Virus record (IMG/VR): IMGVR_UViG_3300020055_000040
Coordinates: 1 to 45,671 of that record
Source of the DNA: a virus
Strand: one strand, 5' to 3'
Length of the DNA stretch: 45,671 nt
Each line of letters begins with the position of its first letter. Position 1 is the stretch's first letter. The position numbers were made by a program, and so were the translations under genes. Shown here in pieces: positions 1-45,671 of this stretch. The notes under the pieces were generated by a model. It ran no database searches, was not told where the DNA came from, and saw only the letters and a program-made list of their open reading frames with translations.

Positions 1-845
1 GAGAGTGAGTTACCAGTTGCGTTCGCATCAAATGTCTTGTTAGTGAAGGTATCTGTGGTTGCTTTACCAACCAGAGTATCAGTTGCTGCTGGTAGAGTTA
101 GTGTTGTTGTACCTGCAACTGCTGTTGCTAATACAGTAGTAGTACCAGATGTGGAACCATTAAAGATAACATCATCAACAGAAGGTGAATCTAATGTTGG
201 TGTTGTTGCAAATACGAGAGCACCGCTACCAGTTTCATCACTAATTACGCCAGCAAGTTGTGCCGATGTTGTGGCAGCAAAGAAACTTAAGTTTGAAGAA
301 GATGTTGCTACTGAGGAATCGATAGCAATTGTAAGAGTATCAGTAGCAGTTACAGTTGCATCAATACCAGTGCTTCCTGTTACTGTTAGGGTATTTCCAG
401 ATGTAATTGCTTCAGTTGTTGATCCATCACTAATATTCCAACCAGTATATCCAGCAGTCTGTGATACCCAAGAAGTATTTCCAGAACCATCTGTCTGTAG
501 AACAAATCCACTTGTTCCATCATCAGCTGGTAAAGTAAAGTTATATGATGTAGTTACTGTTGCTGGAACATCAATAGTAACTGAATTTTGGCTCGCCTGA
601 GCGTCTTTGATTGTAACACTACCAACAGAAGTGGATGCTACTGAAGCAGTTAAAAATTCATCCGTTCTTGCAGTATAAGTAGCACCGCCAACATGAACGA
701 AGGCACTTCCTTGAGAACCCACCGTACCGGAGGTGGAGAAATACATATTGGAATTAGTTGTATCTACAAATGGTTCTCCAGCCAAACCAATTGCTCCAGA
801 TGGGGCTGCTGTACCCCTACGAATTTGTAAACGTGGTGCTGCCAT
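1..845 (-). CDS. Tail fibre protein, N-terminal part (runs off left edge)
   Basis: This reading frame starts at an ATG (843-845), stays open for 281 codons and leaves the window, so its C-terminus is missing. The N-terminus reads MAAPRLQIRRGTAAPSGA, an opening I associate with cyanophage tail-fibre and appendage proteins. It continues with low-complexity, Thr/Ser/Gly-rich beta-type sequence and no long hydrophobic segment. Near the window edge it carries the phrase TDTFTNKTFDANATGNS, a form of the TLTNKT repeat common in phage fibres. An AGGG lies about 12 bases before the ATG. The likely role is receptor binding or an adaptor at the distal tail. The family assignment is good; the exact fibre type and host receptor cannot be told. 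Confidence 0.8.
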   Translation of the reverse strand, partial: MAAPRLQIRRGTAAPSGAIGLAGEPFVDTTNSNMYFSTSGTVGSQGSAFVHVGGATYTARTDEFLTASVASTSVGSVTIKDAQASQNSVTIDVPATVTTSYNFTLPADDGTSGFVLQTDGSGNTSWVSQTAGYTGWNISDGSTTEAITSGNTLTVTGSTGIDATVTATDTLTIAIDSSVATSSSNLSFFAATTSAQLAGVISDETGSGALVFATTPTLDSPSVDDVIFNGSTSGTTTVLATAVAGTTTLTLPAATDTLVGKATTDTFTNKTFDANATGNSL

Positions 846-877
846 CTACTTGACCCTATAGACAATACTTCTAGTAC

Positions 878-884
878 TATTTAG
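878..884 (-). promoter_or_regulatory. Possible variant late promoter (CTAAATA) before the fibre gene
   Basis: The minus strand reads ACTAAATAGT here, 33 bases before the fibre ATG and overlapping the stop of the 91-aa gene. It differs from the T4-type late box TATAAATA at one core position. The same heptamer sits before the 123-aa gene and before the 74-aa gene at 42559. Spacing fits a late promoter, but the match is imperfect. Confidence 0.3.
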
Positions 885-1156
885 TAAGTTCCGTAGTCTA
901 TAGCATCATCATCTACCCCATCAGCACGATCTACCACTTCAAATGTTGGTACATATTCGTGCTTTTGTGTAGTAGCATTCCAAATTAGAACATAATTATC
1001 TGCTCTATTTGTTGCATCCACATCATCTAGATTTGCTAGATTTGCTTCTAGTATGCTAGGGGCATCATCAACTTCAACAATTTTTTTCCTTTCTGTTCTA
1101 GGGAATGTTACATTATACTTGCTAGTACTACTGAGTGTGACTTGATACTTACTCAT
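881..1156 (-). CDS. Small structural-cluster protein, 91 aa, function unknown
   Basis: The gene starts at an ATG that overlaps the stop of the 123-aa gene by four bases (ATGA), which supports both the start and translational coupling. The product is acidic. The N-terminus has a repeated beta-like phrase (YQVTLSSTS, YNVTFPRT). The middle carries NLDDVDATNRADNYVLIWN, which resembles the LxDLxDVD...LxWN motif that recurs in phage tail-fibre and neck-appendage proteins. It contains no signal peptide or membrane segment. Its position directly before the fibre gene suggests a small fibre-associated or chaperone-like component. That role is inference from position only. Confidence 0.7.
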   Translation of the reverse strand: MSKYQVTLSSTSKYNVTFPRTERKKIVEVDDAPSILEANLANLDDVDATNRADNYVLIWNATTQKHEYVPTFEVVDRADGVDDDAIDYGTY

Positions 1157-1524
1157 AGAACTCCTGGATTAACAGTTAGAACTCCTTCAAATACTTTATC
1201 TTTTGAACCCCCACCTGATGTGATGAACACATTGTAGACATAACGACCAGCCTTCAAACTTGCTGTTGATGGTTGGTTTGTTCCTACAACTGTGATGTTT
1301 CTAGATAAAGACAAAGCAATCAGTCCCTGAGTTGGATTTGCACCAGACCCAGAGACATCAAAACTATACTTTGGTTTGCTTGAGGTAAAACTTCTAGCGA
1401 AGTATGCCTCAATGGTATAGGAAGACAAATCAATGTAATCCCCGTTCTCATCACGGAGATTAAACTCTACACTAAAATCTGTTCCCTGTTCTACGGTCAG
1501 ATTAATTGGTACTGCAGTTGCCAT
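1153..1524 (-). CDS. Small beta-rich virion-cluster protein, 123 aa
   Basis: The protein starts at an ATG and begins with short beta-type sequence (VPINLTVEQGTDFSVEFNL, then an Asp/Gly turn and YTIEAYFARS). This is the pattern of a small Ig-like or BppU-N-terminal-like domain seen in several phage tail proteins. The C-terminal half (AGRYVYNVFI, then VFEGVLTVNPGVL) fits the last strands of the same fold. The whole length would be one domain. It follows a terminator-like hairpin and a CTAAATA box, so it may begin its own short unit with the 91-aa gene and the fibre gene. I recognise the type but not a named gene. Confidence 0.7.
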   Translation of the reverse strand: MATAVPINLTVEQGTDFSVEFNLRDENGDYIDLSSYTIEAYFARSFTSSKPKYSFDVSGSGANPTQGLIALSLSRNITVVGTNQPSTASLKAGRYVYNVFITSGGGSKDKVFEGVLTVNPGVL

Positions 1525-1533
1525 AGAAAATAT

Positions 1534-1560
1534 ACCCTTCCCAAACTATTTAGGAAGGGT
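1534..1560 (-). terminator. Intrinsic terminator after the 66-aa gene
   Basis: The arms ACCCTTCC and GGAAGGGT form a perfect 8-bp stem with an 11-base loop. On the minus strand the stem is followed by TATATTTTCT. It lies in the gap between the stop at 1566 and the next start at 1524, the right place to end the long structural transcript. The T-tract is interrupted, so termination may be partial. Confidence 0.65.
1547..1553 (-). promoter_or_regulatory. Possible CTAAATA late box inside the terminator loop
   Basis: The loop of the hairpin reads CTAAATAG on the minus strand and lies 23 bases before the ATG of the 123-aa gene. A late promoter here would restart transcription where the hairpin stops it. 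The one-base difference from NATAAATA keeps confidence low. Confidence 0.3.
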
Positions 1561-1565
1561 GGATA

Positions 1566-1766
1566 TTACTCTGCTGCTTCTGCCGCTGGCACTGAAGCTT
1601 CAGGTTCTGGAACCTTACCTTCCAACAAATCTAGAGTTTCCATGCCACCTACAAGTTTCGCCTTGTACTCTTTGGCGCGTTCTAGATCACTTTCGATACC
1701 TAGAATTGTATCATTAATTTTTTTTAGTTGCGCCTCAAAATTTTCACGCAATTTAGATGTTTCCAT
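1566..1766 (-). CDS. Small coiled-coil protein with acidic tail, 66 aa
   Basis: I place the start at the ATG at 1766 (METSKLRENFEAQL), seven bases after the stop of the giant upstream gene. A longer frame from a TTG at 1802 would overlap that gene by 29 bases and is less likely. Residues 1-45 are a continuous charged helix with heptad-like spacing (LRENFEAQLKKINDTILGIE), a probable coiled coil. The last 18 residues are Pro/Glu/Ala-rich and acidic (EPEASVPAAEAAE). Such small helical proteins often sit between structural genes in cyanophages, but I know no function for this one. A terminator follows the stop. Confidence 0.65.
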   Translation of the reverse strand: METSKLRENFEAQLKKINDTILGIESDLERAKEYKAKLVGGMETLDLLEGKVPEPEASVPAAEAAE

Positions 1767-1773
1767 AGTTTTA

Positions 1774-4700
1774 TCAAGCAATTTTAAATAACCATTCAGC
1801 AAATGTTTTGCCTAGAATTCTACCGAACTCACTGGTATATTTAGGGAAGACAGAAACACTATTTGGTCGAGCAAACCCTACATACTCATTAGTGAAAGTG
1901 GTGACATTATTAAATCCGGTAGATAAAGTAATTACACTTCCTGCTATATTGTTAATGGTAGCACCAGGAGCAATACCCTCACCATAAACACCAACTGTAT
2001 CAGCACCTAAACTACCAACTAGAGCAGTTAAATCACTAAAGTCTTGCCCACCAGCGATAGTAATTGTGTTTTGATTTACCGTTCCACTACAAAGTAATGG
2101 GAATCCTAACTGGAAGAATATAGCACCACCAGTTTCTCTAGCAAGACTTACATGGTCCCAACCAACAACATCAGCAGTAAGTTGCAACTGACCTGATATA
2201 GCAGTTGGGTCTAAAATATAATCTTCTGCACTTGGTTGAGTTGCCGGATTAACACCATCAGGAGTAAATTCTGTTGTGAGTGGACTAACTGTTGCGCTAC
2301 TAACAGTAGGATTTTCATCTGGATATATTTTAAGTGTTTGATTCGTAAATGGAACAAGTAAATCACTATCTACACCAATCACATAACCATCTACTCCTCC
2401 TATACTGTATGGAGTTACATCGATAATCAGTGTTCCAGCAGAGAATACATTTCCTGAACCACCATCAGTTTCAATTTCAGCACCTACTTGAGGGATGCCT
2501 CCTGTTACATCTCTTACCCTAACACTTCTACCTCCAGCTTGGTTATCTTCAAATGTAAAAGTGTTTGCTGAGTTCAATGCTTGTGTATGTACTTTATCAA
2601 CCACAGCAAAAGCTTTAATTCCTGGATTATTTGGATCATCCCAAGAGACAACTTTCAAAACTTTAGCATTTGTTCCTATTCCGGTTCCACTAACAGTTTG
2701 TCCAGCAACCACATTATCTGCCCCTGGGAAAGTTCCTGTGTTTGCTAAAGCAATAGCACCATATTCTTGTTGCCCACCAGGAACTGTAATAGGTACACCA
2801 GCTTGGAATAAACATTGAGTGTTTCCTCCACCAATATTACCAGTAAGATTTTGACTAATTTCTATAAGTCCCTGACTAGCTAAAAGTGTAGTATCTGTTA
2901 TATAACTTCCTACTGGTATTGCGGAAAGGTTATTGCTGGGATCAACTAACATACCTTCGATGAGGTCCCCATCAAATCCTGTGCGATTATTTCTATTTCT
3001 TATTTCTATAATATTAGTACCGCTATTTCCATTAATTGCTTTGGATACTTGGTTGTGATCTGTAGTACCACTAATAATATCTTTTGTAAAAGTATCATTT
3101 GTTGTATCAGCAATACCAGAAATAGCAGGCAATGAATATGTAAAACTAGTTGGTGAAACAACGAATGCTAAAGTTTGGATACCATTATAGTCATTAGAAG
3201 ATACGCCATTAATTCTTATTGTGTCTCCAGCAACAAGTCCATGTGGAGTTAAACCACTCACATCAATTCTTGCCTCTTCTGTGGATCTATTATAAGTAGC
3301 ACCAACAATGCTTAGTGTAAATGAGATTGGACTACCAGAGCGTTGATTGGAAATTTGTAATCTTATTTGAGTAGCTTCCCCACCAGTTCTTTCATCATCA
3401 GTTGTTACCAAATAATATGCTTCATCCGGTTGAACCCCAGGAAATCCCTTAAGACCACTAAATTTAATTAAATTAGTAGCAACAGTTCCATCAAGATCTG
3501 TAAATGTGTCAAAATCACCGGTTCCAACATCAACAAATTTTTCTAGTCTTCCTAGTCCATCACCACCATCAGTAATGTCGCTGGTATCTCTTGGATCTCC
3601 ACCTGGAGCGGTACTATAATTAGTCTCATCTCTTCCAGCAGAATATACTTTATATCTGAATACTGTGCTACTTAATCTGAGACTGACTTCGTTATACTCA
3701 TTAGTTCCTGGTATGTACTCTTGCTCTCTTGTCGCGGTTAAACCAACCCCACCAACTTGATTGTTTCCATCAAATATCATATCAAAATAATTTCCTGGCC
3801 ACAGTCCGTGATCTACATTAGTGGTAACTTCAAATTCTAAAGTTTCTGGAAGATAATCTATATTTGTAAACACAACCGGATTTATATTATTTTTGCCCCT
3901 AGCAATAATCGCTAATTGGTTTGAGTTGGTGATATAAAAATCATGCTTAGGTCCATCAGTAACTTCATTACCGTCATTAGAAATTTGTTTAAAGTTAATA
4001 TCTCTAACTAAAAAATCTCTAGTTTTATCTGGTTCAATAAATTCACCTGGAACTGGATCTAAATTATCATCAACTAAAGGAACATTAACATTTGATGTAT
4101 TAACAAATACAATTCTAAAGAAATCTTTTGTGTATACTCCACCAAGAACTTTAGCAAATGGATTTGTAGCTTGTCCAGTTCCGGGAATGTGATTACCTAA
4201 GTTTCCTGATGGGAATGGACTTAGGTCATAAGTGAATTGATTTGACGCAGTAACAGTAATTTCAACATTACCCACATTTAATTCTTCGCCACCAACTCTT
4301 GTAAAATTCATTCCTGAAATTTGTACGTTCTCGCCACTAGTAAATTTGTGATCTGTTGAGGTAGTTACAGTAACAGTTGGTGATGCATATGAAACTGAAT
4401 CAATAAAAACAATTTTTGGATAAGATGGATTATTTGGAGTTACATTAATATTTAAAAATAGTTCATTTTTAAATGAAGCAAAAGTATCGTTAACAACATC
4501 TGGTGATACATTGAAGATTGTACCACCACTAATATATGTTCCTGGATCAACTGCTTGATCAAATTTTAATGTACTGCCATCTATAATTTCAGCAACTTTT
4601 CTCCCATTAAAACTACCTGCAGATGTAGTTGCCACTACACCTTCTACCAAAATATCAACTGTAGTTCTACCTAACGCTGGTACAAATCCATGTGGATCTA

Positions 4701-7700
4701 CAGTTTCTACCAATACATTAGAGTTGTCAATAATTTCAGTTATCTTGATAACACAATCGTTTTCTGTTCTTTGAATTTCGTAAATAGCATTTGTAGTTCC
4801 CCCGGTAATTTCCCCAAGGTCTCCAATTTCATAACCATCTCCGGGAGTGTTGATTGATAAAGTATTGATATCAATAGAACCACCAGGAGTAGTTTCGAAG
4901 TCAAACGTTAGTGTACCATCTCCACTTCCGGTAAGAACTGTTGTGGATTGATTTGTAAATACTGAATCTGGAGTATATCCAGCACCGGTATTAGCAACTG
5001 GGTCAATAGCAGTAATTTCATATGTAGCAGTTCCACCATCAATTGTTCCGGTGTCGCCAACTTCATATGAACTACCACCGTTATTAACTGTAAGGCCACT
5101 ATTAATAATTCCACTTGCATCTGTAGTAAAATTAAAAGATAATGTACCATCTCCGTTATTGTTAAATAAATCTGGAGTAGTCGCTACGTCAGTCAAAGAT
5201 GATGATGGAGTATATCCTGTTCCTGGGTCAGTCAAGGTTGCTGATATAACTCTGTCTGATGTCAAAGCAAACGTAGGAATCCTGGAACCTCCTAACAAGT
5301 ATCCTCCAATTACTATGGATTCAGTTACTTGGAAATTTGAACCGGGATCTGTAAGTACAACATTATACAAACCGATTGGAGTTGGTGTAATTTCAAATGA
5401 CGCATCCTCTCCCTCAAAATTTCCATCTACATTAATAATATTAAATGGTCCTCCCGTACCAACTGACTGACCAGTAACTAAAAACCCTTCCTGGGAAATT
5501 TCTGTATCTCTAGTCCAAACAGCAGTGCTGATACTTGCCGGTAAGTTGAAAACTTCTACTGGAGTTAAAATATCACCTTTACCATATCCATAACCAGAAA
5601 ATGTAATTGAAGCATCAGAAGTTGCTGGAACTAATCCAGCACCAATAGCAGCTTCAGCATTGATGTCTTTAAAATTATTGGAAGGTTTTACGAAAACATT
5701 TAATCTTCTGAAGTCATTGGGGAAACAGAATGCAACTTCAGAACCGGTTATGGCACCAACTAAAGGTTTAGATAAAGTAAGTGTATATTGTCCTCCAGTC
5801 TCAGTGATAGTATTTACTTCTACCTGAGTCTTAGATGACAAAATAGATGGATTTGTCCAGTTGTCTCCAAGTGTGAAGAAGTTATCTGAAGATGGTGTGG
5901 TTATAATTTCAAGAGTCCAATTCAAACCTGCGTAAGTTGAATCGTCAATTGATTTTATTAAGAACGTCGCCTCATTCCCTACACCCACAGTACCACCTGG
6001 AGCAGCGTCAATGGTTCCAGTATCTCCTGGTTGATATCCACTTCCTCTATCAACGATTGTTGCATTGGTAATGACTCCCGCTACAACTTGAATACTAAAT
6101 TTCAAACCAGTTCCAGTTCCACTGGTGTTTGTGGTTGTAACATTACTGGCAGAGAAAGTGTCTTCGCCAGTACCATCATCATAAGTAGAACCACCATTTG
6201 TTAATAGAGTAAAATCTCTACCATCAGCACCATTCCCTTCAAAAATTTCTAAAGTATCAACAACAATTTCAGTTGAACTATTTGTTGCAATAACATTTGC
6301 AGTATATTCAATTGGATATAAAACAATTGGAAATTCTGTTCTTGGAGTTACTTCTGTTGTCCCAGGATCTAGTAAATCATTGGGAGTAGTCTCTGCATCT
6401 CTAACAGTAATAAATTCATTACTACCAACGTTAGTAGTTTTTATTCTAAATTTAATATCATCTAATCCAACTAGAGGATAAGCAAAATATGGAATGTTGG
6501 ATCCTTCTGGCAATAGAGAGAAGAAATCGCCAACAGGATACATCGAGAAAAATTGTAAAGTTCCTGTGCTCTCAGTAACTCCAATAGTAACTAATATTTC
6601 TTTCCTATCAAATCCAAGACCGGGTGGTTGGGATAAAGTAAATCCATCTCCAGTAGCGACAACACTTCTACTATCATTTAATGTTGTTGAATCAACGTAT
6701 TCAAATGTTGATTTTCTATAAAATCCTACAGGTACTGTGAGTAAAGTAGTAATGTTTAAAATATAACCACATTCGTCATAATCAGTAACGTTAGATAAAG
6801 TTCCAACATCATCAGGGAATGGAAAATAAAATTGATTATCACTAATTACTACAACATCTCTAAGACCATTAACATCAAATGGAGCATTTGTATTATTTTT
6901 AAATCTAATTCTTAACGCATCATTTGGAGAACCGAGAGCATGGTCGTAGTATGTTTGTACAACAACACTACCCGATGGAACTACAACCGTATTAATTGTC
7001 TGACCAACAGTTTCATAAAAAATATTTTCTACTGGAACTCCAACTCTTACACTGGTAACTTCACCTTTGATGGGAATAAATCCTCTAGGATCTCCTGAAA
7101 TTCCATCAGTAGTATCTTGTCTAAATGTTTGAATTTCATTCTGACAACCGTTTGATAATGAACCACCAATAACACCAATCCAATATCCACCAGCTTGATT
7201 TAAATAATCTATGGTTTCACTAACCGTATATGCTGGTGTAGATGTTCCCCTCTTTGGTCCACCACCGCCACCAGTGTCCCCTTGAGAATCAGTTGCTGAA
7301 ATATAAAGGAGTGCTGACCTACCAACAGGACTATAGTCTCCAGCAAGTCCGGTTGATCTATTAAATCCAAGAGTTTTAATTAAGTTATTGAAAGTATCTT
7401 CAGTAGCAAATGCTGGGTCCGAACCAATTAATTGTAAGGTAGTTCCTGATCCTACTGTACCACCTTCGTATAATGTTTGGAATCCATCGGGATTTACATT
7501 CTGTGTCCAACCGTTAAATGTTCCATCTTGTGTATATGAAGACCAAAAATATTTTAATCTGGTATCACCATACACATAATAATTAATTGGAGTCTTAACT
7601 GTAATTGATTCTGTTACCACTCCAGCATCAATAAACATCTGAGCAGAACTTGGAGCAGCAACTGCACCAACTGGAACAACAACATCTGTTTGTGAATCTA

Positions 7701-8682
7701 GTAATTCAAATGTCAGTGTTCCCCCACCAACAGTAGTTGTAAAATTATTAGAAACATTTACATCACCTGTGACGCTATTGTATGATATGACAATAGTTCC
7801 TGCAGGGACTCCAGTTCCAGTAACTTCTTGCCCAGAACGAATAGATCCGGATAAAACTCCAGTAACATTAACAACAGATGTTCCGGAATTGTATGAAACT
7901 GGAGAAGCAACACCACGAAGTGTTTCAATTAAAATTAATTCGTTAGTAATTTTATATAATTTTCCTGTATAAGAAACACTACTACCGTTTAGTGGATCTG
8001 AAGTTGTTGTATATGTAATTGAAGTTGATGTTACCGCATCTAAACTATATGTTCCGTTTAAAGATGTTGCACCGCCTGAATTAAGGGCATTACCAAAAAT
8101 TACAACTTTATCACCTTCGTTAAAATTATTACCTGTACTGGTCTGTGGTGAATATTCTTGGAGGTCTTCTCTAAAGTCAGTATCTAATACAACAGTCCAT
8201 GTACCATTCAAATTATCTGTAATACTGTTAACAGCATCAATTTGGATATCTTTTTCTCTTACAACACTGTATATTCTATATTGTTTTCCGCTTGATGGTG
8301 GTTGCAAAGAACCAAATGGTTCTAAGTTAGATTCGAATTCAATCAAATCTCCACTATTAAAAGTGCCGTTGGTGGGATCAATAGGAGATGAAAATGTGAC
8401 CCTAACAAAATTTTGCCTAACAATACGTTGACCCTCACTCATAGTAGTGAAAGCAAACCTATTTGATTGGACAATATTGAAACCATCAGTGTCTACTACG
8501 CCAATATTGTTTTCAATTAGAGCATCATTAAAACTAGTAACAACTGTATTATCCGCTAAGTATCCTTGAAACGGTTCAGTTCCGACAGCATCATCTGTAG
8601 CAAAAATTGCATTAACTTTTAAAGCACCCCTAAGATTAAAATTGGGGTTCTTATTGCGTAAAAAATTAACTGGTACTGCCAT
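1774..8682 (-). CDS. Giant virion structural / fibre-like protein, 2302 aa
   Basis: This open frame of 2302 codons starts at an ATG six bases after the stop of the 2918-aa gene. The sequence is Gly/Thr/Asn/Asp-rich and almost wholly beta-type, with no catalytic motif I can name. Several module types recur. One is PGxGYxxGDxGTIDGG (around 4795-4850, 4970-5090, 5197-5350 and 6010-6055). Another is HxLxxGDxxxIxG (around 3205-3245, 3775-3815 and 4323-4355). A third is a GTGVPAGT-type turn motif near residues 300 and 2260. The C-terminus (FGRILGKTFAEWLFKIA) is helical and distinct. Position after gp8 and the DUF4815 gene suggests a baseplate-attached appendage or fibre (T4 gp10-gp12 region), but I cannot equate it with one T4 gene. 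Confidence 0.8.
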   Translation of the reverse strand: MAVPVNFLRNKNPNFNLRGALKVNAIFATDDAVGTEPFQGYLADNTVVTSFNDALIENNIGVVDTDGFNIVQSNRFAFTTMSEGQRIVRQNFVRVTFSSPIDPTNGTFNSGDLIEFESNLEPFGSLQPPSSGKQYRIYSVVREKDIQIDAVNSITDNLNGTWTVVLDTDFREDLQEYSPQTSTGNNFNEGDKVVIFGNALNSGGATSLNGTYSLDAVTSTSITYTTTSDPLNGSSVSYTGKLYKITNELILIETLRGVASPVSYNSGTSVVNVTGVLSGSIRSGQEVTGTGVPAGTIVISYNSVTGDVNVSNNFTTTVGGGTLTFELLDSQTDVVVPVGAVAAPSSAQMFIDAGVVTESITVKTPINYYVYGDTRLKYFWSSYTQDGTFNGWTQNVNPDGFQTLYEGGTVGSGTTLQLIGSDPAFATEDTFNNLIKTLGFNRSTGLAGDYSPVGRSALLYISATDSQGDTGGGGGPKRGTSTPAYTVSETIDYLNQAGGYWIGVIGGSLSNGCQNEIQTFRQDTTDGISGDPRGFIPIKGEVTSVRVGVPVENIFYETVGQTINTVVVPSGSVVVQTYYDHALGSPNDALRIRFKNNTNAPFDVNGLRDVVVISDNQFYFPFPDDVGTLSNVTDYDECGYILNITTLLTVPVGFYRKSTFEYVDSTTLNDSRSVVATGDGFTLSQPPGLGFDRKEILVTIGVTESTGTLQFFSMYPVGDFFSLLPEGSNIPYFAYPLVGLDDIKFRIKTTNVGSNEFITVRDAETTPNDLLDPGTTEVTPRTEFPIVLYPIEYTANVIATNSSTEIVVDTLEIFEGNGADGRDFTLLTNGGSTYDDGTGEDTFSASNVTTTNTSGTGTGLKFSIQVVAGVITNATIVDRGSGYQPGDTGTIDAAPGGTVGVGNEATFLIKSIDDSTYAGLNWTLEIITTPSSDNFFTLGDNWTNPSILSSKTQVEVNTITETGGQYTLTLSKPLVGAITGSEVAFCFPNDFRRLNVFVKPSNNFKDINAEAAIGAGLVPATSDASITFSGYGYGKGDILTPVEVFNLPASISTAVWTRDTEISQEGFLVTGQSVGTGGPFNIINVDGNFEGEDASFEITPTPIGLYNVVLTDPGSNFQVTESIVIGGYLLGGSRIPTFALTSDRVISATLTDPGTGYTPSSSLTDVATTPDLFNNNGDGTLSFNFTTDASGIINSGLTVNNGGSSYEVGDTGTIDGGTATYEITAIDPVANTGAGYTPDSVFTNQSTTVLTGSGDGTLTFDFETTPGGSIDINTLSINTPGDGYEIGDLGEITGGTTNAIYEIQRTENDCVIKITEIIDNSNVLVETVDPHGFVPALGRTTVDILVEGVVATTSAGSFNGRKVAEIIDGSTLKFDQAVDPGTYISGGTIFNVSPDVVNDTFASFKNELFLNINVTPNNPSYPKIVFIDSVSYASPTVTVTTSTDHKFTSGENVQISGMNFTRVGGEELNVGNVEITVTASNQFTYDLSPFPSGNLGNHIPGTGQATNPFAKVLGGVYTKDFFRIVFVNTSNVNVPLVDDNLDPVPGEFIEPDKTRDFLVRDINFKQISNDGNEVTDGPKHDFYITNSNQLAIIARGKNNINPVVFTNIDYLPETLEFEVTTNVDHGLWPGNYFDMIFDGNNQVGGVGLTATREQEYIPGTNEYNEVSLRLSSTVFRYKVYSAGRDETNYSTAPGGDPRDTSDITDGGDGLGRLEKFVDVGTGDFDTFTDLDGTVATNLIKFSGLKGFPGVQPDEAYYLVTTDDERTGGEATQIRLQISNQRSGSPISFTLSIVGATYNRSTEEARIDVSGLTPHGLVAGDTIRINGVSSNDYNGIQTLAFVVSPTSFTYSLPAISGIADTTNDTFTKDIISGTTDHNQVSKAINGNSGTNIIEIRNRNNRTGFDGDLIEGMLVDPSNNLSAIPVGSYITDTTLLASQGLIEISQNLTGNIGGGNTQCLFQAGVPITVPGGQQEYGAIALANTGTFPGADNVVAGQTVSGTGIGTNAKVLKVVSWDDPNNPGIKAFAVVDKVHTQALNSANTFTFEDNQAGGRSVRVRDVTGGIPQVGAEIETDGGSGNVFSAGTLIIDVTPYSIGGVDGYVIGVDSDLLVPFTNQTLKIYPDENPTVSSATVSPLTTEFTPDGVNPATQPSAEDYILDPTAISGQLQLTADVVGWDHVSLARETGGAIFFQLGFPLLCSGTVNQNTITIAGGQDFSDLTALVGSLGADTVGVYGEGIAPGATINNIAGSVITLSTGFNNVTTFTNEYVGFARPNSVSVFPKYTSEFGRILGKTFAEWLFKIA

Positions 8683-8688
8683 TGTATA

Positions 8689-11600
8689 TTATGCGTCTAG
8701 TGTACTGACTGAGTAAATAATCTGACCCGCTGCTATGTAATAACTAATTACAAATCTATCTCCTTGAATAAATGTGGTTGGTGAACCATCAACGGGGCTA
8801 ACGCCAGTCCATGTATTTTCTAGAGGTTTCCAAATGTTTGTTGGAATGATAGATGCTGCTTTAACTGTGGAGGAGAAACTAATATAAATTTGTCCCGCCC
8901 TACCATCATATGTAGCTAAGGTAGTGTTGTTAACTGTGTCAACTGGTGTACCAAGAGGAATGGAAATAGTATCAGTAACGGCGTCATACCATCTCTCATC
9001 AATAGGGTCAATACCAGATACATTGAAGTTAACAGATTTTGTTAAAGTATCATTAATATCGACATCACCAACATTAGAAACTTCATTAAAAGTTACTGTC
9101 TTATAAACTGTGTTCCATGCAACAGGAATAGATGGAATTAAGGAGTTGACATTCGCCCAATCAGACAAGTCTGTTGGGGATATAAATGAATCATCTAGTG
9201 CTTGATATGCTTCACTTGCTGGATCATTATTGAACCAGTTGATTGGAGCACGTTTGGAGAAACCATAAGTGTCTTGCCTTGCAACTGGGAAGTTCTCTTC
9301 ATTTTCAAATACATTATTTGAAATGCTAATCTTGTTATTAATCTTAATTGTGCCAGCAGTAAGAATTGAAGACTCAATGTTGGATGCCTTGAAAGAGTTT
9401 CTCTGTGCTTCCTGAATCGCTTGCAGATCATTTGTTAGAACTGCAGAGAATGTTGATGGGTTGAATGAAGCAGTAGAACTATTGGCGGCAAGAGAATCAA
9501 GATTAGTATAATCAATTAGTCTATTTTCAGCAGATGTCTTGAGTCTTGGGAAATTAAGTGTGTTGCTTTGGTTTCCTTTAGCATCAATAACTTGGTTGCC
9601 AATATAGAAATCACCTGTGGAGTTAGTACCAGAAGATGCAACAAATCCACCACCACGCTCAATAGTTTGAGAGTTAACAATTTCTTGCTGAGTTAGTGTA
9701 ATGTCTTGGAACTGTGGTAAACCAGTTGAGTAGTTACCTGGACCAAATCCCACATATTCCCAAGTATGAGATGAAGCACGGATAATAGATGGTCTGTAGA
9801 ACGAGACAGGAACTGCCTTATTAAAAATGATACATCTGTCAGTAAAGATAGGAACATTTTGTGCTGTAAACTCTAGGACTGCGGACTTAGGAACACCGTA
9901 CTCATTTCTACTATCTTCAAATCCATATGGATTTTCCATAATAGTATCCGTAACCTCTGTCTCTCCAAAGGAAGATAGTTCAAATTCGGTATCTAAGTCA
10001 ATCTCTGAATAAGATCTTATATTATATCCTGTTGTTGGATTTGCTCCACCAGTCAAAATACTATTCAGAATTTTTTTAGTTGACTCTGAAGTAATAGAAT
10101 ATTGACTGACTCTTTGATACTCGTCCGCTTGTAATGTATTATCTCTAATGATGGTGTTACCAACATCTTTTCTATATTGAGAAACAGATGCTTTTGGATT
10201 CCACTTGGGATTATCTAAGTCTGCCTCTGGATATAGGTAGTTAATATTTTGATTATATCCAAGACCCTCTAGGGTTACTTCTTCAGTATCATAAGATGCT
10301 TTGGTAGGTTCAGTAAAGTTGACGGAGGAAGGATAGTAAAGAATTTTATCGTTTACTGTTCCTGAGAAAGTTACCGCAAGATCATAACTGAATACGTTTG
10401 CACCCTCATCGGTAACTACAATATCTTCTCCATTAAACGCTGGATTTTGAGCGCCAAAGATTCTAATTGTTTCTCCATCAGACAATGAAGTTGATGTAAA
10501 TGTTGCTGTTGCAGCAACAGCTGAGACATCAGCGGGTGTTGCTTGTAGAATTTCATCATGAATGGTGTAAAGTACATTTACAGCAGAAACAACATCCTGA
10601 CATTCTCCAGTAGCGTGGTCATAATCTACAATAACAGTGTTGTCAATTACTGGTTGAATAAGATGCTCTGCTGGTGGAGTATCAGATTCTGTTCTCCAAT
10701 CTCCATCACCCATACCTTGTGCCATATCAAATCTAAAGACTGGATTTGCAATGGATGGGGAACCTGTACCAAATCTACCGGATCTATTTTTAATATCAAA
10801 TACCTGAACGGTATTTGCTGACCTATCAACACGTCCTGTATATCCAATAAATGTAGTTGCCGCTTGGGCAGTGTTATATTCAGTTTCATTAGATGGAAGA
10901 GCAGCAATACCAGTTGCTTCATATACTTCCATACCCTCAACGATACCATCTACAGATTCTAGAGTTAATACGTCTCCACCAGCACCAGTGCTAGGTGTTA
11001 CCGCTGTTGCTAATTCGTAGAATGACCAGTTTCTTATCGAAGCAACTGCAAGATTCTTAGCATATTCAAATGTTGCTCTGGTTTGTGCTAGTTCAGTTTC
11101 AATGAACTGTTGAGTACCAGCAGAGAAATAATACTGTCCGTTGTTAATGACAGTGCTATTTCCACTCAATCTCAAATCTTTTACAATAGCATTTACTAAG
11201 TGTCCAACGTCTCTTGAACATCTATCGGCATCTGGATTATTGAATCCAGCAAACTGCTCACCAGTTTGAGATTCTGCTAGAATAAATCCAGCACATTCTC
11301 TTTGGATGAATAGTCTGTTCTTCTCGATAAGGTCAGAACCATCTTGCTTGAGGTGATTAACTTCATTAGCAATACCATCAACAGGGTCAATATCTTCAAG
11401 ACCAATTAGACGCTGCTTACCATAGATAATGGTTTTATCATTGTTGGATACTGTGTCAGTTTCTGGGTCATACTCCTCATAGATATTACCATCTAACATA
11501 GTGAGTAGATAGTATCCATCTCTCACGTTGTACTCATATTCAACAATTGGTTCTACCTGTCTAACGAAGAATGATTTAGGATATGTTGTGACAGCTTCAG

Positions 11601-14600
11601 TAACAATAATTACTGTGCCGCCAGGTAAAGTTAATTTATCACCCTTATTATAATTTGTTCCTGGATTGACAAGAGATACTTCTCCACTAGCAACAGTAAA
11701 TGTAGCATCGGATGGTACTAAAGTTTCTCCACCAACACCAGAACCGATGTCAAGTTCTGCATAATCTGTATAGGTTCCGTTTCCACCTCTCTTCAAACTC
11801 TTTTTGAATTCTTGAGTAGATGGTGACGCTGCCACCTCATCTGTACCTACTGTCTCTACAGAGAACTTTCTAATGATACCTGTTTGGGCAGAATCATAGA
11901 CAAAAGGATAGTCTAGTGTTTCATCACCAAATCCAATACCAGGATCCTTAAGGTGAATAATAAACTTACCTTCCGGTGCTCTTAACTTAATATTATTATA
12001 TCCATCCTTAGGAACTTTACAAATCAATCTCCATAGCAATTCATTATTACCATTTGCTGCTCTAGAATCTTGAATTCTATTAACATAAAGAGAACTAATA
12101 ACGTTATCATTGAATTCAAAATTATCGCTTTGCTCAAGTGCTCCAGAAACAGGATTTGTATCAACTCTTTGTGTTATTCTTCTTAATAGAGATAAGTTTT
12201 CGTTAGTAGTTGAGAACTCAGGATCATAAGTAACTTGGTTTTGCTCTAATGTTCTAGTTTCATCAAATGGTTTGTAGTCAACACCCAATGCACTACCAGT
12301 TAGATAACCTTCTTCTTTAATACCAGCACTACTATATGTAAGACCAGCTCTGGTAATCAATACTCCTGTTGTAATAGTAAATGTGATTGTTGTTTCTGGT
12401 AAGAAAGGTGTATCTGAACCTGTATCTAGAATAAAAACATCATCATAACTTAATTTAGAACCAGATGATGTCCAACCACTAGTGTAATCCTGTGGACCTG
12501 GTGCTCCAATTACCCAATCATTAGGATAGATTGCTGTAATTTCACCCTGGTTAATTACAATGTTTCCGACTGTTGCTTGAACAGGGATAGTCTTAGATTC
12601 AGAGAATTTATAAACATCTCCACCAGTAATCCAATTAGCGGTAGGTAGATTTGCTGCATTAGAGACACCAATTACAAATTCTGTATCATTAGTTCTTTCT
12701 CTTACCACATATGGACCAGATAGGGAAGAACCATCAGAATTATTTGTTTCGTCAAAATAAACTTCATCACCAACAAAGAATGGGTGAGCTGGTTTATCAA
12801 CGGGATTTGAAACTGTAATAGTAAATGTGCTAGCGCCAGGAGTGTTATTAACAATGCCAGTAATGGTTCTAGATAATTGCAATCCAGCTTGTGTAGTTGC
12901 AGTTGCATTTACATTAGTGGAAGAGGTATATCCGTTAAATTTAGTTCCAGTATTTGTATAATCAAATTCTCCGGGAATACCTTCAATAGTTACGGTTCCA
13001 CCTCTCCTCTCGTCATCAACAAGAATTGCTAGGCGACCATAGTATTCTCCATTAATAGTTCTTGCAAACTCCCAACCATAATATTTTCTCTTAATACTAT
13101 TATCAGCGTTAAAGTTCAAAGTTGGAATTGTGGCACCACCAATTGTATTGATAGTTACTGTGAAATCATTTGTTCCATCAACTCCACCCAATAAAGAACC
13201 TGGGAATTTTATTGTATTAAATCCTGATGTGGCACTAAATCCGGAACCACCAAGTAATCTATTTTTAACAATAGTTGTGGAACCAACAGTTGGATCCGTT
13301 GGTGCTACTACACCAAAATTTTGCCATGGATTTGGTCCGGTTGTTTGGACTAAGGAGAAAATATATTCGGAATCAAATCCACCACTGGGGATAGTATAAT
13401 CAATGTCATTAATTGAATTAAAAGTATATAAATCGTTTGTTTCGTAAGATATATTTGCTGGTAGAGTTACGTCTCGGATGAACATCCTTACGCTTAATGT
13501 TTCTGCGGATGCAGATGAGTTGGAGAAAAGTACAGGGTAGTCATTATTTCTACCAATACCATTACCACTATTGTCATTTGCAACAACGTGGATAATTAAA
13601 TCGTTGTTATTTAATGTTGGATCTAGCTCAACAATTTCAGTTTCTATGGTTGCTGCAATTGTTCCTCCAGAAATACTTACTGATTCTCCTCCAGCAGCAT
13701 TGTAACCAGAACCACCATCATTAACTCTGAGTTCTGTAATAGCACCATTTGAGTCAACGGAAATAATATCAACTGTTAAATTAGTTCCTGTGCCGCCAGT
13801 GGTTGCAATATTAGTCCCTACAGTATATCCGGTTCCTCCAGATAGAGTAGCATTGTCTAAAGTAAGAACGTGTCCCGCTGGATCTGTAGAAGAGATACCA
13901 CCTAAATCTGCGCCATCAATTGTAAAAGTATCTCCAATATTATATGAAATACCTCTAGCATCGAGTTTGACTACATATCTATTTTCATTTTTTGTTCTAT
14001 AAACATCAAATCTAGCACCTTGCCCTGTTGCTCTCAATGCATCAATTGCGGCGCTTCCCCCATACACTACTTGATTATATGTGTATTGAACTTGACCTGC
14101 TTGAGGAACACCTGATACTGCTTGATATAAAATATTTTCTAAATCTGAATCTGTATCTGCTACAGGAACAGAGGTTCCTTCACATGCAACTGTTTTAATA
14201 GATGCTTCTGCAATTTCAAATCTAAAATCGCCGGTATTGGTTCCGACCATTAATTTATATCTAGTCGTTGCTGCAGCAACTCCACCACCAGAGGGAAATC
14301 CAAAATGAACAGCATTTGTTGGGGAAGTTGGGAAAGCATTACTAATATCAGTTCCAGTGATAATTTCATTAGTTCCGAATCCAACATCACCAAAGTTTAA
14401 TGTGGAAGTGCTTTGGATGGCATAGAAACTTTTAACTGAAGTTTCAAGAGATGCCGCTGCAATAGAACCACCAGTTAAAAGTGTTGCCTCGGTAGAAATT
14501 TTTCCTTCGGAATATACATCTGCTGGGTCATACTGGTCTGGAGTACCAGCAAATGTAGTGTTGTCTCTTAATCTTGCAGCAAAAGTCTCTAGTTGAGATT

Positions 14601-17445
14601 CGTCAAAATTCTTTGGTAGTCTTGCATAAATTGCTTCTGGATCTCCATCAGAATACTGTCTCTTACCTAAAAGGTAATTTACATCATCAACTAATAGTTC
14701 TGCTTGTTCTTGTGTTGTTCCTGGACGTATGGAGTAGTATTCTGGAATATCACCTTCTTTGATTAGTGATTCTCCGTCTACTTTAACATAAATTTTTCTA
14801 AATCCTTCGGTATTTGAATTAATATCTCCAGCATTCCATCTTGCTAAAGTTGAACCAAAATCAATATTGTAGATGTTAACTCTACTTTCTCTAGTGGGAT
14901 CCAATCCTCTAGGTGGAACTAGTCCAACAATGAAAGCACCATTGTCCTGCTTGAAGATTTCTGTTCTGTGAGATACAGCAATCAGAGATTGATTACCAAA
15001 GTTTGAGTTGGAGTTTGTAATTGAATGGTCTCCACCTGTCTCTACTGTGAAGTGGTCTGCCTGTCCCACAGCGAACACAGACACAATCTGTAGGAATGAA
15101 TTGTTTCTGGACTTAATGTGGAAGTGTCTCCAATCTTTTCTATACTCAGCAATAGAGTTAGAATGTCTCTCGTCAGGGTCTTCTACCTGACTTGTGGTAG
15201 TTCCATTCAAAATGAATGCCCTATCATCTCTCTGTAGGGAGATGCCAGTGTATTGCGCCAGCACCATAGAGCGAAGACCTGTGGACTGAGCACCGTCGCT
15301 CAAGAGACCACACAGACCCCATACAGAGCGTAGTGAGATGTTGAATACATATGGAGATGCTGAAGCAACAGTGTCAGACAGATACTTGTTCTGGACGAAA
15401 CCAACAATTCTGTTTTCTTCAATTCTCTGGTTGTAATCCTCTTCACCTGTTGGACCAATGGGTGAACCGGGATCGGCATCGACATCAACAGCTTGAATAA
15501 TTATATCCCAGAATGTGTTGATAGCACTTCTTACATTAGCACATCCTGCTGGGTCTGTTGGGTCGTCAATCTCATATCCAGCAGTTTGAGCACTAAGGTC
15601 TGGTAAAAGATTGAAATCAAATATCTGTGAGCTAAATGTAGTATCAACATTCAGTAGTGTGGTATCAAGAACACTTACTCCACCGGGAGCAAAGTCTCTT
15701 GTAATTACGTTATTTTTATCTTCTAGGACATCATAGTTATTTACAATATATTGACAAATCTCATTTGCTGCTTGGAATACTTCTACTGCTTCTGCTTCTT
15801 CTCCAAGTAGTACATTATTGTCACGATAGAATTGTGCTGCTTCTACAACACGATTGTTTCCGCCATGCGCTAGGTTGTAAGCAATTCTCTCAATAAGTAG
15901 AACAGTATCATCTACACAAGACTCACCAACTGTTTGTGTTGGGTCTGCTACACTGCCATCTAAGTTTACTACTCCTCCTGGGAAATTTGGATCTAAACCA
16001 TCAGTTAAAATGTCAATATTTGCTGATAAAGTAGCGTTATTTCTTTCAACATAAGCAACAGCAAGTTGAGCAATAAAACGCTTGTTATCTAGTAGAATAT
16101 TTTCAGCATCTTTAAATCTTCCAGCAGGAGGATTAGTTGTCTCATCATTTCTACTATATTTGTCAATTTTTTTGTAGTAGTTCTCTAACTGATGATAGTT
16201 GGCATATTCAAAAGCAGTTAGTTTATGATGACTTCCAAATGCGTTAGGAGTATCCTTAATAGTAAACTGCCAGATGTAGCAAGCACCTGTCAGCCTGAAC
16301 ATAGCAGAACTAGATACCGCATCATCTGCAGGATCGGGAACATACTTAGGTCTAATTAAAGTTTTACGCAGGTCTAAACCTACGATAGATGTACCTCTAG
16401 GTACAATAAGTCCACCTTCAACAGGATTAAATTTCTTTAGTTCGTTTGCAAAACTTGTGGTGCTGTTATATACCTCACCTTGTCTTGACTTAATTTCTTC
16501 TTCAATATCTGCTGCAGTAAAAGCATCTCCATTTGCATCAACGCCAGGAGAGTTGTCAATGATATATTCACCTGGAAAGAGTAGAATTGTAAAATTTTCA
16601 AACAGGTCAGCACCAGTTTCACCTTCTTCTGAACCAACACCAGGGGCAACATAACTTCTCTTTGCTGCTTCAATCAGTGCTCTTTCAATAGATTTGAATG
16701 GTCTGTTGATATTGCTACCATCATTAGATGGAATATCTGTAGCGTTCTCATCATCAGCACTAACATATAAAATTTTCTTGTTGTTAGTTACATTAATATA
16801 TGCACCAACATCTTGCCCCGTAAATAAATCAATTGCAGAACCATTAGAAATTTCTGCTCTTGCTCTCTGCTCTAGTTTAAGTAAACTCTTCTGAATTTCA
16901 ATAGGGGAATTAGTAGCCTGAGTTCTCAGTCTACCAGTTAATCTTGCTGTTTCTGAAGGAGAATGACCATCAACATTTACATTAATATCAAGAATTTCCT
17001 GACCTGGAGAATCGGAAATACCTTCGTTGTTTCTATTTCTGATATCCGCCTTTACATTGGGAACACGGAGGAGATCAGTCGAAGAATTATATGTAAATCT
17101 AGTGGCATCAGTATCACTTACCGCATCATATGCTAAACGACCAAAATCTGGATTATAACCGGGAAGAGTACCAGATGGCTTACTGCCAATAGTTTCATAG
17201 TCTGCTGCAGCAATACGGGTCGCCTCATCAACAAAGACCATCCTTTGCTCAGATGAACTTGTTGCAATTTGGTCAACGAAAATTTCGTCCTCTGGAACAG
17301 TGACTACTTCGTTGATAGAATCAACTAGAGAATTTTTATCTGTGGTAGTCAGTAGATCTTTATCACCTGTATCATCAGCAAGCAGGTTGATTTCCTGGCG
17401 TTGTTGCTCAAAGGTAAATGATCTTTTTACTTCTCTTTTAGCCAT
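8689..17445 (-). CDS. Giant virion structural protein with pectin-lyase-like segment, 2918 aa
   Basis: The ATG overlaps the stop of the 67-aa gene by eight bases. The N-terminus is charged (MAKREVKRSFTFEQQRQEI) and likely the attachment end. At about residues 225-300 the sequence runs ILYVSADDEN, NRPFKSIERALIEAAK and ILLFPGEYII, the classic opening of a right-handed beta-helix (pectin-lyase fold) in phage appendages. Two copies of a helical module with a Cys-x-x-Asp or Cys-x-Arg-Asp start and GGN or SGN lie near residues 510 and 2076. The second ends in ASIRNW. PGxNY and GGSGY repeats and HxFxxGDxVxF modules are scattered between. I expect a long appendage on the baseplate. A late-promoter-like box lies 58 bases upstream. 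No enzyme activity is claimed. Confidence 0.8.
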   Translation of the reverse strand: MAKREVKRSFTFEQQRQEINLLADDTGDKDLLTTTDKNSLVDSINEVVTVPEDEIFVDQIATSSSEQRMVFVDEATRIAAADYETIGSKPSGTLPGYNPDFGRLAYDAVSDTDATRFTYNSSTDLLRVPNVKADIRNRNNEGISDSPGQEILDINVNVDGHSPSETARLTGRLRTQATNSPIEIQKSLLKLEQRARAEISNGSAIDLFTGQDVGAYINVTNNKKILYVSADDENATDIPSNDGSNINRPFKSIERALIEAAKRSYVAPGVGSEEGETGADLFENFTILLFPGEYIIDNSPGVDANGDAFTAADIEEEIKSRQGEVYNSTTSFANELKKFNPVEGGLIVPRGTSIVGLDLRKTLIRPKYVPDPADDAVSSSAMFRLTGACYIWQFTIKDTPNAFGSHHKLTAFEYANYHQLENYYKKIDKYSRNDETTNPPAGRFKDAENILLDNKRFIAQLAVAYVERNNATLSANIDILTDGLDPNFPGGVVNLDGSVADPTQTVGESCVDDTVLLIERIAYNLAHGGNNRVVEAAQFYRDNNVLLGEEAEAVEVFQAANEICQYIVNNYDVLEDKNNVITRDFAPGGVSVLDTTLLNVDTTFSSQIFDFNLLPDLSAQTAGYEIDDPTDPAGCANVRSAINTFWDIIIQAVDVDADPGSPIGPTGEEDYNQRIEENRIVGFVQNKYLSDTVASASPYVFNISLRSVWGLCGLLSDGAQSTGLRSMVLAQYTGISLQRDDRAFILNGTTTSQVEDPDERHSNSIAEYRKDWRHFHIKSRNNSFLQIVSVFAVGQADHFTVETGGDHSITNSNSNFGNQSLIAVSHRTEIFKQDNGAFIVGLVPPRGLDPTRESRVNIYNIDFGSTLARWNAGDINSNTEGFRKIYVKVDGESLIKEGDIPEYYSIRPGTTQEQAELLVDDVNYLLGKRQYSDGDPEAIYARLPKNFDESQLETFAARLRDNTTFAGTPDQYDPADVYSEGKISTEATLLTGGSIAAASLETSVKSFYAIQSTSTLNFGDVGFGTNEIITGTDISNAFPTSPTNAVHFGFPSGGGVAAATTRYKLMVGTNTGDFRFEIAEASIKTVACEGTSVPVADTDSDLENILYQAVSGVPQAGQVQYTYNQVVYGGSAAIDALRATGQGARFDVYRTKNENRYVVKLDARGISYNIGDTFTIDGADLGGISSTDPAGHVLTLDNATLSGGTGYTVGTNIATTGGTGTNLTVDIISVDSNGAITELRVNDGGSGYNAAGGESVSISGGTIAATIETEIVELDPTLNNNDLIIHVVANDNSGNGIGRNNDYPVLFSNSSASAETLSVRMFIRDVTLPANISYETNDLYTFNSINDIDYTIPSGGFDSEYIFSLVQTTGPNPWQNFGVVAPTDPTVGSTTIVKNRLLGGSGFSATSGFNTIKFPGSLLGGVDGTNDFTVTINTIGGATIPTLNFNADNSIKRKYYGWEFARTINGEYYGRLAILVDDERRGGTVTIEGIPGEFDYTNTGTKFNGYTSSTNVNATATTQAGLQLSRTITGIVNNTPGASTFTITVSNPVDKPAHPFFVGDEVYFDETNNSDGSSLSGPYVVRERTNDTEFVIGVSNAANLPTANWITGGDVYKFSESKTIPVQATVGNIVINQGEITAIYPNDWVIGAPGPQDYTSGWTSSGSKLSYDDVFILDTGSDTPFLPETTITFTITTGVLITRAGLTYSSAGIKEEGYLTGSALGVDYKPFDETRTLEQNQVTYDPEFSTTNENLSLLRRITQRVDTNPVSGALEQSDNFEFNDNVISSLYVNRIQDSRAANGNNELLWRLICKVPKDGYNNIKLRAPEGKFIIHLKDPGIGFGDETLDYPFVYDSAQTGIIRKFSVETVGTDEVAASPSTQEFKKSLKRGGNGTYTDYAELDIGSGVGGETLVPSDATFTVASGEVSLVNPGTNYNKGDKLTLPGGTVIIVTEAVTTYPKSFFVRQVEPIVEYEYNVRDGYYLLTMLDGNIYEEYDPETDTVSNNDKTIIYGKQRLIGLEDIDPVDGIANEVNHLKQDGSDLIEKNRLFIQRECAGFILAESQTGEQFAGFNNPDADRCSRDVGHLVNAIVKDLRLSGNSTVINNGQYYFSAGTQQFIETELAQTRATFEYAKNLAVASIRNWSFYELATAVTPSTGAGGDVLTLESVDGIVEGMEVYEATGIAALPSNETEYNTAQAATTFIGYTGRVDRSANTVQVFDIKNRSGRFGTGSPSIANPVFRFDMAQGMGDGDWRTESDTPPAEHLIQPVIDNTVIVDYDHATGECQDVVSAVNVLYTIHDEILQATPADVSAVAATATFTSTSLSDGETIRIFGAQNPAFNGEDIVVTDEGANVFSYDLAVTFSGTVNDKILYYPSSVNFTEPTKASYDTEEVTLEGLGYNQNINYLYPEADLDNPKWNPKASVSQYRKDVGNTIIRDNTLQADEYQRVSQYSITSESTKKILNSILTGGANPTTGYNIRSYSEIDLDTEFELSSFGETEVTDTIMENPYGFEDSRNEYGVPKSAVLEFTAQNVPIFTDRCIIFNKAVPVSFYRPSIIRASSHTWEYVGFGPGNYSTGLPQFQDITLTQQEIVNSQTIERGGGFVASSGTNSTGDFYIGNQVIDAKGNQSNTLNFPRLKTSAENRLIDYTNLDSLAANSSTASFNPSTFSAVLTNDLQAIQEAQRNSFKASNIESSILTAGTIKINNKISISNNVFENEENFPVARQDTYGFSKRAPINWFNNDPASEAYQALDDSFISPTDLSDWANVNSLIPSIPVAWNTVYKTVTFNEVSNVGDVDINDTLTKSVNFNVSGIDPIDERWYDAVTDTISIPLGTPVDTVNNTTLATYDGRAGQIYISFSSTVKAASIIPTNIWKPLENTWTGVSPVDGSPTTFIQGDRFVISYYIAAGQIIYSVSTLDA

Positions 17446-17641
17446 GTTTCTTTATATGCTCCAGTAACAGAAGTTTAAGTTCCCGTATATCTTCCTTCAA
17501 ACTATTTATGTCGTCCGCAGTTGTGTCAAGATGCTGTCTCAACTGGTTTTTATTGGGTTTTTCAGTGTTAATAATTGCATGAGTATTTGGGTCACGATAC
17601 AAATTTTCGTGACCTTCCACTTTATAATAATTTTTCATCAT
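17438..17641 (-). CDS. Small coiled-coil protein between two giants, 67 aa
   Basis: The start ATG overlaps the stop of the DUF4815 gene (ATGA), and the stop overlaps the next ATG by eight bases, so the three genes are translationally linked. A second ATG directly follows the first and could be used instead. The N-terminal half (YYKVEGHENLYRDPNTHAII) is a pattern I recall from small T4-like cyanophage proteins. The C-terminal half is a leucine-spaced helix (INSLKEDIRELKLLLLEHIK), a likely short coiled coil. It may help assembly of the flanking giants, for example as a trimerisation or chaperone factor. That is inference from context. Confidence 0.75.
   Translation of the reverse strand: MMKNYYKVEGHENLYRDPNTHAIINTEKPNKNQLRQHLDTTADDINSLKEDIRELKLLLLEHIKKHG
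17503..17510 (-). promoter_or_regulatory. Candidate late promoter CATAAATA inside the 67-aa gene
   Basis: The minus strand reads CATAAATA, a full match to the T4-type late box NATAAATA. It lies 58 bases before the ATG of the 2918-aa gene but within the coding part of the 67-aa gene, so chance occurrence is possible. Confidence 0.4.
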
Positions 17642-20600
17642 ACTGACGCTACAATTCTAATATCTTGTACCTTTGGTGTATATACTGGGTCATCACTTCT
17701 AAGAATAATTTTTATTTGATACTTAGTAAATTCAGGCAAATCATTGATGTAGTATTTAATTTCCTGATAATCTTCTCTTCTCTCGAAAGCACCAGCAATA
17801 GAATCTTTCTTTTTAAATTCAGTGCCAAGTAAATCTACAGGCATTTCAGTCCATCTAAAATTGGATAGCACTTCTTGAGAAGAACTTTCCAAGATTCTAT
17901 AGAAAATTTTAATATCGCCAACATCTTTACTGTTAGATGTAATTCTCACATCAAGACTTGTACTAGGAACTGAAAGATTTGCTTCTTTTGTAAGATATTT
18001 ACAAATAGATGATGTATTTGTAATTTCTACGTCATCTCTGTAATCTATTCCGGTTGAATAGTTAATTGATTTAATTTGTAGATATCTTTCTGAACCCTCT
18101 AATGTTCCATCAAATTTAATATAATCATTTACTCTGAACACATCAGGAACCTGGCTTGCGAGAGTAGAATTTCTGGAATAGTCACTATTGGGAATTGTTG
18201 CAGAAGTGTAATCATCATTAATTGGTTTCTTCTCATTTGAAATTGTAAGAATTCCAGTCTTACCATCCCATAGAATTACCTTACCGTCAATAATATTATT
18301 ATAATCTACATCAGCAGTTGGGTTATACGCAACTACTCCATCGTTAATATTAAATTGGGGATTAATCTTATTAATAATACTTTCACTAGCAATTTTTATA
18401 TTTAAATTATCATTTAATGTTAAATTGGTTGGGTCACTAAAGATAATACCCTCGTTTGTTTCAAAAATACCATTGTTGTTCATTCTTACTACAAGATTAG
18501 AACCGTCTGCTGAAACTACAATACCTTGTGCTCCAGACAATCTTCCCCTAATTACTTGTAGTTCCGCAATTGGAGTTTCCGCTGTATTTACACCTTGAAT
18601 AACAAATTGATACACTGGCCAGAATTCTAGTAGTTGATACCTCTTGCCATATCTATCTTCATAACCAGTTGCATTTTCTACTCTAGAAGATGAAGTCTTT
18701 ACACTTACATTTCTAAGATCAATGATTGGTGATAGGTAATCTACCTCAGAAGACAAATCAAATTTGTATGCTAAAGATTTACCAGTATCATTTAATACCT
18801 CATTAATTTTTGAACAAACAAATTTTTGATTCTCAAAATATTGTTCTTGATTTAAGAAAGTTGTTTCGAAATCTGATGTGCTATATGACACATAGTTATT
18901 TGTTGGGTTGTCAATTGGGACTACATTGGTAGTTTTAATTGAAGATGTAATTTTTGTATTGGGTGCCTGTAAATTTGCAATGTCAGCATAAATTTTTTCA
19001 AATTTAATGTTCTGTGTTGCGTAAACATTAGAACCCCCACCTCTTACACTATCTCCCGCCTGAGAAATAGATTTGATTGTATATGTATCAATACCAACAG
19101 AATTTGCAGTATAATAATTCTGAATGAATGAAGTTCCTGATAATCCTGCAAAATTATCTACAGATCTAAAGAAAACTTTTGAGTTCCCTTTACCTTCAAA
19201 ACCATGATTTCTCTGATAAACTTTAAACACAGAATTATTAGATTTAAATAAATCTGATGTGGCATTAGTATTAGAACCAGAATTAGTCTCTATTGGGTTT
19301 AGAGATAATTTTTGATATTCTAAATCGTCATTTACTAGTGTTAAACTAGACGGTTTAGAAATATCAAATTTTGCTCGATTTAATGTAAATTTAAGATCTT
19401 CAAATAAATCTTCAACCCAAGTGTCAGTATTTTGTGACCTGTATAAAGAACCAAGTAAAGGTTGAGAACTTACCTTAACGCCTGTTAATTCCTCAACATC
19501 TCCAAGTTTTGATGTCCACAATAGATAATCTGTGGAGTCAGTTTCAATTTGTATAGCATAATCAGAATCATTTTGTAAATAAACAGGATTTTCAAACACA
19601 AATTTGGTTGGTGTTGCTGAATTTGGATTAGATCCATCATCAACAGCAACTCCCATTCTCACTGCAGGAGTATCAATATCAAGGATTGCTCTAACTATAG
19701 CACCATTTGCACCACTACCAATTCCTTTTACAATAACTGATGGTGCAGATGTATATCCGGAACCAGGTAAGGATAATTCTGCATCATATACAATACCATT
19801 AGAAACATAAGGAGCAACAGCTGCTTGACTTTCGCCTGGTAGTTGTGGACTTTCAACAGTTAAAATTGCTCCATCATAATTTGAACCAACGTTTTCAACA
19901 ACAAATTTTGAAATTTTACCATAATCTTTAGTAATTTTTAGTTGAATATTTGTATTGTTTGTATTATTATAGGAAGTAATTGATGCTGAAGATAATGCTT
20001 CGTCTTGAATAAATGACTTACCATTATGATTTGATAGAACAAAAGTGTATACTTGTTCGTTAGTTAGGTTATAATTTACTCCGCCAATTAGAGTAACTTC
20101 ATTTCCATTTCTATCCAAGATTTTTTCAAGAGGTCCAATTGAACCTGAAGTTACACCAGAAATTAAATCATCATTTCTAATTGTTATAGAACCAGTTGAA
20201 GTAACTTTCAAATAGGTTTTGGGTAATAATATTTTTTGTGTTCCTGGAATAATATTTTTTCCGGGTTTTCCAATATTAACATCAGTTAAATATACTTTTA
20301 CTGGTATACTAGAACTTTTCTTACTGAAGAATAGATCTATACCTGTCGCAAATACACCACCATCAAAATTTTCTATTCTAAAAGTCTGTGCTAAAGGATT
20401 TGGTTTTATTGGATTATCTGTATTGCTTTCCACAAATTGAATTCCTTCATTTGATTTGAATAGAGAAGGTTGTGTGGAAATTATAGATGGTGGATTCTGT
20501 GGTTTAGTTCCTTGTGAATAGAATACAACCTCAGCATAAGAATCAACTACATCTTTTTGCTCATTTGTTTGACTTGAAGTAAATCTAATAGTTTTTTTAC

Positions 20601-23600
20601 CAGATACCAAATTGAGTTTTTCTGAACCCTCATCGTAAACAACGTCAAGAATATTTCCTGTCCAAGAGGTTCCTTGAACTGGTGCAAATCCAGCTGGTAG
20701 TAAAATTATACCACTAGCGTTACCAGCATCATCTGTGGTTATTGTGGAACCAAATGTTGATAGTGAAGAACTTGGAATACCGGTAAAATCAGAATCAGGA
20801 ATAGTCCATCTACTTACGTCTCTACCATCAATAAATGGATAGATAGTAGTTCTTGGTTTCATTCTCGTAACAACAAATTTAACTGGAATGCTACGAGCAA
20901 AGAATTGAATGTCAGTAGAAATTGCAACACCATTTTTAACCTCAGAAGATAATCCTTTTCCAAGATTATTATTGTTTGGACTTACATTAGAAGAACTTGC
21001 TACTAAAGAGTTAGTTGTGCTAGATTCAGCAAAATTTGTATTGTTAGTAGATACTGAATTTATAGAATTAAACGCAGTATCAACACCACTCCAGGAGATT
21101 ATAAATGAATTGTAAATAGAAGCAATTGCATTCTGCGGGTCATTTTTCTTCGCAATATATACATTAAACAAATTGGTATTGTTATTTGTAACCAATGGAA
21201 CAATAGTGCTGTCAAACCACTGGTCTACGTTTGGAGTAATGTGAATTTCTCCAACGTATTGTAAAACAACAAATGGGTTTGGATTAATAGTCTTTGTAGC
21301 AGAATTGTTTCCAACTAATGATGTTGATGTATATGGAAGCGAAATAACGTTACCAGTTTTTTGATATCCAGCAAAGAATCTTTCATCTTCTCTGGTATTT
21401 GCTTCCACAAGTTTGATATTATCTTCATAAACTTGTGCTCTTAAAACTGACTGTTGTGGATCAATAGCACAAACATACTCGGAAGATTCTACGTCACCAA
21501 CTCCATGACTTTCAAAATTATCTACTAAGAATCCACCCTTAAATCTATCAAATCCTAGAGAATCCTTAATCTGCATGTTCAATGCCTGTTGTTCAAGAAT
21601 ACTCAACGCAGTGTAATATTCTAGTCTTTCAATTCTCTTTTCTAACTTGCCGATATCACGCATTGTGTATCTGCGATTATCGACAGGCACAATTTTAATG
21701 TCTTCTGAATTTTGTGATAATGCTGGAAGATAGATGTAATATAAAGGAATTGAATCTTCTACACTATCAGGTTTAGATGGATTCTTAGATGAATTTCCTT
21801 TTTTGATAATAAATTCGCCAGTTTTATCAATAAACAAAGCATCAATTCTATTAAGATAACTTACCTCATCAAATTTTACAGTGTACTCTAGATTACTATC
21901 TGGAGCAGGAGAAACTGATGGGACACCGCCAGATTTATCAAAAGAAATATAATCTAGATTTGCCAAAATAGATCCATCTTGGAAACCACTAGTTACTACA
22001 GTTGTATCTACTTTAGGTCTAAAATCAATTACGTCGGAAAGAGAAACCCTTCCGGAAGGTAAATTGTAGTAAGGAATGTCATTAATGTCAACACCAGACT
22101 CATGTACATAAGAATCAACAGTGCAAAATTCTCCTTGGGAATGCTCAAAATAATCAAAACCAACAACCAACCTACCAGTTGGTGCCTGCTCCCCTGGTTT
22201 TAAAATGAGTCTAGAGACATCATAGTAAGAAGGACGTTGCCCATCATCAAAAATAAATCTGTCGGTAACATCTTTTCCTGAAATTAATTGTCCACTAGAA
22301 TCAACTTTTGGTGGTTCAGTTAATGAACCTTCATAAACATATGCTAATTTATATACATCGGAATATGAGAAAATTCCAATGTCTCCAGAATCATAATCAT
22401 TACCTCTTAATGGAATAACATTATCGTTTGATGAAGTAACAATAATTCTTTTATTTTTTACGGATGTTTTTAATTTTGGTTTTGCTTTACTTACTTCAAG
22501 AGATGCAGTTAATTTTACCTTAGGGTAAGTAGACATATTTTCCCCAAAATAATCAGTTGGGAAAGTAATTGTTGCAGTACCAGCAACTAATCCACTAGAC
22601 TCATCTGTAGAATTTTCTATATCAATGTACTCATCTCTAATGTATACTATATCACCTTTTTGGAAATTAACTACATCACCCACGCCAGGATCCAAAACAG
22701 TCATTACATAATTGTTCTTTGTAAAGGAGACAAATCTCTGAGTTCCGTATGGAAGTTGAGCAGCAAAAGTTAGGGAACCACCCGAAGATGAACCTGTAGC
22801 AACAAAATCTCTTCTAAAGAAATAACTAATTTTGGAATCGGTAATATCTCTAACAAGAGAAGCAACAGATTTACTGCCAGTTTGGAAAATTAATGAAGAT
22901 GTTGGATTATCAACTTTGGTAGAAATTTTGTTTAATATACTACTAGAAACATTTTCTCTAAGAACGGAGTCTAAGTACACTCTTGCTTTCTGAGTTCCTG
23001 TAGAAGCAGTGGAGTATAAAACAATAGCTCTCGTAACGTTACCTAAGTCATCAACATACTGAACAATATCAGTTTGCTTTAAAATTTGCGATAAATTTGT
23101 TGATAAAGAATTTACTGAAAGGTAATTTAATCCTTTCTCACCACTAAATGTTGAATCTGAAATTTTTGTAAATGTGGCATAATTTGCATTATCAGAAACA
23201 ACATCAGCGGTAAAAATATTTTGTCCCTGTGAACCGGAACCGTAAGAACCATAGAAAGATTTTACATCTTGTGGAGTATAAGTTTTTACAGTTTCTTGGA
23301 ATAAAACAGCTGTAACAATAGCTCCGGTTCCTTCAGTAATTCTTATCGTTGGAGGATTAACATATTTAATATCTCTTACAACATCATCTTCAATAGAAAT
23401 TGTTGCAAGTTGAACACCATCGTCAACTCTATTAATTGCAATTTTAGATCTATCATAAACCTGTCCATCTATAATAGCAACGGATGAACTGTTATATGAT
23501 GTTCCTTGATTATGAATTACAAAGTGAGAAATTGTATTACTAGTAGCAACTTTCAATAAATTTCCATCTTCATCAACCAGAGTTTCTCCCTCAACAAATT

Positions 23601-25839
23601 TTCCTGATTGTACTTTTAAATGTAAAACATCTGTGGAAGAATATACACCGCCAGTGGTTCCTTCAACAACTCCATATGCACCACTTGTAATACCATTAAC
23701 ATATTTTCCTGGTCTAAATCCATCAGTGATAAATTCAGTTAACTTGAGTCTTGTAAAAAATTGAGGTGCAAAATAACCAAATTTGAAGATACTGTTATAC
23801 TCTTCCTGCTCATCCCTAATTCCTTTGGATGCTATCTTATCTTTAATAGGATTAAAACCATCTCCATATTTTTCTAAGATAAAATTGGATGGTTTACATA
23901 AACCAATTACAGGAGAAACTGCATCAGTATAATCTACAATAGTTCCCCAATAGTAGTTTTCTCTTGTTAATGGTGGAACAATTGGATTTCCCTGCTCATC
24001 TTCTGTTGGTAAAGCATTTACTGTAAAAGCATTCTCATATGATAAGAAAACTCTTCTTCTCGATTGTTGATCGCCCAAATCAAAATCTTTAAATAATGCA
24101 TCAACAACATCTCTCTTTCCAGCAATAGTTATCTCAGCATAACGTACAGCAGAACCAGGAGCAACTTTTTCATTCTTAACCAATGCGGTTGAGACAACTC
24201 TCACACGCTCTGTAGTGGCAGTTCTTGTAGTTCCTGACCCTTCTTGTACATCATAGTTTCTAATGACCCACAGGAGGTCTCCTGGCGCTGGTAAGAAAGT
24301 CTCGACATAAGATGGTAGTATCTGAGTACTACGTTCTACCCATATAGTCTTGACCGCAATGTCACTTGGTTCCAAATCTAAGTCAAATCCTACAGAGTCT
24401 GGTGGACCATCAGACATCAACTCTCCACGATGATTATCTGTATTTCTAAAAGTATTAGTTAATCCATTTAAACCAACTCCACCATCATTAAATGTATTCA
24501 TCAAATAGATTGATGGATATGATTCTAATTCTACACCTTCTGCGTTTACTGGAACACTTCCATATACATTAGTTACATAAAATGAACTCGCACCATTATA
24601 TTTTAATAGTACGTTATTTCTTTGAATTGTATCTGTTGCCTTGTCTAGAGTTAGATACTTAGTTTCTTTGTTAATAATCTCATAACCCTTTACATATGCC
24701 TTACCAGGACCAACAGTACCAATTAATTTTTGCTTTGCTTCAGATTGTGGAAGTCCATTAACTAAACCTGTAGATGAATTTACAGAAAATAATCCAGTAT
24801 TGTCGGATGTCTGTACATATTCTCTTACATCAAATGTAAAATTATCTACAACATAATCACCAGATTCATCAAATGTTCTTCTTGCTAGAGTTTCTTCTAA
24901 AACATTATATTCTTTCTGTTTAATTTTTTTAAGAACAGAACCATTCTTAATTGTAATAAGTTCGATACTATTTTTGTCTAGTATCTCATTATATCCATAT
25001 GACTGAGCAACTAATTCAATCTGTAGTCTGTGTGAACCAGGAGCAGAAAAATTAGAAGAACCTCTAGAATTATCATATAATGACTCATCAAATTCTGGGG
25101 TAATAATATTTTCAGTAATGTTAAATGCAACTTTTGCTGATGGTTTATTATTATACGGATCAACAATTAAAAGTTGAGAAGAATTTCTTACAAAAAATCC
25201 ATTTACAAAATAGATTCCTTCTTGAATATCAACTGCAGCTGCTAATCCAAGGGCAGGACTGAATACAGTTTCTGTAATCTCAGTTTCTACATCAGTAATT
25301 GAAATAAAATTAGGTAGCACTGCACCATCAGTGCCAACAGTTAAAACTGGAGTATTTACGCCATCTACAACTTCTAGCAACTCACCTTGTCTAAAGGTTG
25401 GTTCTGTAGTAGAATCTCCGCTTGAAATATAGGAAACAAAAAGTGTATCTGAATTACTTGTGGTCTCTGTCTTTACTGCCAATACTGTTGCTTGGACTCC
25501 AGACGTGACACCTACTAAAGTGCCACCAACCAAACCGGAGATATCATATTTTCTATATACAATTTCTCCACCTTCGTTAATAGCAACTTCAGAAACTGAA
25601 GATAACTTAACGTAATTTAATTTAGTATTTAAACCAACCTCTCCAGGAGTTACTAGTTCCCCCTGCTTAAATTGATAATTACCATACCTCTCTATCTGCT
25701 CTTGTAGGATACTCTGTAAAGTAGTTAATTCTCTACTTTGAACAGAGTATCCCGGCCTGAACAGAACACGGTAGAAGTCTTTATCCCTATTAAAGTCGTC
25801 ATAATATGGGGATACATTAAGGTTAGTATTCTGTGCCAT
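17638..25839 (-). CDS. DUF4815-type giant virion structural protein, 2733 aa
   Basis: The first 100 residues (VSPYYDDFNRDKDF, VLFRPGYSVQSRELTTLQSI) match the pattern I know as the DUF4815 domain of phage structural proteins. Around residues 1330-1400 there is a helical stretch (DIGKLEKRIERLEYYTALSI) followed by DSLGFDRFKGGFLVDNF, a phrase typical of this family. Later, PLAQTFRIENFDGGVFATG and IPVKVYL suggest a jelly-roll or carbohydrate-binding-like domain. GSNY and PGSGYTSAPSVIV repeats occur in the last third. The gene starts at an ATG after an AT-rich leader and a strong late box. It occupies the gp9-gp10 position of the T4 order and is probably a baseplate-to-fibre connector. The DUF4815 call is good; the T4 equivalence is inference. 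Confidence 0.85.
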   Translation of the reverse strand: MAQNTNLNVSPYYDDFNRDKDFYRVLFRPGYSVQSRELTTLQSILQEQIERYGNYQFKQGELVTPGEVGLNTKLNYVKLSSVSEVAINEGGEIVYRKYDISGLVGGTLVGVTSGVQATVLAVKTETTSNSDTLFVSYISSGDSTTEPTFRQGELLEVVDGVNTPVLTVGTDGAVLPNFISITDVETEITETVFSPALGLAAAVDIQEGIYFVNGFFVRNSSQLLIVDPYNNKPSAKVAFNITENIITPEFDESLYDNSRGSSNFSAPGSHRLQIELVAQSYGYNEILDKNSIELITIKNGSVLKKIKQKEYNVLEETLARRTFDESGDYVVDNFTFDVREYVQTSDNTGLFSVNSSTGLVNGLPQSEAKQKLIGTVGPGKAYVKGYEIINKETKYLTLDKATDTIQRNNVLLKYNGASSFYVTNVYGSVPVNAEGVELESYPSIYLMNTFNDGGVGLNGLTNTFRNTDNHRGELMSDGPPDSVGFDLDLEPSDIAVKTIWVERSTQILPSYVETFLPAPGDLLWVIRNYDVQEGSGTTRTATTERVRVVSTALVKNEKVAPGSAVRYAEITIAGKRDVVDALFKDFDLGDQQSRRRVFLSYENAFTVNALPTEDEQGNPIVPPLTRENYYWGTIVDYTDAVSPVIGLCKPSNFILEKYGDGFNPIKDKIASKGIRDEQEEYNSIFKFGYFAPQFFTRLKLTEFITDGFRPGKYVNGITSGAYGVVEGTTGGVYSSTDVLHLKVQSGKFVEGETLVDEDGNLLKVATSNTISHFVIHNQGTSYNSSSVAIIDGQVYDRSKIAINRVDDGVQLATISIEDDVVRDIKYVNPPTIRITEGTGAIVTAVLFQETVKTYTPQDVKSFYGSYGSGSQGQNIFTADVVSDNANYATFTKISDSTFSGEKGLNYLSVNSLSTNLSQILKQTDIVQYVDDLGNVTRAIVLYSTASTGTQKARVYLDSVLRENVSSSILNKISTKVDNPTSSLIFQTGSKSVASLVRDITDSKISYFFRRDFVATGSSSGGSLTFAAQLPYGTQRFVSFTKNNYVMTVLDPGVGDVVNFQKGDIVYIRDEYIDIENSTDESSGLVAGTATITFPTDYFGENMSTYPKVKLTASLEVSKAKPKLKTSVKNKRIIVTSSNDNVIPLRGNDYDSGDIGIFSYSDVYKLAYVYEGSLTEPPKVDSSGQLISGKDVTDRFIFDDGQRPSYYDVSRLILKPGEQAPTGRLVVGFDYFEHSQGEFCTVDSYVHESGVDINDIPYYNLPSGRVSLSDVIDFRPKVDTTVVTSGFQDGSILANLDYISFDKSGGVPSVSPAPDSNLEYTVKFDEVSYLNRIDALFIDKTGEFIIKKGNSSKNPSKPDSVEDSIPLYYIYLPALSQNSEDIKIVPVDNRRYTMRDIGKLEKRIERLEYYTALSILEQQALNMQIKDSLGFDRFKGGFLVDNFESHGVGDVESSEYVCAIDPQQSVLRAQVYEDNIKLVEANTREDERFFAGYQKTGNVISLPYTSTSLVGNNSATKTINPNPFVVLQYVGEIHITPNVDQWFDSTIVPLVTNNNTNLFNVYIAKKNDPQNAIASIYNSFIISWSGVDTAFNSINSVSTNNTNFAESSTTNSLVASSSNVSPNNNNLGKGLSSEVKNGVAISTDIQFFARSIPVKFVVTRMKPRTTIYPFIDGRDVSRWTIPDSDFTGIPSSSLSTFGSTITTDDAGNASGIILLPAGFAPVQGTSWTGNILDVVYDEGSEKLNLVSGKKTIRFTSSQTNEQKDVVDSYAEVVFYSQGTKPQNPPSIISTQPSLFKSNEGIQFVESNTDNPIKPNPLAQTFRIENFDGGVFATGIDLFFSKKSSSIPVKVYLTDVNIGKPGKNIIPGTQKILLPKTYLKVTSTGSITIRNDDLISGVTSGSIGPLEKILDRNGNEVTLIGGVNYNLTNEQVYTFVLSNHNGKSFIQDEALSSASITSYNNTNNTNIQLKITKDYGKISKFVVENVGSNYDGAILTVESPQLPGESQAAVAPYVSNGIVYDAELSLPGSGYTSAPSVIVKGIGSGANGAIVRAILDIDTPAVRMGVAVDDGSNPNSATPTKFVFENPVYLQNDSDYAIQIETDSTDYLLWTSKLGDVEELTGVKVSSQPLLGSLYRSQNTDTWVEDLFEDLKFTLNRAKFDISKPSSLTLVNDDLEYQKLSLNPIETNSGSNTNATSDLFKSNNSVFKVYQRNHGFEGKGNSKVFFRSVDNFAGLSGTSFIQNYYTANSVGIDTYTIKSISQAGDSVRGGGSNVYATQNIKFEKIYADIANLQAPNTKITSSIKTTNVVPIDNPTNNYVSYSTSDFETTFLNQEQYFENQKFVCSKINEVLNDTGKSLAYKFDLSSEVDYLSPIIDLRNVSVKTSSSRVENATGYEDRYGKRYQLLEFWPVYQFVIQGVNTAETPIAELQVIRGRLSGAQGIVVSADGSNLVVRMNNNGIFETNEGIIFSDPTNLTLNDNLNIKIASESIINKINPQFNINDGVVAYNPTADVDYNNIIDGKVILWDGKTGILTISNEKKPINDDYTSATIPNSDYSRNSTLASQVPDVFRVNDYIKFDGTLEGSERYLQIKSINYSTGIDYRDDVEITNTSSICKYLTKEANLSVPSTSLDVRITSNSKDVGDIKIFYRILESSSQEVLSNFRWTEMPVDLLGTEFKKKDSIAGAFERREDYQEIKYYINDLPEFTKYQIKIILRSDDPVYTPKVQDIRIVASV

Positions 25840-25872
25840 ATTAAATTTTTATGCACCTAAGTTTCCTAACCT

Positions 25873-25880
25873 TATTTATA
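25873..25880 (-). promoter_or_regulatory. Late promoter TATAAATA before the DUF4815 gene
   Basis: The minus strand reads TATAAATA, the exact T4 late consensus, in the gap between gp8 and the DUF4815 gene and 34 bases before its ATG. In T4 such boxes are read by host RNA polymerase carrying gp55 with gp33 and the gp45 clamp. Confidence 0.75.
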
Positions 25881-25888
25881 GTCAAGAT

Positions 25889-25910
25889 ATTGAGTTAATC
25901 AGAACTCAAT
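25889..25910 (-). terminator. Hairpin overlapping the gp8 stop codon
   Basis: ATTGAGTT and AACTCAAT form a perfect 8-bp stem with a six-base loop. The 3' part of gp8 and its TGA lie in the hairpin. The bases that follow (ATATCTTGAC) are only weakly T-rich, so it could be a partial terminator or an mRNA-end stabiliser just before the next late promoter. Confidence 0.4.
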
Positions 25911-27938
25911 AACTAGTTTAATATCTTCAATTTGGTCTTCTGCACGGGTGATTAGTCTTCTGTTTTCTACATAGATGATTTCACCTGTATATGGTTCTAG
26001 TTCTGGATATAAAATATCAGCAGTAACTGTAGCACCATCAACGTCATGAGCAGCGGGTAGGTTTCCACTACCATAAGCATTGGTTGCAGTTGTTAGAACA
26101 TCTGTGGTGGGGTGTGAACCTGAAACTGATCCAATAATATCTCCACCTGTAGTTACATCACCGCCGTCTCCGCCTGATGGAACAAAGGGATTAACAGTAC
26201 CATTTTCATCTCTGTGCAGAATAGGATCTTGGTAATATCTTAGTTTTCCACCAAGAGATACGTTGTTGGGGTCATTTGGTAACCACTCAACTACGGTTCC
26301 TTTAGCGACTGGAGCTGCTCCACCAGCAGTTCCTTGAGTTTGTTCAATCTCTTCATCAGGAACAAAGTTAGCAATATAGCTAGTGCCTGCACCAAAACTG
26401 ACTGCAAAAGTGTTTCTAACTGTTTCTGGAGTTGCACCTGTGATTTCTGTACCACCAGAACCATTGTACTCTTTAGGATCTCTTAGGAGACCAATTCTTC
26501 TGAAGTCGTTAGTTACAGGGAAGTCTCCTCCACCCTCACCAAATGTTAGGCGAATGTTACACATTACACGCTTAGCATTTAGTTGCTCTTGGAATGTAGG
26601 ACCATCAGTGCTACCATAACCACCCTGAGGAGGAATGACAACTTCTAGAGCACCTGGTGTTGCTGGAGGAACTGTTGCAGCTGCAGTCAGATCAGCACTG
26701 GTGAATACACCAGTTTTGAATCTGTTTTCAGTACCAGTAACTCCTTGATCTGCAAGATTAACTGTCGCATAGGTATACGCTGTTGATGCTGCTACACCAT
26801 TGGTTTCATCTTGTGTTGTATCAGTACCTAGAAGAACTCTAGCATCGGAAATTACACCAGTACCACCGGTAACTTCAAATCTACAAATCTTAAAGTTGGA
26901 GTTATCTACTTGTCCATCACCATTAATAGGAGTATAGTAAACTCCATCTGCCCAACCGGAACCACCATCAAGAATGGTTACAACTTCTGGTCCAACAATA
27001 GATACACCAGCAAAAGGACGAAGTGGGATAAATCTTTGTGACTGGAATCTTAGAACATCAGTTGTGGATAGTGTATATAGATACTTCCATCTCTGACCAC
27101 TATTTGTTCTGAAAATACCAGATGCTGCATGATATCCTGCTGTATCAGGATTTGCTACTGGTGCTACGCCTGCAAAGCGAGGTCCGTTAGTTACAGGAAG
27201 GTCAGGAACAGTACCAAGACCAGTTGCATCAGGTTTGTTATCGATGCACATGAATACTTCATACTGACTATTTCTAGTAATCATCTCAAGGTTTGCAACA
27301 CCTGCTTCTCCGGTTGCACCTTGTGAAAGTCTGGTAAATGTTGGGTCAGCAGCATAGTTAGGACGCCACATATCATATGGGTCCGTTCTGTCAGTAAAGT
27401 CAGAATTGATACCGTAGTCTAGACGATTGATAACAGCAGAAACATAGCTACCGTCTGGAGCAAGAGTTGCTGAACCATCACCAATTGTTTGGTTGAAAAT
27501 TCTCTTGGCAGCAATAATTTCTCTGTAGTAATCGTATTTTTCGATTAGGTTGTCTAGGGGACGGAGAGGAGTGTCCTCAGTTGCTGGTCTTACTTTTAAT
27601 ACTTGTGCAGACCCTACTCCAGGAACGGTCCAGTCAATAGTTTGACCGAATGCTAGAGTTGTGAGGAGAGCTGGATCCAGACCTGTAACAATCCATGCTC
27701 CCTCCAAACCACCAACGATGGTCGCTGTTACCGGCGTCCCGCCTTGGTCGATAGTGATTTGTGTGGTTCCGTCCAAATTTGGTCCCGTACCACTGAGTCC
27801 GTAAAATTCTACGACCGAAGCCCAGTCCTTTGAGCGACCGACGAAGAAGAAGTGCTCAGTTCCAACCGCTTCATCAAACGATTCCAAGAATTGCTTGGCA
27901 TTATATACTCTAAACTTGTCTGTGATAAGTGCGCTCAT
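25899..27938 (-). CDS. 8: Baseplate wedge protein gp8
   Basis: The N-terminus (ITDKFRVYNAKQFLESFDEA, then HFFFVGRSKDW) and the middle (RTDPYDMWRPNY, NSQYEVFMCIDNK, SGQRWKYLYTLSTTDVLRFQ) match the T4-like gp8 pattern as seen in cyanophages. The C-terminus (LEPYTGEIIYVENRRLITRA) is also a gp8 signature, followed by EDIKLVIEF. At 679 aa it is about twice the 334 residues of T4 gp8; the extra length is Gly/Thr-rich and may be an inserted domain. A good AGAGAGG Shine-Dalgarno stands close to the ATG, and an exact late box is 38 bases upstream. The protein forms part of the wedge with gp6, gp7, gp10 and gp25. Confidence 0.88.
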   Translation of the reverse strand: MSALITDKFRVYNAKQFLESFDEAVGTEHFFFVGRSKDWASVVEFYGLSGTGPNLDGTTQITIDQGGTPVTATIVGGLEGAWIVTGLDPALLTTLAFGQTIDWTVPGVGSAQVLKVRPATEDTPLRPLDNLIEKYDYYREIIAAKRIFNQTIGDGSATLAPDGSYVSAVINRLDYGINSDFTDRTDPYDMWRPNYAADPTFTRLSQGATGEAGVANLEMITRNSQYEVFMCIDNKPDATGLGTVPDLPVTNGPRFAGVAPVANPDTAGYHAASGIFRTNSGQRWKYLYTLSTTDVLRFQSQRFIPLRPFAGVSIVGPEVVTILDGGSGWADGVYYTPINGDGQVDNSNFKICRFEVTGGTGVISDARVLLGTDTTQDETNGVAASTAYTYATVNLADQGVTGTENRFKTGVFTSADLTAAATVPPATPGALEVVIPPQGGYGSTDGPTFQEQLNAKRVMCNIRLTFGEGGGDFPVTNDFRRIGLLRDPKEYNGSGGTEITGATPETVRNTFAVSFGAGTSYIANFVPDEEIEQTQGTAGGAAPVAKGTVVEWLPNDPNNVSLGGKLRYYQDPILHRDENGTVNPFVPSGGDGGDVTTGGDIIGSVSGSHPTTDVLTTATNAYGSGNLPAAHDVDGATVTADILYPELEPYTGEIIYVENRRLITRAEDQIEDIKLVIEF

Positions 27939-27975
27939 GATCCTCTCTTAAAATAACAGGTCTGTTTTCTTGTTT

Positions 27976-27983
27976 TATTTATA
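27976..27983 (-). promoter_or_regulatory. Late promoter TATAAATA before gp8
   Basis: This is an exact T4-type late box on the minus strand, in the short gap between the 203-aa gene and gp8 and 38 bases before the gp8 ATG. Confidence 0.75.
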
Positions 27984-27994
27984 ATACTTTTGGA

Positions 27995-28606
27995 TTAGAT
28001 GGTTATACTACGAAGATAATCTCCGGATGTATGGGTATAGGGACCAGTACCATCGATATCTCTGGTAACACCAGTAAATGTGTCGCCCGCAGTTATTCCA
28101 GTATAAGATAATACTTCTTTATTTAGTTGTAATCTTCCTGCAGGTGGAAAATTTCCTAGTGGATTTGGTGCTGTTGCTGTAGATAAAACCACTAATTCTG
28201 TATTTGCATTCTGAAATCTATCAAATTGTGCTCCCGATAAATTTATAGATGGAATGCCAGGACCTCCAGTTCTTTTGTTTTGTGTGGTATATGTGGAATA
28301 TGGCCTATCAAAATATGTTTCAAGTGTAATTAACGGGTCTTGGTCAAAAATAGATGTGGATGAGATGCCAACCAAAGGAGGATTAGCATCTCCATTCACA
28401 TCAGACACCATTTGATAATTTATAGTTCCTGCCTCGCATAAAGCATTTCTATCATAAGTTTCAAAATAACCAACACTAACACTAGTAATATAATTGTTAA
28501 AAAATTTATTAAGTGTTCTTGTTTGATATAACAAGTTATTAACTGTGGTCGTTAACCCAGAATTCAATTCAACTTCTATAGGAGCAGAAAAATTTATAGA
28601 TGTCAT
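27995..28606 (-). CDS. Baseplate-cluster protein of unknown function, 203 aa
   Basis: The ATG overlaps the stop of the giant gp7-position gene by four bases (ATGA), so the two are probably made together. Residues 1-50 are a beta start and helix (VEVELNSGL region, LLYQTRTLNKFFNNYITSV). The C-terminal 70 residues (GRLQLNKEVLSYTGI, then FTGVTRDIDGTGPYTHTSGD) form a module, GxLxIxxExxxY...GxxRxxxGT...H..GD, that also occurs about four times in the upstream giant protein. This shared module suggests that the two proteins pack in the same baseplate layer. I know no named T4 equivalent. A late promoter follows its stop. Confidence 0.75.
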   Translation of the reverse strand: MTSINFSAPIEVELNSGLTTTVNNLLYQTRTLNKFFNNYITSVSVGYFETYDRNALCEAGTINYQMVSDVNGDANPPLVGISSTSIFDQDPLITLETYFDRPYSTYTTQNKRTGGPGIPSINLSGAQFDRFQNANTELVVLSTATAPNPLGNFPPAGRLQLNKEVLSYTGITAGDTFTGVTRDIDGTGPYTHTSGDYLRSITI

Positions 28607-31600
28607 GGATTTATACCAATATTAGATGGATTAATAGTTTCATTAAACACGTCAATGGCACCAGTATCAACAACACTATCTATATCAACCGTCTGAGGTC
28701 CAGATGGTGTGATAACCTTATGCTCCGCAGCATCGTATTCTGAGATAATCTCTTCTTCAGTAATTATTGCAGGATAAACAGCAATAATGTCTTCAGGTTG
28801 CTTGCGTAATTCTTGGGTACGTCCTAATTGAGAACCAGCAAATTCAAGTTGTGGGGAAACAATAACTATTGCTTCAGATACGAAGTTAGATACAGAAACA
28901 GAAACTAATGTGTCTCCGGTATCAATAGTCTCAACAGGAATAATAATTTCAGATTCTTCAGTATCATTTTCCTCAACCTTACTTATAGATACATAGTTAA
29001 TGCCGGGTGCAGTTGTTAGAGTTTGTACATCAGATTCAATCTCTTCAACGGAACTTATTGTTGGATAAGTTGCCGCTACATCTCTAGGTTGTAATGTAAT
29101 CTGTTCGGATACAGTTACATTTTCACCAATAAAGATATATGATACATCCTCAGGAATTGGTACTTCTTCAATTATTGATATAAACTCACTTGTAGATGTC
29201 GAGGTTAGCAGAGGTACGCTAGCTGAAGATTCGCCTAGAATAATTAATTCGCCTTCTGTTGGTGACAGTTCAGTAGCAACTGAGTCGAATTCGAATCCAA
29301 TTATTAATTCATCAACGGTAGTTTCTAGTAGAGTGACATCAAGAATTGTCACATCTTCAGGAGTTGGTGGAATTTCAGCAATAATTGTATTGTCCGTAAA
29401 TCCGGATGGTACAGGAGAAACTGAGATTGTGTTTAGATTAATACTGATATCATAATTTACATCAGAAAGTGATACCAAATTACTATCTGGTTCAACGATA
29501 CTATCAATTTGTGATGCGGTTACTAAGTCGTAAATTTGTGCATCATACTCATTAATTAATGTTACATCACTGGTAATTTCGGGTACATCAATAAATTCTA
29601 CAGTAGTAGATCTTAGACGCTTGGTAACATCAGTTGAGGCAATTGGTTCAAGCGTATCTGTGGTTAGTGACTCAACAGTTCTACCTGCTCTTTCTAGAGG
29701 TGAAACTGTGTCAACAAATCCATCAATAGAAGTGACATCTAAATCTGTATCAAATCTGAGGATGATGTCTGTTGTACCGCTAATTGGTCCAGCATTATCA
29801 TCTTCATTAAACGCCTCAATTTCTTGTTCCGGTGGACCATTACCATTAATGAAGTTCAGGTATACCCTAACAACTTCACCAATAGGGTGTACTGCTTCTA
29901 TGGTTCCTTCAGCACCTCTTAGATCAATAAAGAATCTATCTGGTAACTTGCTTGAATATGTTAAAACTTCAGTTCCAACAATGAGAAGTCCACTATCAGG
30001 GAATCCATCTGTGGATGTAACAAATAAAGTTGTATCTCCAAGGTTGAATTGAATATTGACAAGAGCAGCAAGTTGATTGAGACTTTCTGGAGTAATTAAT
30101 GTATCTCCAGCACCAACTCTAGATTCGCTTAGAATTAATACAGTACCGGATGTAGCAGTTGATGCACCAACAGGAGCGGAAGATTCCTGTGGTTTGATAA
30201 ACAATCTTTCACCAACTTCCACTGAAGGAACCAAGGAAATTGTAGAATTAAAGTTTGCACCAGAAGTTCTTAGTATTTCCTGTGTTAATCCTGTAGGAAT
30301 CTGTGCCGATACAACCTCCGCTTCAAGGAACTTATTAATGATAAATTCATCAATTGGGTCTGCAAATCCAACAGGAATAAATGCACCAGTTTCAGTAAGA
30401 TTAGGTACAACAATTTGTGCTTGAGTTCCAATAATTAGAGGTGATGGGAACAGTGAAATATTGACATTTCTAGAAAGAGATGTTTGAATATTTCTTTGAG
30501 TTTTGATAATATCATAACCTCTAGTTACAATCGCAGTTGGAGGTGAAGTATACCCATAACCAGGATTTTCAATTTGTAATCCTACTACTACACCATCCCA
30601 TGTCAAAACGCGAGCAAATCCACCGCCACCATTTCCATCGACAGGAATAAAGTCTATGTAAACTCCTTCTTGATATCCAGTTCCAATTTGAGGTATCGAT
30701 TCACCAAGAAGGCGTAGTCTAATTAAATCGGGTTCACCATAATCCAAACCTGTAATAGAACCTGTCACTGGATCAATTACTGTTGTAATTGAAAGACCAC
30801 TTCCACTAGGTCTTTCTAAAGAAGGTGATGTTATAATAGAACCATAAAAAGTATTTGGTGTAAAGGTATTATAATTATTAGTTTTTACAATATCAGGAAC
30901 TGATGTTATAGTTCTGAAATTATTTTCCCCATTTACTCTAATCTTATCTCCTTCTAGTATCTTCGCTGTAGAAGTATGTGTTCCTCTCCATGCTTTATTT
31001 CCCGATTCTTTTGCAAATAACCATGGAGAAACAGTTCTTCTTAGTAATCTCTGCCCATCTTCTTCTTCAAAATTAAATACAATTTCTGCTGAAACTACAG
31101 TAGCGGTATCATCTACAACAATTTCAGTTCCTTCAGCAACTGTAATATTTCCAAAGACATAAAAATCTGGTCCTAGGAAAGTAATATCTTCATCAAATGT
31201 AATAGCTACAGTAAAATCTAAATCGGGTACGTTTTCTAAACGCTTTCTGAAAATAATTGGTTGTTCAGAGTTAATTTCAGGATTGTTGTTAATTGCAAGT
31301 TTTAATCTAATTCCTGGATATGGATCTTGAATTTCTTCGTAGTCATATACGGAACCAATTGAATTGTCGTCATTATAAATTTGAATTGGATGTGTACGAG
31401 ATGGAGCATCCCAATTTTTTACAGTTTCATAGAAATTTTCTCCATCTGCGCTATAATATAAATCCAAGATAGCAAGAGCAGAATATGCACCATTACGCTC
31501 AAAATAGAAAGCAGTAAAGGTGTTATTATCAGAACCACCTTGATATGAAAGTATGTCTACATTAGGTATTGTAGTAATACCATCGGGTGATGTGTAACTG

Positions 31601-34600
31601 TTTAAACGTTTTTTAAATACTAATCTATTTCCGGAAATAGTATAATCAACACTAGGTCTTTGCTGTACTCCGTCCACAAAGACTGTATAGTATCTTGGGT
31701 CTGTCACTGCAGTGACAGCTCCAAAGTCATTAAAAATTGTTAGATCTTTGCGAATGGGTATCTTATTAGAATCTACTCTTCTTCTCTCATAAGAACCAAT
31801 AGAATAGGCGTGGAAAGTTTCTATAGATAGTCCTTCACCCAATCTTAGTTGTGCATCTGACTGGTCCCATTTTGGCGCGACTGAAAATTCAATTAAATCA
31901 GTTAGGTTTGGATTTTCTGATCTTATAATTTTGTATGCAGGTGGTTTTTGTAAAATACCATTAATAAAAACTAATAAATCTTCACCTACGGTGGTTTTGA
32001 AGATATCTCCATTATCTTTATAAAGTTCAAATAAAGTATTCTCGCCGTCAATGTAATCTGGACGACTTGATTCCACTGTTCCTGCGCCAGTAGTCAATAT
32101 AGTATCCAATGATTGATGTAATGTATAAACAGCAGAAATGACCTCTGCACATTCTGCTCCAAAAACAACTCCGTCAATTTCTGTAGAAAGTTGTAGTTCT
32201 ACATCATCGATTAAATCATAATTCGAATATGTTTTTAATGTTGTATATTCCCCACTTCTCTGTTGATTACCAAAATCTCGTTGAATAAGATTTGGACCAT
32301 TTTCTAAGATAAAGATATAAGAATCTTTATAAGATTCTATTGCTGACTGAACTTCTGCACACTGAACACCAAATGATTCATCTGGTGCTACAGCATATGG
32401 TGTTGTTTCAAAAGGTGCTCCAGGGTCTAAAATAGCCTGCTGCATTAAATCTACAGCATATGTAAATGCAGCAACCGTCTCTGTTAATTCGTCATTTATA
32501 TAATTTAATTTATTTGCTAGATAATACTTCTCAGCATAATCAATAATTCTGTTATTTCCGCCATACTGTAGATGATAAACAACAGCATCAATTAAATATC
32601 CAGTATCTCTCCGGCACTTAATTTCACTTGGATTTACAAATCCAGGGAATGTTGAATTTACATACGAAATAGTTTCATCAATAATATAACTTCTATTGAC
32701 CTTGATAAGATTAGCAGCATCAACAAAAGTTCCTGTGTTGATTTTACTTAATGAGAATCTTACTTGACGTAATCTAGCAATAGCAGCGGTAATAGAAACA
32801 GTAGTTCCATCATCAATAATTAATTCAGCATCAGTATTAATTTGTATTCCATTGTATTCAAATTCAATTTCCCCACTAGTTCCTGGTAATTCTTCTATTG
32901 TACTTGAAGGAATCTCAAAGATAAATGATGATGTATCACTAATGTCAGCAAATGCGTTATTACTCACTCTAATATTAGTTTCATCAATAATTTCGATAAC
33001 TCTAGTGTCCAGTGGGAACTGACTACCAGAACTTAGGTACATACCCTCAACAATACCAAATGTCGAAGGAACTGTGATGAGGTCACTATTTGCAGTTACA
33101 ATAACTTCAAAAATTGGATCTGCAGTTGCTGGGTCATCAATGAATACTACATCCCAATTTCTAATTGCCGCAGCACATAATTTTGCAGCATAAAGGTATG
33201 CATCTCTAGTTTCTTCTAATTCATTATTAATAAAGTCTAATTCTTGAGCTGCATTATAATAAGAGTTTCCTGCAGTTACTGTACTGAGGTTACCACCAAA
33301 TCTTAAGTCATGCTCAAATGCATCAATAATAAGACCTATATCTCTCTTGCATTTACCAGTATCAAACTCAGTTGCTGGATACTTTGCCGTAATATAACCA
33401 AAAGTTTCCTCAACAATAAAGTTTCTATTGAATCTAATTTGATTTGCTGAATCTAACCATATTCCACTTCTTTGGAAAATATTTTTTGCCTTCTTAAATG
33501 AAGATTCTGAGATATCAGTATCGACAAATTCAAACAATCTACCAATAAAGTTTGCTGGTTCTAAAGATTGACCTTCTGATACTCTAGGACCTAATGGAGC
33601 AGTTGCAAATGTAATTTCACTTCCATCAACAGTAAATGCAACTTTTGGTTCTTGTACTATACCATTAATAGAAATAATTAATGCATTTTCATTATACGGT
33701 TCAATTAGTGCATTGGTTTCTGCATCACGCATAGTAAATGTTCTAGTACCGAAAGTTAGTCCGGTATCACCGTCAATATATCCATCAAACTCTGGTGACA
33801 GTGAAATATCGTAAATATTGGTAGAAGATAAATTTTCCTCATCTAAAGCTAATCTACCTACACCTTTAGTAATATTAATGTCACCAAAACTAGATACAAC
33901 TTCAGTAAGTTGAATTACTCTAGATTCACTAAATCCATCTTCTACAGTAACGTTAATTTGTGCTAAGAATGGGATAATAGGTTGCTCTGCTGGTGGAGCA
34001 ACTGCCTTAACTTCATTTTCAACTACAACTTCACCAAAGAGTTGAAAACCTGCTGGGTGTACAACATCTTTAATTAGGTCTCTCCAAATATCAATAGGAG
34101 TATATGATCTGATTACATAAGAATAATCTTGATAATAATACGAATCAGTAATTTTACTATCAGTAGCACTAATAATACCTTTTTCTGAATTAAAGAATCC
34201 TTTCTTGTCAAAGAAAGACTTAAATTCAGTTTCATAGTCTGTTGATAAAATTGCTATAATAGAAGCACCTTCTAATTCAATAGTTTTGTCTAATTCCCCA
34301 ACAATATTTTTGAATTTGACAATATTTGAATTTTTCTTCACCGTAGTTACAACAGTGCCCTCAAAGAATGGAATTCCTCCAGGACCAAACTGCCTCACTT
34401 TCTTCCCTGCGGGGAATCTACCTTCAGAGACATTGGATAACAAGACTACCAAAGTTGAAGTAAATTTTGGTAATGTTGTTGTATCTTTACTATAATTTGA
34501 TCCAGGATTATTAATTATAACTGATTTTGGTAATCCAATATTTTCTGAAGTTGCATAAATTTTGTGTGCAGTTTCAATCGCTCTTAGAGTTGGGACTTTT

Positions 34601-37600
34601 GAATATCCAGTGCCGGGTTCCAATATATTTAAAGATATAATTTTTCCATCTACCACGGAAGGTCTATAAATGCCTGGTGTTCCCTCGTCACTCTCAGTTA
34701 TAATGGCAGGATTGGTGTAATTTGTCCCCGCATCTGTTATAGACACAGATGTAACATTACCAAATTTATCTAAAGTCACATTAAATTTTGCTTCTTGAAA
34801 TTCAGGAACACGAATACCTAAGATAGTTGGAATTTCTGTATATTCAGAACCAGAATTTTCTACTTTAATAGATTTAATTTCACCAATAGAAGTTTCAGAA
34901 CTTGTTATGTAAGAAATGTCTCCACTACCATTCTCTTGTGGTTGATTAGCAATAGAATATGTAAATTTATCATCTGTAGTAAAATCAATTACCTTTGTTC
35001 CAACAAGAGGATCTAATTCTACAGAAACTCTAGAGTTATCTGTATCTACACCACTTGCCACAATAAAATAGTAGTAATTTGTAAATCTTAGTGCTTGTGT
35101 ATCAGTAAATGTATTGTCTGGCGTATTTAATCCAAATCCAAATTTTAAAGATACGAAAGAATTTGGCAACTCAGAACCAGGCTCATCATCACCAACAAGT
35201 TTTTCTAAAGTAATTAAATTGTAATTTAAACTTGGCGAAAAATCTAAGTATGTATCCACCATACTAGGATGAGAAGTATCAAAAATATACTTGTAATATA
35301 ACTGAATATTAATATTTGGATTGATTACAAAATTGTTCTCGTCATCTTCAGAAAATTCTAATTTAAATGTCTTTTCACCAACAGATTGGATAGAAACATT
35401 TTTTTCTGGATTACTAGAATCTGAGAAGAAAGATGATATTGATATATTTGGTGTTTGTGTAATATCAACACCATATTCATATTGTAAAATTAATAAATTT
35501 GTTTCTGGATTATAACTATAAACTGTGGGGTCTGTAGAACTAGTTCCAATTTGGTCTAGGTATTGTCCAGGAGTAAATCTGTAAATTGGATTAGAAAAGT
35601 TAACAATAGCAGTGTTAAAATGTTTTGCCGCTACAGTTCCCTGTTGTCCTCTTTCTATACCAACAAGACGTTCTGCGCTATCTATAGAAACAACTTTGAC
35701 AATTTCATCATCAATCGTTAGAAAATCATCTACAGAAAGATATTCTACTGATGTCAATTTAAAAATATCTTCATCTGGTCCCAATCCAGCGTGATCAACT
35801 CTAAAGATTGCAGGTCTGTTTTGTGTAACACCAACTAAATTGTCTAGAGTTAAAACTTCGTCTTCTTTAAAATTGGAACCTTTATCTGTAACAATTATTT
35901 CCGAAACTGAATTATATGTACCATAATTTGTAATTACAACGTTTACGGATGCATTTCCTAAATTTGCTGAATATGTTCCTGGGGCACTATAAAGTCCTCC
36001 AGCTAGAATTGATAGTCTACCAATACCAGTATCTTCAAGACTTGCTACTAATCTTCTATCTCTAAGTTGTACCTCTTGAAATAATTTTTTGCGTACATAA
36101 TATGTTTTTTCGGTAACAGAATCTTCTGGATTGATACTAACGTCAATAATATCTCCAATAGACAGATTGTGATTTTCAGATGTTTTTAGAATAGCAAAAT
36201 TGTAATCAAAAATACTAATAGTAATATTTTCACTCAATGAACGTGTTGAAAATATACCAACACCAACATCATCAGCAAGAGTACTACTTTGTAAAGATAA
36301 ATCGTTATTGTCAATACCTAAATCAAAATCTCCAAACTGTACTAATACTCTTAATGTATTTTGACGAGATGTGCTTTCTAAAATTACACCGGATGCTTTA
36401 ACTGAATCCGGATTCAACTCACCATCAGTTAATTCTATAGTTGAATTGGCGGTAAATGTAGCAGAATCATTAAGTAATAAAGATATAATTTTTACTGGGG
36501 TATTGGTATTTGGATCTATAAGGTCAAATTTATCATTAGTAAAGTTTCCAGTAATATCCTCTAAAATAATTGTAGAGTCAAATAATACATCCCCTACAAT
36601 ATTACCTTCAAATCCGGTATTTTGCTGTCTAAAAATATAATCTTTAAAAAGGTAACATTCAGTTAATGAACGTAATTTACATACACTTTCTTTTGCTCTA
36701 AGGTAATCTACATTAGAGTTGGACACAGTACCAACTGAAGCAAGCAATCCAGAACCACCAGACTTGGGATTTTCTATGAATACTTTATTTCCTGGATTGT
36801 GTTCCCTTACAGTAGAATCTACAAAGAATCCATTAACAAAACCTGAATTTACAGAAGAAACTACAGCGGAGAAATTTTGACCGTTTTTAATTACGTCCGT
36901 AAAATCTAGTATCTTTGCTGTTCTAGGAACTTGATCTTGTGTAATAGGACTATTATAGTTTGAATCTACAGGGATAGAATAATAATTCTTACCAAGAATG
37001 TAAGGATAAACTGGATTACCTGAAGCATCGATGCTCAAGAAATATGCATACACACCTTGAGGATATTCAGGAGTTACGCAATATCTACCATTATTGATAT
37101 CCAAATATGTTTTTCCTGTGTTAATATTTGGAGACCATGTAAAATCTTCATCAAATGTACCCAATGGGTAAACTGATACTGGTGGACCATCTGGTCTAGA
37201 AGTATTTTCTGTATATCCACTTCTAAGTCTAGTAATTGCAGAAGTTGCATCTAGTGGGTCGGTATATCCATATGGACCGTAAATTGGATTGCCATCATAT
37301 GCATATCCAATAATTTTTGAGTGACCTGTAACAGTTTCTTGGTATAAAGAATTGATGTTATCGCCTAATGCAAAACGTAACTTTTTAGGATTTGCTAAAA
37401 TTGCATAAGTCTTTCCTAGAGTCTTATCAACAAAGAATTTTTTGTTTATTACAGTTCCATGATTATCATCGAGGTTTGTTGACTCAGTATATCTATTTTT
37501 GTACCATTTTTTTATTTCAAAAGTTACTGAAGCTCCAGCACCGGCAGGAATAACATCAACAACTACATTTGCTGCAGTATAATTTCTACCTTCATTTATT

Positions 37601-39567
37601 TTATCAACACCAATAATTTTTCCAGTAGAAGATATTCTTGCTCTATACTCAGCAAATCTGCCCCTTCCTTCTTTATCCGTAATTAAAATTCTTGGTGGTG
37701 ATGTGTAATATTCACCAGGATTGGTAACAATAATATCTGTAATTCTTCCTGCTGTAACTAGTGCTTGCAACTCACCCTTTCTACCTGAGATAATCTCAAC
37801 ATGTGGTGTTTTTCTATAAATTTGCTCAGTAATTACTTCAACATCAGAAACTACATCTCCCGATAAAATAGCTTTTGCTTTAGTTGGAGAATTATTTACT
37901 AGTACAACTGGCGGTACTTTATATCCACTACCTTTTGATAAAATATTTACTTTTTCAACTTGTCCATAATTTACAAAATTCTCACTTATCTTGCTGTATG
38001 CAATTGTACCATCTAAGAATATGGCAATATCATTTCTTCCAATTTCATATACATCTGTATTTGAAACTGGATTTTTTCTAATTAATTTTAAATATTTGTT
38101 GTCTTCTAATCCAGAAGGATCTGTAGGACCAAGAATATCAAAAGATGGATATCCAGAAGAGCAAACATAGAAGTATGTTTCATCTTCAAATATTGCAGAA
38201 ACATTAGTATTAATGTTTGCTAAATTTGCCTGCACAGCTGCAGATGCTGTTACGGCTGAAGGTTTCTGTCTATTAACATTCGGTATCCATCTGTATTCAC
38301 CATTCGATACATCAAATACTGTAGTTTCTCTACTAGAAATTGAAGAGTTAAATTCTAAAATAGGATCGCCAACAGAAGAATATGGAACTTTTGATTTTGG
38401 TGAAATGTTATATACTGAACCAGTTACTTGTAACTTAACACCATTAATCTCTAATGGTTTAGAAATGTATAATTTTGTTCCTGCAGGATATGAACCAGTA
38501 CCACTTCTTCTGGCAACAGTAAACTGATTAATATTTCTGTTAATAATTAAAAATTCTTCATTGTTAATATAAAAATACTTATCAGTAGTTTTCCATCCTT
38601 TAGTACTAACAACTTCTACCACAAAATTAGTAGTATCATTTGTAGTAATAGGATTTACTAATTCTGTATAAGAAAATATATCAAACTCTGAATTTAATAA
38701 TTGTTTGTCTACAGTTAATTTGTAGAGAGACTTAGAAGAATCTACAATTTCAACAACATCAATAAATGCTGATGCATAAGATGGTTCTGTTTGAACTAAC
38801 TGCTGTGAAATTAAATTATCTGGATTTCCTGAAATAATTTTTACATAAATTTCATAGTTATTTGTCCAATCAGACGTAGACAACTTCATTGTCTGTTCTG
38901 ATGGTTTCTTAATCTCAGCAGTGTTTGCTGGATTAGAGTCTACAAGAGAATTGAAGATAAACTTAATAGATTTTTCAGAACCTTTTGCTTTGTAAAAACT
39001 TGTTATGTTTTTAATTAAAGTTCTCTTATCAACATCGTCAGAAAGTAAATTTTTGGGGATGCTTCCTAGATACTGAGATTCAAAACTTTTTACAATAGCA
39101 AATAGAAAAAGATTACTGATGTTTTGTACAGTATCACCAGCAGAATGATTTTCTGGATTTGATGCTTCGTATTTTGACTTTTTATATAAGTCACCAAGTT
39201 TTGTGGTGCCACTAACTCCTCTATAAACTCCGGTTAGTGTGTTTCCTTCTTTCTTAGTATAAAAACAAATTTCGGATCCAACTTTAAAATATCCATATTC
39301 ATCAGGAAATCCCGTCGCATCTTCTAATTCAAATTCCGTATCTGTTAAATTTACTGATTGGGTTAATTTTGACCCACGCTCAAGTAAATTTTTCTGATAG
39401 TAGTTAATATCATAATAAGAAGTTATGTTTGATAATATATCTAACGGTTGTCCATGTACCTCAAGTCCCTCGTAGTACTTTTCTAAAAAAGACGCAAAAG
39501 TACTATACTGAGTAGAAATGAACTCTGGTAACTGTCTTTTTACTAGATTGGATAACCTTATCGCCAT
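28603..39567 (-). CDS. 7: Giant baseplate wedge protein in the gp7 position, 3654 aa
   Basis: It lies directly between gp6 and gp8 (with the 203-aa gene), where T4 has gp7. The N-terminus (VKRQLPEFISTQYSTFASFL, EKYYEGLE, then LIKNITSFYKAKGSEKSIKF) matches what I recall of the wedge protein at this locus in pelagic T4-like phages. T4 gp7 is 1032 aa, so this is a very large expansion. Modules include GTEVLTYS...RGAEGT...H.IG near residues 71-150 and later, about nine GxxYxxxPxVxI repeats, and a doubled Cys-x-Arg-Asp helical module at residues 2073-2140 and 2318-2380. The last 340 residues are highly acidic with an imperfect internal repeat. The start ATG is six bases after the gp6 stop. The symbol rests mainly on position. 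Confidence 0.75.
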   Translation of the reverse strand: MAIRLSNLVKRQLPEFISTQYSTFASFLEKYYEGLEVHGQPLDILSNITSYYDINYYQKNLLERGSKLTQSVNLTDTEFELEDATGFPDEYGYFKVGSEICFYTKKEGNTLTGVYRGVSGTTKLGDLYKKSKYEASNPENHSAGDTVQNISNLFLFAIVKSFESQYLGSIPKNLLSDDVDKRTLIKNITSFYKAKGSEKSIKFIFNSLVDSNPANTAEIKKPSEQTMKLSTSDWTNNYEIYVKIISGNPDNLISQQLVQTEPSYASAFIDVVEIVDSSKSLYKLTVDKQLLNSEFDIFSYTELVNPITTNDTTNFVVEVVSTKGWKTTDKYFYINNEEFLIINRNINQFTVARRSGTGSYPAGTKLYISKPLEINGVKLQVTGSVYNISPKSKVPYSSVGDPILEFNSSISSRETTVFDVSNGEYRWIPNVNRQKPSAVTASAAVQANLANINTNVSAIFEDETYFYVCSSGYPSFDILGPTDPSGLEDNKYLKLIRKNPVSNTDVYEIGRNDIAIFLDGTIAYSKISENFVNYGQVEKVNILSKGSGYKVPPVVLVNNSPTKAKAILSGDVVSDVEVITEQIYRKTPHVEIISGRKGELQALVTAGRITDIIVTNPGEYYTSPPRILITDKEGRGRFAEYRARISSTGKIIGVDKINEGRNYTAANVVVDVIPAGAGASVTFEIKKWYKNRYTESTNLDDNHGTVINKKFFVDKTLGKTYAILANPKKLRFALGDNINSLYQETVTGHSKIIGYAYDGNPIYGPYGYTDPLDATSAITRLRSGYTENTSRPDGPPVSVYPLGTFDEDFTWSPNINTGKTYLDINNGRYCVTPEYPQGVYAYFLSIDASGNPVYPYILGKNYYSIPVDSNYNSPITQDQVPRTAKILDFTDVIKNGQNFSAVVSSVNSGFVNGFFVDSTVREHNPGNKVFIENPKSGGSGLLASVGTVSNSNVDYLRAKESVCKLRSLTECYLFKDYIFRQQNTGFEGNIVGDVLFDSTIILEDITGNFTNDKFDLIDPNTNTPVKIISLLLNDSATFTANSTIELTDGELNPDSVKASGVILESTSRQNTLRVLVQFGDFDLGIDNNDLSLQSSTLADDVGVGIFSTRSLSENITISIFDYNFAILKTSENHNLSIGDIIDVSINPEDSVTEKTYYVRKKLFQEVQLRDRRLVASLEDTGIGRLSILAGGLYSAPGTYSANLGNASVNVVITNYGTYNSVSEIIVTDKGSNFKEDEVLTLDNLVGVTQNRPAIFRVDHAGLGPDEDIFKLTSVEYLSVDDFLTIDDEIVKVVSIDSAERLVGIERGQQGTVAAKHFNTAIVNFSNPIYRFTPGQYLDQIGTSSTDPTVYSYNPETNLLILQYEYGVDITQTPNISISSFFSDSSNPEKNVSIQSVGEKTFKLEFSEDDENNFVINPNINIQLYYKYIFDTSHPSMVDTYLDFSPSLNYNLITLEKLVGDDEPGSELPNSFVSLKFGFGLNTPDNTFTDTQALRFTNYYYFIVASGVDTDNSRVSVELDPLVGTKVIDFTTDDKFTYSIANQPQENGSGDISYITSSETSIGEIKSIKVENSGSEYTEIPTILGIRVPEFQEAKFNVTLDKFGNVTSVSITDAGTNYTNPAIITESDEGTPGIYRPSVVDGKIISLNILEPGTGYSKVPTLRAIETAHKIYATSENIGLPKSVIINNPGSNYSKDTTTLPKFTSTLVVLLSNVSEGRFPAGKKVRQFGPGGIPFFEGTVVTTVKKNSNIVKFKNIVGELDKTIELEGASIIAILSTDYETEFKSFFDKKGFFNSEKGIISATDSKITDSYYYQDYSYVIRSYTPIDIWRDLIKDVVHPAGFQLFGEVVVENEVKAVAPPAEQPIIPFLAQINVTVEDGFSESRVIQLTEVVSSFGDINITKGVGRLALDEENLSSTNIYDISLSPEFDGYIDGDTGLTFGTRTFTMRDAETNALIEPYNENALIISINGIVQEPKVAFTVDGSEITFATAPLGPRVSEGQSLEPANFIGRLFEFVDTDISESSFKKAKNIFQRSGIWLDSANQIRFNRNFIVEETFGYITAKYPATEFDTGKCKRDIGLIIDAFEHDLRFGGNLSTVTAGNSYYNAAQELDFINNELEETRDAYLYAAKLCAAAIRNWDVVFIDDPATADPIFEVIVTANSDLITVPSTFGIVEGMYLSSGSQFPLDTRVIEIIDETNIRVSNNAFADISDTSSFIFEIPSSTIEELPGTSGEIEFEYNGIQINTDAELIIDDGTTVSITAAIARLRQVRFSLSKINTGTFVDAANLIKVNRSYIIDETISYVNSTFPGFVNPSEIKCRRDTGYLIDAVVYHLQYGGNNRIIDYAEKYYLANKLNYINDELTETVAAFTYAVDLMQQAILDPGAPFETTPYAVAPDESFGVQCAEVQSAIESYKDSYIFILENGPNLIQRDFGNQQRSGEYTTLKTYSNYDLIDDVELQLSTEIDGVVFGAECAEVISAVYTLHQSLDTILTTGAGTVESSRPDYIDGENTLFELYKDNGDIFKTTVGEDLLVFINGILQKPPAYKIIRSENPNLTDLIEFSVAPKWDQSDAQLRLGEGLSIETFHAYSIGSYERRRVDSNKIPIRKDLTIFNDFGAVTAVTDPRYYTVFVDGVQQRPSVDYTISGNRLVFKKRLNSYTSPDGITTIPNVDILSYQGGSDNNTFTAFYFERNGAYSALAILDLYYSADGENFYETVKNWDAPSRTHPIQIYNDDNSIGSVYDYEEIQDPYPGIRLKLAINNNPEINSEQPIIFRKRLENVPDLDFTVAITFDEDITFLGPDFYVFGNITVAEGTEIVVDDTATVVSAEIVFNFEEEDGQRLLRRTVSPWLFAKESGNKAWRGTHTSTAKILEGDKIRVNGENNFRTITSVPDIVKTNNYNTFTPNTFYGSIITSPSLERPSGSGLSITTVIDPVTGSITGLDYGEPDLIRLRLLGESIPQIGTGYQEGVYIDFIPVDGNGGGGFARVLTWDGVVVGLQIENPGYGYTSPPTAIVTRGYDIIKTQRNIQTSLSRNVNISLFPSPLIIGTQAQIVVPNLTETGAFIPVGFADPIDEFIINKFLEAEVVSAQIPTGLTQEILRTSGANFNSTISLVPSVEVGERLFIKPQESSAPVGASTATSGTVLILSESRVGAGDTLITPESLNQLAALVNIQFNLGDTTLFVTSTDGFPDSGLLIVGTEVLTYSSKLPDRFFIDLRGAEGTIEAVHPIGEVVRVYLNFINGNGPPEQEIEAFNEDDNAGPISGTTDIILRFDTDLDVTSIDGFVDTVSPLERAGRTVESLTTDTLEPIASTDVTKRLRSTTVEFIDVPEITSDVTLINEYDAQIYDLVTASQIDSIVEPDSNLVSLSDVNYDISINLNTISVSPVPSGFTDNTIIAEIPPTPEDVTILDVTLLETTVDELIIGFEFDSVATELSPTEGELIILGESSASVPLLTSTSTSEFISIIEEVPIPEDVSYIFIGENVTVSEQITLQPRDVAATYPTISSVEEIESDVQTLTTAPGINYVSISKVEENDTEESEIIIPVETIDTGDTLVSVSVSNFVSEAIVIVSPQLEFAGSQLGRTQELRKQPEDIIAVYPAIITEEEIISEYDAAEHKVITPSGPQTVDIDSVVDTGAIDVFNETINPSNIGINP

Positions 39568-39573
39568 TTATTC

Positions 39574-41364
39574 TTACTCTGCTATTGCAACAAAATTACT
39601 TTTTGCAATATCTAATTCTAGGTATTGCTCACGAAATGCAAAAATATCTTTTTTGTATGGTACAGTTCTAATTTCAATTTTGTTATCAATAAAAGAACCT
39701 TTAATGATTGTCAAATTATATAATTTAATTTCGCCTTCAAGGTAATTTACCTCTCCTGCATTATTATCCAATATAATTTCAGTACCATCAACGCCTATTC
39801 TATATAGTACCATTCTTCCATCGATATCCTTGACATAGACTGTAAAGTTTGGATATTCAGAAACCACAAATCCAGTAGATTGAACTGTGGCACCATCACA
39901 ATTTTTATCAAATTCATTTTGATAACAAATTTCATAATATGAAGTTGTGTTTAGCAATGGAACAAAATCTTTTCTTAGGATAATCTCAGTCTCATTAGAT
40001 TGGATTGCTTCATCAGTTCCATCAATAACACCATTAATTTTGCTGTATCTAAACTTACCACCAAACTTTTCTGTGTCTGATAGTTTTACATATTCAACTA
40101 TAGATTCAATAACAGCAGTTGCAATGTCTTGAGATGCTAGTGTTGTTAACACAGAAGAATAATAAATGTTAGATTTTAACTCAACATATAAAATTGATGG
40201 GTCTAATATTACAGGTCTAACAGATCCAACCATATATTCCTTTAATTGTCTCTCCAGTTCTTGCTTAACTGAATTTCCAATAATTGCACCTACTTTTGGT
40301 TTGATAACAAGTTTAACAACTCCATATTCAGGGGGAACTTCATCCTCCCCACCATATGAAATGATATCAGATACATTAGGATAAATTTTACTAATAATTG
40401 GTTTGAAGTCCTCTGAAGTTACCGCTCTATCTTGTGTGGCAAAATATTTGGGAGCAATGAACTTGATATCGTTAATAGATTCAATGTCAGCGCCACCAAA
40501 TGACTCTGTAACATTGGTTACGACAGTTGTATTAGGATATTGTGCTCCATTGGTATCAAACATCACTCCATTGAATCTGAACGTCTTGACGCCATTTGAT
40601 TCTGGACCAGCAGTAATCAAATAAGTAATTTCTAGATAATTTCCTGTACTTAATTTAGTACCAAACGTACCATCTCCAAAAATAATTTCATATTTCTCAT
40701 CATCTACTTCCTCAACAAAAAATACGTTAGACTGTCCATTTACATCAAGAATATTATCTGCTATTAGATATGGACGTTTTGAAGTTGTATTTTCATTGTC
40801 AAATACATTTACTCTAATGGTTGAAGTATCAAGTTGAGGATTACTTAAAATAATTCTATTTGGTTGTGTTTCATCGTATGTGAAGAACTCTCTTACTAAT
40901 GTTCCTTCATATACTTCAATATTGTTAAAATTAGCAACGCCAGAATTAACTGGAACGGTAACATCTTCTACAACAACATAGTTGTATAATACGTTATCAT
41001 AATTTGTAATAAAACCTGTCCCTTTTTGTAGAGTCAAAGAGGATGGTTTGATTTGTGATGTAACTGTAGTGGTAAAATCTAATATTGCTTTAGGGGAAAC
41101 TTTAGATCTTGGTCTGTACCCTAATTGTTTCGCAATCCTTACAACATTATCTCTAAGTGTTGCTGAATCAATAAAAAACTCATTCGCAACAAGATTTGTG
41201 TTAAATGCAGTATAGTAAGTATTATATGCTAAAACATCAAGAATATGACTGAGTGCAGAACCCTCAAAATCATAATCAGTGAAATCTGACTGAGTTCTCA
41301 AATATGTTTTGAGATTTTCTTTAATTTCTAAGTAATCTAGATTAGTAAGTTGAGAATACGGCAC
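39574..41364 (-). CDS. 6: Baseplate wedge protein gp6
   Basis: The 596-aa product (T4 gp6: 660) begins with SQLTNLDYLEIKENLKTYLR and contains DFEGSALSHILDVLAYNTYY, FFIDSATLRDNVVRIAKQLG and YRPRSK, the conserved N-terminal signature of T4 gp6 and the wider Baseplate_J family. The middle has VTSEDFKPIISKIYPNVSDI and GGEDEVPPEYGVVKLVI, typical of the J-like core domain. Translation begins at a GTG one base after the gp25 stop, with GGAGAG upstream. gp6 forms the ring of dimers that joins baseplate wedges in T4, bound to gp25 and gp7. Identification is firm. Confidence 0.92.
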   Translation of the reverse strand: MPYSQLTNLDYLEIKENLKTYLRTQSDFTDYDFEGSALSHILDVLAYNTYYTAFNTNLVANEFFIDSATLRDNVVRIAKQLGYRPRSKVSPKAILDFTTTVTSQIKPSSLTLQKGTGFITNYDNVLYNYVVVEDVTVPVNSGVANFNNIEVYEGTLVREFFTYDETQPNRIILSNPQLDTSTIRVNVFDNENTTSKRPYLIADNILDVNGQSNVFFVEEVDDEKYEIIFGDGTFGTKLSTGNYLEITYLITAGPESNGVKTFRFNGVMFDTNGAQYPNTTVVTNVTESFGGADIESINDIKFIAPKYFATQDRAVTSEDFKPIISKIYPNVSDIISYGGEDEVPPEYGVVKLVIKPKVGAIIGNSVKQELERQLKEYMVGSVRPVILDPSILYVELKSNIYYSSVLTTLASQDIATAVIESIVEYVKLSDTEKFGGKFRYSKINGVIDGTDEAIQSNETEIILRKDFVPLLNTTSYYEICYQNEFDKNCDGATVQSTGFVVSEYPNFTVYVKDIDGRMVLYRIGVDGTEIILDNNAGEVNYLEGEIKLYNLTIIKGSFIDNKIEIRTVPYKKDIFAFREQYLELDIAKSNFVAIAE

Positions 41365-41365
41365 T

Positions 41366-41755
41366 TTATAGTCTCTCCAAGAATAGGTCTATATTGGTAG
41401 GTACATCCTCTCTACCAACAACAATGAAGTCAATTCTTACATCAAATCCATCCAATGATTGATTTGTGGATACTTCTATAGATTTAATAGAAACTCTTGG
41501 TTCGTAACTTGTAATTACATCTATTATTTCATCTCTAATTAATCCTGCAGTTATCTCACTTAATGGTTCAAATAATAGATTAATTAGATTTGTACCTAAT
41601 TGTGAATCAAATAATCTTTCCCCACGTCGGGTGTATAACAAATTCAATAGAGATTGTCTAATTGCAGATACATCTTTCTTTGTCGCAACATCCCCAGTGA
41701 CAGGATGAGGCTTAAAAGCAATACTCAGATCTTTGAATGTCTGAAATGTGGGCAC
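41366..41755 (-). CDS. 25: Baseplate wedge protein gp25
   Basis: The 129-aa protein is the usual length for gp25 (T4: 132). It carries the family signature: KKDVSAIRQSLLNLLYTRRG, ERLFDSQLGTNLINLLFEP and YEPRVSIKSIEV, where the EPR loop is conserved across GpW/gp25 proteins and equivalent type VI secretion TssE. In T4 it binds gp6 and starts sheath assembly. The start is a GTG (41753-41755); no ATG lies upstream in frame before the preceding gene. A GATAAATA late box is 25 bases upstream. The gp6 GTG follows its stop by one base. Confidence 0.92.
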   Translation of the reverse strand: MPTFQTFKDLSIAFKPHPVTGDVATKKDVSAIRQSLLNLLYTRRGERLFDSQLGTNLINLLFEPLSEITAGLIRDEIIDVITSYEPRVSIKSIEVSTNQSLDGFDVRIDFIVVGREDVPTNIDLFLERL

Positions 41756-41779
41756 AAGAATGATATACGACTTCTTCCT

Positions 41780-41787
41780 TATTTATC
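41780..41787 (-). promoter_or_regulatory. Late promoter GATAAATA before gp25
   Basis: The box reads GATAAATA on the minus strand, overlaps the end of the 57-aa gene (TGA directly before it) and lies 25 bases before the gp25 GTG. It fits the NATAAATA late consensus and would start the whole baseplate operon. Confidence 0.7.
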
Positions 41788-41961
41788 TCACTTTCCTATA
41801 AAACCATCATCCCATTCTGCCTGACTCAACATGTCCGTTAAAATTTTATTTTTTGAACGTTTGGCAGCAATTTCTAACAATTTATCTGCTGCTGGGTCAG
41901 TAATCAATGTCATACCAGATTTGATGAACTCTTCACTTTTATCTACTGGACTATTAGCCAT
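41788..41961 (-). CDS. Small unknown protein, 57 aa, behind a terminator-like hairpin
   Basis: This short gene runs from an ATG at 41961 to a TGA at 41788 and encodes a 57-aa soluble, mostly helical protein (start MANSPVDKSEEFIKSG, middle DPAADKLLEIAAKRSKNKIL, end AEWDDGFIGK). Charge is mixed and there is no membrane segment. The end (QAEWDDGF) looks like a peptide docking tail. Its Shine-Dalgarno (AGAGGGG, seven bases before the ATG) lies in the 3' arm of a strong hairpin. The stop touches the gp25 late promoter. I do not know its function. The compact fit between hairpin and promoter is good evidence that it is real. Confidence 0.7.
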   Translation of the reverse strand: MANSPVDKSEEFIKSGMTLITDPAADKLLEIAAKRSKNKILTDMLSQAEWDDGFIGK

Positions 41962-41962
41962 G

Positions 41963-42010
41963 AAAAAACCCCTCTAAAGGACTACATATGTAGAACTTTT
42001 AGAGAGGTTT
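41963..42010 (-). terminator. Long hairpin with T-run, overlapping the RBS of the 57-aa gene
   Basis: On the minus strand AACCTCTCTAAAAG pairs with CTTTAGAGGGGTT (one mismatch, one bulge). Between them is the perfect 12-base palindrome CTACATATGTAG (41982-41993), giving a long two-part hairpin. TTTTTT follows at once, then the ATG of the 57-aa gene. This has all the marks of an intrinsic terminator for the upstream small-gene cluster. The same 3' arm contains AGAGGGG at ribosome-binding distance from that ATG, so it could also hide the start site. Confidence 0.8.
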
Positions 42011-42022
42011 CTATCTCAGAAG

Positions 42023-42030
42023 TATTTATC
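42023..42030 (-). promoter_or_regulatory. Candidate late promoter GATAAATA at the 48-aa gene stop
   Basis: GATAAATA on the minus strand overlaps the TAA of the 48-aa gene and lies 62 bases before the 57-aa ATG. Transcripts from it would run straight into the 41963-42010 hairpin. Confidence 0.55.
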
Positions 42031-42172
42031 GCCCCTGTCCACGATAACGCTTACGCTTACCGTTACGAGAAGTGGCAGCATACTTCGTATGTTTTCCCAT
42101 GCCCTGTCGTGTTTTCTTGGGAGTAGACTCAATCATCTTGTCGCCCATCAATCCAACTTTTGCTCTCGCCAT
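42026..42172 (-). CDS. Small strongly basic protein, 48 aa
   Basis: The product starts MARAKVGLMGDKMIESTPKK, continues with TRQGMGKHTKYAA and ends with a basic tail (NGKRKRYRGQGR). It is rich in Lys and Arg, without acidic patches, so it probably binds nucleic acid or an acidic protein surface. I recall similar 45-50-aa proteins with the MGDKMIES...KKTRQG motif as widely conserved hypothetical proteins of T4-like cyanophages. A good AGAGG Shine-Dalgarno stands six bases before the ATG. It is the last gene before a terminator. Function unknown. Confidence 0.8.
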   Translation of the reverse strand: MARAKVGLMGDKMIESTPKKTRQGMGKHTKYAATSRNGKRKRYRGQGR

Positions 42173-42207
42173 AATACCTCTTGGTTTACTTTGTCATTCT
42201 AACACCC

Positions 42208-42402
42208 CTAGGAGCGTTTGTCAAGTGCCTTGTGCAGATAATCAAGTGTCTGTGCTAAGGTCTCGTATTCAGTGCCTCCTGGGCGCTTATACAGGATTTT
42301 AAATTGACTTACTTTATCTTCTAATACCTTTATCCTAGTCTCTAAGGAATTCAGGCGATCCAATACCTCCTGTAATGGATTCTTTTCTTGTGATGTTTCC
42401 AT
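42208..42402 (-). CDS. Small coiled-coil protein, 64 aa
   Basis: I choose the ATG at 42402 (METSQEKNPLQEVLDRL); a TTG 12 bases earlier is possible but weaker. Residues 9-35 form a clear heptad helix (VLDRLNSLETRIKVLEDKVS), a likely coiled coil. The C-terminal half is a second helix pair around YKRPGGTEYETLAQTLDYLH. The gene's first 68 bases overlap the 3' end of the 74-aa gene in another frame, an unusually long overlap. It lacks an obvious Shine-Dalgarno, so translation may depend on the upstream gene. Function unknown. Confidence 0.65.
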   Translation of the reverse strand: METSQEKNPLQEVLDRLNSLETRIKVLEDKVSQFKILYKRPGGTEYETLAQTLDYLHKALDKRS

Positions 42403-42559
42403 AACGTGTTTCAATCTCCAATCCGGGGTTCATACCTGTTTCATAAAAATCATTTGCTGCATCTTCAATTTGATCTGCAAATTCATTAAAATCATCAAAA
42501 CGTTGCTCTTTTAACGTTCCGTCTTTTGTTTTATATGTAATTTTTTGATAGTCGCTCAT
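42335..42559 (-). CDS. Small acidic protein, 74 aa
   Basis: The ATG overlaps the stop of the PAAR-like gene (ATGA), which supports the start. The protein begins MSDYQKITYKTKDGTLKEQR and has an acidic helical middle (DDFNEFADQIEDAANDFYET) then ALEIETRY-like beta sequence (PGLEIETRYGNITRKES). This pattern is familiar to me from small hypothetical proteins of T4-like cyanophages. Its last 22 codons overlap the following coiled-coil gene. Function unknown; because of coupling to the spike-tip gene, a role in tail assembly is possible. Confidence 0.7.
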   Translation of the reverse strand: MSDYQKITYKTKDGTLKEQRFDDFNEFADQIEDAANDFYETGMNPGLEIETRYGNITRKESITGGIGSPEFLRD

Positions 42560-42936
42560 GGTACTTTAAAATTAGCTAACCTATTTGGAGTATTTAGTGA
42601 TCCCGCCCCACAAATTACATTCGTTGTCGCTAGTCCGGCAACAATTCCAGTTGGAATTCCTAATGATGTTAATACACTTGTACCCTGTAAAGCAACTGGC
42701 GTACCATTTACTAGTACAGTTGGAAAACCTGTTGAAATAATATCCGGATGTGGAATAAAAGGAAGAGTTGGACAAGAATGAATAATTGTTGAATCTCCTA
42801 CTTTATGTACTAATGATGAATTCATTAATACATTAGGTGATGCTCCTAAAGGTGGTGGTAGATAACCTACAGGTGGCCAACATTGATGTCCAGTTGTGAG
42901 ATCACTCGGATTGTATAATGCAGGTCGTAATCCCAT
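42556..42936 (-). CDS. 5.4: PAAR-motif baseplate spike-tip protein (T4 gp5.4-like)
   Basis: The 126-aa protein has the small repeated beta-turn pattern of PAAR-domain tips: SPNVLMNSSLVHKVGDS, then HSCP near a Pro-rich loop with HPDI, then FPTVLVNGTPVALQGT, and a Cys near the C-terminus (NVICGAGS). The two His and two Cys residues are fit to bind a metal at the tip, as known for PAAR proteins capping the T4 gp5 spike and type VI secretion VgrG. Its ATG shares one base with the TAA of the 404-aa gene, and its stop overlaps the next ATG. The gp5.4 symbol is by analogy. The call is fairly sure, but the exact metal ligands are inference. Confidence 0.75.
   Translation of the reverse strand: MGLRPALYNPSDLTTGHQCWPPVGYLPPPLGASPNVLMNSSLVHKVGDSTIIHSCPTLPFIPHPDIISTGFPTVLVNGTPVALQGTSVLTSLGIPTGIVAGLATTNVICGAGSLNTPNRLANFKVP
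42591..42597 (-). promoter_or_regulatory. Possible variant late box CTAAATA
   Basis: The minus strand reads CTAAATA, 32 bases before the ATG of the 74-aa gene and inside the PAAR-like gene. It is the same variant heptamer, at similar spacing, as before the fibre gene and the 123-aa gene. Confidence 0.25.
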
Positions 42937-44150
42937 TAGATGCCCTCCATTTCTCTAAGATCTTGCAACTTTTGCTCGAATGTTTGACGTAACTCCTCAT
43001 TATATGTATTAAAATCAGTGATATCAGTAAAACATTCAGATTGTAAAGTATCATCTGGTGCTGGTTGTTTTACTTCAGATAAATTCTCAAATTCACGACT
43101 TGTACATCCACCTACTAATTGTTGGGAACATATTAATTTAAATATACTTAATATATCATGTTGTGCATCTACAGTCATATGACATAGATATGGATAGTTT
43201 TCTAGTATAACTGGAGGCGGTGGTTCGAAAAATGGCGGAAACGGTTTATACTGTTTATAAAATGCTGTCTGTATATTGACAACATAATAAAACCTTAATG
43301 CTCGGATTTCGGTAGGTTTATACGATAATATCTGGTCGGCACAACGGATATATGGTAACATTACATCCTCGGCACAACCTGCAGTAATTAAATTACTACT
43401 AAACCATGTAAATGGTGTAATTCCCGATGGCTGGAATTGATTTATACTTAACTCGTCCAAAGGGAATTGCTCCCTACCTGGTTTCCATGGTTTCGTAAAT
43501 CTTCCAAATGAATTATACTTCGCAATTACATCACGCTCTTGTAATATCCATTGCCTATCCCAAAAATTCCTGTCAGTGTAATAACCATTAATTCTGGAAG
43601 TGAATAGCGGATATCCGTTACCAGTTCCAGCTGGTGTTTGACTTACAGGTGATGGAAGTGCCGGGGGTTGTACGTTACTAGTTGTTATGAATGGTTCAAT
43701 AAACAATCCAGGAGCCCACCATGGACTAATACCAACTCGCAAAAATTTCCCTAATGACCTTAAAGTTTCTTGTATACTCTCTTTGCTAGGTAACGGATCC
43801 TCTAACATACATGCTATAGGACCCTCTACATCTACATTCAATATATAATGACCACCTGGTCCATATACCGGATGTGTGCCTAATACGTTCCATAATGGTA
43901 TGGACTGGAAATCAAATTGACATGTGTCATACGGCGAAATATATTTGGGTATAACATCACTTCCAAAATTACCACCCCCAAAACTTTCCAGCATGTCTTT
44001 GATTATGGGATTTAATGGTGGAATTACCGGTTTGAACTCAAATAATCCTGCCGGTATTGAACTTATCTCAGGTTTTGCAGCTAGTCGAATTGCCGTCTCT
44101 GGTAACGGATAAAATCCTGTGGTTACTCCATTTGGTACAATAATTCCCAT
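42936..44150 (-). CDS. Unknown protein coupled to the PAAR tip gene, 404 aa
   Basis: This 404-aa protein begins MGIIVPNGVTTGFYPLPETA. It is rich in Pro and aromatic residues, with poly-proline stretches (FEPPPPVILENYP) and about nine cysteines. It has no signal peptide or clear membrane helix. The C-terminal 50 residues (TYNEELRQTFEQKLQDLREM) are a charged helix. It is the first gene after a late promoter, and its stop codon shares a base with the PAAR-like gene's start, so it probably works with the spike: a hub adaptor, spike partner or delivered cargo are the options. I do not recognise a family. The leader has no strong Shine-Dalgarno. Confidence 0.75.
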   Translation of the reverse strand: MGIIVPNGVTTGFYPLPETAIRLAAKPEISSIPAGLFEFKPVIPPLNPIIKDMLESFGGGNFGSDVIPKYISPYDTCQFDFQSIPLWNVLGTHPVYGPGGHYILNVDVEGPIACMLEDPLPSKESIQETLRSLGKFLRVGISPWWAPGLFIEPFITTSNVQPPALPSPVSQTPAGTGNGYPLFTSRINGYYTDRNFWDRQWILQERDVIAKYNSFGRFTKPWKPGREQFPLDELSINQFQPSGITPFTWFSSNLITAGCAEDVMLPYIRCADQILSYKPTEIRALRFYYVVNIQTAFYKQYKPFPPFFEPPPPVILENYPYLCHMTVDAQHDILSIFKLICSQQLVGGCTSREFENLSEVKQPAPDDTLQSECFTDITDFNTYNEELRQTFEQKLQDLREMEGI

Positions 44151-44200
44151 TCAACTTTTCACGGCGATTTTTTCTGGGCGAATTTTTTTATTCTCGATGA

Positions 44201-44208
44201 TATTTATC
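44201..44208 (-). promoter_or_regulatory. Late promoter GATAAATA before the 404-aa gene
   Basis: GATAAATA on the minus strand lies 51 bases before the ATG of the 404-aa gene, in intergenic DNA that follows a terminator. It fits the NATAAATA late consensus and marks the switch from the small-gene cassette to the structural region. Confidence 0.7.
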
Positions 44209-44284
44209 GCTCGTTTGGATACTTTTGTAGGTTAGAAAGTGCTAGATGGGACCCGTTCGCCCGGCCGCGCCAATATAACAAATA
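44209..44284. other. Non-coding spacer with a GC-rich patch
   Basis: Between the terminator and the late promoter there is no credible gene. Bases 44249-44272 (starting GGGACCCGTTCGCCCGG and ending CCGCGCC) are nearly all G and C, in sharp contrast to the AT-rich surroundings. I see no tRNA cloverleaf. It may be a junction scar between the two gene blocks. Confidence 0.5.
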
Positions 44285-44305
44285 AGGGGCAAATTAACTG
44301 CCCCT
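44285..44305 (-). terminator. Intrinsic terminator after the HicA-like gene
   Basis: AGGGGC and GCCCCT form a 6-bp GC-rich stem with a nine-base loop; on the minus strand TTATTTGTTATATT follows. It ends the right-hand small-gene cassette. Confidence 0.7.
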
Positions 44306-44320
44306 CAGTGTTAATTAGTG
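44306..44320 (-). repeat. Copy of the CACTAA-TAACAC element
   Basis: The minus strand reads CACTAATTAACACTG, just before the terminator stem. It is a one-base variant of the CACTAACTAACACTCA element found twice at 44975-45015. Confidence 0.6.
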
Positions 44321-44378
44321 ACCCTTCGTAAAGTGTAACTGTGCCTTGCGAGGTTTGACTGATTTAAGTTTGATAATC

Positions 44379-44549
44379 TTAAACTCTTTGTAACTGTCTT
44401 GCGATAAGTTTGCCTGTAAAGTCATTTTTAACTTTGTAGGGGATTGTGATGCTGTGCTCATGTTTTGTGAAGACATAGTGTGATCCACCGTTGCGTTTTT
44501 TAGTCCAACCTTGCAACTTAGCAAGTTTGAATAGTTGTTTAGTTGTCAC
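44379..44549 (-). CDS. HicA-like (YcfA) mRNA interferase toxin homologue, 56 aa
   Basis: From a GTG at 44549 the frame encodes 56 residues: TTKQLFKLAKLQGW, then TKKRNGGSHYVFTKHEHS, then ITIPYKVKNDFTGKLIARQL. This follows the whole HicA pattern: an N-terminal helix ending in GW or GF, the GSHHxF-type strand with the catalytic His (here His24), TxPxH/K, and a final helix with LxRQL. HicA proteins are 55-65-aa double-stranded-RNA-binding-fold RNases that cut mRNA. The GTG overlaps the stop of the 66-aa gene (GTGA), so translation is coupled. No HicB antitoxin is visible next to it. A terminator follows about 70 bases later. An unrelated longer frame covers the same DNA but shows no family features. 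Confidence 0.72.
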   Translation of the reverse strand: MTTKQLFKLAKLQGWTKKRNGGSHYVFTKHEHSITIPYKVKNDFTGKLIARQLQRV

Positions 44550-44746
44550 ACGATTTCTGGTGAAACAATACGCTTAGCACCGGGTGCGTGAGTGTAACGA
44601 TTGCGGTCAGGATTAACGTGCCCTTCGTAACCATTGACAGACTTACGTTCTGCCGCTGCCTGTACATAAGCAGGCAACGCAATGTTCATCTCATGATGCA
44701 CATATTGAGTGCGCTTAGTGATAAGTGAGGATGCGAGGCGATACAT
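44546..44746 (-). CDS. Unknown protein coupled to the HicA-like gene, 66 aa
   Basis: The frame starts at an ATG (44746) and stops at 44546, overlapping the HicA-like GTG. The product (MYRLASSLITKRTQYVHHEM, IALPAYVQAAAERKSVNG, then basic VNPDRNRYTHAPGAKR) is basic and probably soluble. It lacks the features of HicB antitoxins (no partial RNase-H-like strand pattern and no helix-turn-helix). The leader has no Shine-Dalgarno but carries one copy of the TAACACT repeat element about 30 bases upstream. It could be a non-canonical partner of the HicA-like protein or simply a neighbour. Confidence 0.6.
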   Translation of the reverse strand: MYRLASSLITKRTQYVHHEMNIALPAYVQAAAERKSVNGYEGHVNPDRNRYTHAPGAKRIVSPEIV

Positions 44747-44773
44747 AACGAAGAAAGAAAAGTGTGCTGTGGT

Positions 44774-44788
44774 TAGTGTTAATCAGTG
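44774..44788 (-). repeat. Copy of the CACTAA-TAACAC element
   Basis: The minus strand reads CACTGATTAACACTA, containing the TGA stop of the 63-aa gene and forming the start of the leader of the 66-aa gene. Confidence 0.6.
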
Positions 44789-44974
44789 GCGATCGCTAAT
44801 GTTAAACGAACCCCAAGAAACATTAGGGGCAGGAATACGCCCCTCACGAATTGCCTTGTTACGTTGTGCCTCACGTTGCAACTGTTCAATGTAAGATTTC
44901 ATGACAGATTGGCAGAGGTCATCGTTAGCGGCAGTGTCGTTAACGTAGAAGCAACCGTTGTGAACTTTTTTCAT
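44783..44974 (-). CDS. Unknown small protein, 63 aa
   Basis: The ATG at 44974 directly follows a copy of the 16-base repeat, without a Shine-Dalgarno. The product starts MKKVHNGCFYVNDTAANDDL and has a charged helix (KSYIEQLQREAQRNKAIREG), ending in IPAPNVSWGSFNISDRH. It is soluble and has two cysteines, with no family I can name. The last codons and stop lie in another copy of the repeat element and a GCGATCGC site. It belongs to the small-gene cassette, which is likely expressed early. Confidence 0.6.
   Translation of the reverse strand: MKKVHNGCFYVNDTAANDDLCQSVMKSYIEQLQREAQRNKAIREGRIPAPNVSWGSFNISDRH
44789..44796. other. HIP1 palindrome GCGATCGC
   Basis: This is the octamer that is heavily over-represented in many cyanobacterial chromosomes. 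It lies at the 3' end of the 63-aa gene. Confidence 0.8.
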
Positions 44975-44990
44975 TGAGTGTTAGTTAGTG
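44975..44990 (-). repeat. 16-base direct repeat, copy 1
   Basis: The minus strand reads CACTAACTAACACTCA, directly before the ATG of the 63-aa gene. Copy 2 lies exactly 25 bases away. Confidence 0.9.
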
Positions 44991-44999
44991 AAGAATGAG

Positions 45000-45015
45000 T
45001 GAGTGTTAGTTAGTG
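45000..45015 (-). repeat. 16-base direct repeat, copy 2
   Basis: The same 16 bases, CACTAACTAACACTCA, follow the stop of the 52-aa gene with one base between. Confidence 0.9.
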
Positions 45016-45016
45016 G

Positions 45017-45175
45017 TCAGGATTGCCACAGAGCGCGACGGCGGCGCTTCTCAACTTGCTTAGGGGTCAGGCAGCAACCCTGACCAAAGAATTCAGACTG
45101 ACACCAGTTGCGAGGCGGGCAGTAGTTATCGCCAAAGGCAGCGAGGTTGGCGCGTATGCGTTGATCGTTGTTCAT
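45017..45175 (-). CDS. Cysteine-rich small protein, 52 aa
   Basis: I choose the internal ATG at 45175 (MNNDQRIRANLAAFGDNYC) over a start at 45256, because the longer N-terminus would be read from a GC-rich hairpin. Four cysteines (DNYCPPRNWC and GQGCC) followed by a basic tail (KQVEKRRRRALWQS) suggest a small metal-binding or disulphide-containing, possibly nucleic-acid-binding, protein. No known zinc-ribbon spacing is complete. A TATAAT box ends seven bases before the ATG, so the message may be leaderless. Confidence 0.55.
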   Translation of the reverse strand: MNNDQRIRANLAAFGDNYCPPRNWCQSEFFGQGCCLTPKQVEKRRRRALWQS

Positions 45176-45181
45176 ACAGAC

Positions 45182-45224
45182 ATTATAGGCACAGGCGGGG
45201 GCGGTCTGGGGTCGCCTGTGTGCC
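45182..45224 (-). promoter_or_regulatory. Stem-loop joined to a TATAAT box (PeSL-like)
   Basis: On the minus strand GGCACACAGGCG pairs with CGCCTGTGCC (ten pairs, a two-base bulge, 15-base C-rich loop). The stem is followed at once by TATAAT (45182-45187) and then the ATG of the 52-aa gene. Stem-loops coupled to early promoters are known in T4-like phages as PeSL elements. No clear -35 box is visible, so the promoter call is tentative. Confidence 0.45.
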
Positions 45225-45242
45225 AGTCTGCCAGGTGGTTTC

Positions 45243-45464
45243 CTAACGCCAGGCATTTCTGTTCACAAACTCACCGGGAGTTTGCCTCATCGGGCGACAG
45301 GTAATATTCTGCCAGGTGTAACGTAAGATTGCACGTCGTGAGACATGCTTGAACGTATATTCTTTCAGTGGAGAGTTAAACCAACGGACTGCAATCCTAC
45401 CCCTGATAGGTGATACTTTGAGAGTCCAGATTGAAGCAGAATCGTTACAGTTGAGAGTGAGCAT
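45243..45464 (-). CDS. KTSC-like small protein, 73 aa
   Basis: I place the start at the ATG at 45464 (MLTLNCNDSASIWTLKVSP). An earlier ATG at 45506 overlaps the upstream stop (TGATG) and would add 14 residues, but those come from a copy of the intergenic repeat element. The body has the strand pattern of KTSC domains: SASIWTLKVS, IAVRWFNSPLKEYTFKHV, SRRAILRY, then PGEFVNRNAW, where the last phrase matches the usual GxFxNxxI end. KTSC proteins are small beta-domains of unknown function found in phages and bacteria. It lacks the name-giving Lys-Thr-Ser-Cys, so the call is tentative. Confidence 0.55.
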   Translation of the reverse strand: MLTLNCNDSASIWTLKVSPIRGRIAVRWFNSPLKEYTFKHVSRRAILRYTWQNITCRPMRQTPGEFVNRNAWR

Positions 45465-45478
45465 GTAGTGAAGAAAAA

Positions 45479-45490
45479 TGTTAGTTAACG
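45479..45490 (-). repeat. Partial copy of the TAACTAACA element
   Basis: The minus strand reads CGTTAACTAACA, between the stop of the ArdA-like gene and the preferred ATG of the KTSC-like gene. The following TTCTTCACTA also matches the DNA between the two full copies at 44975-45015. Confidence 0.5.
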
Positions 45491-45505
45491 TGGTGCCCGA
45501 AGGCA

Positions 45506-45671
45506 TCAGTTATCAGCAAAGATATGCCAGGGGCAGTAAGTGCCACCGTCAGAACATGCAGTGAAATCGTAATACAATGCGCTGTCCCAAGTTGCTTCCC
45601 AATCAACAACAATAGCGGAAGGAATATCTAGGCACATGGTGTTAGTGTAAAATTCCTCTGCAAAGTCAGCG
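45506..45671 (-). CDS. ArdA-like antirestriction protein, C-terminal fragment
   Basis: The last 54 codons of a gene that enters from the right edge are visible. They read ADFAEEFYTNTMC, then IPSAIVVDWEATWDSALYYD, then FTACSDGGTYCPWHIFADN, with a TGA at 45506. ArdA proteins, which mimic DNA and block type I restriction enzymes, end with a similar pattern: FAEE, IP followed by (I/V)DWEA or DYEA, LxYDF or LxYDY, and HxFxN. The fragment is acidic, as expected for a DNA mimic. The N-terminal two thirds lie outside the window, so this remains a likely but unproven call. Confidence 0.5.
   Translation of the reverse strand, partial: ADFAEEFYTNTMCLDIPSAIVVDWEATWDSALYYDFTACSDGGTYCPWHIFADN

Follow-up and report, generated by a model that had tools for sequence, protein, structure and literature searches.

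The window analyzed here, a 45,671-nucleotide stretch of viral DNA, carries near its end a 56-codon gene for a HicA-family protein (44379..44549, minus strand), which starts with GTG and which we call type I cyanophage HicA. The gene before it encodes 66 amino acids (44546..44746, minus strand), and its TGA stop codon overlaps the HicA start by 4 nucleotides (GTGA), as the initial annotation had stated. HicA is the 3'-most gene in a unit of small genes, ahead of structural and baseplate genes, and the order is the same across the IMG/VR loci that we collected. The unit includes a 63-amino-acid gene (44783..44974, minus strand; phrog_14769, E = 7.5e-17; sequence ...NISDRH), whose homologs are found near HicA in many loci. 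Another small gene, of 87 amino acids (45243..45506, minus strand), matches phrog_7365; a homolog of this family directly overlaps the start of HicA in two other loci (L021 and L050), illustrating how genes are shuffled here.

On the other side, 71 nt after HicA, is a hairpin with a T-rich tail that resembles an intrinsic terminator (TGAGGGGCAGTTAATTTGCCCCTTA, 44283..44307, minus strand). Of the 50 type I loci that we scanned, 32 have a similar hairpin no more than 330 nt past HicA, and all of the close relatives are among them. Next is ATAAATA, a late-promoter-like motif before the structural genes (44201..44207, minus strand); TAAATA is found 3' of HicA in most of the loci scanned. The downstream structural module begins with a 404-amino-acid gene (42936..44150, minus strand), whose homologs follow HicA in relatives. 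The syntenic anchors are a PAAR-motif protein (42556..42936, minus strand; phrog_281, E = 1.9e-15; PF05488, E = 8.6e-6) and T4-like baseplate wedge genes (39574..41755, minus strand; phrog_261, E = 5e-46; phrog_219, E = 3.8e-190), namely, a gp25-like gene (41366-41755, minus strand) and a gp6-like gene (39574-41364, minus strand). Four giant ORFs on the minus strand (2302, 2918, 2733, and 3654 amino acids; 1774-39567), presumably structural, fill most of the window.

The 56-codon frame encodes a HicA-family protein

We confirmed that the GTG frame encodes a genuine HicA-family protein, beyond chance. The initial annotation had recognized a HicA pattern in this frame by eye, and profile searches, the predicted fold, and the key residues all agree with it. 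The protein matches HicA_toxin from Pfam (PF07927) with E = 4.3e-5 and 24 bits, which is slightly below the gathering score of 27 bits, but all 30 of the aligned family members match this model (best E = 1.3e-8). It also matches phrog_353, which is described as "toxin" (E = 2.9e-9), and the HicA structure 5yrz (E = 0.007 with the single sequence and 4.1e-6 with a family profile). A search of NCBIfam gave no match for HicA or for the 66-amino-acid protein.

From the family alignment, AlphaFold2 predicted with confidence (pLDDT of 87.8) the dsRBD-like fold of HicA, with helix 3-12, strands 16-21, 24-29, and 32-37, and helix 43-55 (alpha-beta-beta-beta-alpha). The top six matches to this model in the PDB were 4p78, 5yrz, 6g26 (two chains), 4c26, and 1whz: five of these are HicA chains, and 1whz is a HicA-family protein. 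The protein also carries G14, G22, and H24, positions that were studied in the HicA of Burkholderia, in which the substitutions G22C and H24A eliminate toxicity (PMC3969222). H24 is invariant in all 30 aligned relatives. At position 22, most of them have G or S; many have S, and the window has G.

A HicA-derived protein that binds RNA without cleaving it, and so regulates phage or host RNA, would leave a similar picture: the predicted fold is dsRBD-like, the protein is short (56 amino acids), and position 22 varies. However, an invariant H24 is not expected if catalysis had been lost, and we consider an inactive protein to be very unlikely.

The gene had also been described as hidden, which holds for some genomes and not for others. 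It is not annotated in the cyanophages S-RSM4 or S-WAM2, but in S-H9-1 (NC_070961) it carries the annotation "toxin," and in S-B43 the annotation "polyprotein." Being short, it was overlooked in the annotation of some reference genomes. Among the papers searched, none described this family of cyanophage genes.

The longer overlapping frame is not a gene

HicA is masked by a longer ORF in another frame, of 69 amino acids (44315..44524, minus strand). If this ORF were the real gene, then the 56-codon frame would be open by chance. In favor of this, the ORF is longer and is also open in near-identical relatives. However, those are the only relatives that contain it, and it has no family match in Pfam or PHROG. 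We compared substitutions using six close relatives from IMG/VR, of which five have a full-length gene and were compared along with the window. Among these, HicA has dN of 0-0.03 and dS of 0.06-0.50, and nearly all of the differences are at third codon positions; if the same differences are read in the 69-codon frame, nearly all of them are replacements. For example, between the window and its relative L003, the shared stretch has five silent changes and no replacements in the HicA frame and has no silent changes and five replacements in the 69-codon frame. Thus, the longer ORF is spurious, as the initial annotation had supposed. The substitutions, the family matches, and the fold all favor the 56-codon frame, and we regard the 69-codon frame as practically eliminated. 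Far from being lost in relatives while the overlapping frame is conserved, the HicA frame is under purifying selection. Its start is at the same site in the window and the five close relatives, as GTG in four and as ATG in two.

The 66-amino-acid gene is also under purifying selection (dN < dS), although more weakly than HicA: between the window and L003, 12 amino acids changed in the 66-amino-acid protein and none changed in HicA.

Type I HicA is an accessory gene at a conserved place

A profile search of IMG/VR identified 46 HicA loci, one of which (L056) was a false positive and was dropped. Overall, type I HicA is present in about 45 relatives, including S-RSM4, S-WAM2, S-B43, and S-H9-1, and always at the same place. 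Among isolated phages, we found this HicA in four, all of Synechococcus (7 records). In contrast, 217 cyanophage records contain DUF7249 (PF23907, also phrog_871), which is often the gene upstream of HicA in cyanophage loci. Therefore, HicA is accessory; and we rejected DUF7249 as a specific partner of HicA because it is found in so many records without it. In six loci (L014, L035, L036, L054, L017, and L026), an ORF for an HNH endonuclease directly follows HicA, which suggests homing activity there.

An accessory gene that is patchily distributed and sits among other small genes where turnover is high might act against competitors or host defenses, for instance by excluding superinfecting phages or by titrating a host HicB. 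A link between HicA domains and defense against phages has been reported (PMC10865869). However, when we scanned GTDB genomes with a single pattern from the HicA family, we found no relative of this subfamily, and we consider this role to be quite improbable.

The upstream neighbor of HicA is often exchanged

The initial annotation proposed that HicA and the 66-amino-acid gene form a translationally coupled pair. The overlap is present, but it is weak evidence for a pair. Among 43 loci with a readable upstream neighbor, the neighbor belongs to the 66-amino-acid or c17 group (see below) in 18, to DUF7249 in 18, to the family C52 in 4, and to phrog_7365 in 2, and it is an ORF of 58 amino acids in 1. 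In other phages, the stop of several of these unrelated ORFs overlaps or adjoins the start of HicA. On a tree of HicA, which was built from 58 columns and therefore leaves many forks unresolved, the label of the upstream neighbor changes at least 13 times, and well-supported branches force at least three gains or losses of the 66-amino-acid or c17 gene. Two loci (L023 and L024) have identical HicA proteins and different upstream neighbors. Because unrelated ORFs overlap the HicA start and the neighbors are swapped, the coupling seems to be a feature of the place rather than proof of a pair. Nor do HicA and the 66-amino-acid gene consistently travel together: the neighbor is often exchanged, and the HicA of isolated phages occurs without it.

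The 66-amino-acid protein is probably a diverged member of c17

The 66-amino-acid protein has no homolog in isolated phages and no significant match in Pfam or PHROG, and its AlphaFold2 model was uninformative (pLDDT of 52). The initial annotation called it unknown, but comparisons of profiles suggest that it is probably a remote homolog of c17, a family of small cyanophage proteins with the N-terminal motif [FY]xxASDLxTRxxxWV. A long subfamily of c17 also has the C-terminal motif YEGW..Y..NPEAKRISF. In hhalign, the family of the 66-amino-acid protein aligned to the long subfamily with a score of 28.5 over 60 columns (70% probability), while the best control scored 15.9. Similarly, when 2587 ORFs were searched with an HMM, the 66-amino-acid proteins ranked right behind c17 (E = 0.05-0.13), and the next unrelated protein had E = 3.9. 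The short form of c17 alone matched the 66-amino-acid protein weakly (5.7% probability); the long form, found in L017 and L084-L086, bridges the two. Once these loci linked it to c17, we no longer treated the 66-amino-acid protein as an isolated unknown.

We then gathered c17 loci by searching with c17 only, independently of HicA. Among 57 distinct c17 genes, 29 directly adjoin a HicA-like gene of one of three subfamilies, but part of this adjacency is due to shared gene order, for which the count carries no formal correction. One other locus has a HicA-like gene nearby that is not adjacent. Types I and II of HicA are mostly downstream of c17, and type III is upstream. Type II corresponds to phrog_2053 and to HicA-like proteins in PADLOC; type III corresponds to phrog_18430, which is described as "toxin." Type III precedes c17 in L070-L072, L075, L094, L120, and L124, and in several of these loci, an AbrB/MazE-like gene (PF04014, E = 5e-4) follows c17. 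The phage S-T4 (NC_048049, locus L081) has c17 overlapping an unannotated type II HicA-like ORF at 2992-3389 (phrog_2053; PADLOC HicA-like, E = 3.4e-8), and the record contains the pair twice (near 41-438 and near 171610-172007).

These associations raise the issue of whether the 66-amino-acid protein and c17 are antitoxins or regulators of HicA-like proteins that are unrelated to HicB, which would make a new kind of translationally coupled pair, with the antitoxin gene first. The resemblance of the 66-amino-acid protein to c17, the adjacency of c17 to three subfamilies of HicA-like genes, and the overlap of stop and start codons in S-T4 are consistent with this, and Class 2 hicBA modules typically have small upstream partners that overlap the toxin gene (PMC10865869). 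The association of c17 with HicA-like genes exceeds what is expected for a purely incidental neighbor. On the other hand, conserved gene order accounts for part of the adjacency, about half of the c17 genes have no HicA-like neighbor, and other gene families occupy the same place upstream of HicA. Four complete genomes (S-RSM4, S-B43, S-H9-1, and S-WAM2) contain HicA and no match to the 66-amino-acid protein or c17. Furthermore, profiles of c17 and of the 66-amino-acid protein did not match HicB or anything else relevant in the PDB, and single members have no family match in Pfam, NCBIfam, or PADLOC. Thus, the proposal of a new antitoxin is unsupported as an obligate pair, and we consider it unlikely. 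A looser arrangement seems rather unlikely as well: at a site of frequent gene turnover close to the baseplate genes, cyanophages would several times have combined the three HicA-like subfamilies with the 66-amino-acid protein or c17 as a non-HicB partner (an antitoxin or a regulator of activity), and where c17 is missing, another small neighbor, or none, would serve. Because c17 repeatedly adjoins HicA-like genes of three subfamilies, the 66-amino-acid protein stays a candidate for an optional partner.

HicB was not detected in relatives

HicA is familiar as the toxin half of a toxin-antitoxin pair. The initial annotation noted that HicB seemed to be missing. Because the window is a 45.7-kb fragment, the absence of HicB can be judged only via its relatives, and for these the claim stands: two Pfam models of HicB (PF15919 and PF05534), which a very diverged HicB could escape, matched nothing at E ≤ 0.1 in 16 records, four of which are complete phage genomes. 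Likewise, none of the genes neighboring HicA matched HicB. We found neither an adjacent hicB of the RNase H-like type nor a stable pair of two genes. The evidence places the protein in the HicA family but does not support a HicAB module.

A solo HicA is the most probable explanation

We propose that the gene encodes a solo HicA-type mRNA interferase, without HicB, that is carried by T4-like cyanophages as accessory cargo for taking over the host. We put the probability of this at roughly 55%. An orphan phage HicA was one of two suggestions in the initial annotation, and the identity of the protein, the hidden frame, and the absence of HicB all argue for it; RNase activity is inferred. HicA would be transcribed together with the small genes of its unit and may be translated by reinitiation at the overlapping GTG or ATG, which would hold its level low. 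The protein would then bind mRNA and cleave it through His24, so as to shut down or recycle host messages. A lasting antidote would not be needed in a lytic infection, and the preceding gene (here, the 66-amino-acid gene) would mainly be a neighbor for expression and would often be swapped. A solo RNase could also damage the phage's own mRNA.

Lytic cyanophages keep HicA under strong selection without a detectable HicB, which suggests that the toxin itself serves the takeover of the host. The HicA family and its c17 neighbors provide defined constructs for asking whether a phage toxin works without its antidote.

Comparison with known systems

Genomes commonly contain solo toxin genes (PMC2701414). 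Toxin-antitoxin pairs are present in some marine Synechococcus strains, and none were found in Prochlorococcus (PMC5498466). Compared to characterized members of the HicA toxin family (PF07927; 5yrz, 4p78, 6g26, and 4c26), the protein in the window was found without HicB, is at the short end, and has a borderline score.

In Class 2 hicBA modules, a small HicB is encoded upstream of HicA, and the genes overlap (Gerdes 2024, PMC10865869). An example is gp90-gp91 of the phage Adephagia (PMC11373665). The window is similar in that a small gene overlaps the start of a phage-borne hicA, but its upstream protein has no detectable similarity to HicB and is replaced by unrelated genes in relatives. The Planktothrix phage PaV-LD also shows that HicA can be found in a cyanobacterial phage; it has hicA and a real hicB (PMC6293099, PMC10865869), whereas we did not detect hicB in these T4-like cyanophages. 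A "HicA-like toxin" has been reported from the lytic Gordonia phage StarStruck (PMC9583778), which is unrelated; the HicA in the window belongs to phrog_353. The nearest counterparts are gp058 of S-H9-1 ("toxin") and its homologs in S-RSM4 and S-WAM2. These are 44-47% identical to the HicA in the window and have DUF7249 upstream instead of the 66-amino-acid gene, but they belong to the same family and lie at the same place before the structural genes.
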